Shown here: positions 1-40,633 of the stretch, piece after piece
How positions within the stretch are numbered: position 1 is the first letter of the stretch
Layout of the letters: each line of letters starts with the position of its first letter
Assembly: GCA_035461765.1 (NCBI GenBank)
Contig: DATHUY010000136.1
Coordinates: forward strand, 1-40,633
Direction: 5' to 3'
DNA from: Longimicrobiales bacterium
Lineage (GTDB): Bacteria > Gemmatimonadota > Gemmatimonadetes > Longimicrobiales > RSA9
Length of the DNA stretch: 40,633 nt
Notes under the pieces: model-generated
Told to the model about the DNA's origin: nothing
The model's database searches: none
The model's input: only the letters and a program-made list of their open reading frames with translations
Program-made: the position numbers and the translations under genes

Positions 1-2403
1 GGCAACGCTCAGACCGGGCTGGAGCAGCAGCCGCTGAGTGACGCGATCGTTGTCGAGGTGCGCGATGAGCACGGCAACGGTGTGCCGAACACGACCGTGA
101 CCTTCACACCGGCGTCGGGCGTGGTGACGCCACAGGCACTCTCGACCGATGCGTCCGGGATTGCCGCCGCGATCTGGACGCTCGGCGCAGCCGGGGCGCA
201 GAGCGCCAGCGTAGCGGTGGCAGGGCTGAGCGGTCCGCCGCTCGAGTTAACCGCCACGGCACTGTCGCCCGGTGCGGTGATCGAGCTGCAGAACAACGTC
301 GAGATGACAGGCATCGGCGCGCTCCAGGGAGAGAACAGGTATTACCGCATCACGCTGCCCGCGAACGTCACGCGCCTGACGCTGTCGACGACCGGCGGCC
401 CGGGCGATGCCGACCTGTACGTGCGACACGGCAAACTGCCTACCACGGGCGCGAGCGCCTGCAAGTCCACCGCTCCGGCCACGACGGAGAGCTGCACCGT
501 ACAGCAGCCGGCCGCCGGCGACTGGTACGTTCTGCTCGACGCGTTCACGACGTATTCCGGCGTCACCCTGCGCGGCACCTGGGTCTCCGGCGGCAGCATG
601 GCAGTGACCGTTACGGGATTGCCGCAGGGAACGGAAGGCAGTGTCGTGGTCACCGGGCCGAACGGCTACGAGCGCCGCCTGACGGCGACACAGTCGCTCC
701 CGGCACTCGTGTCGGGGACGTACACGGTGGCGGCCGGTTTCGTGCGCGATGCCAGCGCCGTCTACGTGTCGACGCCGGAGAGTCAGCAGGTGCAGGTCGT
801 GGAGGGCGCCGAGACGAGCGTCAGCGTGGCGTACGAAGCGACGTCCGGACCGCTCAACCTCGATATCGCCGGCGCCTACGTCACACAGTCGGTGCAGCGC
901 ACGGACGGCTCGATTCCCCTGATCGCGGGACGTGACGGGCTGCTGCGGGTGTTCGCGCGCGGGAATGCAGTGAGCACGGAACGGCCGACCGTGCGTGCAC
1001 GCTTCTACCACAACGGCAGCCTGGCGCATACGCTCATCATTCCCGCGCCGTCGGCGACACTTCCCGTGAGCCACGATGAAGGCGTGCTGGCAACTACCTG
1101 GAACGTCGTCATTCCGGGCTCCCTCCTTCAGCCGGGCACGGCGGTGCTCGTGGACGTCGATCCGGATGACCTGGTGGCCGAAGCCGACGAGACCGACAAC
1201 ACGTTCCCCGAATCCGGAACGGCGCTCTCGCTGGATGTCCGTACGGCAACGACGCTGCGGGCGCGCCTCGTGCCCGTCGTGCAGCAGGGCAACGGATTGC
1301 AGGGCGATGTCACGACAGCGAATCGCGACACGTACGTGACCGACGCGCAGGCCCAGTATCCCCTGCCGGCCATCGACGTGGATGTGCGCGCACCGTATAC
1401 GTTCACGGGTGCGCTGCCGAGCGCATACGACACCGCCTGGGGTCGATTGCTCGGCGAGATCGAGGCGCTGCGCGTTACGGAGGCGCCGGGGCGCTACTAC
1501 TACGGTGTCATCAAGCCTTCATTCACGTCGGGCGGCACGGGCCTCGGGTACATAGGTCGGCCGTCAGCGATCGGCGTGGACTGGCCGAACTGGCGTTCGG
1601 TGACGGTCGCGCACGAGTGGGGTCACAATTTCGGACGCCGCCACGTGGACTGCGGCGGGCCCGCGAGCCCGGACCTGGGCTATCCATATGTCGGCGGGCG
1701 TCTGGGTCACCATGGCTGGGACATGCGCACGAACGAGATACGGTCACTCGGCACGCACTACGACCTGATGTCCTACTGCCAGCCGGGGTGGACGAGCGAC
1801 TATACGTACGAAGCCGTCATGGCATTCCGCGAGCTGGAGGCGGGCGCAGGTAATGTGGCGCAACCATCGCTCCTGGTGTGGGGCCGGATCTCGGCTGACG
1901 GCGCGATGCTGGAGCCCGCGTTCGAGGTAGTCGCCGCGCCGGTCATGCCGCGCGGGGCGGGCCGTTACCGCCTGACGGGCATCGACAAGGCCGGCGCCAC
2001 GGTGCTGGACATGTCGTTCGACGCCTATGAAGTGGATCACCTGCCGGGCGAGCGGCTGTTCGCGTGGACCATTCCGCTCAGCCGGATGGGCGGCCAGGCG
2101 CCCGCCGAGCTACGCCTGCGTGGTCGCGGGATAGGGGAAGTGCGCCGCAGGCCGGATGCAGCAGCAGCTGCTGCCGCTGATGTGAGGGATGTGCGCGTCG
2201 TGCGGGAGGGTGCGAACGACGTGCGCGTCCGGTGGAACGCGACGCATGCACCGGTGCTGCTGGTTCGCGATGGGCGAACGGGCGAAATACTCTCGTTCGC
2301 ACGCGGTGGCGATGCGCGCGTACGCACGTCGGCAGCGGAGATCGAGATCAACATGTCGGACGGAGTGAAGAGCACAATGCGCAGAATCGCGGTGCCGCGA
2401 TGA
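1..2403 (+). CDS. Secreted metzincin-type metalloprotease with Ig-like and PPC domains (5' partial)
   Basis: The reading frame is open from the first base, so the N-terminus lies outside the window; 800 residues are visible. Domains in order: the end of a bacterial Ig-like (Big_1) domain (about residues 1-85, with DEHGNGVPNTTVTF), a pre-peptidase C-terminal (PPC) domain (about 105-195, with the GDADLYVR and GDWYVLL blocks), Ig/CARDB-like beta domains, then a peptidase domain. The zinc site HEWGHNFGRRH (coded from 1612) fits HExxHxxGxxH, and HYDLMSY about 45 residues later supplies the Met-turn, so it is a metzincin. The last 120 or so residues look like another beta domain. It probably digests protein outside the cell. 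Its stop overlaps the next start (ATGA at 2400-2403). The exact peptidase family is not certain; M66-like or M10-like are options. Confidence 0.85.
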   Translation, partial: GNAQTGLEQQPLSDAIVVEVRDEHGNGVPNTTVTFTPASGVVTPQALSTDASGIAAAIWTLGAAGAQSASVAVAGLSGPPLELTATALSPGAVIELQNNVEMTGIGALQGENRYYRITLPANVTRLTLSTTGGPGDADLYVRHGKLPTTGASACKSTAPATTESCTVQQPAAGDWYVLLDAFTTYSGVTLRGTWVSGGSMAVTVTGLPQGTEGSVVVTGPNGYERRLTATQSLPALVSGTYTVAAGFVRDASAVYVSTPESQQVQVVEGAETSVSVAYEATSGPLNLDIAGAYVTQSVQRTDGSIPLIAGRDGLLRVFARGNAVSTERPTVRARFYHNGSLAHTLIIPAPSATLPVSHDEGVLATTWNVVIPGSLLQPGTAVLVDVDPDDLVAEADETDNTFPESGTALSLDVRTATTLRARLVPVVQQGNGLQGDVTTANRDTYVTDAQAQYPLPAIDVDVRAPYTFTGALPSAYDTAWGRLLGEIEALRVTEAPGRYYYGVIKPSFTSGGTGLGYIGRPSAIGVDWPNWRSVTVAHEWGHNFGRRHVDCGGPASPDLGYPYVGGRLGHHGWDMRTNEIRSLGTHYDLMSYCQPGWTSDYTYEAVMAFRELEAGAGNVAQPSLLVWGRISADGAMLEPAFEVVAAPVMPRGAGRYRLTGIDKAGATVLDMSFDAYEVDHLPGERLFAWTIPLSRMGGQAPAELRLRGRGIGEVRRRPDAAAAAAADVRDVRVVREGANDVRVRWNATHAPVLLVRDGRTGEILSFARGGDARVRTSAAEIEINMSDGVKSTMRRIAVPR

Positions 2404-3035
2404 TTCGATTGGCTGCGATCCCGGCAGTGCGGGAGTCTTCCACGCGCGAGGCGATCCCGACCGAGCGGGGGTCTTCCGCGCGCGCGTCGATCGCGGCAGC
2501 GCGGAAGCATTCCACGCGCGAGGCGATCGCGGCACTGGCGCTGGTCGCGGCTGCGGGGACGGTCGCAGCGTGCAGTCCGGCGCAGAACGGCGCAGCTGAC
2601 GGTGCGAATCAGCCGGCTGCTGTCGTGAGCGCTGGTTCCCGCATCACGATGCAGCGCATGCCATGTTTCGGCACGTGTCCTGTCTACACCGTCGACATCA
2701 CGGCGGACGGCACGGTCAGCTTCACCGGCGAAAGGTTCGTCGACTCGACCGGCACACGCACCGCAGCAATCGCACCCGATTCTGCCGCTGCGCTCATGCA
2801 GGAGCTGATTGCACGCGGCTTCCACGATTTCGCGGACCGCTACACGCACGAAGCGAAGGAGTGCGGATCCTATCATACGGATGCGCCGCGCGTGATTCTG
2901 ACGCTGCGCGCGGGCGGCCGCTTGAAGACGGTGGAGCACGACTACGGCTGCAGCGATGCCCCCGACGAGCTGCGTGCGCTACAGGAACGCGTCGACAGCG
3001 TCGCCGGCGTGAAGCGGTGGGTAGGGGGTCAGTAG
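2400..3035 (+). CDS. DUF6438-type lipoprotein with a repeat-bearing N-terminus
   Basis: Encodes 211 residues. The core RMPCFGTCPVYTVDI is the hallmark of DUF6438, a small extracytoplasmic domain of unknown function. A lipobox (GTVAAC) follows a short hydrophobic stretch (ALALVAAAG), so it is probably an envelope lipoprotein. The start at 2400 overlaps the upstream stop (ATGA) and has no clear Shine-Dalgarno sequence, which suggests translational coupling. The stretch before the hydrophobic core is about 43 residues, far longer than a normal signal-peptide n-region, and consists of a 12-residue repeat (see the repeat feature). An upstream in-frame ATG at 2232 would lie inside the protease gene and is less likely. 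Function unknown. Confidence 0.8.
   Translation: MIRLAAIPAVRESSTREAIPTERGSSARASIAAARKHSTREAIAALALVAAAGTVAACSPAQNGAADGANQPAAVVSAGSRITMQRMPCFGTCPVYTVDITADGTVSFTGERFVDSTGTRTAAIAPDSAAALMQELIARGFHDFADRYTHEAKECGSYHTDAPRVILTLRAGGRLKTVEHDYGCSDAPDELRALQERVDSVAGVKRWVGGQ
2415..2532 (+). repeat. 36-bp tandem repeat inside the lipoprotein signal region
   Basis: About 3.3 copies of a 36-bp unit, each running roughly GCGATCCCGGCAG...GAGTCTTCCACGCGCGAG. It encodes a 12-residue repeat in which Ile recurs at protein positions 7, 19, 31 and 43, and Ser-Thr/Ala-Arg at 14-16, 26-28 and 38-40. The unit length is a multiple of three, so copy-number changes would keep the frame. Confidence 0.75.
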
Positions 3036-3102
3036 ATCCCTCAGCGGCGTGGCCGTTCCCGCGTACCGAACACGAACACGCTCCCGCTCCCCCTCCCGAG
3101 TT

Positions 3103-3140
3103 CCAGCGCGGCCGGCTTCTCGCGAAGCCGGCCGCGTTGG
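3103..3140. terminator. Bidirectional terminator hairpin
   Basis: A perfect 13-bp stem (CGCGGCCGGCTTC at 3107-3119, its complement at 3124-3136) closes a TCGC loop. It extends to about 17 bp if one G-U pair is allowed. It lies between the convergent DUF6438 and S9 peptidase genes. The plus-strand side is followed by a T-rich stretch (TTGGTATTCAGTTGTTC). Confidence 0.75.
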
Positions 3141-3143
3141 TAT

Positions 3144-6083
3144 TCAGTTGTTCGTTATCGGACCGGTCACGAGGTCGAGCCCGAGGTTGCGGCCCTTCTC
3201 CGTAGCCGGAACGCCCTGCTCGAGCCAAACCGGCGGCGGTGCATCCAGCAGATAGTGATCGAAGAACTGCTGCATGCGGATCGTCCAGTCCTTCCGGTTC
3301 ACTTCCTTCCGCAGGCCGTGCGCCTCACCGTTGTAATTCAGCATCCAGACGGGCTTGCCCAGGCGGCGCAACGCGACGAAATACTCGATGCCCTGCTCCC
3401 ACGGCACCGCTCCATCCTCGTCGTTGTGCATCATGAGCAGCGGCGTGTTCACCTTGTCGGCCCAGAAGATGGGTGAGTTCTCGATATAGCGCATCGGCGT
3501 GTCCCAGAGCGTGCCGCCCAGGCGGCTCTGCGTCTTCTCATACTGGAACATGCGGCTCATGCCCGACTCCCAGCGAATGCCGCCGTAGGCGCTCACCATG
3601 TTCGCGACCGGCGCACCTGCCTCTGCGGCGCGGAAAATGTCGGTCTTGGTGACCAGGTACGCGATCTGGTAACCACCCCACGAGTGGCCCTGCACGCCGA
3701 CGCGCTGCTCATCGACGAAGCCGCGCTCGAGCAGGCTGAGCACGCCGGGGACGACCGCCTTGAACGCGCTCTCACCCGGGTAGCCAATGCGGTACGGGAT
3801 GTCGGGCGTGAAGACGAGATATCCGCGGCTGACATAGAAGCTGATGTTGATGCTCGAGCTGCCGGGCGCGGGGATGACGTGGCCGTGCAGATTGTCGGAC
3901 AGCCTCTCGTAGAAGTAGACCATCATCGGATACTTCTGCGACGGATCGAACCCGTCCGGCTTGTAGAGTACGCCCTGGAGCGTCTCACCATCAGCCGAGC
4001 GCCAGTCCACCAGCTCAGCGGTGCCCCACCGGTATTCAGACTGCTGCGGATTCGCCTCGCTCAACCGGCGTGCGTCCGCGAACGTGAGGTCGGAGACCCA
4101 GAGGTCGGGGAACTCGCGGAAGTCGCTGCGCGTGAAGATCACGGTGTTCGCGTCGCGCGCCTTGCGCGGATTCCCGAACCGCTTGTCGGCCATCATGATG
4201 CGCGACGGCGTCTGCGTGCCGTTCACGCGATCGCGATAGAAGCCGTCCTGCTTGGTCCACAGGTTGAATGCCGAGAGCAGCATCTCGCTCGACGGATCGA
4301 TCGCACGCTCCTCGGTATCCAGCCGGACGTAGCGCAGGCGCAGATTGTCACGCCGGCCCACACCCTCGGTAACGTTGCGCGGCTCCGCGCGTCCGGTCGG
4401 GTCCACCGCCCAGATGTCGTGGCTGTCATAGATGAGGAATCGCGAATCGTCCGTCGTCCAGCCCGCGCTGCCGTACGCGCGAGGGAGCGACGGTGAGTCG
4501 TGCTCCTCATTGTGGACTGCGTGCGGAATGCGCTCCGAGATGTTCGCGATGCTGCGCGAGCGGACATCCATCGCGAACCACGCCTGCTGCTCGCCATCGA
4601 ACCATGTGAGGTAGCGGCCTTCCGGTGAGAGCGACGCGTTGCCGCGGTTGTACTCGAGGATCTGTGTCGCAGCGCCGGTACGGACATCGACGAGATAGAC
4701 GTCGCTGCCGCTTTCGCCCCACGATATCTCCTGGCGGTAGGGGAGGTTCGACGTGCCCACTGCGAGATCACCATCGCCGCGCAGTGCCACACTCACGCTG
4801 GGCAGGTCCGGCCGCTCCAGCTGAACGATGCGCCCGTCACGCAGGTGGATGACAGCCTCGTATGTACGCCTGCGCTCCTGCGCCGCCTGGCGCAGCTGCA
4901 TCGGCTGGATCAGCGGATCCTTCCAGTTCCAGATGTCGACCACGACCTTTTCCTCGCCGTCCTCCTCCGCTTCGGGGTCGGGCTCCGGACGATCGGCGGT
5001 CGGGAAATAGATGCGGCGTCCGTCAGGCGAGAAGCGGACGGTGCCGTTGTCGGGGATCCAGGCGCCCTCCGGAATGCCTGCGGAAGACGGCGCTGCGATC
5101 ACACGAGCGGACGCAGCGCGGCCATCCCAGTGGTAGAGCTTCCATGAAGGCTCGCCCGCAGTGGAATCGACCTGCTCGAACTCATCGACATTCGAGATGA
5201 ACGCCACCTGCCGGCCGGCATCGTCGATCGCGACCTGCTTGTACTCACCCTTGCCGGAAAGCAATGTGGTGATGTTCCCCGTGCGCGTGTCCGTGACATA
5301 CACGCCATCGGCGTCACCGGTCTTGTTCGAGCGCGTGAAGACGAGGCGGCTACCGTCGTCCGAGAACGCGTACGTGACCACATCCTCGAACCGTCGCTCC
5401 TCACCCGTTGCAGGGTTCAGCAGGACTACGGGGTAACCTTCCTCGCGCTTGCGCTCCGGCGCCTTCTTCGTCGTATCGCCCGCGGTCTCGCCGGCGGGTG
5501 GCTCCGGCATGCGGCCCGGTTCGGGGCGTCGCGGCTCGACGGCGCCGGGCGCCACCGTGCTGTCCGCCGCGGCCGAGTCGGGCTTCTCGTCGGGCGCGCG
5601 ACCCAGCTGATACGCGAGCCAGTCGCCCGCGTCGTCGGGCATGCGGAAGCCGCGGATGCGCGCCACGCGGGTGACCGCGCCGGTCCGGAGATCGAGAATG
5701 CCGAGCGTGTCGGCGGGCATGCGCGCTGGCGGCGTCTTCTTCTTGCGTGCCTCCTCGAGCACCGCCTTGGTCGGCTTTATCGTGAACGCGACGAAGCGGC
5801 TGCCGGCATCGAACGCCGGCGCCTCCGCACGTTCGATCACGTGACGCGTGGTGCCCGCCACATCGACGACGGTCAGGGTGGGATCGTTCGCTTCGGACGT
5901 GATCGCGAACAGGGCCCAGCGGCCATCATTCGACAGCGCCTGGGCGCCGATTCGATTCCAGATGTCGTACGCATCGTGGTCCAGCGCGCGCAGCGCTGCA
6001 GGCTCCATCTGCGCGGCCGCCGGAACGGTGGCGCCGAGGATGAAGGCGATCGTCATCGGGAGGGAGGTCCGGACTCGAAGCAT
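3144..6083 (-). CDS. Secreted S9 family prolyl oligopeptidase
   Basis: Encodes 979 residues. A signal peptide (MLRVRTSLPMTIAFILGA, cleavage near PAAAQ) sends it to the periplasm or outside. Residues of about 30-700 form a WD40/TolB-like beta-propeller with repeated DDG and SPDGR motifs. It contains a Pro/Glu-rich, low-complexity insert near residues 170-215. The C-terminal alpha/beta-hydrolase carries the nucleophile in GHSWGG (about residue 801), an Asp in HNDEDGAVPW (about 889) and a His in EAHGLR (about 921), the expected order for S9. At 979 residues it is longer than typical DPP IV or acylaminoacyl peptidases because of the propeller inserts. It probably trims peptides for nutrition. A weak SD (AGGA) lies 8 bases before the ATG. 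Confidence 0.93.
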   Translation of the reverse strand: MLRVRTSLPMTIAFILGATVPAAAQMEPAALRALDHDAYDIWNRIGAQALSNDGRWALFAITSEANDPTLTVVDVAGTTRHVIERAEAPAFDAGSRFVAFTIKPTKAVLEEARKKKTPPARMPADTLGILDLRTGAVTRVARIRGFRMPDDAGDWLAYQLGRAPDEKPDSAAADSTVAPGAVEPRRPEPGRMPEPPAGETAGDTTKKAPERKREEGYPVVLLNPATGEERRFEDVVTYAFSDDGSRLVFTRSNKTGDADGVYVTDTRTGNITTLLSGKGEYKQVAIDDAGRQVAFISNVDEFEQVDSTAGEPSWKLYHWDGRAASARVIAAPSSAGIPEGAWIPDNGTVRFSPDGRRIYFPTADRPEPDPEAEEDGEEKVVVDIWNWKDPLIQPMQLRQAAQERRRTYEAVIHLRDGRIVQLERPDLPSVSVALRGDGDLAVGTSNLPYRQEISWGESGSDVYLVDVRTGAATQILEYNRGNASLSPEGRYLTWFDGEQQAWFAMDVRSRSIANISERIPHAVHNEEHDSPSLPRAYGSAGWTTDDSRFLIYDSHDIWAVDPTGRAEPRNVTEGVGRRDNLRLRYVRLDTEERAIDPSSEMLLSAFNLWTKQDGFYRDRVNGTQTPSRIMMADKRFGNPRKARDANTVIFTRSDFREFPDLWVSDLTFADARRLSEANPQQSEYRWGTAELVDWRSADGETLQGVLYKPDGFDPSQKYPMMVYFYERLSDNLHGHVIPAPGSSSINISFYVSRGYLVFTPDIPYRIGYPGESAFKAVVPGVLSLLERGFVDEQRVGVQGHSWGGYQIAYLVTKTDIFRAAEAGAPVANMVSAYGGIRWESGMSRMFQYEKTQSRLGGTLWDTPMRYIENSPIFWADKVNTPLLMMHNDEDGAVPWEQGIEYFVALRRLGKPVWMLNYNGEAHGLRKEVNRKDWTIRMQQFFDHYLLDAPPPVWLEQGVPATEKGRNLGLDLVTGPITNN

Positions 6084-6163
6084 CGGTGCCGTCCTGTAGG
6101 CGGATAACGGGGTTGCGGGGCTGAGGCGGAAATATGGGACCGTCGCGCGCGCGACGAAAGTCG

Positions 6164-6352
6164 TCGGACGCGGAACCCGTTCTGCAGATTGGCCGCGAGC
6201 GCCATGGCCGTGTCACCACCAGGCCCGCCCCGGAGGGCAGGCCAGGCGGCAGCACCGCGCCGCAGCAGGGCGCCACGCCAGCTCGGCCGTGGGGCCGTCC
6301 GGGCGTCTCGATGTCCGAATGAGCCAATCTGCAGAACGGGTTCCGCGTCCGA
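6164..6352. repeat. Dispersed inverted-repeat element, copy 1 (189 bp)
   Basis: Perfect 30-bp inverted arms (6164-6193 and 6323-6352) begin TCGGACGCGGAACCC and end with the reverse complement. The interior is about 130 bp and GC-rich. The outer 15 bases match the second copy at 31461 exactly, and the block ATGGCCG sits at the same offset (40 bases from the left end) in both. No target-site duplication and no transposase are visible. It lies between divergent genes, so it is not simply a terminator. REP/BIME-like or MITE-like are both possible. Confidence 0.85.
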
Positions 6353-6358
6353 AGGCGT

Positions 6359-6397
6359 CTACGTAGTCCCGCAGCCGCGCCTACGTAACCCGTCGTA
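6359..6397. promoter_or_regulatory. CTACGTA direct-repeat site A
   Basis: CTACGTA at 6359-6365 and again at 6381-6387, 22 bp apart, followed by CGTA at 6394-6397. The same arrangement with the same spacing occurs at 30576-30614. Spacing of about two helical turns suggests a protein bound on one face of the DNA. It lies 163 bp upstream of the ferritin-like gene. The binding factor is unknown. Confidence 0.5.
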
Positions 6398-6453
6398 CAG
6401 TCTGCCCGCCGTCTCCACCCCACCTTGCAGACGTCAGCAGGCACCCGGGTCGG

Positions 6454-6542
6454 CTGTCGGCCACCACAGCACAGTCGGACACCACAGCACGGTCGGCACG
6501 ACAGCACCGGCGGCCATCACAGCACGGTCGGACACCACAGGA
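6454..6542 (+). repeat. Five 18-bp tandem repeats before the ferritin-like gene
   Basis: Units at 6454, 6472, 6490 (17 bp), 6507 and 6525 follow the pattern C-G-GTCGG-ACACCACAGCA with a few changes. The last unit ends in CACAGGA, which forms part of the Shine-Dalgarno sequence of the next gene. They would lie in the 5' leader or promoter of that gene. Confidence 0.75.
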
Positions 6543-6549
6543 GGGCGGC

Positions 6550-7089
6550 ATGCAGATCGGTACCATGGAGCTCAAGCGGCTGAACTTCTACCGCGCCTGC
6601 GAGCTGCACGGCGGCCTGATGCTCGGGCAGCTGGTGCGCCGCGTCCGGGATCCGGAACTCATTGTCATGCTGACGCGTCATTCGGCCGACGAGTACGCGC
6701 ACGCTCGACTGTGGACCGACACGATCATCGAGCTGGGCGGTGAGCCGCACCCGGTCCGCGCCACGTACCAGAGCCGGCTGGGCAGGATCGTCGGTGCACC
6801 GGGCAGCGTATTCCAGGTTCTCGCGCTCTCACAGGTGTTCGAGCGTCGCGTGTTCCGTCACTTCACGCAGCACGCGCGTCTGCCCGGCACGCACCCGGCC
6901 GTGCGCGCGGTGCTCGAGCGGATGATCGATGAGGAGAAGGTCCATCTGTCGTGGATGGCCGACTGGCTGCAGGTGGAGTCGGCGCGTCGACGCGTGAATG
7001 TCAACGACCTGCTGAGCCGGTTCGCACTGGCCGATGCGCGCGTGTACGGCGAGCTCCTGTACGAGTACCGCTTCCACGCGATTGCCTGA
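6550..7089 (+). CDS. Ferritin-like di-iron protein
   Basis: Encodes 179 residues of an all-helical protein. Carboxylates are placed as in a four-helix di-iron bundle: E18 in helix 1, E48-x-x-H51 (DEYAH) in helix 2, E98 in helix 3 and E129-x-x-H132 (EEKVH) in helix 4. It has no signal peptide, so it is cytoplasmic. It could store iron, detoxify peroxide or act as an oxidase; the sequence does not decide. The start at 6550 has an SD (GGAGG) 5 bases upstream; ATG at 6565 is less well placed. The leader is unusually rich in repeats, so the gene may be strongly regulated. It faces the following lipoprotein gene tail to tail. Confidence 0.82.
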   Translation: MQIGTMELKRLNFYRACELHGGLMLGQLVRRVRDPELIVMLTRHSADEYAHARLWTDTIIELGGEPHPVRATYQSRLGRIVGAPGSVFQVLALSQVFERRVFRHFTQHARLPGTHPAVRAVLERMIDEEKVHLSWMADWLQVESARRRVNVNDLLSRFALADARVYGELLYEYRFHAIA

Positions 7090-7097
7090 CTCGTGCA

Positions 7098-7119
7098 GGC
7101 GGCGGGTCCGGCCGCCGCC
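7098..7119. terminator. Hairpin between convergent genes
   Basis: GGCGGCGG (7098-7105) pairs with CCGCCGCC (7112-7119) around a 6-base loop, just after the ferritin-like stop and just before the stop of the opposing lipoprotein gene. There is no T-tract, so it may work with Rho or as an RNA 3' end block. Confidence 0.45.
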
Positions 7120-7135
7120 CACACCAGCTACCCGA

Positions 7136-7555
7136 CTACTTTACCCACATGCTCGACAGCGAGAGCATGTTCTCCAGCTGCCATTCCGCCTTCTGTCCGG
7201 GGCTGATCATCAGCGCGGGCGACAGGAACGTCCTGGATGAGCCGATCGGGTCGGCCATCAGATGCACACGACTCGCGGATAAAAGCAGGTGCGTGGGCAC
7301 GACGAACGAATGTGACGACTGGCTCGGAACCGAACCGAGGCGCTGCTCCGAACCGTCCCGCACGAGATAGATCGTCATGTCCGACCAGTTGTTGTTCATG
7401 ACGCGAACTTCCGTGCGCTCCTGCGTGACGCCTGAGTCGAGCACGCCGTTGTCCTGCTGGTGGACACGTGGCACGTCAGCGGTGCCGTGTGCACAGCCCG
7501 TGAAAACCGCACCCGCCGTGGCGAGCGCCATGAAACCTTTCCTCAGCCGTAGCAT
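7136..7555 (-). CDS. Small hypothetical lipoprotein
   Basis: Encodes 139 residues. The start MLRLRKGFMALATAG is followed by a lipobox (VFTGC). The start at 7555 is preferred because AAGGGAGG lies 12 bases before it; for the ATG at 7567 the same SD would touch the start codon. The mature part has a short acidic and polar linker, then a region with VRVMNNNWSDMTIYLVRDG that looks like a small beta-sandwich. No catalytic motif and no recognised family. It probably sits in the inner or outer membrane facing the periplasm. It is downstream of the LuxR-type regulator but separated by a terminator-like hairpin. Confidence 0.75.
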   Translation of the reverse strand: MLRLRKGFMALATAGAVFTGCAHGTADVPRVHQQDNGVLDSGVTQERTEVRVMNNNWSDMTIYLVRDGSEQRLGSVPSQSSHSFVVPTHLLLSASRVHLMADPIGSSRTFLSPALMISPGQKAEWQLENMLSLSSMWVK

Positions 7556-7575
7556 GCCGATACCCATCCTCCCTT

Positions 7576-7613
7576 GAAACGCAAACGGGCACCCGGCTTG
7601 GAGCCAGGCGCCC
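7576..7613 (-). terminator. Terminator downstream of the LuxR-type regulator
   Basis: Arms 7587-7598 and 7602-7613 form a 12-bp stem with two mismatches and a 3-base loop. On the minus strand the stem is followed by GTTTGCGTTTC, a modest U-rich tail. This fits the end of the transcript from the gene that stops at 7761. Confidence 0.45.
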
Positions 7614-7760
7614 GGCGAGTCATCGTCATCCCGTCTACCAATACCGTACCATCCACGGGGGCAAGCGGCATGCCGGGCCGGATCCGCGACACGGTGCGAT
7701 CGTCAGCGAGCGCGTGCCCGTGCGAAAATCGCGATCCTGCGCAGGCCGTCGGAGAGCTGT

Positions 7761-10754
7761 TCATCCGATGCCGTGCTCTCTGACGTAATCCGTCAGCTCG
7801 CCGCGCGAGCCGAGCTCGAGCTTTTTGAAGATGTTGCTCAGGTGAGTGCTGACGGTGCGCGGCGAGATGCCGAGCTGCCGCGCGATGGCCTTGTTCGATT
7901 TGCGGGCAGCCACCATCTGCATGATCTCGATCTCCCGGCCGGTGAGGCCATCGGCGCCGGCAGCTGACGCGCGTGCCGGCGGCTTCGCGCCGATCTCGCG
8001 AAACATGTCGCGCGCCTTGGTGAGCTCCTGCTCCGCGCCCATGCGCAGGAACATGTCGTGGACCTTCCGCAGCTCGAGAAGTGCGCCGTCGCGATCCCCG
8101 GTTTCGGCAAGGCGGCCGGCAAGCTGGCGGCGGAGTCGCGCGGCGTCGCCGAGCATGGGGATGGCCTCGAGCGACTGACACGCGTCGCGTATGAGTCGCG
8201 TGGCGCCAGCCGGATCACCACCGAGCCAGACGGCGAGCGCGCGGCAGGTTTCCGCCCATGCGAGGCCGACCTTGTGGCCGAGCCGTTCCGCGTCGTTGCG
8301 GATCCTCTGTTCAACGGCGAGCGCGCCCTCGACGTCCCAGAGGTGGCAGTGCGCCTCGGCGAGGAGTGGCAGGAGGCGATGCATGGCCCAGAACGCATAG
8401 CCGGAGCGGTCGGCGACGGCGAGGCCGCGCTGACAAATGCGGATGGCCTCGGCAAAGTCGCGGGTGAGGATGAGATGCGCGGCCCGACCGATGTGCGCCG
8501 GGACGACGCAGTGGACGTCGACGGGGCCATTGTCCGCCTCATCGGCATTGCTTACCAGCCACGCTTCATCGGTATACTCCTTCGCGATCTGGATATCGCC
8601 GCGTCCCAGGTGGATGAGCGCAGTCCAGACGAGCAGGCGCGGCAGCATGGTGCGCTGGTTCAGGGAGCGCGCGAGGCCAATGGCGTGCTCACCAATGGCG
8701 ATGCCGCGTTCCCACTCGCCCGTTGCGGCCGCCATCTCGATCGAGAGCTCGGCCGTCCACAGGCGCAGCAGCGGTGATCGCTGTCGATCGGCGATCCGTT
8801 CGATAATGGCGACATGCGCGGCCATGGCATCGGTATGCCCGGTCAGCCCCTCGAGCACGGCGAGGCCCCATTCGGAGTAGAACTCGGTGGTGGGGTCGCC
8901 GGTCTCGCGGGCGAGCTGCGCGGCGCGTGCGCCCTGGAGCCGCGCCTCATCGGGCGGGCCCGTCCATATGCGCAGCAGCAGCAGTGAGCGGTGTGCGCGC
9001 GCGAGCAGTGCGGTGTCACCCGCCTCCTCGGCAATGCGCCTGGCCGCCTCGATCTCCTCGCCCGCCTCGGACGCGCGGCCGAGCTCCTGGAGGCACACGC
9101 CCGCGGCCAGCCGGAGACCTGCTTCCGCCGCGCCGCCCTGGCCGGCGAGGACTTCGATGCCGGTGTTGTAGTGCTGGAGCGCCTCTGCGTAGCGGCCGCT
9201 CCAGTAGTAGGCCTGGCCGAGGCGGCGGTGGGTCGCAGCGGCTGACGCGGCGGTCGCCGGCGTGATCTCGGCGGGCAGCACGCGGGTCCACAGCGCGATC
9301 GCCTCATCGTACTCACCGATACGCTGACAGGCACGCGCGAGATCGGAGATGAGCACGGCGTACGGAACGGTGGCGTCGGGTGTCCAGCGATCACGCGCGA
9401 GGCTCAGATAGCTGACGGCTTCGCGATCGGCGAAACGTTCCAGCGCGTTGCGCCCGGCCTCGTGCAGATACTGCAGAGCCTTCGGCTCGAGCGCATCCGC
9501 CTCTGCGCGGGCAAAATGGTAGGCCAGCTCGTCGGCATGCTCCGCGGCCCGCTCACCGTAACGATGCTCCAGGTCCTGCGCCACGACGCCGTGCAGCGCA
9601 CGACAGCGGGCGGTACCCATCTCGGCGTAAAGGACCTGGCGCAGGAGCGGATGCACGAAGTCGTAGCGAAGCTGATCGAGCGCGGACGATTCGACAATAA
9701 TATGAAGTCTGCGCAGCTCATCGATGGCGGAGAGCAGCTCCTGCTCCGTGAGACGCACGGCGGAACGGAGCACGTCATGGTCGAAGCGCGTGCCGATGGT
9801 GGCGGCCGTCTCCGCCACGGTGCGCGCATGCGCGGAGAGCCGGCGGAGCCTCACCACGACGGCTTCACGGATGCTGCCGGGCAGCTTCAGCTCGGCGGAC
9901 TCCCAACCGAGCCACTGACCATCCGCGCGGCGGTGCAGACTGCCGGAGTCCACGAGTGTCTGGAGCGTTTCCCGGAGGAAGAACACGTTGCCGCGCGTCC
10001 ACGTGTAAAGCATGGTCGAGAACTCGCGCGCGATGCTGTCTTCGATGCCGAATGCTGACCTTACGAGCTCACCAGTATCGGCGCGCGTGAGCGGCTCCAC
10101 GTTGTGGATGTGGGCGACCCCGAGCGCGAGCAGAGACTGCTCGATCGAGCGCAGCTCGGGGCGTTGCTCGCGCTCCGTTTCGTTGTATGTGCACACGATG
10201 AGGACACGGGAGTCGGCCGTCTGCCGGGCGAGGAAGTGGAGGAGCTCGAGAGAGGAGAGATCCGCCCAGTGCACGTCATCCAGCAGGAGCAGCAGGGGCT
10301 GACGCGCGGAGAGAGAGCGAACGAACTCGGCGACCGCCCACAGAAGTCGTGTGCGCAGGTCGGCCGGGTCATCGCTCTGCGGTCGTGCAGCTTCGAGCAC
10401 CGGGAGTACGATCGACAGCTCGGCTTCCGCGCCGCGTGTGAGCGTCGCGAGAGATGGGCGATCCAGCTCCCGGATGACCGGGGTGAACGCATCGGAGAAC
10501 AGCGCGTAGGGCACACCGCTCTCGACGTGGAACGCGCGTCCGGTAGCGACCCGGAAGCCGCGGCGGCCGGCTTCCGTGGCAAAGTCCTCGGCGAGCCGAG
10601 TCTTGCCGACACCGCCGGCGCCGGTGAGAACTATCGTGCTGCCCGAGCCGTTGACGGCCGCGTCGAGGTGTGGGAGCAGCGCCGCAAAGTCTGCGTCGCG
10701 GCCGATCAGCGCCTGGGTAAGCAGCGCCGAGTCGGTTTCTCCTGCACGTTTCAT
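7761..10754 (-). CDS. LuxR-family regulator with AAA/STAND ATPase and TPR-like repeats (LAL type)
   Basis: Encodes 997 residues. Order: an AAA/STAND ATPase with Walker A GAGGVGKT (about residues 45-52) and Walker B LLLLLDDVHWAD, a long array of TPR-like helices (about 400-900), and a C-terminal LuxR helix-turn-helix (LTGREIEIMQMV ... ISPRTVSTHLSNIFKKL). This is the large ATP-binding LuxR (MalT-like) layout, in which ligand and ATP binding switch the protein to a DNA-binding form. It is cytoplasmic; the ligand is unknown. The start at 10754 overlaps the stop of the upstream SDR gene (ATGA on the minus strand), so the two are probably co-transcribed. An ATG at 10778 is possible but has a poorer context. 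Confidence 0.93.
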   Translation of the reverse strand: MKRAGETDSALLTQALIGRDADFAALLPHLDAAVNGSGSTIVLTGAGGVGKTRLAEDFATEAGRRGFRVATGRAFHVESGVPYALFSDAFTPVIRELDRPSLATLTRGAEAELSIVLPVLEAARPQSDDPADLRTRLLWAVAEFVRSLSARQPLLLLLDDVHWADLSSLELLHFLARQTADSRVLIVCTYNETEREQRPELRSIEQSLLALGVAHIHNVEPLTRADTGELVRSAFGIEDSIAREFSTMLYTWTRGNVFFLRETLQTLVDSGSLHRRADGQWLGWESAELKLPGSIREAVVVRLRRLSAHARTVAETAATIGTRFDHDVLRSAVRLTEQELLSAIDELRRLHIIVESSALDQLRYDFVHPLLRQVLYAEMGTARCRALHGVVAQDLEHRYGERAAEHADELAYHFARAEADALEPKALQYLHEAGRNALERFADREAVSYLSLARDRWTPDATVPYAVLISDLARACQRIGEYDEAIALWTRVLPAEITPATAASAAATHRRLGQAYYWSGRYAEALQHYNTGIEVLAGQGGAAEAGLRLAAGVCLQELGRASEAGEEIEAARRIAEEAGDTALLARAHRSLLLLRIWTGPPDEARLQGARAAQLARETGDPTTEFYSEWGLAVLEGLTGHTDAMAAHVAIIERIADRQRSPLLRLWTAELSIEMAAATGEWERGIAIGEHAIGLARSLNQRTMLPRLLVWTALIHLGRGDIQIAKEYTDEAWLVSNADEADNGPVDVHCVVPAHIGRAAHLILTRDFAEAIRICQRGLAVADRSGYAFWAMHRLLPLLAEAHCHLWDVEGALAVEQRIRNDAERLGHKVGLAWAETCRALAVWLGGDPAGATRLIRDACQSLEAIPMLGDAARLRRQLAGRLAETGDRDGALLELRKVHDMFLRMGAEQELTKARDMFREIGAKPPARASAAGADGLTGREIEIMQMVAARKSNKAIARQLGISPRTVSTHLSNIFKKLELGSRGELTDYVREHGIG

Positions 10755-11974
10755 TGCCCTTCTCGTGCCGCCTTCCATGCGCGCAGAACCTCCGCCTCTC
10801 GCTCGGCGGTGAGCCCGGCGCGCAACTGCGCCTGGCGGTCCGCCGGCCGCGAGTAGTGGTGCTCGAGCGTGGCGATCGCGGTGTCCGCCAGCGTCCGGAA
10901 CGTCAGGCCCGCCGCCACCTCACGCGAGAGATCGAAGCGCGCAAACCCCTCGTAGCCCGGGGTCGGCGGGCGCCATACCGGCATCTCGGCATACGGTCGC
11001 ACGCGGTGTTGCTGCAGAAACTCGTACGGCACCCAGGTCCACGTGAGAGGACTGCTCGTCACGGCGGCGATGCCGTACAGCATCTCGGCCATGGAGCGGC
11101 CGTTCGCGGGCCCGATCCCCATGAAGGTCCCGAATGTCCTCTCTTCGGCCAGGCGGACGCACCAGTCGCAGAGGTCGCGCACATCGATCACCTGGACACG
11201 GTCCTCGCCGCCGCCCGGCGCGAGTACTTCGCCGCCCCGGTCGATGCGCGCGGGCCAGTACGTGAAGCGATCCGTCTCATCACCGGGGCCGACGATCAGT
11301 CCGGGTCGTACGATCGTGGTACGGTCGCCCCACGTCGCGCGCGCCTCGCCTTCGGCAAGCGCTTTCGCCAGGCCGTAGGGAAAAGGCCGGCCTTCGCTCC
11401 AGTTCGGCGTCGTCTCGCGAGTAAGGAGCGGCGCATTGATTGTCGCGGGCACCGTGCTCAGGTCCCGGTACACGGACCGCGTCGAGATGAAGATGTACTG
11501 CGCAGCGCTGTCCCGGAGCACTGCGCCTGCTTCCCGCACCCACTGCGGAGCAGTCGATGCCGACGCCGAGTTGTCGATCACGGCGTCCCACGTGCGCCCC
11601 CGGAGCGCAGCATAGTCGTTCGCGGCGCGATCGCCGATCACCTCCTCCACGCCCTCGAACATCCCGCTGCTGCTGCCGCGGTTGAAGATCGTGACCTCGT
11701 GGCCGCGCTCCAGCGCGTACCGGACCTGGTGCGGGCCGATGAAGCCCGTCCCGCCGAGGATCAGCAGACGGATGCGGCGATTTGCGGCCCGGTGAGGCCC
11801 GGCACGCCCCGCAGCGCCAGCGGGACCTGATGCCACGCCCGTCGACGATTGAGCGTGCAGCGGGTCGAGCCCCGCGCCCAGCAGCGCTCCGGCAGCGGCC
11901 GCCGTTCGTACGAAGTCCCTGCGCGATGTCGTCACCGGAGAGGCCTTTCTGTTCCAGTTTGCGGGCAGATCCAC
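10751..11974 (-). CDS. Tat-exported NAD-dependent epimerase/dehydratase (extended SDR)
   Basis: Encodes 407 residues. A twin-arginine signal (TSRRDFVRTAAAAGALLGAG) precedes an extended SDR domain with the nucleotide-binding motif GGTGFIG (about residues 74-80) and an active-site Y-G-L-A-K (YxxxK) near 203. The HxV/Y-type context around IFISTRSVY fits a sugar-nucleotide epimerase fold, but the substrate cannot be read. Tat export means it would fold and bind its cofactor in the cytoplasm and act in the periplasm. It is co-transcribed with the LuxR-type regulator (4-base overlap) and divergent from the amidohydrolase. Confidence 0.87.
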   Translation of the reverse strand: MDLPANWNRKASPVTTSRRDFVRTAAAAGALLGAGLDPLHAQSSTGVASGPAGAAGRAGPHRAANRRIRLLILGGTGFIGPHQVRYALERGHEVTIFNRGSSSGMFEGVEEVIGDRAANDYAALRGRTWDAVIDNSASASTAPQWVREAGAVLRDSAAQYIFISTRSVYRDLSTVPATINAPLLTRETTPNWSEGRPFPYGLAKALAEGEARATWGDRTTIVRPGLIVGPGDETDRFTYWPARIDRGGEVLAPGGGEDRVQVIDVRDLCDWCVRLAEERTFGTFMGIGPANGRSMAEMLYGIAAVTSSPLTWTWVPYEFLQQHRVRPYAEMPVWRPPTPGYEGFARFDLSREVAAGLTFRTLADTAIATLEHHYSRPADRQAQLRAGLTAEREAEVLRAWKAAREGQ

Positions 11975-12121
11975 GCGTGCGGCTCCTGATGCCTGTCCTG
12001 GCGTGGGGGCGGGTTGAGAGCGTGGAATTCAGGAGGCCGGCGCAGCACCGGCGCCTGTCAAGACTAGCGCGGGCGCGCGAGGCGCCGCAAGAGTCCTTAC
12101 GCGCGAAGCGTCCCGCGTCGG

Positions 12122-12150
12122 TTGACGCGGCAGTGCAGGCGGGCGATCGT
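12122..12150 (+). promoter_or_regulatory. Possible sigma-70-type promoter for the amidohydrolase
   Basis: TTGACG (12122-12127), a 17-bp spacer and GATCGT (12145-12150), about 44 bp before the ATG. The -35 matches 5 of 6 bases and the -10 only 3 of 6. Confidence 0.3.
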
Positions 12151-12193
12151 GATCTCCCGCCCCTGTTCGTAGCACGTCTCCGGAGGAGGACCC

Positions 12194-13579
12194 ATGCGCA
12201 GATTCGGGTGTGCGTACACAGCCACACTTCTCATGATTACAGCACTCGCAAGCTCGCTGTCCGCGCAGGTGCCGCCCCGCGGAGATTATGCGTTCACGAA
12301 TGTGAACGTGATACCGATGGACAGCGAGCGCGTGCTGGCCGGACAGACCGTGCTGGTGAGTAACGGACGCATCACCGCAGTCGGTCCGGCCGCCGAGGTG
12401 GCCGTGCCGGCGGGCGCCGTCCGGATCGACGGACAAGGCCGTTATCTGCTGCCCGGCCTTGCCGAGATGCACGGGCACATCCCCGGAGCGAATGCGGCGG
12501 CAGCCGAGGATGTGCTGTTCCTCTATGTGGCGGCCGGCGCCACGAGCGTGCGCGGGATGCAGGGACACCCCTCGCAGCTGGAACTGAAGCGCAGGGCCGA
12601 ATCCGGTGAGATCATCGCGCCCAGGCTGTGGCTCGCTGCGCCGCCCCTGTCCGGCAACAACGCTCCCGACGCCGCCTCGGCGGAGCGACTGGTGCGCGCG
12701 GCGAAGGACGCGGGCTTCGACCTGCTGAAAGTGCACGAGGGGATACCCGCAGATGCATATGCCGCAATCGTCGCGGCGGCCACGGAGGCGGACCTGCCGT
12801 GGGGCGGCCACGTCTCACAGTACGTCGGGGTCGAGGGAGCGCTGCGCGCGCGGCAGAGCACCATCGATCACATGGACGACTACATCGAGGCGATGAACCC
12901 GCCGTCGTCGCCCGGCTGGAATGCGGCCGGCGGTGAGCGCGTGCGTCTGATGGCGCTGAACGCGGACGAGTCACGCATCCCGGCCCTCGCGCGTGCAACG
13001 CGTGAGGCCGGTGTCGCCATCGTGCCTACGCAGATCCTGTGGGAAGTGCTGCGCGGCGCCCGCGACCCGGAGCTGATGGTGGACCGCCCGGAAAACCGTT
13101 ACATGGCGCCCATGACGATCACCGGCTGGACGAACACCGTTTCCAACATCCGGTCGGGGGCAGATCCGGAGGCGGCCGCGCGGGAGGTGCAGCTGCGCAA
13201 TCGGCTGCTCGGTGCGATGAACGATGAGGGAGTCCTCATCCTCATGGGAACGGATGCGCCGCAGCTGTTCAGTGTGCCCGGATTCTCACTGCATCGCGAG
13301 CTGCCCGTCATGGTCGACGCGGGCATGACGCCCTGGGAGGTCCTGCGTACCGGTACGGTCAACGTCGCGAAGTTCTTCGGCATAGAGGAGGAGGCGGGTC
13401 TCGTCGCGGTCGGGCATCGTGCGGACCTGCTCCTGCTCGATGCGAATCCGCTGGAGGACATCAGCAGCATCGAGCGGACAGCAGGCGTCATGATCGACGG
13501 TCGCTGGCTCCCTGCCGACCTGATACGGGCGCGGCTCGAGGCGATCGCTGCGAAGCACGCGGGCGATCAGGATTCCTGA
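12194..13579 (+). CDS. Secreted amidohydrolase (imidazolonepropionase-like)
   Basis: Encodes 461 residues. A signal peptide (about residues 1-24, cleavage near LSAQ) leads into the small beta-sandwich and metal-dependent TIM barrel of the amidohydrolase superfamily. Metal ligands: H93-x-H95 in EMHGH, a Lys in LLKVHEG, His in WGGHVSQ and STIDHMDD, and Asp in MGTDAP. The C-terminal ADLLLLDANPLEDI is typical of the imidazolonepropionase-like/prolidase-like secreted subgroup. The substrate is unknown; members hydrolyse dipeptides, lactones or cyclic amides. A strong SD (GGAGGAGGA) lies just before the ATG. The 3' end overlaps the opposing TerB-like gene by 13 bp. Confidence 0.9.
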   Translation: MRRFGCAYTATLLMITALASSLSAQVPPRGDYAFTNVNVIPMDSERVLAGQTVLVSNGRITAVGPAAEVAVPAGAVRIDGQGRYLLPGLAEMHGHIPGANAAAAEDVLFLYVAAGATSVRGMQGHPSQLELKRRAESGEIIAPRLWLAAPPLSGNNAPDAASAERLVRAAKDAGFDLLKVHEGIPADAYAAIVAAATEADLPWGGHVSQYVGVEGALRARQSTIDHMDDYIEAMNPPSSPGWNAAGGERVRLMALNADESRIPALARATREAGVAIVPTQILWEVLRGARDPELMVDRPENRYMAPMTITGWTNTVSNIRSGADPEAAAREVQLRNRLLGAMNDEGVLILMGTDAPQLFSVPGFSLHRELPVMVDAGMTPWEVLRTGTVNVAKFFGIEEEAGLVAVGHRADLLLLDANPLEDISSIERTAGVMIDGRWLPADLIRARLEAIAAKHAGDQDS

Positions 13580-14112
13580 TGCCCGCCTGCCGGGTCGGAC
13601 GGCGCGCGTGCCGATCGCATGTTCACTTCGAGAATCCGGTGAGCAGCGCGTCCTGAAATCGCGAGATCGTGCTGCAGCCTGCCGAGGAACTCGCGTTCGA
13701 CGGCGTCGATGACCCCGTCGTCGAGCACGTCCGCTACGGAGCATCGGTAGACCTGGCGGGCGACGTGCTCGTGGATGCGCGCGGCTGCGGCCGCGTGGAT
13801 GTCGAGCAGGTTCTGCAGGTGCGCCAGATCGGCGAGCTCGTCGTCACTGAGGTGCTGGTCCTCCAGGCAGTACGCCAGGTAGTCGCGATAGAGACGTTCG
13901 AAGCGGCCAGCGAGCGGGCCGCTCAGGCTGGTGCGATGCTCAGTGCAGATCCGGCTTACGTCCGAGCGCGATACAGTGCGCACGTGCTTCGCTGCTGCAA
14001 GCAGGTTGTTGATCTCGATGACGGCGTTCTCGCGCGGTCGGCGGCGCAGCAGCCGCTGCAGGAGAGTCGGGCGTGCCGTCGGCAGCTGAACGAAGGGAAG
14101 TCGGGCGGTCAT
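13567..14112 (-). CDS. Helical protein, possibly TerB-like
   Basis: Encodes 181 residues, mostly alpha-helical and without signal peptide or membrane segment. The middle (EINNLLAAAKHVRTVSRSD, then ERLYRDYLAYCLEDQHLSDDE) alternates helices with acidic turns, as in TerB/tellurite-resistance-like domains; the match is by general pattern only. A good SD (GAGGA) lies 6 bases before the ATG. It is the last gene of the deaminase/oxidoreductase cluster (53-bp gap) and its 3' end overlaps the convergent amidohydrolase gene by 13 bp. Function unknown. Confidence 0.75.
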   Translation of the reverse strand: MTARLPFVQLPTARPTLLQRLLRRRPRENAVIEINNLLAAAKHVRTVSRSDVSRICTEHRTSLSGPLAGRFERLYRDYLAYCLEDQHLSDDELADLAHLQNLLDIHAAAAARIHEHVARQVYRCSVADVLDDGVIDAVEREFLGRLQHDLAISGRAAHRILEVNMRSARAPSDPAGGHQES

Positions 14113-14165
14113 TATCGTTCCTCATGCGCCTGCGTGACGGCGCGCAGTGAAAAAACCGCGAAGCG

Positions 14166-15278
14166 TCACCTGACGGCGCGCACGATGTGGTCTGCCGCGA
14201 GCGGCGCATCCGTGGCGATGTTGAGCAGGCCGCCGCGCGAATCGTAGTTGTGTCCGACAAAGACGACGTCAGGGAAGTCGCTGCTGCGCACGCGATCCGT
14301 GCGCAGCGCGAAACCGCGCGCGTCGCGGCGCAGTGCAGCGCCGAACGTGGCCAGCGCGGGGCGAAACCCGGTCGCCAGTATCACATCATCGAAATCCTCT
14401 TCCTCGCCATCACTGAACCGCACGCCCGTGTGTGTGAAAGCGTCGATACCGGGCCTCACCCGGACGCGCCCGGCGCGGATCTCATCCACGAGATGGAATC
14501 CGATCAGGGGAATGGCGTCGAGCGGGCTGTGCGCTGGTACGGGCAGGACGGGCGGCCCGCGGCGGCGTGCGCTCGCGCGACGAACGGCAGCAGCCACCTT
14601 CTCCTGCACGGAGCGCGGCAGCCTGCGCACCACGGTCGCGAGGTACTGGATCGGCAGGCCGGCGACTGTTAGCGGTACGACATGCGCGCCGGAGCGCACG
14701 GCCACAGTGACGTCCACGCCGAAGCGCGCGAGCTCACTCGCTATCTCGCCGCCCGAGTTGCCGACACCGACGACGAGCACGCGCCGGCCGCCGAACGGAG
14801 CCGGCCGGCGGTAGCCGGCGGAGTGGAGCACCCGCCCGCCTGCAGCCTCGAAGGCGTCGCGGCCGGGAAACACGGGGACCAGCGGATTGGCGACGATTCC
14901 GGTCGCGACCACAACTGCACTCGCGCCGATGTGCTCGCCCGCGGACTCGACTACCCATTGATCATCGACGCGTCGGACGGAATCCACCGCCCGTCCTGTT
15001 TCCACGTCGATCCCGTGCACGCGGGCATAGGTTCGCAGGTAGCCGTGGAAGTCCGTGCGACTGGGGAAAAGGGGCGTGCCCCGCGGCATGCGCAGGCCGG
15101 GCAGCGCCGACAGGTGCCGGCCCGTGTGGAGACGCAGACTGTCGTAGAGGTCGGCCCAGGTCTGGCCGGGGGCAGAGCCGCGTTCGAGGAGGCGATATTG
15201 CACCCGTCGCTTCGCCAGCTCGCGCGCGGTCGCGAGACCGGCCGCACCGGCGCCAATGACTACGACAGGATCAGGCAT
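14166..15278 (-). CDS. FAD/NADPH-dependent oxidoreductase of the FMO/YUC type
   Basis: Encodes 370 residues. The N-terminus has the FAD Rossmann motif GAGAAGLATARELAKR, and a second dinucleotide site (VGVGNSGGEIASEL) would bind NADPH. Between them FPGRDAF ... LHSAGYR resembles the FxGxxxHxxxY signature of flavin-containing monooxygenases. The C-terminal ILATGFRP motif is also typical. It probably oxygenates a small soft nucleophile or acts as a thioredoxin-reductase-like enzyme. The start at 15278 is preferred because it gives the usual family N-terminus; it overlaps the upstream deaminase stop by 8 bp. A start at 15305 is possible. It is in an operon with the deaminase and TerB-like genes. 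Confidence 0.87.
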   Translation of the reverse strand: MPDPVVVIGAGAAGLATARELAKRRVQYRLLERGSAPGQTWADLYDSLRLHTGRHLSALPGLRMPRGTPLFPSRTDFHGYLRTYARVHGIDVETGRAVDSVRRVDDQWVVESAGEHIGASAVVVATGIVANPLVPVFPGRDAFEAAGGRVLHSAGYRRPAPFGGRRVLVVGVGNSGGEIASELARFGVDVTVAVRSGAHVVPLTVAGLPIQYLATVVRRLPRSVQEKVAAAVRRASARRRGPPVLPVPAHSPLDAIPLIGFHLVDEIRAGRVRVRPGIDAFTHTGVRFSDGEEEDFDDVILATGFRPALATFGAALRRDARGFALRTDRVRSSDFPDVVFVGHNYDSRGGLLNIATDAPLAADHIVRAVR

Positions 15279-15837
15279 TGTAGATGGTACCGCCGCGCTC
15301 GCCATAGAGGTTCAGGACACCCTGCCCCTCGGCGCGGAGGACGCCGCCGCGGAACTCGATGCCGCGCGCGCGCAGGTAGTCGTATGACGCGGCGAACACG
15401 GGCCCCTCGTCGAAGCTGATCCTGTCGGCATCCGCCCGCGTCGCACTCCACACCACTCGTCGCACGCCGCTCCACAGGACCGCGCCCAGACACATTGCAC
15501 ACGGCTCGCAGGATGTATGGATCTCGTGCGCGGACAGGTCGCTGCTCCCGAGCGTGAACGAGCCCAGCGCTGCCTGGGCCATCATGAACGCGACGATCTC
15601 CGCGTGAAGTGACGAGTTGTTGAGCGGCACGACCAGGTTCACACCGACCGCGACCAGGCGGCCGGCGTCATTGAAGACGGCCGCGCCGAACGGGCCGCCG
15701 GTGTCGCGCAGGACATTCTCGCGCGCGCACGCAAGCGCCACGCGCATGCGCGCCTCGTCGTCGCCATAGGTCGCATCCCAGTCGACTGCTTCCTCCACCC
15801 AGTCGGGGCACGCGATGCGGATCTCGGGCATCCTCAT
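15271..15837 (-). CDS. Nucleoside/cytidine deaminase-family protein
   Basis: Encodes 188 residues. Zinc-site motifs of the CDA fold are present: LHAEIVAF (HAE, with the proton-shuttle Glu) and CEPCAMCLGA (PCxxC). GGPFGAAVF is the usual substrate-binding strand. The closest layout is guanine deaminase or a tRNA-adenosine-deaminase-like enzyme acting on a small substrate. The frame is open for another 60 residues upstream, but that part is low-complexity and basic, so the start is placed at 15837; 15831 is equally possible. First gene of the oxidoreductase/TerB-like operon. Confidence 0.85.
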   Translation of the reverse strand: MRMPEIRIACPDWVEEAVDWDATYGDDEARMRVALACARENVLRDTGGPFGAAVFNDAGRLVAVGVNLVVPLNNSSLHAEIVAFMMAQAALGSFTLGSSDLSAHEIHTSCEPCAMCLGAVLWSGVRRVVWSATRADADRISFDEGPVFAASYDYLRARGIEFRGGVLRAEGQGVLNLYGERGGTIYNA

Positions 15838-16049
15838 GCCGCGGAAGGTAAGCGACGGGTGGCTCTTCTGGGAGAGGCGGTTCACCCGCTGCCGGCTTTT
15901 CGCCCGGGCGGGGCGGTTTGCGCTGGCCGCCGTCCGTCCGGGAGCAGGCGGTTGCGCGATGGCGGGGGCTTTCGTCATCGTTGTCGCGGACCGGATCCCC
16001 AGTTGCAGCCCGGGGATCGTCACGGTTCACACCAGCAGCAGGAGTATGC

Positions 16050-16634
16050 ATGGTCAGCGACGGTTCCACGGTGCAGTTGGCCGATCCGTTCCTCGGCAGT
16101 CTGATCGAGCAGCTCGACGCAATCTTCATTGATGCACACGCGCTGACTGAGGGGCTCAGCTCCGCGCAGTTCAACTGGCAGCCCGAGCCGCATCGGTGGT
16201 CGATCGGTCAGTGCCTCGATCATCTCACCCGGACCGTGCGCCTATACCCCGCCGGAATCGAGCGCATGATCGCCGAGGCGCGCCGTCGCGAGGCCACGTC
16301 CCGGCCGTACCGTGAGGGCTGGTTCTCGCGGTGGGTCGTCGATTCAATGGAGCCGCCGCCGCGCATGCGGATTCGTACGAAGCGCACCGTGGAGCCCGGT
16401 ACGCGACTGGATCGGGACGCAACCGTAAGGGACTTCGAGGCGGCGTTCCGGCAGCTTCAGGGTTTCATTGTCGCTGCCGATGGTGTCTCGCTCCGTCACG
16501 CCCGGATGCGCTCACCGTTCGCGCCCGTGCTGCGATTCACACTGGGGCAGGTGCTCGCGATGAACCTGGCCCATGCCCGCCGGCACCTCTGGCAGGCGCG
16601 GCAGGTCCGGCAGCATCCGAAGTTCCCCGACTGA
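16050..16634 (+). CDS. DinB superfamily protein
   Basis: Encodes 194 residues of a four-helix protein. The motif WSIGQCLDHLTRT and the late HARRHLWQARQV carry the His residues used for metal binding in the DinB/DinB_2 family (putative metal-dependent thiol transferases or hydrolases). The start at 16050 has a clear SD (AGGAG) 5 bases upstream; longer in-frame starts run through poorly coding sequence. It is cytoplasmic. The stop TGA touches the opposing SURF1-fusion stop, the junction reading TGATCA with no spacer. Confidence 0.82.
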   Translation: MVSDGSTVQLADPFLGSLIEQLDAIFIDAHALTEGLSSAQFNWQPEPHRWSIGQCLDHLTRTVRLYPAGIERMIAEARRREATSRPYREGWFSRWVVDSMEPPPRMRIRTKRTVEPGTRLDRDATVRDFEAAFRQLQGFIVAADGVSLRHARMRSPFAPVLRFTLGQVLAMNLAHARRHLWQARQVRQHPKFPD

Positions 16635-18224
16635 TCAGCGGCGACGCGTCAGGAGCACGCCTGCGTCGATGCGCAGGCCGTGCGCCGGCGATGCATCCTC
16701 CGCCATGCCGCGGATGTAGCGCACCCTCAGCCAGCGCGCGCGGCCCGCGTCGAAGCCGACGCGCAGCTCGCGCATATCCTCATTGCCGCGTATCACGTAG
16801 GAATGGCCATCCTGGCGGCCGACGAAATCCGCCGCCAGGACGAGCGACCGCACCGTATATGCGGCCCCGAACGCGTAGGTCCACACGTCCGACTGCGGCA
16901 GGCCGGGTCGCATGGTGCCGTTGATGCCGACGCCGTTCTCGGCGCTCAGCTCCAGTGCGCTACGCCGGTAACGCGCGCTCAGGAGCGCAAAGAAATCGGT
17001 GCGGTCGCGATCCAGCCCGCTCTCGTTGGACGTGGTCGGGATCGTGGCGCCGAAGCGGAGCACCAGGTCGGCCGGCCAGCTGTCGGGCGAGAAGCGGAAC
17101 GCGGTGACGGCGAACGCGGGGCCGGGCTCCTGTCGCACGCCGTCGGCCGGCTCCACCACGCCGACCGGAGCTTCGGTAGTGTCGTGCTCCGTCAGTCGCC
17201 AGAGTGCCGTCCCACCCACCTCCACGGCAATGCGTGCAGACCGATAGTAGAGCGACCAGTTGCCGATCTCGAGCAGCGTGCCGCGCGTGCCGGCGAGGGG
17301 GGCGGGCTGATCGAGGAGCACGCCGCCGCCGGCACCACCGATCGCCACGACGTCCCCGTCAAAAATGCGCCAGTCGAGCGGCTCGAGCGGGCGCAGCTGT
17401 GCGGCGGCCGGTGCGGGCGTTGCGGCGAACGCCAGGGTCGCGAGCAGGAGCGCGACCGGCGCTGGGCGGCGCGGGCGGAGCACCAGCGCAAACCAGCCGA
17501 TGACACCGATGAGTGCGAAGCTGAACCACTGAAGGGCATAGCCGAGATGCGGCCCCTCGTCCAGTGGCGGCGGCGCGAGCGGTGCCGGGTATGCGGCGGA
17601 GCCCGGCACCGCCATCTGCTGGAGCATCACGTCGAGCAGCGGATAGGGGAACTGGGCTCGCAGGGACTTTTCATCGACGCGGTAGAGCACATGCATGAAC
17701 GTGTCGGAGGATGTGGTCGCCTCGCGGCGCGCGAGCGACTGGGCATCGTCGGGAAAGGGGAGCACGAGGCCGCGGACGTCGACAGGGCCGGTCACGGCGA
17801 AGTCGCGCGCGTCGATCGTCGCAGCGTCGGGCGACGGTACCCAGCCCCGGTTCACCAGGACCGCGCCCGCCCGGTTCTCGAAGCGGAGCGGCATCAGGAG
17901 ATACACGCCCGGCCTGCCGGCGTGGCTTCTGCCGGGCAGCACCATGTATCGCTCGTTGTCGAACGTGCCGCTGGCCTCTGCCACCCGGTAGGCGAGTCCC
18001 GTGGTGTCTGCGATGCGGGAGATGTCGCCGATCGGATCCTGCACCAGGCGGGCGGCAACGCCTGCATTCAGCTGCCGTCGCTCCTCGAGACGGGAGAGCT
18101 GCCAGAACCCCAGCCGGACACACACGAGCACGACGATCGCCAGCACCAGCGTGCCGGCAATGCCCGCGGGCGTGATCGCCACTGGGCGGGCGCGCGCGCC
18201 GGGACGGTCCGTCTCTGACTCCAT
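16635..18224 (-). CDS. SURF1 domain fused to an exported beta-rich protein
   Basis: Encodes 529 residues. Residues of about 15-245 are SURF1, a cytochrome c oxidase assembly factor: an N-terminal membrane helix, GFWQLSRLEERR, VNRGWVPSP, and a second helix after GPHLGYALQWFSFA. Directly after this, residues 248-276 read like a complete signal peptide (VLRPRRPAPVALLLATLAFA ending PAPAAAQ), followed by about 250 residues of alternating beta-strands that resemble an outer-membrane beta-barrel. There is no stop or frameshift between them. A GTG at 17483 could start the second half on its own. The ATG at 18224 is preferred over GTG at 18230. A third possibility is one long protein cleaved after export. 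Confidence 0.85.
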   Translation of the reverse strand: MESETDRPGARARPVAITPAGIAGTLVLAIVVLVCVRLGFWQLSRLEERRQLNAGVAARLVQDPIGDISRIADTTGLAYRVAEASGTFDNERYMVLPGRSHAGRPGVYLLMPLRFENRAGAVLVNRGWVPSPDAATIDARDFAVTGPVDVRGLVLPFPDDAQSLARREATTSSDTFMHVLYRVDEKSLRAQFPYPLLDVMLQQMAVPGSAAYPAPLAPPPLDEGPHLGYALQWFSFALIGVIGWFALVLRPRRPAPVALLLATLAFAATPAPAAAQLRPLEPLDWRIFDGDVVAIGGAGGGVLLDQPAPLAGTRGTLLEIGNWSLYYRSARIAVEVGGTALWRLTEHDTTEAPVGVVEPADGVRQEPGPAFAVTAFRFSPDSWPADLVLRFGATIPTTSNESGLDRDRTDFFALLSARYRRSALELSAENGVGINGTMRPGLPQSDVWTYAFGAAYTVRSLVLAADFVGRQDGHSYVIRGNEDMRELRVGFDAGRARWLRVRYIRGMAEDASPAHGLRIDAGVLLTRRR

Positions 18225-18340
18225 GGCCACTGATTGAACCGGCAGATTCCCGGTGAGATGACACGGCGAACGGCCCTGACGCTACCGGAGCAGTGGCCGG
18301 CCTGCAAGCACCGCTGTCGCAGGCGGCGCGGGCAGCTGGA

Positions 18341-18613
18341 TCAGAATGGCGGCTCGTCGCCGGTGAGCCGTTCCCACCACGCGGCCGCGCCGCGCCGCGC
18401 GATCAGACGGCCGAGGCCGATCGCCACACCGGATGCGACGGTCCACAGGATCGCATCGCGCCACGGCACGTCGCGCGAGGTCGGATCGAGTGGCGGGTCC
18501 TCGTGCATCGCGAGCTTCCATCCCTGCTGCAAGCCCTGCCGCACGGCAGCTCCGCCGACCATTGCCGCGGCCGCGGCGAAGGCAGTCCAGGCCGTCCTGT
18601 CATCCAGCTCCAA
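18341..18613 (-). CDS. DUF4235 small membrane protein
   Basis: Encodes 90 residues from a TTG start. GGAGG lies exactly 6 bases before the TTG, whereas the in-frame ATG at 18700 has no SD and adds 29 residues of unlikely sequence. Two hydrophobic segments (WTAFAAAAAMVGGAA and ILWTVASGVAIGLGRLI) flank the conserved WKLAMHEDPPLDP and end in WWERLTGDEPP, the usual DUF4235 pattern. It is probably an inner-membrane protein of unknown function. It lies upstream of, and in the same direction as, the SURF1-fusion gene, about 115 bp away. Confidence 0.8.
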   Translation of the reverse strand: MELDDRTAWTAFAAAAAMVGGAAVRQGLQQGWKLAMHEDPPLDPTSRDVPWRDAILWTVASGVAIGLGRLIARRGAAAWWERLTGDEPPF

Positions 18614-18766
18614 GTTGCGCCTCCGGAAATGGGTCGCAGCCTGGAGGCGCAAGGTGAGTGCCGGGCGGGCGCGGCCTGGCTCGTGGCGTGACTGATGCAC
18701 AGTCAGCGCGTCGCCCGATCAACGGATTCCGCAGACCATTTCGTGATACCATCGAGAAGGAATGCC

Positions 18767-19657
18767 ATGCACCCCCTGCTGTTCACGTTTCCACTCCTGC
18801 TGTGCACCGCGTGCGATACGCAGCGACATGAGCCGCCGGCGCCGCCGGCGCAGGCGCAGGCGTGCCGGACGATCGATGGAGGCACGGCTCTGCCGGGCGA
18901 GGTACGCGAGACGAGCGGTCTGGCCGTGTCGTCGGACGCGACGGTGCTGTGGACCCACAACGACCGTGGCCATGACCCGGTCCTGTACGCAGTGGCGGAC
19001 AACGGTGGCCTGCACAGCACGGTCGTGGTCACCGGTACGGAGCCTGTGGACTGGGAGGATATCGAAGCCGCGCCGTGTGCCTCGGGCAGGTGCCTGTACA
19101 TCGCGGACATCGGCGACAACGACCAGGTCCGCGCGCACATCACGATCTACGAGATCACCGAGCCCGGGCCCGACGACGACCGCGCAGGTGCGCGGGCCAT
19201 GCGCGCACGTTATCCCGACGGTGCGCGCAATGCCGAAGCGATGTTCATGCTGCCGGGCGGCGACGTCTACATCGTGACGAAAGGTGATGACAGCGCGCCG
19301 GCGCTGTATCGCTTCCCAGCGCACATGCGTGCGCGGGAGAATGTCGTGCTGGAACGGGTGCGGGGCCCGATGGCGCAGCCGCAGCAGCGGCGTGATTACA
19401 TCACGGGAGCCGCGGCCACTCCGGACGGGCGGTGGGTCGCGATCCGGACCTATGGCGCGTTACACATCTATGCGGCCGCGGATCTCCTGAGCGGAACCGG
19501 CAGGGCGTCGATCACGGTGGACCTGAGCCCGCTGGGCGAGCCGCAAGGCGAAGGTGTCGCGATCGCCGACGACGGGACGGTCTGGCTCAGCAGCGAAGCG
19601 GAGGGTGGCGGCGCGGCGCCGCGCCTCGCGCGGCTGAGCTGTACGCTGCCGGACTGA
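18767..19657 (+). CDS. Beta-propeller lipoprotein
   Basis: Encodes 296 residues. The signal peptide MHPLLFTFPLLL ends in a Cys (CTAC) consistent with a lipobox. The mature part has repeated beta-propeller-like strands (ETSGLAVSSDATVLWTHND, DWEDIEAAPC, LYIADIGDND, ITGAAATPDGRWVAI). Proteins like this, with the DIGDN motif, are often annotated as WD40/NHL-like or SdiA-regulated proteins; the ligand is unknown. The start at 18767 has AAGG 6 bases upstream; a longer frame from 18695 is less likely. Single gene, convergent with the ECF42 sigma gene. Confidence 0.82.
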   Translation: MHPLLFTFPLLLCTACDTQRHEPPAPPAQAQACRTIDGGTALPGEVRETSGLAVSSDATVLWTHNDRGHDPVLYAVADNGGLHSTVVVTGTEPVDWEDIEAAPCASGRCLYIADIGDNDQVRAHITIYEITEPGPDDDRAGARAMRARYPDGARNAEAMFMLPGGDVYIVTKGDDSAPALYRFPAHMRARENVVLERVRGPMAQPQQRRDYITGAAATPDGRWVAIRTYGALHIYAAADLLSGTGRASITVDLSPLGEPQGEGVAIADDGTVWLSSEAEGGGAAPRLARLSCTLPD

Positions 19658-19688
19658 ACCGCAGCGGCCGCCGCGCCCGCACGGGAAG

Positions 19689-19731
19689 GTCGGCCGCAAT
19701 GGAGCTCGACCGGGGGTGAGCCCCGGCCGAC
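19689..19731. terminator. Nested hairpin between convergent genes
   Basis: GTCGGCCG (19689-19696) can pair with CGGCCGAC (19724-19731), and inside it CCGGGG (19710-19715) with CCCCGG (19721-19726); the two share bases, so they are alternatives. It lies between the propeller lipoprotein and sigma factor stops. There is no T-tract. Confidence 0.4.
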
Positions 19732-19746
19732 GCAACCGCGACCGGA

Positions 19747-21018
19747 TCAGACGGCGGCATCCCCTGTGCACGCGGCGGCCCGTTCGAACAGGAGATCGCG
19801 CTCGCGGACGTTCCGCGTGAGGGACGCCGCACGCTCGAACTCCGCCCGCGCTTCCGCCGGCCGGCCGAGCTTCACGAGGAGGTCACCGCGCACGGCGGGC
19901 AGCAGGTGGTACGTCGCGAGGGCGCCGGCGTCGACGAGCGCGTCGACCACCTCGAGCCCGGCAGCCGGCCCTGCGGCCATCGACACCGCAACCGCTCGAT
20001 TCAGCTCAACGACCGGTGACGGCGCGACCTGCACGAGTATGGCGTAGAGCTGTGCAATACGAACCCAGTCCGTGTCCCCGGCCGTGCGTGCGCGGGCATG
20101 GCATGCGGCGATCGCCGCCTGGAGCGCGTACGGACCGAACGCACCATCGAGCGCCTCCGCCCGCGCGAGTGCATCCAGACCGCGCTGGATCAGGATGCGG
20201 TCCCAGCGGGAGCGGTTCTGCTCGAGCAGCAGGATCGGCTCGCCGTCCGGTGCGACGCGCGCGCGCAGTCGCGACGCCTGGATCTCCATCAGCGCCACCA
20301 GGCCGTGGACTTCCGGCTCGCGCGGCGCCAGCCCGGCCAGAATGCGGCCGAGGCGGAGCGCGTCCTCGCACAGGGCCGGCCGCAGCCAGTCGTCGCCAGC
20401 GGTAGCCGAGTAGCCCTCATTGAAGATGAGGTAGATGACTTCCAGCACCGACGAGACGCGGTCGGCGAGGTCGTCACCGCGGGGGACCTCGAATGGGACC
20501 TTCGCCCGGGCCAGGGTCCGCTTCGCGCGGACGATGCGCTGCGCGATCGTGGCCGTCGGGACGAGGAACGCCCGCGCGATCTCCTCGGTGGTCAGGCCAC
20601 CGAGCATGCGGAGCGTCAGCGCGGCGCGCGCCTCGGTCGACAGCACCGGATGGCAGGCCGTGAACACGAGCCGGAGCAGATCGTCTCCAATGGGGTCATC
20701 GATGGCCGCGTCCAGATCCGGCACGCTCATCTGACGCGCCTCCAGCTCGTGTCCGAGCTCCTCGTGCTTGCGCTGGACCCGCGTGTTCCGCCGCAGATGA
20801 TCGATGGCGCGATGCTTCGCCGTCGCCATGAGCCACGCCCCGGGCTTCTCCGGGACGCCCGTCTGCGGCCAGCGCTCGAGCGCCGCTACCAGCGCGTCCT
20901 GCGCCAGGTCCTCGGCCACGCCGATGTCGCCGACGATCCGCGCCAGGCCCGCGATGACCCGGCCGGACTCGATCCTCCATACCGCGTCGATCGCGCGGTG
21001 CACATCATGTTTCGACAC
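19747..21018 (-). CDS. ECF sigma factor of the ECF42 group (DUF6596 C-terminal domain)
   Basis: Encodes 423 residues. Region 2 (EDLAQDALVAALERWP) and region 4 (LTTEEIARAFLVPTATIAQR) of an ECF sigma factor are followed by a 230-residue helical, TPR-like C-terminal extension that is typical of ECF42 (DUF6596). This group has no classical membrane anti-sigma factor; control is thought to lie in the C-terminal extension, and members are linked to DGPF proteins. Here the DGPF gene lies 59 bp upstream on the same strand, which fits. It probably directs RNA polymerase to the promoter found before that gene, so the pair is likely self-activating. Confidence 0.93.
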   Translation of the reverse strand: MSKHDVHRAIDAVWRIESGRVIAGLARIVGDIGVAEDLAQDALVAALERWPQTGVPEKPGAWLMATAKHRAIDHLRRNTRVQRKHEELGHELEARQMSVPDLDAAIDDPIGDDLLRLVFTACHPVLSTEARAALTLRMLGGLTTEEIARAFLVPTATIAQRIVRAKRTLARAKVPFEVPRGDDLADRVSSVLEVIYLIFNEGYSATAGDDWLRPALCEDALRLGRILAGLAPREPEVHGLVALMEIQASRLRARVAPDGEPILLLEQNRSRWDRILIQRGLDALARAEALDGAFGPYALQAAIAACHARARTAGDTDWVRIAQLYAILVQVAPSPVVELNRAVAVSMAAGPAAGLEVVDALVDAGALATYHLLPAVRGDLLVKLGRPAEARAEFERAASLTRNVRERDLLFERAAACTGDAAV

Positions 21019-21077
21019 ATCTGCAGTGTAGCGGCTGGCGCCAGTCGCGCAAACCGCTCACCGCAGGCCCCCGGCTT

Positions 21078-21500
21078 CTACTTCTGCGCCGCCTCGATCT
21101 GTGCCCGCTGCCGCTCCTCCTGGGCGCGGAGCTCGGGCGTGAACTCGGCGCCGAAATCATCGGCCTCGAACACCTGCCGGATCTCCAGCTCCGTGTCGCC
21201 ACCCATCGGTGCTCGCTTCATCCATTCGATCGCCTCATCCAGCGACTTCACCTGGATCAGCCAGAACCCGGCAATCAGCTCCTTGGTCTCGGCGAACGGA
21301 CCGTCGATGACCGTGCGGTTCGACCCGCTGAACCGGATCCTGACGCCCTTCGAACTGGGATGGAGACCCTCTCCTGCCAGCATCACCCCCGCCTTCACGA
21401 GCTCGTCGTTGAAGTTGCCCATGTCCGCCAGCATCTGCTCCGTCGGCATGACACCGGCTTCGGAGTCCTTGTCAGCCTTGACGATCACCATGAAGCGCAT
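21078..21500 (-). CDS. YciI/DGPF-domain protein
   Basis: Encodes 140 residues of a YCII-related ferredoxin-like fold with the signature IDGPFAETKELIAGFWLI. The DGPF family is the constant genetic partner of ECF42 sigma factors; its biochemical role is not established. A strong SD (AGGAGG) lies 5 bases before the ATG. It is the first gene of the two-gene unit and is preceded by a promoter that matches the ECF42 consensus. It is cytoplasmic. Confidence 0.9.
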   Translation of the reverse strand: MRFMVIVKADKDSEAGVMPTEQMLADMGNFNDELVKAGVMLAGEGLHPSSKGVRIRFSGSNRTVIDGPFAETKELIAGFWLIQVKSLDEAIEWMKRAPMGGDTELEIRQVFEADDFGAEFTPELRAQEERQRAQIEAAQK

Positions 21501-21577
21501 GTCGACCTCCTCGCCTGTCGTGGGCGGTTCGGCCGGGACCTTCCCGGCGCCGCGTTGTCCGCCCCTTCCATGAATGC

Positions 21578-21604
21578 GTCGAACGGGGTCGGGTCAATTC
21601 GACA
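21578..21604 (-). promoter_or_regulatory. Predicted ECF42-type promoter
   Basis: On the minus strand TGTCGA (21604-21599) is followed by a 17-bp spacer and CGAC (21581-21578). The consensus I recall for the ECF42 group in Streptomyces is TGTCGA at -35 and CGA/TC at -10. It lies about 78 bp before the DGPF start codon. This suggests autoregulation of the DGPF/sigma unit. Confidence 0.55.
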
Positions 21605-21671
21605 GATCCCGATAAGAACGGCCGCGCATGCGCGCGGGCCCGGGCGCGGGCGGGGGAGTTTCTTCCACCGG

Positions 21672-21700
21672 GAGACATTCGGGCCGTTTGCGGGTAAATT
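21672..21700 (+). promoter_or_regulatory. Possible promoter giving a leaderless ABC-F mRNA
   Basis: GAGACA (21672-21677), a 17-bp spacer and TAAATT (21695-21700). Transcription would start about 7 bases later, at or next to the ATG at 21708. No SD precedes that ATG. Confidence 0.4.
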
Positions 21701-21707
21701 GTCCCCC

Positions 21708-23678
21708 ATGATATCAGTCTCGAATCTTACGATGCAGTTTGGCGCGCGTGTGCTGTTCGCGGACGCGTCGTTCCAGCTCAATCCCGGTGAGCGATACGGC
21801 CTGGTCGGCGCGAACGGCTCGGGCAAGACCACGCTCCTCAATATTCTCAGCGGTGACCAGCCCGAGGCGGATGGCTCGGTCGCCATCCCGAAGTCCGCGC
21901 GACTCGGCGTGCTGCGCCAGGATCAGTTCCTCTACGAGGACCAGGAGATTCTCGCGGTCGCACTGATGGGCCATCCGGAGCTCTGGGACGTGCTGGTGGA
22001 GAAGGAGCAGCTGCTGGCGAACGCGCACGTCGAGTTCGACGTCGACCGGTTCTCCGAGCTCGAGGACGCGTTCCAGCGCATGGACGGCTACACGGCCGAG
22101 ACGCGCGCGGCCACGATCCTGGAGGGGCTCGGAATTCCGACCGAGGTGCACCGGCAGCCGCTGTCCACGCTGTCCGGCGGCTTCAAGTTGCGCGTGCTGC
22201 TGGCACAGGTGCTCGCGGGCGCGCCCGACGTGCTGCTGCTCGACGAGCCCACGAACCATCTCGACATCCTGTCGATCCGCTGGCTGGAGAAGTTCCTCCA
22301 GAACTTCCCGGGTCCCGCGGTGATCATCTCGCACGACCATCGTTTTCTCGACAACGTCGCGACGAAGATCCTGGACGTCGATTACGCCACCGTGACGCTC
22401 TATCACGGCAACTACTCGCAGTTCGGTGAGCAGAAGGTGGCAGAGCGGGAGCGGCGCGAGAAGGAGATCGAGGGTCGTCAGAAGGAGATCGCGCACCACA
22501 TGAAGTTCGTGGAGCGCTTCAAGGCCAAGAACAGCAAGGCGCGGCAGGCTGGCAGCAAGCTGAAGATGGCCGAGCGTCTGGCCGAGGACCTGGAGGAGCT
22601 GCCCGGCAGCTCGCGCCGCTATCCGAAGTTCAGGTTCAGGCAGGGCACGCCGAGCGGCAAGGACGTCCTGAAGATCAAGGGCGTGACGAAGGCGTTCGGC
22701 GACAATGAGGTGCTGCACGGCGTCGACCTGCAGGTACAGCGTGGTGACCGCCTCGTGATCATGGGGCCGAACGGTATCGGCAAGTCCACGCTGCTGAAGA
22801 TCGTCGTGGGCGATCTGGCGCCGGACCGCGGCACGGTCGAGTGGGGACACGGCACGCGGCCGGGCTACTTCGCGCAGGATCACCACGAGAAGCTCGGCGA
22901 GAATGACATGTCCGCCGAGCGCTGGCTGTGGGACTTCTGCCCGGGCAAGGACCGCGGCTACGTGCGCGGCGAGCTCGGTCTCATGCTGTTCTCCGGCGAC
23001 GCGGCTGAAAAGTCACTGAGCACTCTGTCGGGCGGCGAGGCTGCGCGACTGGTGTTCGCGCGCATGCAGGTCGAACAGCCCAACGTCCTCGTGCTCGACG
23101 AGCCGACGAACCACCTCGATCTCGAGTCCATCGAGGCGCTCGTGGCAGGACTCCAGAAATACGAGGGCACGCTCATCCTCGTGTCGCACGACCGCTGGTT
23201 CGTGAATCAGCTTGCGACGAGAGTCGTTGAGATCAGCCGCTCCGGCATCCGCGATTATCACGGCACGTACGAAGAATACGTGCACGACTGCGGCGACGAC
23301 CATCTCGATGCGGACAGTGTCGTGCTGAAGACGAAGCGCACGGAGAAGAAGGCGCGACGGGACGGCGGTACGGAGCGGCCGGCGCAGGAAAGCGCGCGCG
23401 CTTCAGGTGGGAACGGACGCGGCGGCAAGGCACACAGCAACAACGCCACGGCGCAACGGCGCGACGAGCGCCTTGCGGGTATCACCGCGGACATCGAGGC
23501 GGCGGAATCCGCCATTGCAGCCATCGATGCTTCGTTCGCCGGGCCCGGCTATTTCGACAACACGCCCGGCGACCGGATCCAGGCCGCTCAGGCCGAGCGG
23601 GCCCGCCTCCAGGAGAAGGTGGAGCGTCTGCTGGAGGAGTGGGAGCGGCTCGAGCAGGACAGCCAGGCAGCCGTCTGA
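21708..23678 (+). CDS. ABC-F family ATP-binding protein
   Basis: Encodes 656 residues with two ABC ATPase domains and no membrane segments, the ABC-F layout. The first domain has Walker A GANGSGKTT (about residue 36), signature LSGG and Walker B LLLDEPTNHLD. The second repeats these with GPNGIGKST, LSGGEAARL and VLDEPTNHLD. A charged helical linker (about 245-300) matches the P-site tRNA interaction motif region, and the C-terminus (about 580-650) is a coiled coil (DIEAAESAIAAIDASF ... LLEEWERLEQ). ABC-F proteins act on the ribosome in translation control or antibiotic protection; a Uup/EttA/YbiT-like housekeeping role is likely here. The ATG at 21708 begins the family N-terminus and has no SD. 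Confidence 0.93.
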   Translation: MISVSNLTMQFGARVLFADASFQLNPGERYGLVGANGSGKTTLLNILSGDQPEADGSVAIPKSARLGVLRQDQFLYEDQEILAVALMGHPELWDVLVEKEQLLANAHVEFDVDRFSELEDAFQRMDGYTAETRAATILEGLGIPTEVHRQPLSTLSGGFKLRVLLAQVLAGAPDVLLLDEPTNHLDILSIRWLEKFLQNFPGPAVIISHDHRFLDNVATKILDVDYATVTLYHGNYSQFGEQKVAERERREKEIEGRQKEIAHHMKFVERFKAKNSKARQAGSKLKMAERLAEDLEELPGSSRRYPKFRFRQGTPSGKDVLKIKGVTKAFGDNEVLHGVDLQVQRGDRLVIMGPNGIGKSTLLKIVVGDLAPDRGTVEWGHGTRPGYFAQDHHEKLGENDMSAERWLWDFCPGKDRGYVRGELGLMLFSGDAAEKSLSTLSGGEAARLVFARMQVEQPNVLVLDEPTNHLDLESIEALVAGLQKYEGTLILVSHDRWFVNQLATRVVEISRSGIRDYHGTYEEYVHDCGDDHLDADSVVLKTKRTEKKARRDGGTERPAQESARASGGNGRGGKAHSNNATAQRRDERLAGITADIEAAESAIAAIDASFAGPGYFDNTPGDRIQAAQAERARLQEKVERLLEEWERLEQDSQAAV

Positions 23679-23708
23679 CGGACTCGACGTGCACACACGG
23701 CGGCTGGG

Positions 23709-24047
23709 TTAGTCGAGCGTGGTCGTGCGGATCGGGCCCGTGACCACGGTGGAGACCGGATAGCCGTCGAGGCTGTCCGGCAGGCTGGCGGCAACGGATG
23801 CGTCGAGCAGGTACACACGGATGCATGGACGGCCGTCGCAGAGCGCCTGGCCGACACCCTGCACTCCGGCACGGCGCATGAGCTCGGGCGTCCGCCGCTC
23901 GAGCACGGCCTCGATGTCTTCCTTCACGGACTCATCCCCGCTGGTGTTCCGATCGTTCCCCCCGCTCGAGCAGCCCGCGAGGATCAGCGTGGCCACCGCG
24001 ACGGCGAGAACGGGGCGGGCCGGAAGAACCGGCCCGCCCGCGTTCAT
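23709..24047 (-). CDS. Small lipoprotein carrying the N-terminal module of the adjacent protease
   Basis: Encodes 112 residues. The signal peptide ends in a lipobox (LAGC, Cys26). Residues 49-106 (RRTPELMRR ... LDGYPVSTVVTGPI) align with residues 52-111 of the neighbouring S1 protease (RHTPELMRR ... LDGYAVDVVVTGRI), including the Gly-rich turn. It has no protease domain. It could be a stand-alone copy of a pro-domain that helps folding or inhibits the protease. The start at 24047 lies immediately before a strong 11-bp hairpin. Cys70 and Cys75 may form a disulfide. It lies 17 bp downstream of the protease. Confidence 0.78.
   Translation of the reverse strand: MNAGGPVLPARPVLAVAVATLILAGCSSGGNDRNTSGDESVKEDIEAVLERRTPELMRRAGVQGVGQALCDGRPCIRVYLLDASVAASLPDSLDGYPVSTVVTGPIRTTTLD
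24013..24039 (-). terminator. Strong hairpin at the 3' end of the protease gene, inside the next start region
   Basis: GGGCGGGCCGG (24013-24023) and CCGGCCCGCCC (24029-24039) form a perfect 11-bp stem with a 5-base loop. On the minus strand it lies 26 bases after the protease stop and begins six bases into the small lipoprotein gene. It may attenuate transcription or hinder translation of that gene. There is no T-tract. Confidence 0.5.
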
Positions 24048-24064
24048 GTCGCTCGTCGAGCGCC

Positions 24065-25408
24065 TCAGTTGCAACGCAGGTTCTTGCCCCTGACGCGGCA
24101 GTCGATCGTCTGCGACGTGGAGCCGCTGTTGCCCGCGGCATCAGTGACGGTGAGTGTCACCGTATGTTGGCCGGAGCTGAACGTGTGCGACGGATTCTGC
24201 AGGCTGGAGGTGAAAGCGCCGCTCCACGCCCACGCGGTCACGCCGACGTTGTCCGTGCTCTGGTCCGTGAACGAGCACGTCGAATTGTTGCCGCACGAGT
24301 AGCTGAACGCGGCGTTCGGCACGGTGGTATCCTCGCCGGGCGGAGGCGGCGGCGGCGGCTCAGTGCCGCCACTGCCGGTGTCGATAGATACGCCGAAGCG
24401 CTGGAGCACCGGCGCGATCGGATTGGCGAGCGTGCGCGTGCTGCTGCCGGCGAAGAGCAGGCCGACCAGTGACTTGTTGGTGTCGTTCGTCACGATGAGC
24501 GAGCCGGAATCGCCGCCGGCGCTGAACGTGCCGGGCGAGATGCCGATCTGGCCGCTGAACGTGGCGGCCTCCGCGCAGCTGAACATGCCGCGCGGCACGT
24601 AACACACGCTCACGGTCACGTTCGTCTCGGTCACGGTACCGGTGGTGTGGCCGGTCGTGCGGCCGAACTTCTGTACGCCCTTGTTGAGCAGACCGCCGCT
24701 GTAGAGGGCCGTGCCGGGCGCGCCGTACGCATCGGCAGGCGTGCTGCCGGTGAGGTCGGCGCCGTTCACGCGCGCAATCGCTGCATCCATGGTGTTGGAC
24801 GCGCCACCCATGACGATGGGCTGGAAGTCGGCGAGCGTGCCGATCTTGTCGGCTGACGTGCCGCCATCATAGGGGCCGGGCTGCAGCGTCGCATCGCCGA
24901 TCGATGCTGCATTCGAGTTCGCGAGCACGTGATTGTTGCTCAGGATGTAAACGTTGCCCGCGGCGTCCTTCACCTTCGCGCCGATGGTGCCCGCGGTGAT
25001 GGCAGGATGGCCCACGGAGAAGCCGGACGGAGCCGGTCGCGCCTTGAGCTGTGGATTGGTGGCGCGCACCGCATCGATACGGCCCGTTACGACCACGTCC
25101 ACTGCGTAACCGTCGAGCCGGGACGGCACGCGCGCTGCCGCGGCGTGACTGGGCGTGACGGCGTACACCACGATCGACTCGCCCGCGGCCGAGACACGTA
25201 CACCCGTGCCGATGATGCCGTCCCTGCGCATGAGCTCGGGCGTGTGCCGGTTCTGTGCGGCGATGATGTCGGGTGTCGCGCGGACCGCAACGGGTGCGGC
25301 GTCGAGCTGCTGCGACGGCTCGAGCGGCTGAGCCTGTCTCTCGGTGCATGAGGTCGCCGCCATGGCTGCGAATGCGACGGCGAGGAACGACGTGCGACTG
25401 CGATGCAT
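24065..25408 (-). CDS. S1-like serine protease lipoprotein with PKD domain
   Basis: Encodes 447 residues. The lipobox is AATSC (Cys21). Residues of about 45-112 are the module shared with the adjacent small lipoprotein. The trypsin-like domain (about 130-345) has H160 in SNNHVLA, D208 in NTMDAAIA and S301 in GGDSGSLI, a complete catalytic triad. A Pro-rich linker (350-358) leads to a C-terminal PKD domain (about 365-440, FSYSCGNNSTCSFTDQS ... VTLTVTDAAGN), which usually aids binding to substrate or surface. It probably acts outside the cytoplasm. The ATG at 25408 has GGAGG 4 bases upstream; a longer frame to 25444 is less likely. Confidence 0.9.
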   Translation of the reverse strand: MHRSRTSFLAVAFAAMAATSCTERQAQPLEPSQQLDAAPVAVRATPDIIAAQNRHTPELMRRDGIIGTGVRVSAAGESIVVYAVTPSHAAAARVPSRLDGYAVDVVVTGRIDAVRATNPQLKARPAPSGFSVGHPAITAGTIGAKVKDAAGNVYILSNNHVLANSNAASIGDATLQPGPYDGGTSADKIGTLADFQPIVMGGASNTMDAAIARVNGADLTGSTPADAYGAPGTALYSGGLLNKGVQKFGRTTGHTTGTVTETNVTVSVCYVPRGMFSCAEAATFSGQIGISPGTFSAGGDSGSLIVTNDTNKSLVGLLFAGSSTRTLANPIAPVLQRFGVSIDTGSGGTEPPPPPPPGEDTTVPNAAFSYSCGNNSTCSFTDQSTDNVGVTAWAWSGAFTSSLQNPSHTFSSGQHTVTLTVTDAAGNSGSTSQTIDCRVRGKNLRCN

Positions 25409-25730
25409 CTGTCCTCCAACGTGACGGGGTGCCGGCTGAGGCACTGCGGTGAATGGAACGCCGCGGGACGTGCGGCGTCGTGGCGAGCGTGCGCAACGCT
25501 CGAAATTCGAGAGCGGCTACAGCGAACCGTTGGTTCGGTGCAGCCACGCTGGATCGCAGCTGGCTGAAAAGAGAAGCCGCGGCAGCAGCGCCGGGCGGTT
25601 CCGCGGGGGGGACGCGGATGGCCTTACATGGGCCACGCTGCCAGGATACGATGCGGTGGGCGATCGCGAAAGGGTCCTGTCGGATGGAAGCCGACGGCGA
25701 CCCGGCTGCGCCGCCCTCGGGTGTCCCGGC
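25409..25730. other. Structured leader/intergenic region before the S1 protease
   Basis: 322 bp without a convincing gene. Near the protease start it holds four short perfect hairpins: ACGCCGC/GCGGCGT (25458-25478), GAGCGT/ACGCTC (25485-25501), CTCGAA/TTCGAG (25499-25511) and CGAACC/GGTTCG (25523-25537). The second and third share bases and cannot form together. The rest shows nothing clear; no known riboswitch class was recognised. Confidence 0.5.
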
Positions 25731-26489
25731 CTACAGTTGCTGAAGAAGCTCAGCGTGCACTGCCTTCGTCTGGGGTGACGGATTCACTCCCAGCTCCTCG
25801 GCGATGAGCGTGCGGCAGCGTTCATAGGTCCGCAGGGCTTCGGCCGTGTTGCCGGCGGCGGCGTGCGCGCGCATGAGAAGCTGATAGGCCGTCTCCCGGA
25901 ACGGCTCGAGCGCCACGGCGTCGCGGGCGGCCTCCACGGCCAGGGAATGCTCGCCGTTCCACAGGTACACGTGGACGCGGCACTCGAGTGCGCGTACGAG
26001 AATGCTGGCGAGCTTCTCACGCCGCTGCTCCACCCAGCGGCCCTGCTCCCCCGCCAGGAACGGCCGGCGCGCGATATGGTGAGCGACTGCCGACGGGCCG
26101 TATGCGCGAGCTGGATCCCCCGCCCGCAGCGCAGCCTCGGCTTCGTGGATGCTGTCGGCGGCAACCTCGTGATCCACCCATGTACCGCCTGGCAGGTTCA
26201 GCTCGTGACAGCCGTCGCGGGTGGAGAGCGCCGCGGCCCCGTCGAGGCCGACCCGGCCGAGGAGCGAGCGCAGTCTGCTTACGATGGAGCTGAGGGCGGT
26301 GTCCCAGGCCGGCGGCACCCGCTCCGGCCAGAGCGCATCCGCCAGCGCGACGCGCGCCACGGGGTCGCTGCGCTCACCGACCAGCACGGCAAACGCTACG
26401 CGGGCCTGCTGGCCGGGGAAGTCGTTCGGGCCGAGGCGGATGCTTTCCGCATCGATCGTCAGGCGTCCGGACAGATGGATTCGCAGCAT
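25731..26489 (-). CDS. SARP/AfsR-like BTAD-domain transcriptional regulator
   Basis: Encodes 252 residues: an N-terminal winged-helix DNA-binding domain of the OmpR type (ADALWPERVPPAWDTALSSIV, then LRSLLG), followed by a bacterial transcriptional activator domain (BTAD; about residues 90-250, with a TPR-like EPFRETAYQLLMRAHAA and LGVNPSPQT). This is the SARP layout, known mainly from actinomycete pathway activators. The ATG at 26489 has GGAG 5 bases upstream and removes ten residues from the longest frame. It is divergent from the DUF1059 gene. The target is unknown; the protease downstream is a candidate. Confidence 0.88.
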   Translation of the reverse strand: MLRIHLSGRLTIDAESIRLGPNDFPGQQARVAFAVLVGERSDPVARVALADALWPERVPPAWDTALSSIVSRLRSLLGRVGLDGAAALSTRDGCHELNLPGGTWVDHEVAADSIHEAEAALRAGDPARAYGPSAVAHHIARRPFLAGEQGRWVEQRREKLASILVRALECRVHVYLWNGEHSLAVEAARDAVALEPFRETAYQLLMRAHAAAGNTAEALRTYERCRTLIAEELGVNPSPQTKAVHAELLQQL

Positions 26490-26544
26490 CGAGGCTCCAT
26501 ACTTTTTCCAAGGTCGCACCGGGCCGGTGGCAAGCCATCCGACT

Positions 26545-26550
26545 TATAGT
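26545..26550 (+). promoter_or_regulatory. Possible -10 element for the DUF1059 gene
   Basis: TATAGT (5 of 6 bases of TATAAT) lies about 50 bp before the DUF1059 start in the divergent region. No good -35 is present at the normal distance. Confidence 0.3.
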
Positions 26551-26600
26551 CCGATGACCGCGGCACGACAATGCTGACACTGTAACAGGGAGTTGGTGAC

Positions 26601-26759
26601 ATGGCACAGAAACAGGTTTCATGCGACTGCGGCAAGACTATCCGCGAGTCCTCGGACGACCAGCTCGTCGCAACGGTCCAGCAGCACGCGAAGGAAGTCC
26701 ACAACATGGATCTGTCGCGCGATCAGGTACTGTCGATGGCGGAGCCGGCAGGCAGCTGA
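26601..26759 (+). CDS. DUF1059 small protein
   Basis: Encodes 52 residues beginning MAQKQVSCDCGKTIRESSDD. The CDCG motif and the helix VATVQQHAKEVHNMDLSRDQ match DUF1059, a family of small predicted soluble proteins with conserved Cys and His residues that may bind metal. An SD (AGGGAG) lies 8 bases before the ATG. Its stop touches the opposing aldo/keto reductase stop at TGATCA (26757-26762). Function unknown. Confidence 0.85.
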   Translation: MAQKQVSCDCGKTIRESSDDQLVATVQQHAKEVHNMDLSRDQVLSMAEPAGS

Positions 26760-27731
26760 TCAGCTCGACCACGACGTCGGTGTGCGGTCCCAGCGGTGCG
26801 CACGCAGTCGTTCCAGCACCTCGTCCGGCAGCGCGCCGGCATCGCTCGCCGCGATGTTGGCGCGCACGTGTGCTGGCCGGCGCATCCCGGGGATCGCCAC
26901 CGAGACGTCGGGGTTCGACAGGATGAAACGCAGCGCCAGCGCGGGCATGGACATGTCATGCGGCAGCTCGACGCGCAGCGCATCCACCCGATCCACGGTG
27001 GGCTCGAGATTCTCCCGCACGAAGTAGGTGTTGCGCCAGTCTCCCTCCGGCCAGCGGGTATCCTTCGTGAGTGTACCCGTGAGCGAGCCCTCATCGAACG
27101 GCACCCGCGCAATGACGGCGATGTCCAGCTCACGGCACAGCGGGAACAGCTCGTCCTCCGGAGCCTGATCGAAGATGTTGTAGATGACCTGCACGGCATC
27201 GACGAGGCCGGTCCGGATGGTCTCGAGCGAGTTCGCCGGCTCCCAGCGATTGATGCTGATGCCGATGGCATGCACCAGCCCCTCCCGGCGCAGGTCGTCC
27301 ACCGCGCGCTGCCATGCATCCTCGCCCGCCCAGGAATCATCCCATACGTGGAATTGCAGCAGGTCGAGCGCCTGTGTGCCCAGGTTCGCCAGGCTCCGCT
27401 CCGCAAACTCGCGGATGTGATCGGCCGGGAACACATCGCCGAGCGCGTACTCCGACCGCGCCGGCCATGCGCGGTTCAGCGGCGGCACCTTGGTGGCCGT
27501 GTAGAGACGTGTACCGGGATTCGCGCGCACGAGCTCGCCGAGTAGCCGCTCACTGTGTCCGGCGCCGTACGCCCACGCGGTGTCGAAGAAGTTGCAGCCC
27601 AGATCCACCGCCAGCTGCAGAGCCGCGAGCGACTGCTCGTCGTCGGATCCGGTCCAGGAGCCCATGCCCCACATGCCGTATCCGATGTCACCGACCTTCC
27701 AGCCGGTGCGGCCGAATCTGCGGTACCTCAT
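26760..27731 (-). CDS. Aldo/keto reductase
   Basis: Encodes 323 residues of a TIM-barrel NADPH-dependent reductase. The N-terminus MRYRRFGRTGWKVGDIGYG and the catalytic Asp-Tyr context FFDTAWAYGAGHSE are typical; the later Lys (TATKVP) and the FILSNPDVSVAIPGMR cofactor region are also present. The substrate is unknown. No SD is seen; the gene starts 10 bp after the upstream lipoprotein gene on the same strand, so translation is probably coupled. Confidence 0.92.
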   Translation of the reverse strand: MRYRRFGRTGWKVGDIGYGMWGMGSWTGSDDEQSLAALQLAVDLGCNFFDTAWAYGAGHSERLLGELVRANPGTRLYTATKVPPLNRAWPARSEYALGDVFPADHIREFAERSLANLGTQALDLLQFHVWDDSWAGEDAWQRAVDDLRREGLVHAIGISINRWEPANSLETIRTGLVDAVQVIYNIFDQAPEDELFPLCRELDIAVIARVPFDEGSLTGTLTKDTRWPEGDWRNTYFVRENLEPTVDRVDALRVELPHDMSMPALALRFILSNPDVSVAIPGMRRPAHVRANIAASDAGALPDEVLERLRAHRWDRTPTSWSS

Positions 27732-27741
27732 CGCCGGTCGG

Positions 27742-28446
27742 TCACAGCCGCACCACGTCCAGGCCCGTACCCTGGACTTCGATTCTGACGAGCCTGTGGG
27801 GCGGGGATCTCTCCACGTAGAAAACCAGGGGTACGTCGCCGCCCGCGGACTCGATGCGGAATGCTTCGAATCGGCCGGCTGGCACCTCCACAGTCGCGGA
27901 GCCGGCGACGCGCAGGCGATGCTCGCTCAGCATGTTTCTGCCCGACTGGAATACCGCCAGCGTGTGCTGCGTGTCCTCCGCCCACTCGAGAGCAGGCAGC
28001 AGCGCGGCAAGCACATTGTCGTCGATGACGCCGGGCGGTACTGCTGAGTCGACGGCCCGATCCTCCATGCCGTTCTGTCCCGGTGTGCGCGCAGTGCCTG
28101 ACGCTCGGCCCGACAGGTACTCGACGTCGATTCGCATCTCCTGCTCACCGCGGGTGCCACGCTGCGTCACCCGCCGCATCTCCAGCCGCTCGGATAACAT
28201 CACCTCGGTCGTCTGCGACATCTGCGGCATGGTGGTGGTCTCGCTGAAGCGGAATCCACCACTGACCGGCACCACGGACACCATCTGCATCCCGATCCAC
28301 TCGCCATTCAGGCGTATCGCAAAGCTGTCGCCGCGCGTGACGATCCGGTCTGCAGCGAAGCGCTGCGGCGGATCAGGAGTGGCCGTGGTGGCCGCACAGC
28401 CGGCGACGGCCGTGGCCACACTGATTGCAGCGAGGAGTGTCTTCAT
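27742..28446 (-). CDS. Hypothetical lipoprotein
   Basis: Encodes 234 residues. The signal MKTLLAAISVATAVAGC has a lipobox (AVAGC). The mature part is beta-strand rich (DSFAIRLNGEWIGMQMVSVV, TVEVPAGRFEAFRIES, LVRIEVQGTGLDVVRL), similar in shape to LolA/LolB- or DUF3108-like lipid-binding folds; family not assigned. The ATG at 28446 has a weak SD (GAGG, 9 bases). Operon with the aldo/keto reductase, divergent from the desaturase gene. Probably an outer-membrane-facing lipoprotein. Confidence 0.78.
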   Translation of the reverse strand: MKTLLAAISVATAVAGCAATTATPDPPQRFAADRIVTRGDSFAIRLNGEWIGMQMVSVVPVSGGFRFSETTTMPQMSQTTEVMLSERLEMRRVTQRGTRGEQEMRIDVEYLSGRASGTARTPGQNGMEDRAVDSAVPPGVIDDNVLAALLPALEWAEDTQHTLAVFQSGRNMLSEHRLRVAGSATVEVPAGRFEAFRIESAGGDVPLVFYVERSPPHRLVRIEVQGTGLDVVRL

Positions 28447-28588
28447 CGGTCTAGCCTCGACATTCTCCGAAGATGTGTACGCCCTGAACAATGGGTCCGT
28501 GGCTGTCGTCCGGGCAACACGACCGGAGCGCCCTCCCGGGACCGGGGCGCGCAGCTTGCGTCGCAGACCGGCGAACCCCCGGTGATCA

Positions 28589-29557
28589 ATGGAAACCATG
28601 GAATCCGATACACTCGCCAAGGTCGAGGTCCTGGCGGACCTCGAAGACATCGTGCACGAGCTCATGCAGGTGCATGAGGCGAAACGCGTCCTGTGGTTCC
28701 CCAGCGAGCTGCTCGCGCCTCCGCCCGACACCGATCCGGATGACCACCTGAAGGAGCTACGCGCCCGCGCGCAGGGGATCAGCTTCCCCATGCGCGTCGC
28801 CCTTGCGCTCAACCTGCTGACGGAGGAGGGGCTACCGCATTTCCATCGCCTGCTCGCGGTCTATCTCGGCAACGACAGTTTCTGGTCGAAGTGGACGAAC
28901 ATGTGGACGGCCGAGGAAGATCGGCATGGCGCGATCCTGCACGACTACAGCCGTGACAGCAGAGTGCTGAACAATCCCGTGCTGGAGCGCATGCAGTTCG
29001 AGTATCTCCGTGCGGGCTTCGATCCTGTATGGGACCGGGACCCGTACCGCGTGTTCGTGTATACGACGCTCCAGGAGCGTGCGACGCAGGTGAGCCACGC
29101 AAACACGGGGAAGCTGGCGAGCGAGTACGAGCCGACCATCGGCATGGTGCTGTCGAACGTTGCGAAGGAAGAAGCGCGGCACTATGCCTTCTACCGCGAG
29201 ATCTTCAGGCACGTCCTGGCGCGCGACCCGAATCGCGCACTGGAGTCCGCGGCCGCGATCATGCCGGCGATCGACATGCCGGGTGTCCTCATGCCGGGCT
29301 TCAGGGAAATGGCCGATGTCGTGCGGCGCGCGGAGATCTACGGTCCGCGCGACTACCTGAAGATCGTACAGGAGCAGATCCGGTTCTGGCGCATCGAACT
29401 GCTGGAAGACCTGAACGAAGCAGGTGAGAAGGCGCGTGACAGGATCCTCGGGATTCCCGCGCGGCTGGAGCGCATCGCAGATGCCATGCAGTCGCGGAGC
29501 CGCGCGAAGACATTCTCATTCGATGTCGCGTTCGCGCACGAGTTCACAATGGAGTGA
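28589..29557 (+). CDS. Acyl-ACP desaturase (di-iron, FA_desaturase_2)
   Basis: Encodes 322 residues. The di-iron ligands of soluble acyl-ACP desaturases are present: E79/E80 with H84 (TEEGLPH), E110-x-x-H113 (EEDRH), E163 (LQERATQ) and E195-x-x-H198 (EEARHYAFY). The enzyme inserts a cis double bond into acyl-ACP using O2 and ferredoxin-type electrons, and would set membrane fluidity. It is cytoplasmic. It heads a three-gene unit with a small membrane protein and a truncated haemoglobin. The start is ATG at 28589; ATG at 28598 is possible. Confidence 0.92.
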   Translation: METMESDTLAKVEVLADLEDIVHELMQVHEAKRVLWFPSELLAPPPDTDPDDHLKELRARAQGISFPMRVALALNLLTEEGLPHFHRLLAVYLGNDSFWSKWTNMWTAEEDRHGAILHDYSRDSRVLNNPVLERMQFEYLRAGFDPVWDRDPYRVFVYTTLQERATQVSHANTGKLASEYEPTIGMVLSNVAKEEARHYAFYREIFRHVLARDPNRALESAAAIMPAIDMPGVLMPGFREMADVVRRAEIYGPRDYLKIVQEQIRFWRIELLEDLNEAGEKARDRILGIPARLERIADAMQSRSRAKTFSFDVAFAHEFTME

Positions 29558-29565
29558 CGGCTGCC

Positions 29566-30150
29566 ATGCGCGGCCGGGGAAGTACACGGATGCGACATGG
29601 AACGATGCGGGTGCCTGCCGCATTCACGGCGGTCCTCTGCGCGCTGTTGATACGCACCGCACCGCTGCACTCGCAGGTGCCCGGTCCGCTTCCCGCCGCG
29701 GCTGGTGCCGGCGTGCCAAATCTCACCTTGAATGACGCCTTCACGCAGGATACGCTCGATCGTACTCCGCAGATGATCGGTGGTGGTCTGATCGGAGGCG
29801 CGCTGGGACTGCTGCTGGGCGGCGCGCTGGGGTACGGCCTGGAAACGAGGCTCTCGGAGAACTGCTATGACCTCTGCGGGCTGGGCGGCGCGCTGATCGG
29901 CGGCGGGATCGGCGAATCCCTGGGCATGGCGTTCGGCGTCCATGCAGGCAACCGGCAGCGCGGCAGTTACGCGGCCGCGGTCGTGGGGCCGATCGGTGTG
30001 CTTGTCGGCACGATGGTGCTCGTCAGCGCGGTCGACGCCGGGGGACCGGCGGTCGCGATAGCGGTCGGCATTCCCGCGCTTCAGCTGTTCACATCGATCA
30101 GCGGTGAGCGCGCCGCCGCGCGCAGGCGGACCGCGCCGCCGGAGCCATGA
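29566..30150 (+). CDS. Small membrane or secreted protein with Gly-rich hydrophobic segments
   Basis: Encodes 194 residues. An N-terminal signal-like segment (FTAVLCALLIRTAPLHSQ) is followed by two Gly-rich hydrophobic stretches (MIGGGLIGGALGLLLGGALG and LGGALIGGGIGESLGMAF) and a further one (VVGPIGVLVGTMVLVSAV). This glycine-zipper pattern suggests membrane insertion or oligomers; no family recognised. The start is uncertain: GTG at 29554 overlaps the desaturase stop (GTGA), ATG at 29566 has GGAG 11 bases upstream, and ATG at 29590 is also open. Middle gene of the desaturase/haemoglobin unit; its stop overlaps the next start (ATGA). Confidence 0.72.
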   Translation: MRGRGSTRMRHGTMRVPAAFTAVLCALLIRTAPLHSQVPGPLPAAAGAGVPNLTLNDAFTQDTLDRTPQMIGGGLIGGALGLLLGGALGYGLETRLSENCYDLCGLGGALIGGGIGESLGMAFGVHAGNRQRGSYAAAVVGPIGVLVGTMVLVSAVDAGGPAVAIAVGIPALQLFTSISGERAAARRRTAPPEP

Positions 30151-30521
30151 ACGAGGACGGGGTATTCGCGGCCATCGGAGAGGACGGGTTCGAGCGGCTG
30201 GTGGCGGCATTCTACCGGCAGGTTCCGGACGACGACGTGCTCGGCCCCATGTATCCGCCGGATGACCTGGCGGGTGCCGAACAGCGACTCCGCGACTTCC
30301 TGATCGGTCGTTTCGGCGGTCCGCAGCGATACATCGAGCAGCGCGGACATCCACGGCTGCGCGCGCGGCACGTGCCATTCCCGATCGATCGCCGCGCGAG
30401 CGAGCGCTGGCTGGAGCTGATGGATCGCGCGCTCGAGGAGACGGCATTCCCCGCGGATGTCGATGCCATTCTGCGAGAGTTCTTCGACGCGGTGGCGGAG
30501 ATGATGATCAACCGGCATTAG
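30147..30521 (+). CDS. Truncated haemoglobin, group II (GlbO-like)
   Basis: Encodes 124 residues of the 2-on-2 globin fold. The B-helix FYRQV with Tyr at position 23 (B10), the proximal His75 in RARHVPFPI and Trp88 (G8) in ERWLEL mark group II. It binds O2 and could deliver it, scavenge NO or sense redox state. The ATGA overlap (30147-30150) with the membrane-protein gene shows tight coupling. Its place in one operon with an O2-dependent desaturase suggests a link to O2 supply or to protection of the enzyme. Confidence 0.9.
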   Translation: MNEDGVFAAIGEDGFERLVAAFYRQVPDDDVLGPMYPPDDLAGAEQRLRDFLIGRFGGPQRYIEQRGHPRLRARHVPFPIDRRASERWLELMDRALEETAFPADVDAILREFFDAVAEMMINRH

Positions 30522-30575
30522 CTGCGCGACGTCTGCACGGGCCGGATCGCCCCGTAGTCCCCCATTCCACCGTAA

Positions 30576-30614
30576 CTACGTATACCTGCCTGCGCTTCTA
30601 CGTAGGCCCGCGTA
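30576..30614. promoter_or_regulatory. CTACGTA direct-repeat site B
   Basis: CTACGTA at 30576-30582 and 30598-30604 (22 bp apart), then CGTA at 30611-30614. The spacings (22 then 10 between the CGTA cores) equal those at 6359-6397. It lies 79 bp before the ATG at 30683. Confidence 0.5.
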
Positions 30615-30682
30615 TCTCGATCACCGTCGTTTGCGTGCACCTTGGTGAATCAGTCACCGCACTGCTTCATCAGGGAGCGAAC

Positions 30683-31456
30683 ATGGCGAACCCCGAAACG
30701 GTGAGATCGCGCAAGGGACCAGGCCTGCTGGAGCGCTGCCGGCGCTACCGTGGACTCCTCGTGCTGGTCGTATGGCAGGTCCCGGTGCAACCCGTGATAC
30801 GACCGAACGGCAGTCTCGGACTCATGATCGGCACCGGCACCGACGAGCATGCCGAGCTGTCCTGTGACGGCGACCTGCTTCGCGCCGACCGGGTGCCGTA
30901 CAAGGTGGCAGCCGTGGAAGGGGACTACAGCCTGAACGAAATCGTTCGCGTGGACGCAGCCGGCGGCTTCATGACGTCCGACTGGGAGTCGCACCAGGGC
31001 GCTTTCGGGACCGTGCGGCTGCGGGGCGACTGGAAATCATTCGGGGTCGGGGCGGGACTCGCCCTCGCTCCGGGTTTCGAGGAATACGAGGGAGAGTCGT
31101 CCCGGGCAGCCTGGCCATCGCTCTACCTGCGCGCCGGATCAGCCGAAACCGTGCACCTGAGGCTGGAAACGTTCCCCCCGAACGCATTCTCGCCGCAGCA
31201 GGTCGCTCGCATCGGCATCGGCTACAACGCAGTGCGACGCGATCTCGCTTCCGGCTTCATTGGCCTGGCCGGTGTCGGGAGCCACGAAGGAGGCACCGGC
31301 GTGAGCGCGGATCTCTCTGTGCCGGTTGCCGACCGGTTCGCACTGCGATTCTCCGCACACTATGCCGACGGAGAGAGGCACGCGATCACCGGGTTTGCCG
31401 CGGGCGGTCGCGTCCTGCTCGGCAGCGCGCCGACACTGGCAGCGGCCGCCAGGTAG
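30683..31456 (+). CDS. Predicted beta-rich envelope protein
   Basis: Encodes 257 residues. After a basic, hydrophobic N-terminus (RCRRYRGLLVLVVWQVPVQ) come alternating strands with aromatic residues (GAFGTVRLRGDWKSFGVGAG, GFIGLAGVGSHEGG, FALRFSAHYADGERHAITGF), like a small outer-membrane beta-barrel or beta-sandwich. No family recognised and the signal sequence is atypical. The ATG at 30683 has GGGAG 5 bases upstream; the longer frame starts with GTG at 30635 close to the CTACGTA sites and is less likely. Its TAG stop abuts the second inverted-repeat element. Confidence 0.68.
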   Translation: MANPETVRSRKGPGLLERCRRYRGLLVLVVWQVPVQPVIRPNGSLGLMIGTGTDEHAELSCDGDLLRADRVPYKVAAVEGDYSLNEIVRVDAAGGFMTSDWESHQGAFGTVRLRGDWKSFGVGAGLALAPGFEEYEGESSRAAWPSLYLRAGSAETVHLRLETFPPNAFSPQQVARIGIGYNAVRRDLASGFIGLAGVGSHEGGTGVSADLSVPVADRFALRFSAHYADGERHAITGFAAGGRVLLGSAPTLAAAAR

Positions 31457-31460
31457 AGTT

Positions 31461-31593
31461 TCGGACGCGGAACCCACTCTGCAGAACGGCTCAGGGCCAC
31501 ATGGCCGGGGCGCGTGCGGACATGCCGCCCCGCGCTTCCGGGGACGCGGGCCTGCCCCGATGAGCCGTCCTGCAGAGTGGTTTCCGCGTCCGA
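31461..31593. repeat. Dispersed inverted-repeat element, copy 2 (133 bp)
   Basis: Arms 31461-31492 and 31562-31593 (32 bp, 2 mismatches) match copy 1 (6164-6352) at both ends: the outer 15 bases of the left arm are identical and the right-hand 33 bases agree at 27. Variable bases change in both arms together, which keeps the pairing. The interior is about 57 bp shorter than in copy 1. The element fills almost the whole space between two convergent stop codons and may act as a bidirectional 3' hairpin. Confidence 0.85.
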
Positions 31594-31594
31594 T

Positions 31595-32599
31595 CTACCA
31601 GAGCGCGATGACCAGCGCCGCCACGGCCAGCAGCAGCGCCGCACCGGCGGCCGCGGCGGTGAGGGTACCGGCAATGCGCATCTGTTCGAGCATCTGTCGC
31701 GTTTCCGTGAGCGCGGCCTCGTACGGGCGTTCCGGCGCCTCGATCACGGACTGCTTCATCACTGCCTTTGCGTGGACCACATCCTCCATGGCACCGATGA
31801 AATGCCGCTGATGAATGCGCTTCGCGTCGTCCGGGCCCTGCTCGGCGGCCGCGGCGAGCGCTGCCTTCAACACCGCATTGCGGATGTCACCGCCACTCAC
31901 CGCATATCGCTCAGCCAGTGCGCGAAAATCGACGTCGTCGGCGAGCGGCGTGCGCTGATGCAGCTGGACTCGCCAGATCTGCTCACGCTCCTCGACCGCA
32001 GGCAGCTCGAACAGCACGTGTGTGCGGATGCGTCTTTCAAAGGCGGGATCGAAGTTCGCGGCCAGATTCGTGGCAAAGATCACCACGCCATCGAAACGCT
32101 CCAGCTCCTGGAGCAGGACGTTGATCGTGGTGTTCGACTCGCGCTGCATGCCGTGTGAGACGTCCGTCGAGCGGCGCGCCGCGATGGCATCCGCCTCGTC
32201 GAAGAACAGGACCGCATCCTCTTCCTGCGCCATGCGGAAGATCGCAGCCACGTTCTTGGGTGTCTCACCGAACCACATCGACTCCAGCTCCGCGTAGCGT
32301 ACGAGCAGAAGGCGCTTGTTCAACTGATGCGCTATGGCTTCCGCGCAGATCGTCTTCCCCGTACCGGACGGCCCGGCAAAGTTGAACGCGAGCGCGGTCC
32401 CGGTCGGATGCCTCTCGCCCAGTCCCCATTCGTGAAATATGAGGTTGTAGCTGTGCACCTGCGTGAGCGCTTCCTGGAGCATGCGCAGCGTGTTCGGCGG
32501 CAGGATCACATCCCGGAATGTGCGACGTGCAACGACCGACTCGATGACGCCCTTGCGGCCGGTCAGGCCGGGGAACAGCCTCGCAAATGGATTCGACAT
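31595..32599 (-). CDS. AAA ATPase with a C-terminal membrane anchor
   Basis: Encodes 334 residues. A single AAA module has Walker A GPSGTGKT (76-83), Walker B LFFDEAD (131-137), sensor-1 Asn178 in FATNLAANFD and an Arg finger in FERRIR (189-192). The lid region (VSGGDIRNAVLKAAL) follows. The last 25 residues (TAAAAGAALLLAVAALVIALW) are a single hydrophobic helix at the extreme C-terminus, like a tail anchor. The ATPase would face the cytoplasm and could extract or remodel membrane proteins, in the manner of Msp1, which however is anchored at its N-terminus. Residues 1-60 hold no recognised domain. No SD is seen. Confidence 0.88.
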   Translation of the reverse strand: MSNPFARLFPGLTGRKGVIESVVARRTFRDVILPPNTLRMLQEALTQVHSYNLIFHEWGLGERHPTGTALAFNFAGPSGTGKTICAEAIAHQLNKRLLLVRYAELESMWFGETPKNVAAIFRMAQEEDAVLFFDEADAIAARRSTDVSHGMQRESNTTINVLLQELERFDGVVIFATNLAANFDPAFERRIRTHVLFELPAVEEREQIWRVQLHQRTPLADDVDFRALAERYAVSGGDIRNAVLKAALAAAAEQGPDDAKRIHQRHFIGAMEDVVHAKAVMKQSVIEAPERPYEAALTETRQMLEQMRIAGTLTAAAAGAALLLAVAALVIALW

Positions 32600-32657
32600 G
32601 CAGTGCTGTGGTGCAGGAACGGAGCCAGACGCCAGTGCGCCCGTGTGAACCGCGTGA

Positions 32658-32682
32658 GCCGCCGCGCCAGCGGCGCGGCGGC
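32658..32682 (-). terminator. Terminator hairpin after the PfpI-family gene
   Basis: GCCGCCGCGCC (32658-32668) and GGCGCGGCGGC (32672-32682) form a perfect 11-bp stem with a 3-base loop, 12 bases after the stop codon of the minus-strand PfpI gene. There is no T-tract. Confidence 0.5.
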
Positions 32683-32693
32683 CGCCGGCAGGG

Positions 32694-33257
32694 TCAGGCC
32701 GACTGCCCGGCGTGAACCCCTTCCGCGATCTCCTCGATCATCTTGCTGTTGAACTGCGGCAGGTCGTCCGGCTTGCGACTGGTGACCAGTCCGGAATCGA
32801 CCACGACGGCCCGGTCCTGCCACTCCGCACCCGCGTTCCGCAGGTCGGTCCTGAGCGACGGCCACGATGTCATCCGGCGGCCGCGCACGACGTCGGCTTC
32901 GATCAGCAGCCACGGACCATGGCAGATCGCGGCCACGGGCTTGCCGGCGTCGAAGAAGGCACGTGCAAAGGCAACGGCGCGATCGTTCACACGCAGGTTG
33001 TCCGGATTCATCTGGCCACCGGGCAGAACGAGGGCGTCGAATGTATCCGCGTCCGCATCCTCCAGGTTCACATCGACATCGAACTCGTCGCCCCAGTCGG
33101 TGTGCTGCCAGCCCTTCACCTTCTGTTTCTGTGGCGACACGATCACGGCCTCGGCGCCGGCTTTCCGCAGCGCTTCCATCGGCTGCTCCAGCTCGGCCTG
33201 CTCGAACCCGTTGTCGACCAGCACCGCCACCCTCTTCCCCGCGATGTCCTTCGCCAT
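32694..33257 (-). CDS. DJ-1/PfpI family protein (general stress protein 18-like)
   Basis: Encodes 187 residues of the DJ-1/PfpI fold. The nucleophile Cys lies in AAICHGPWLL, a Glu is near GFEQAELEQP, and the strand DALVLPGGQMNPDNLR is typical of the YhbO/GSP18 subgroup. Family members act as glyoxalases, deglycases or stress-induced chaperones; the deglycase activity is disputed. The ATG at 33257 has AGGAGG 6 bases upstream; the longer frame to 33446 is not used. It lies 76 bp downstream of the monooxygenase gene on the same strand and may belong to the B12 operon. Confidence 0.92.
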   Translation of the reverse strand: MAKDIAGKRVAVLVDNGFEQAELEQPMEALRKAGAEAVIVSPQKQKVKGWQHTDWGDEFDVDVNLEDADADTFDALVLPGGQMNPDNLRVNDRAVAFARAFFDAGKPVAAICHGPWLLIEADVVRGRRMTSWPSLRTDLRNAGAEWQDRAVVVDSGLVTSRKPDDLPQFNSKMIEEIAEGVHAGQSA

Positions 33258-33333
33258 CTTCTGCCTCCTGTCATGAGCTGCATTTGTAACGGGACGGACG
33301 TGCAAGTCATGTGCGAGGTACCGCGGAGGCAGG

Positions 33334-33681
33334 TCAGACTCCGTCGGCAGGCTGCGACGGCGGGTCAGCATCGTATCGCGAATCCATGAGCACTTCATAC
33401 GCCTCGTGCCGCACGGTCGTCCGCGCCATGATTGCGGCCGGCTCACGGCTGTGCGAGACCTCCCGCTCCTCGCTTTTCATGTAGCGTCTGAACGAGTCCG
33501 CATCTTCCCACATGGTCAGGAACGTGTGCGTTGCGGGCCCGGCTTTCGGCTTCAGAAGCTGAAGGTGCACAAAGCCGGGAAACGAGTCGACGAGGCGCGA
33601 TCGCTGGCGGAAGTGCTTTTCGAGCGCCTCGTGATCGTCCGGGGGCACGGTCAGGTGGGAGATGAACACGAACATTGTCAT
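33334..33681 (-). CDS. Antibiotic-biosynthesis-monooxygenase-like (ABM) protein
   Basis: Encodes 115 residues of a dimeric alpha/beta-barrel ABM domain: FVFISHLTVPPDDHEALEK, SFPGFVHLQLLKP, THTFLTMWEDADSFRRYMKS. Some members oxidise aromatic substrates without a cofactor and others (IsdG type) degrade haem. The short motif set does not decide, and the typical IsdG Asn-Trp-His set is not clearly present. The ATGA overlap (33678-33681) with the B12 protein shows they are translated together. It is cytoplasmic. Confidence 0.82.
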   Translation of the reverse strand: MTMFVFISHLTVPPDDHEALEKHFRQRSRLVDSFPGFVHLQLLKPKAGPATHTFLTMWEDADSFRRYMKSEEREVSHSREPAAIMARTTVRHEAYEVLMDSRYDADPPSQPADGV

Positions 33682-34733
33682 TCCCGGGGGGAAGTGTACA
33701 GTCCACGTACCAGTGTTACCGTGTCTCTGAGGTCGCGGGCGAAGCCGTTCGCGCCGATATCACGCCACATGTCGGCACGCGGGCGGAAGGCACCCCCACC
33801 CACAATGATCTGCAGCTCGCCCGGCGCGTGCCTGCGTACATCCTCAACCAGTCGCGCCACGTTCGGCATGTTGAAGAGCATGGTGGTGGAAATGCCGACC
33901 AGCGCCGGTTCGTGGGCATCGATCGCCTGGAGGACATCGCGGTGCGGTAGCTGGGTACCGAGAAACCGGACGTTCCAGCCGTCCGCCTCGAGCACGTCCG
34001 CAACCATGTTCGCGCCCAGCTGATGCAGCTCACCCTCGACGCCGGTAACGATCGCATTGCCGCGCGTGGAGTCGGGGATTTCCATGCGCGAATAGAGTTG
34101 CGCGACGACGTACTGCGTGATGGCCGTCGCCATGTGTTCGGTCGAGACCGATATCCGATTCTCCTCCCACAGTCGCCCCACCTCGTACTGTGCGGCCTGA
34201 AGCAGCTCCGTATACACGTCGGGCACGGACAGTCCGTCGCGCAGCAGCTCGAGAGCGACGTTCAAGGCGGCAGTGCGATGACCGCCGAGTATGGCATCCA
34301 GGTAGAGCCTGAGGTCGGTGTCCATGCCGGCAGGGGCGGGTGATGCTTCGGCATCACGCTCCCTGACCGCCTGGCAGGCGGCAGCGATGAGCCGGTCAAT
34401 GGATGCAGTGTCGTCGCCATCGAACGATGAGGCGAACTCTGCGCCAATCCCCGCCAGATTCTCGATCAGGAAGTCCGGGTCGATCCCTCTGGAGCCGAGG
34501 ACCCGTGCCGTCCACGTCGCGTAGTTGCGGAAGGCGGCTTCGCCGCCGCTCTGCACGGCGCCCGCAAGAAAGTCGATGTGGAACCGTGCGTCCTCCACGC
34601 CACGCGTCCGGGCGGCATCGCCGTAGCGCGTCAGCCAGTCGGGATGGTTCTGGAGGAACTCCTCCGTCACTCGCGCCGCGATATCGTCGCGCCGGGCGAG
34701 TATTGCTCCGGCCAGCGCGCGCCCGTCGGTCAT
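33678..34733 (-). CDS. Cobalamin-binding sensor protein, CarH/AerR-like, without DNA-binding domain
   Basis: Encodes 351 residues. Residues 1-120 form a helical domain of the RsbR-N-like type (ARRDDIAARVTEEFLQNHP). Residues 140-215 form the four-helix cap of light-sensing B12 proteins: W189 followed nine residues later by E199-H200 fits W-x9-EH, the signature of CarH. Residues 225-345 are the Rossmann-like B12 domain with E235-x-H237-x-x-G240 (lower ligand His), STTML (S-x-L) and VGGGAF. As in CarH, position 235 is Glu where methionine synthase has Asp. In Thermus CarH the residue after Trp is a His; here it is Glu190. There is no helix-turn-helix. It probably senses light or B12 and acts through a partner, likely the PAS protein. 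Confidence 0.85.
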   Translation of the reverse strand: MTDGRALAGAILARRDDIAARVTEEFLQNHPDWLTRYGDAARTRGVEDARFHIDFLAGAVQSGGEAAFRNYATWTARVLGSRGIDPDFLIENLAGIGAEFASSFDGDDTASIDRLIAAACQAVRERDAEASPAPAGMDTDLRLYLDAILGGHRTAALNVALELLRDGLSVPDVYTELLQAAQYEVGRLWEENRISVSTEHMATAITQYVVAQLYSRMEIPDSTRGNAIVTGVEGELHQLGANMVADVLEADGWNVRFLGTQLPHRDVLQAIDAHEPALVGISTTMLFNMPNVARLVEDVRRHAPGELQIIVGGGAFRPRADMWRDIGANGFARDLRDTVTLVRGLYTSPRE

Positions 34734-35464
34734 ATGCTGTCCTCTTCCTCCAGCTCGTTGACGAGCCGCTCATGGCAGGGTGGACAGTACCCGTGGCTCA
34801 CGAAGATATCGTTCGTCCTGAGATAATCGATGACCGGCTCCCAGCGGGAGCCACCGCTCTTCACCTGGCCGCAGGACATGCAGACCGGCAACACCTCCTG
34901 GATCTTCTGCAGATGCCAGTATGACGTTTCGAGGTCCTTCAGCGTGCGGACGAGCTGCTCGTTGGCGTTCTCGAGTGCGCGGCTCTTGCGCGCCAGCTCG
35001 CGCGTCAACGTCGCGAACTCGTTGTTGACCAGAAGCAGCCGGGCAGTGGCATCGTGCGCTTCACCACTCTCCGCCTCGCCCAGAATGATCAACCGGTCAC
35101 TGCGTCGCTGCAGCACACAACGCAGTGTGCGGGGATTGTGTGCAGACGTGACGACATTGAGCAGGCACGTGGCATCCGACGGCAGGGCGCCGCCGCTCGC
35201 CCAGTCCAGCACCTGCGGACCATCGGATTCAGTGAGGAAGTCGGCCACACTGCGACCCTCCAGGTCCGCTGCAGCGATGCCGACATGCCGGGCGAAGGAA
35301 TCGTTCGTGCGCAGGATCCCGCCCGCAGGCGCGACCTCGAGATACTGAATCGTCGAAAGCTCGATGAGTGCGCGCAGCAGGTCCCCGTCGGGATCCCGGA
35401 TCGGGACGTCATCTGTTGTCTTCAACGCGGCATTCCGTGGTCTGTGGCGGCGCGGACAAAGCAT
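34730..35464 (-). CDS. PAS-domain signalling protein with C-terminal Cys cluster
   Basis: Encodes 244 residues. A PAS domain (about residues 25-140, with NDSFARHVGIAAADLEGRS) is followed by a coiled coil (about 150-190, LARKSRALENANEQLVRTLK). The C-terminus has LPVCMSCGQVKSGGSRWEPV and GYCPPC, two CxxC pairs as found at the ends of some PAS and GGDEF proteins. This may bind zinc or respond to redox state. There is no kinase or output domain, so it would need a partner. Its stop overlaps the B12-protein start (ATGA, 34730-34733). The start is uncertain: ATG at 35464, or TTG at 35425; frames longer than this run into the divergent gene. Confidence 0.78.
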   Translation of the reverse strand: MLCPRRHRPRNAALKTTDDVPIRDPDGDLLRALIELSTIQYLEVAPAGGILRTNDSFARHVGIAAADLEGRSVADFLTESDGPQVLDWASGGALPSDATCLLNVVTSAHNPRTLRCVLQRRSDRLIILGEAESGEAHDATARLLLVNNEFATLTRELARKSRALENANEQLVRTLKDLETSYWHLQKIQEVLPVCMSCGQVKSGGSRWEPVIDYLRTNDIFVSHGYCPPCHERLVNELEEEDSI

Positions 35465-35545
35465 GATGCAGTCCGCGCACCGGTCGTGCCACTGGACTCG
35501 CCGGCACTCCGTGGCTATGCTGGAACATACCCCGGGGTGAGCTCC

Positions 35546-36499
35546 ATGTCCGGCAGCAGTCTCTCTCTCCTGTTCGCGCTGGCCGCGATTACCACCGCCG
35601 CCGTATCCGGCGTCGACGCGGACAGGTCCGCTGCATCCTCGCCCGGCGGCGCACGCGGCGGTTCTGCCGCGGCCTCGATGCGACCCCTGCCGTTCTACTA
35701 CGACCTGTACACGTTCCGCGGGAGAGGCGGCACCACCGCGATCGTGACGGCGTTCGCAGTCGAGGCGGGTCGCCTCGAAACGGAGGCCGCGGACAGCAGG
35801 ACGCGATATCGCTTCAGCGTTACGCTCGTGCTCGCCGATACCGCGATCGGCTCCGTATCGAACACGCACGACACGGTCTACGTGGACGTCGCGCGGCCGC
35901 TGGACGACGATCATTTGCTTTATACCCACGTCGAGGTGCCCGCACCGCCATCGGCGAGCACGCGCCAGCGCGTCATCATGACGGATGCCACCTCTCCCGG
36001 TATCGGTCAGCTGTACAGCGAGCGCTTCCCGATACCGGACTACAGCGGGAGCCAGCTGATGCTGAGCGACATTGCGCTGGGTCAGCCCGATGCGCACGCC
36101 GGCTGGAAGCGCGGGGATGTCACGCTCGCCCTCCTGCCCACGAGCCGTCTGCCATCGAGCGCATTCGACGTCTATTACGAGATATACAACCTGGCGCCCG
36201 CGAGAGACTACGCGACCGACATCGTGATCGAGCACGCGCCGAGCTCGGACCGCGGTCGAACGGAGGACCGGAAGCCAGTCCGCCTGCGATTCGTCGGGAA
36301 ATCGGACAGCGGGCGTGAGCGCACGCAGGCTGAGCTTCGCCGCGTGGAGACGTCGCTTTCGCGGGGCCGGTATCGTATGACGATCACGATCACCGACCTG
36401 GTCAACGGCAGGTCGGCCAGCCGGTCGCGTGCATTCGAGGTCGGCGGCCCCGCAGATGTCACCATGGTGCCCGCTCTGCCGCCGACTGCACGACGCTGA
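35546..36499 (+). CDS. Secreted hypothetical protein
   Basis: Encodes 317 residues. A signal peptide (MSGSSLSLLFALAAITTAAVS) and a Ser/Ala/Gly linker precede a beta-rich body (YYDLYTFRGRGG, YRFSVTLVLADTAIG). LMLSDIALG and the late RYRMTITITDLVNGRSASR recall the C-terminal parts of GWxTD-type proteins of Gemmatimonadota and Bacteroidota, but the GWxTD motif itself is absent. The ATG at 35546 has a GGGGTGA SD-like stretch 5 bases upstream. Divergent from the PAS/B12 operon. Function unknown. Confidence 0.72.
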   Translation: MSGSSLSLLFALAAITTAAVSGVDADRSAASSPGGARGGSAAASMRPLPFYYDLYTFRGRGGTTAIVTAFAVEAGRLETEAADSRTRYRFSVTLVLADTAIGSVSNTHDTVYVDVARPLDDDHLLYTHVEVPAPPSASTRQRVIMTDATSPGIGQLYSERFPIPDYSGSQLMLSDIALGQPDAHAGWKRGDVTLALLPTSRLPSSAFDVYYEIYNLAPARDYATDIVIEHAPSSDRGRTEDRKPVRLRFVGKSDSGRERTQAELRRVETSLSRGRYRMTITITDLVNGRSASRSRAFEVGGPADVTMVPALPPTARR

Positions 36500-36606
36500 T
36501 CGACAGGCGGTGTCGGACCTTCACCGCCGGCTTCGTGTATGACATACAGCGGTGCCGTGCGTCGGGCGTTCTGCACCGGTTCCAATCATTCCACAGGGAG
36601 GGAATC

Positions 36607-37125
36607 ATAGCAGGGAACAACAACACACGCGTCAACGAAATGATCCGCATCAGTCCCGTCCGCCTCATCGCCGACACCGGCGAGCAACGAGGCATCGTCT
36701 CCATCGAACAAGCCAGAGAAGCTGCAGCCGAAGCCGGCCTCGATCTCGTCGAGGTGGCCGCACGCTCGCGTCCGCCCGTAGTCCGCATCATGGACTGGGG
36801 CCGCTACCAGTACGAGCAGCAGAAGCGTGCAAAGGAAGCGAAAAAGAAGCAGCACACGGTGAGTGTGAAGGAAGTGAAGCTGCGACCGCGCACGGACGAC
36901 CATGACCTCGACTTCAAGCTGCGCAACGCGCGCCGGTTCCTGGAGAAGGGGAGCAACGTCAAGATCACGGTCCGGTTCCGCGGCCCCGAGCTGCGCCGTC
37001 CCGATCTGGGGCATGAGCTGCTCGACACGGTGCAGGAGGACCTGTCGGAGTATGCCCGGGTGGAGGCCCGCTCGCGCCATCTGGAGGGCCGCCAGCTCAC
37101 CATGATGCTCGCACCTGAGCGCTGA
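36607..37125 (+). CDS. infC: Translation initiation factor IF-3
   Basis: Encodes 172 residues if started at ATA (36607). The N-domain (RVNEMIRISPVRLI ... IMDWGRYQYEQQKRAKEAKKKQ) and C-domain (KEVKLRPRTDDHDLDFKLRNARRFL, VKITVRFRG) are full-length IF-3. It binds the 30S subunit and keeps initiation accurate. infC in many bacteria starts with a rare AUU, AUA or AUC codon, which lets IF-3 repress its own translation. Here GGAGG (36598-36602) lies 4 bases before ATA, with ATC one codon earlier. The downstream ATG at 36640 would remove about 11 residues of the conserved N-terminus, and the ATG at 36535 adds unrelated sequence. rpmI and rplT do not follow. Confidence 0.93.
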   Translation: MAGNNNTRVNEMIRISPVRLIADTGEQRGIVSIEQAREAAAEAGLDLVEVAARSRPPVVRIMDWGRYQYEQQKRAKEAKKKQHTVSVKEVKLRPRTDDHDLDFKLRNARRFLEKGSNVKITVRFRGPELRRPDLGHELLDTVQEDLSEYARVEARSRHLEGRQLTMMLAPER

Positions 37126-37141
37126 TCCACCGACCGCCGGG

Positions 37142-37170
37142 AGCGCCGTCCGTGGTGCATGGACGGCGCT
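37142..37170 (+). terminator. Hairpin after infC
   Basis: AGCGCCGTCC (37142-37151) and GGACGGCGCT (37161-37170) form a perfect 10-bp stem with a 9-base loop, 16 bases after the infC stop. There is no T-tract; it probably ends the infC transcript. Confidence 0.55.
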
Positions 37171-37266
37171 GACCGGCCATCGTCAGGTGCGGCACCGGGT
37201 GTCGCGCCGTGACGGCGTTTCATCCTCCAATCAAGTGAGGCCGTCTCCTCCCGTCGCCGGCAAATC

Positions 37267-37295
37267 TGGACCGGCACGGCGGGGTGCGGTATGCT
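37267..37295 (+). promoter_or_regulatory. Possible sigma-70-type promoter for the M14 peptidase
   Basis: TGGACC (37267-37272), a 17-bp spacer and TATGCT (37290-37295). It would start transcription near 37302, giving a leader of about 100 bases. Each hexamer matches the consensus at 4 of 6 bases. Confidence 0.4.
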
Positions 37296-37400
37296 AGTGC
37301 TTCCAGCGAAGCATCATGAGCACCAGGTCGGGGGGTGGCCAGCGAGCCATGCCCGGATACCGCACGCTGCACTTACAGTCCATTCCAAGGAGACACGCCG

Positions 37401-40367
37401 ATGAGGAAGGCACCCCTCTGCGCACGAGCATGGAAGCCCATGCTGATGGGACTCGTACTGCTCGGCGCCGGTGCACCGGGACTGAACGCACAGCAGGCCG
37501 TGACCGGGCTCCGCGATCCGGGCCAGCAGCAGGATGCGGAATTCGCGAGGCTGTATTCGGAATGGACGAGTGACCCGCAGTACGGCAGTCCCCTCGTCGA
37601 TCACCTCCCTCTGGCGGACGGCATACCGACGACGAAGGACGTGCTCGGCTACTACGTCGGTGCGCCGAAGATGCTCACGTACTACGAAGACATCATCCGG
37701 TACTACCGCGCGCTCGCGGCGGCATCGCCCCGTGTACAGGTAGAGACTATCGGCCGGTCGGATGAGGGGCGCGAGCTGGTCGTGGTGTGGGTGTCCTCCG
37801 ATCAGAACATCGCGGGACTCCGTGAGAACCGTGACAACCTCGCACGCATAGCGGATCCGCGCGGAGCCGATGAAGACGAGATTCGCAGACTCATCGACAC
37901 GACGAAGCCTCATTACCACCTCATGGGCGGCCTCCACAGCGGCGAGCTCGGCCCGCCCGAGATGCTCATGGAGCTCGCGTACCGGCTGGCGGTGGAGACA
38001 TCGCCGTTCGTCAGTCAGATCCGTGACAACGTCATCGTCTCCATCACACCCGTCGCCGACCCGGACGGGCGTGACCGCCTGGTGGACTGGTTCTACCGCA
38101 ACCTCGAGCGGGACTCGATCATCGCGACCAGCGATGAGCGGCCGGACACGCTGGCAATGAACGACACGGCGCGGGCGGAGTGGAGGACGCGGAACCGCAC
38201 GATGGGCGTGCCGTACTGGGGTCGCTACGTCTATCACGACAACAACCGCGACATCAACCTGTCGCAGGTCTCGATGCGCGCGATCACGGACTGGTACTTC
38301 ACGGCGTATCCGCCGATCATGCACGACCTGCACGAATCGCTCGCGCTGCTCTACACGTACAGCGGCGGCCCGCCGCAGAATCCCAACCTCGATCCGCTCC
38401 TGTTCGGCGAGCTGCGCTTCTTCTCCGACTGGGAGCTTGCGCAGATGACGAAGTGGGGCATGCCGGGCGTATACACCCACGCGTTCATGGATGGCTGGTC
38501 GCCCGGCTACCTCGGATCGGTGGCGTACAACCACAACGGCATGATGCGGATGTACGAGACGCAGTCGGGGCGCGACGTCGACGTGGACTCGCTGCGCACG
38601 GCGCGCGAGAAGGCAGCGGCCGATTCGGCGGCCGCGGCTGACACGGCGACGGCTGGCGCGCGCGGGGGTCGGAACGCACGGAGCGCTTCGCAGGCCGGCC
38701 GCGCGGGCGGCGTGCCGACCGGACGTGGCGGGAGTCAGGATCGCGAGTGGTATCGCGGCATCCCCGTGCCCGAGCACGCAGTGTCGGAGTTCACACGACG
38801 TAACAACGCCAACTACATGCAGACGGGTGTGCTGCTCGGGCTGCAGCTCACGGCGATGTTCCCGAGCCTGGTGCTCGAGAACTTCCATGTGAAGACGCGC
38901 AACTCGATGGAGAAGGGACGGACGGAGGCGCCGTACGGATTTGCGATTCCGGTGCAGCGGGACATGACGCGCGTGACCACGCTGCTCGACGTCCTGCGTG
39001 CGCAGGCCATCGAGGTCGGCAGGCTCGATTCGAAGCTCGTCCTCGAGTCCGACACGCTGCCCGCGGGTTCCTACATCATCAAGCTCGACCAGCCGTATGG
39101 CCGTCTCGCCAAGAATCTCCTCGAGATCCAGGAGTATCCGGACGCGCGCCTGCGCACGTACGATGACAGCGGCTGGACGATGGGGCTGGCGTTCGACGCC
39201 GACGTCCTCCAGATCGACGACGCGGCCATACTCGATGCACCCGTGACACCGGTCGACGTGCCTGCGTCACACGGCGCAGTGGCCGGCAGCGGTACGGCCG
39301 CCCTCGCCGTGGCACATCTCGGCTCCAATCACATGATCCAGCTGCGGTATCGGCTGCTGGACATGAATGTCAGCGTGGCCGAGCAGCCGTTCGCGGCGGA
39401 AGGCGTCGAGTTCCCGGCCGGCTCGTTCATCATCACCGGCTCGCCGCAGCAGGTGGAGGCGGCGAAGGCGCTCGTCGACTCGCTCGGTCTGACCGGGGCT
39501 GCACTGTCGAACGTGCCCATGGTCGCCACGCACGATGCCGATGCGCCGCGCATCGCGATCTATTCGCAGTGGAACGGCACACAGGAGCTCGGCTGGTATC
39601 GTCACGCGTTCGATCAGTTCGGCATACCGTATGACCTGATCTACAAGGAGCGGGTCATGCAGGGGAACCTCGAGGCGGACTACGATGTCATCGTCATGGC
39701 GTCGCAGAACATCAATCGCGAGAGCGTGCTGGCCGATCCGGCCGATCGGCCGCAGCCGTACAGACAGACGGAGCGGTTCCGCTTCCTCGGCATGTATGGC
39801 GAGACGGCTGACATGACGGGTGGCTTCGGCGAGGCGGGCGTCCGTGCGTTCGAGCAGTTCCTGCAGGCCGGCCGGACGCTGATCGCGACGCACAATGCGG
39901 TGCGCTTCCCGATCGAGTTCGGGTTCGGCCGGTCGTTCGACCTGGAGTCGCCGGAAGGTGTGAGCGCGCAGAAGCCGCTCGTGCTGGCGAAGATCTCGAG
40001 GATGGAGCACCCGGTCTTCTACGGGCATCCGGATTCGATCTTCCCGATGAAGTACGGCCAGAACTCACAGGTCTTCCGTGTCGGTGTTGCGGACGAGGCG
40101 AACGTCCTCGCCCGTTACGTCGGCGGCGATGATGCGGTCCTGAGCGGACTGATGACGGGCGCCGACAGCATCGCCGGACGCGCGTTCGTGGTCGATGTAC
40201 CGAATGCGTACAACGGGCGGGGGCGCGTGATCATGTTCGCCAACAATCCCATCTACCGCTGGCAGAATCACGGTGAGTTCGGCATGGTGTTCAACGCGAT
40301 CATCAACTGGAACGACGTGCCGCCGGCGCGGCCTCTCAAGCCGGAGGGTGTGGCCGAAGACCGTTGA
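37401..40367 (+). CDS. Secreted M14 family zinc carboxypeptidase (large)
   Basis: Encodes 988 residues. A signal peptide (about 1-33, MRKAPLCARAW ... GAPGLNAQQ) precedes a zinc carboxypeptidase domain. The metal ligands are in GGLHSGELGPPE (H-x-x-E, about residues 177-180) and the third His in IMHDLHE; the Glu of MRMYETQSG may be the catalytic base. A 50-residue Ala/Gly/Arg-rich insert (about 400-450, REKAAADSAAAADTATAG) splits the protein. The C-terminal half has a GATase-like shape (PFAAEGVEFPAGSFIITGSP, FVVDVPNAYNGRGRVIMFAN) seen in large Gemmatimonadota M14 proteins. Probably a nutritional peptidase. The ATG at 37401 has AAGGAG 8 bases upstream. Confidence 0.92.
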   Translation: MRKAPLCARAWKPMLMGLVLLGAGAPGLNAQQAVTGLRDPGQQQDAEFARLYSEWTSDPQYGSPLVDHLPLADGIPTTKDVLGYYVGAPKMLTYYEDIIRYYRALAAASPRVQVETIGRSDEGRELVVVWVSSDQNIAGLRENRDNLARIADPRGADEDEIRRLIDTTKPHYHLMGGLHSGELGPPEMLMELAYRLAVETSPFVSQIRDNVIVSITPVADPDGRDRLVDWFYRNLERDSIIATSDERPDTLAMNDTARAEWRTRNRTMGVPYWGRYVYHDNNRDINLSQVSMRAITDWYFTAYPPIMHDLHESLALLYTYSGGPPQNPNLDPLLFGELRFFSDWELAQMTKWGMPGVYTHAFMDGWSPGYLGSVAYNHNGMMRMYETQSGRDVDVDSLRTAREKAAADSAAAADTATAGARGGRNARSASQAGRAGGVPTGRGGSQDREWYRGIPVPEHAVSEFTRRNNANYMQTGVLLGLQLTAMFPSLVLENFHVKTRNSMEKGRTEAPYGFAIPVQRDMTRVTTLLDVLRAQAIEVGRLDSKLVLESDTLPAGSYIIKLDQPYGRLAKNLLEIQEYPDARLRTYDDSGWTMGLAFDADVLQIDDAAILDAPVTPVDVPASHGAVAGSGTAALAVAHLGSNHMIQLRYRLLDMNVSVAEQPFAAEGVEFPAGSFIITGSPQQVEAAKALVDSLGLTGAALSNVPMVATHDADAPRIAIYSQWNGTQELGWYRHAFDQFGIPYDLIYKERVMQGNLEADYDVIVMASQNINRESVLADPADRPQPYRQTERFRFLGMYGETADMTGGFGEAGVRAFEQFLQAGRTLIATHNAVRFPIEFGFGRSFDLESPEGVSAQKPLVLAKISRMEHPVFYGHPDSIFPMKYGQNSQVFRVGVADEANVLARYVGGDDAVLSGLMTGADSIAGRAFVVDVPNAYNGRGRVIMFANNPIYRWQNHGEFGMVFNAIINWNDVPPARPLKPEGVAEDR

Positions 40368-40457
40368 TCACGCAGCGTCCGGGAATGGGCTGGTGTACCA
40401 GCGCCAGCTCATCCCATCGCTGTGCACAGGGGTACAGGAATTCAGGCTGCGGCCGCC

Positions 40458-40633
40458 TCACAACGAGTCGCGGACCTCGCGGTAGAGCCACGCGCGGGCG
40501 GTCGTCCAGTCGCGCTTGACCGTGACCACCGAGACGCCGAGGACCTGGGCCGTCTCCTCGATCGTCAGACCGCCGAAGTACCGAAGCTCCACGACCCGGC
40601 TCTGTCGTGTGTCGAGCGCCTCCAGGCGCGTTA
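40458..40633 (-). CDS. ECF sigma factor, C-terminal end (partial)
   Basis: Fifty-eight codons of a minus-strand gene that continues past the window. The translation [20 protein letters not shown] followed by [20 protein letters not shown] is region 4 of a sigma-70 factor of the ECF type annotated as acidobacterial (TIGR02999-like). The stop is at 40458-40460. It is convergent with the M14 gene. A 6-bp palindromic hairpin (GCTGGT/ACCAGC at 40389-40402) lies between the two genes. Its targets cannot be read. Confidence 0.85.

Follow-up and report, generated by a model that had tools for sequence, protein, structure and literature searches.

We consider it very likely that the two inverted-repeat elements in the window, i.e. 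the whole stretch of 40,633 nucleotides analysed here, are non-autonomous elements of one family of the TIRtron/REPIN type, and that a RAYT working on single-stranded DNA probably spreads them in trans. Directly seen are about 50 copies, two fixed length classes, arms that pair, a RAYT gene located between the same arms, and co-occurrence in the genus; recognition, cutting and copying of the elements are putatively ascribed to the product of this gene, RAYT-A. The arrangement is a known one (TIRtron/TIRYT), while the family itself, referred to here as family A, is new, and the paired changes in its arms are unusually clear.

The assembly to which the window belongs (G000; Gemmatimonadota, 4.68 Mb, 171 contigs) was compared with G001, the sole genome of the same genus in the comparison, which is very probably Gemmatimonadetes SH-MAG3. 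Relatives were surveyed more widely, 154 genomes of the order for RAYTs and 61 relatives for element or arm matches. Family A denotes the arm family of both window elements, and family B the arm family around a second gene, RAYT-B. Copy counts in G000 come from pattern and sequence searches of the genome together with retrieved stretches, which are L-numbered and carry their own local coordinates.

Structure and context of the elements in the window

Copy 1 (6164-6352, unstranded, 189 bp) belongs to the long class of family A and copy 2 (31461-31593, unstranded, 133 bp) to the short class. The left arm of copy 1 (6164-6193, + strand) and its right arm (6323-6352, - strand) are 30 nt long and 100% complementary, as the sequence-only reading had stated; those of copy 2 (31461-31493, +, and 31561-31593, -; 33 bp) are imperfect, with 94% complementarity and two mismatches. 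That reading was likewise right that the left arms of both copies have their outer 15 bases in common (TCGGACGCGGAACCC), that the arms differ between the copies in a paired manner (GT to AC on one side, AC to GT on the other), and that an ATGGCCG block lies at an equal offset (+40) in both. A more apt description of this block is that of a CATG box, which starts exactly 40 nt from either end and is found at about half of the element ends; the box is at 6203-6206 (+) in copy 1 and at 31500-31503 (+) in copy 2, each 40 nt from the left end, and the ATGGCCG block begins one base after its start. The inverted repeats are not a product of chance, since the single-strand folds score z = -9.5 (copy 1) and -8.2 (copy 2) against shuffles, with no shuffle equally good. 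No target-site duplication is visible flanking either copy, in agreement with the earlier observation.

The two copies have different surroundings. Copy 1 has divergent neighbours, with a gene for an S9 peptidase at 3144-6083 (-) and one for a ferritin-like/COQ7-like protein at 6550-7089 (+), whereas copy 2 lies between convergent ones, an ORF (30635-31456, +) and an AAA-ATPase gene (31595-32599, -). Two other repeat tracts were seen in the window: a CACCACAGCACGGTCGG-like unit is imperfectly repeated at 6452-6545, upstream of the gene for the ferritin-like protein, and three direct repeats with 36-bp spacing (2416-2531) lie close to where the ORF at 58-2403 ends, and past it.

Family A across the genome and in the congener

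The search for further copies that had been suggested returned about 50 in G000, at least 48 of them as distinct two-armed copies in retrieved stretches, and at least 21 examined in G001, where the same two length classes occur; most copies of the family are 132-133 bp or 187-192 bp long. At the level of single arms, a sequence search of the G000 assembly gave 115 matches, and the arm pattern was found at 156 sites vs 34 for the reversed control pattern. The spacers have diverged (mean identity of 48% after orientation vs 38% in the wrong orientation, among 16 copies of 133 bp), yet their length is nearly constant. The CATG box lies exactly 40 nt from the end at 55 of 96 element ends in G000 and 17 of 42 in G001, and in the mid-spacer control the whole 11-bp window contains a CATG in only 4-11% of cases.

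The elements in G001 carry different arm subtypes (GCGGACCTGG or GCGGACGCGG), which are again matched between both arms. L165 in G000 and L113 in G001 hold an element at an orthologous site and with an orthologous spacer, and several arm columns differ between the two on both sides. Elements also occupy orthologous sites in both species at L024/L158 and probably at L178/L153, and the existence of several such sites indicates that the family is old and its movement slow. Few of the comparable element flanks are common to G000 and G001. Pointing to mobility, in one comparison (L167 in G000 vs L153 in G001) the flanking genes align across the junction and G001 is without the element, the junction not being base-exact; comparisons of the two genomes yielded no clean, base-exact empty site. 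Among the 61 relatives, only G000 and G001 have arm matches in number, the other element matches being single and weak. One unusual arrangement was also noted in G000 (L178 1522-1733, contig C61), in which three left arms stand in tandem at 40-bp steps, followed by one right arm.

Paired changes in the arms

In an alignment of 21 copies of 133 bp drawn from both species, 98.7% of cells pair in the arm-to-arm structure, and 8 of the 29 pairs change on both sides. Double-change cells number 37, compared with 10.0 in shuffles, and 0 of 500 shuffles reach the observed value, with kinship among copies left in. When the partner is slid by 1-3 columns, pairing drops to 29-42%; when whole right arms are shuffled among copies, z is 11.3 in G000 and 9.0 in G001, with relatedness not removed. 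Both the slid controls and the recurrence of the result in a second species, which has other subtypes, speak against relatedness among copies as the whole cause of the pairing. Within each arm the palindrome is not maintained (pair 17-26 is Watson-Crick in 36%), and what is conserved is therefore the pairing between the arms; a conserved hairpin within each arm was rejected, since most copies lack a Watson-Crick match at pairs 17-26 and 16-27.

The proposed check for paired substitutions across copies thus found arm changes that keep pairing far beyond chance. As for the stronger claim, that of selection on a hairpin and not just common descent, selection on pairing is likely, but conversion of one arm by the other through template switching would equally leave the arms matched. 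The possibility that the elements inserted into loops of inverted repeats already in place was considered and rejected: the flank pairs match no better than mismatched ones (mean 4.59 vs 4.55 for family A, 4.73 vs 4.78 for family B).

Two RAYT genes and a second arm family

It had been claimed that there is no transposase. This is true of the vicinity of the copies, a Pfam scan of the six predicted proteins near the window copies having found none, but not of the genome, which has a RAYT-type gene between the same arms. A search of G000 with PF01797 identified two RAYT-type genes, both on contig C107, which is not the contig of the window. The first, RAYT-A (327 aa; ORF at L039 2048-3031), has family A arms on both sides, at L039 2004-2027 and 3064-3087; the REP-type tyrosine transposase that was to be looked for is therefore present in the genome, away from the window copies. 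RAYT-A matches Y1_Tnp above the Pfam cut-off, its nearest solved structure is TnpA_REP 4ER8 (3.3e-5), and the HxH motif and the tyrosines are invariant in all four RAYT sequences of the two species. HTH_23-type matches near residues 270-325 of the RAYTs, all below the Pfam cut-off, may point to a C-terminal helix-turn-helix, a trait of TIRYT subclass 2.1 (PMC6006769), and the NCBIfam model REP_Tyr_transpos gives 65 and 63 bits, i.e. below its curated cut-off of 80.

RAYT-B (312 aa) lies between family B arms (GGACCYGGCTTCACTTT) at L045 1743-2812 on the same contig. In G000 the family B arm pattern matches 31 times and its control 0 times, and the two-armed copies found there number 15, with lengths of 132-183 bp; the arms are unrelated to those of family A, and the CATG box is mostly 38-39 nt from the end. 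Both RAYT genes are at orthologous positions in G000 and G001, with flanking genes that align at 83-86%, and RAYT-A of G001 is 73% identical to that of G000. As RAYT-A is single-copy and at the same place in both species, it has been inherited vertically. Neither RAYT was found in the other 152 genomes of the order at E <= 1e-20 (154 genomes searched). Another family of the class has more distant RAYTs (about 28-34%), several of which are located between inverted repeats with GGGGTCAGAGTC.

Proposed mechanism and alternatives

The suggestion of a REP/MITE-like family is borne out by elements that are dispersed, show paired substitutions and share their genome with a REP-type tyrosine transposase. 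Under the model that we favour, each copy would fold into a long hairpin when single-stranded, e.g. on the lagging-strand template; RAYT-A would recognise the folded arms, and perhaps also the CATG box that lies 40 nt in from each end, and would cut and join without target duplication, whereby the arm-spacer-arm unit could be copied or moved in trans. As spacer length and arm pairing are kept with the sequence nearly free, mutations in one arm would persist mainly when matched in the other.

The matched arms might have arisen from mutation itself, by template switching between the inverted arms or by conversion by other copies, a reading that we regard as possible without favouring it and that can coexist with the RAYT model. 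It would account for the blocks that change together in both arms at L165/L113 (GCG/CCT around columns 7-8, along with several columns further in) and for an outer base that is G in all examined G001 copies; however, the arm match stops at the element ends, where the outermost base is without arm-to-arm link in G000 (z = -1.7) and columns 32-34 match no more than expected, and many subtypes of either species show paired changes. It is rather unlikely that the host retains the elements as structured RNA signals, such as transcript ends or mRNA stabilisers, with a link to RAYTs that is only historical. In favour of this reading, long stable hairpins lie between genes, orthologous copies persist in the two species with a paired arm change at L165/L113, and the infB-ylxP-rbfA operon has arms at the same places in both; yet the whole window has no Rfam match at gathering thresholds, the fold of the spacer alone is only weakly better than those of its shuffles (z on average about -1.2 to -1.3), the window copies sit in divergent and convergent gene contexts, and the arms flank a transposase gene, the second RAYT having its own second family. 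An ordinary MITE of a DDE-type IS would have the size (133-190 bp), the 30-bp terminal inverted repeats and the many copies, but the lack of target-site duplications at the window copies and the Y1/HUH rather than DDE nature of the gene between the arms make this origin highly improbable.

Comparison with known systems

TIRtrons, with their transposases termed TIRYTs, are described by Di Nocera et al. (2013, PMC3733652) as RAYT-like transposases between long terminal inverted repeats with dispersed copies, and TIRYTs largely correspond to subclass 2.1 of PMC6006769. The likeness is close: a RAYT-type Y1/HUH gene lies between long inverted repeats (L039), the copies are dispersed and mostly dimeric (48 two-armed ones in family A), the repeats are unrelated to GTAG REPs, with no GTAG seen by eye at the listed arm ends, and families A and B accompany RAYT-A and RAYT-B in one genome, as in S. 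maltophilia, for which PMC3733652 reports two genes with two separate repeat families. In contrast, neither the family A nor the family B arms contain the GGGGWSAS repeat motif, which according to PMC6006769 occurs in the majority of TIRYT subclass 2.1 members but not in all; other RAYTs of the phylum have GGGGTCAGAGTC-like repeats at their sides, and the GGGGTCAGAGTC inverted repeats around the distant RAYTs of the class match the TIRYT description. The consulted text on TIRtrons describes neither a pair of fixed length classes nor a CATG box at 40 nt.

Family A resembles REPINs in that the unit is an inverted pair with a spacer whose length and hairpin are kept and whose sequence is not, in its compensatory changes, which Bertels and Rainey (2011, PMC3116915) describe as common in REPINs, and in a genomic RAYT that is single-copy and of vertical descent, as noted for REPIN systems in PMC8049555. 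It differs in having 30-nt inverted repeats as arms instead of GTAG-tagged short palindromes, and in that the intra-arm palindrome is not conserved. As no GTAG tetranucleotide or short palindrome marks each unit, we regard family A as working like a REPIN and do not file it as a GTAG REP. The BIME/REP elements of E. coli with TnpA_REP (PMC8266576) are similar in their HUH Y1 enzyme, related to 4ER8, and in their inverted pairs between genes; family A lacks the GTAG tag, is longer and does not form tandem mosaics.

That the elements are not a described family, as the sequence-only reading held, is therefore true of the sequence, but the arrangement had already been described as the TIRtron (PMC3733652). 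The TIRtron and REPIN literature available to us contains neither family A nor its two length classes and CATG box. Gemmatimonad(ota) are unmentioned in the main text of PMC3733652 and PMC6006769, and our literature search, with most subscription journals outside its reach, found no paper on RAYT-type elements in Gemmatimonadetes. With a second species at hand, family A as a TIRtron-type family makes arm coevolution, spacer-length conservation and vertical RAYT descent readable from sequence. RAYT action in trans on single-stranded hairpins has been proposed for REPINs (PMC3116915) and TIRtrons (PMC3733652), and the paired arm changes make this hypothesis about RAYT substrates directly testable. 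The less ordinary points are the paired arm change at one orthologous locus and the host genes bracketed by the same arms.

Host genes between family A arms

In G000, host genes lie between family A arms at four places; one of them, ylxP, is bracketed in both species. That arms of the RAYT type can also surround host genes, and perhaps mobilise or mark them, is a doubtful proposition, for which comparisons with relatives gave mixed answers; should the bracketing stem from mobilisation, RAYT systems could transport genes as well as short hairpins. A consistent left/right polarity of the gene-bracketing arms in G000 was dropped as a reading, because in G001 the arm subtype common to RAYT-A and ylxP is on opposite gene sides. 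The D-aminoacylase-like gene (L026 1488-3654, contig C101) is missing at this site in six relatives (G004-G007, G010 and G011); cargo transposition is not claimed here, as G001 has the gene without detectable arms and the junction alignments are not clean. At the site of the copA-type heavy-metal ATPase (L032 1495-4255, contig C90), G001 has the same gene order and no detectable arms. The ylxP/DUF503-like gene lies within the order infB-ylxP-rbfA-truB (L037 1491-1968, contig C41 of G000; L057 1500-1978, contig C374 of G001), and the infB-ylxP order looks native in relatives. The remaining place holds a RidA-like gene together with an outer-membrane-type gene (L163 1178-2642, contig C39).
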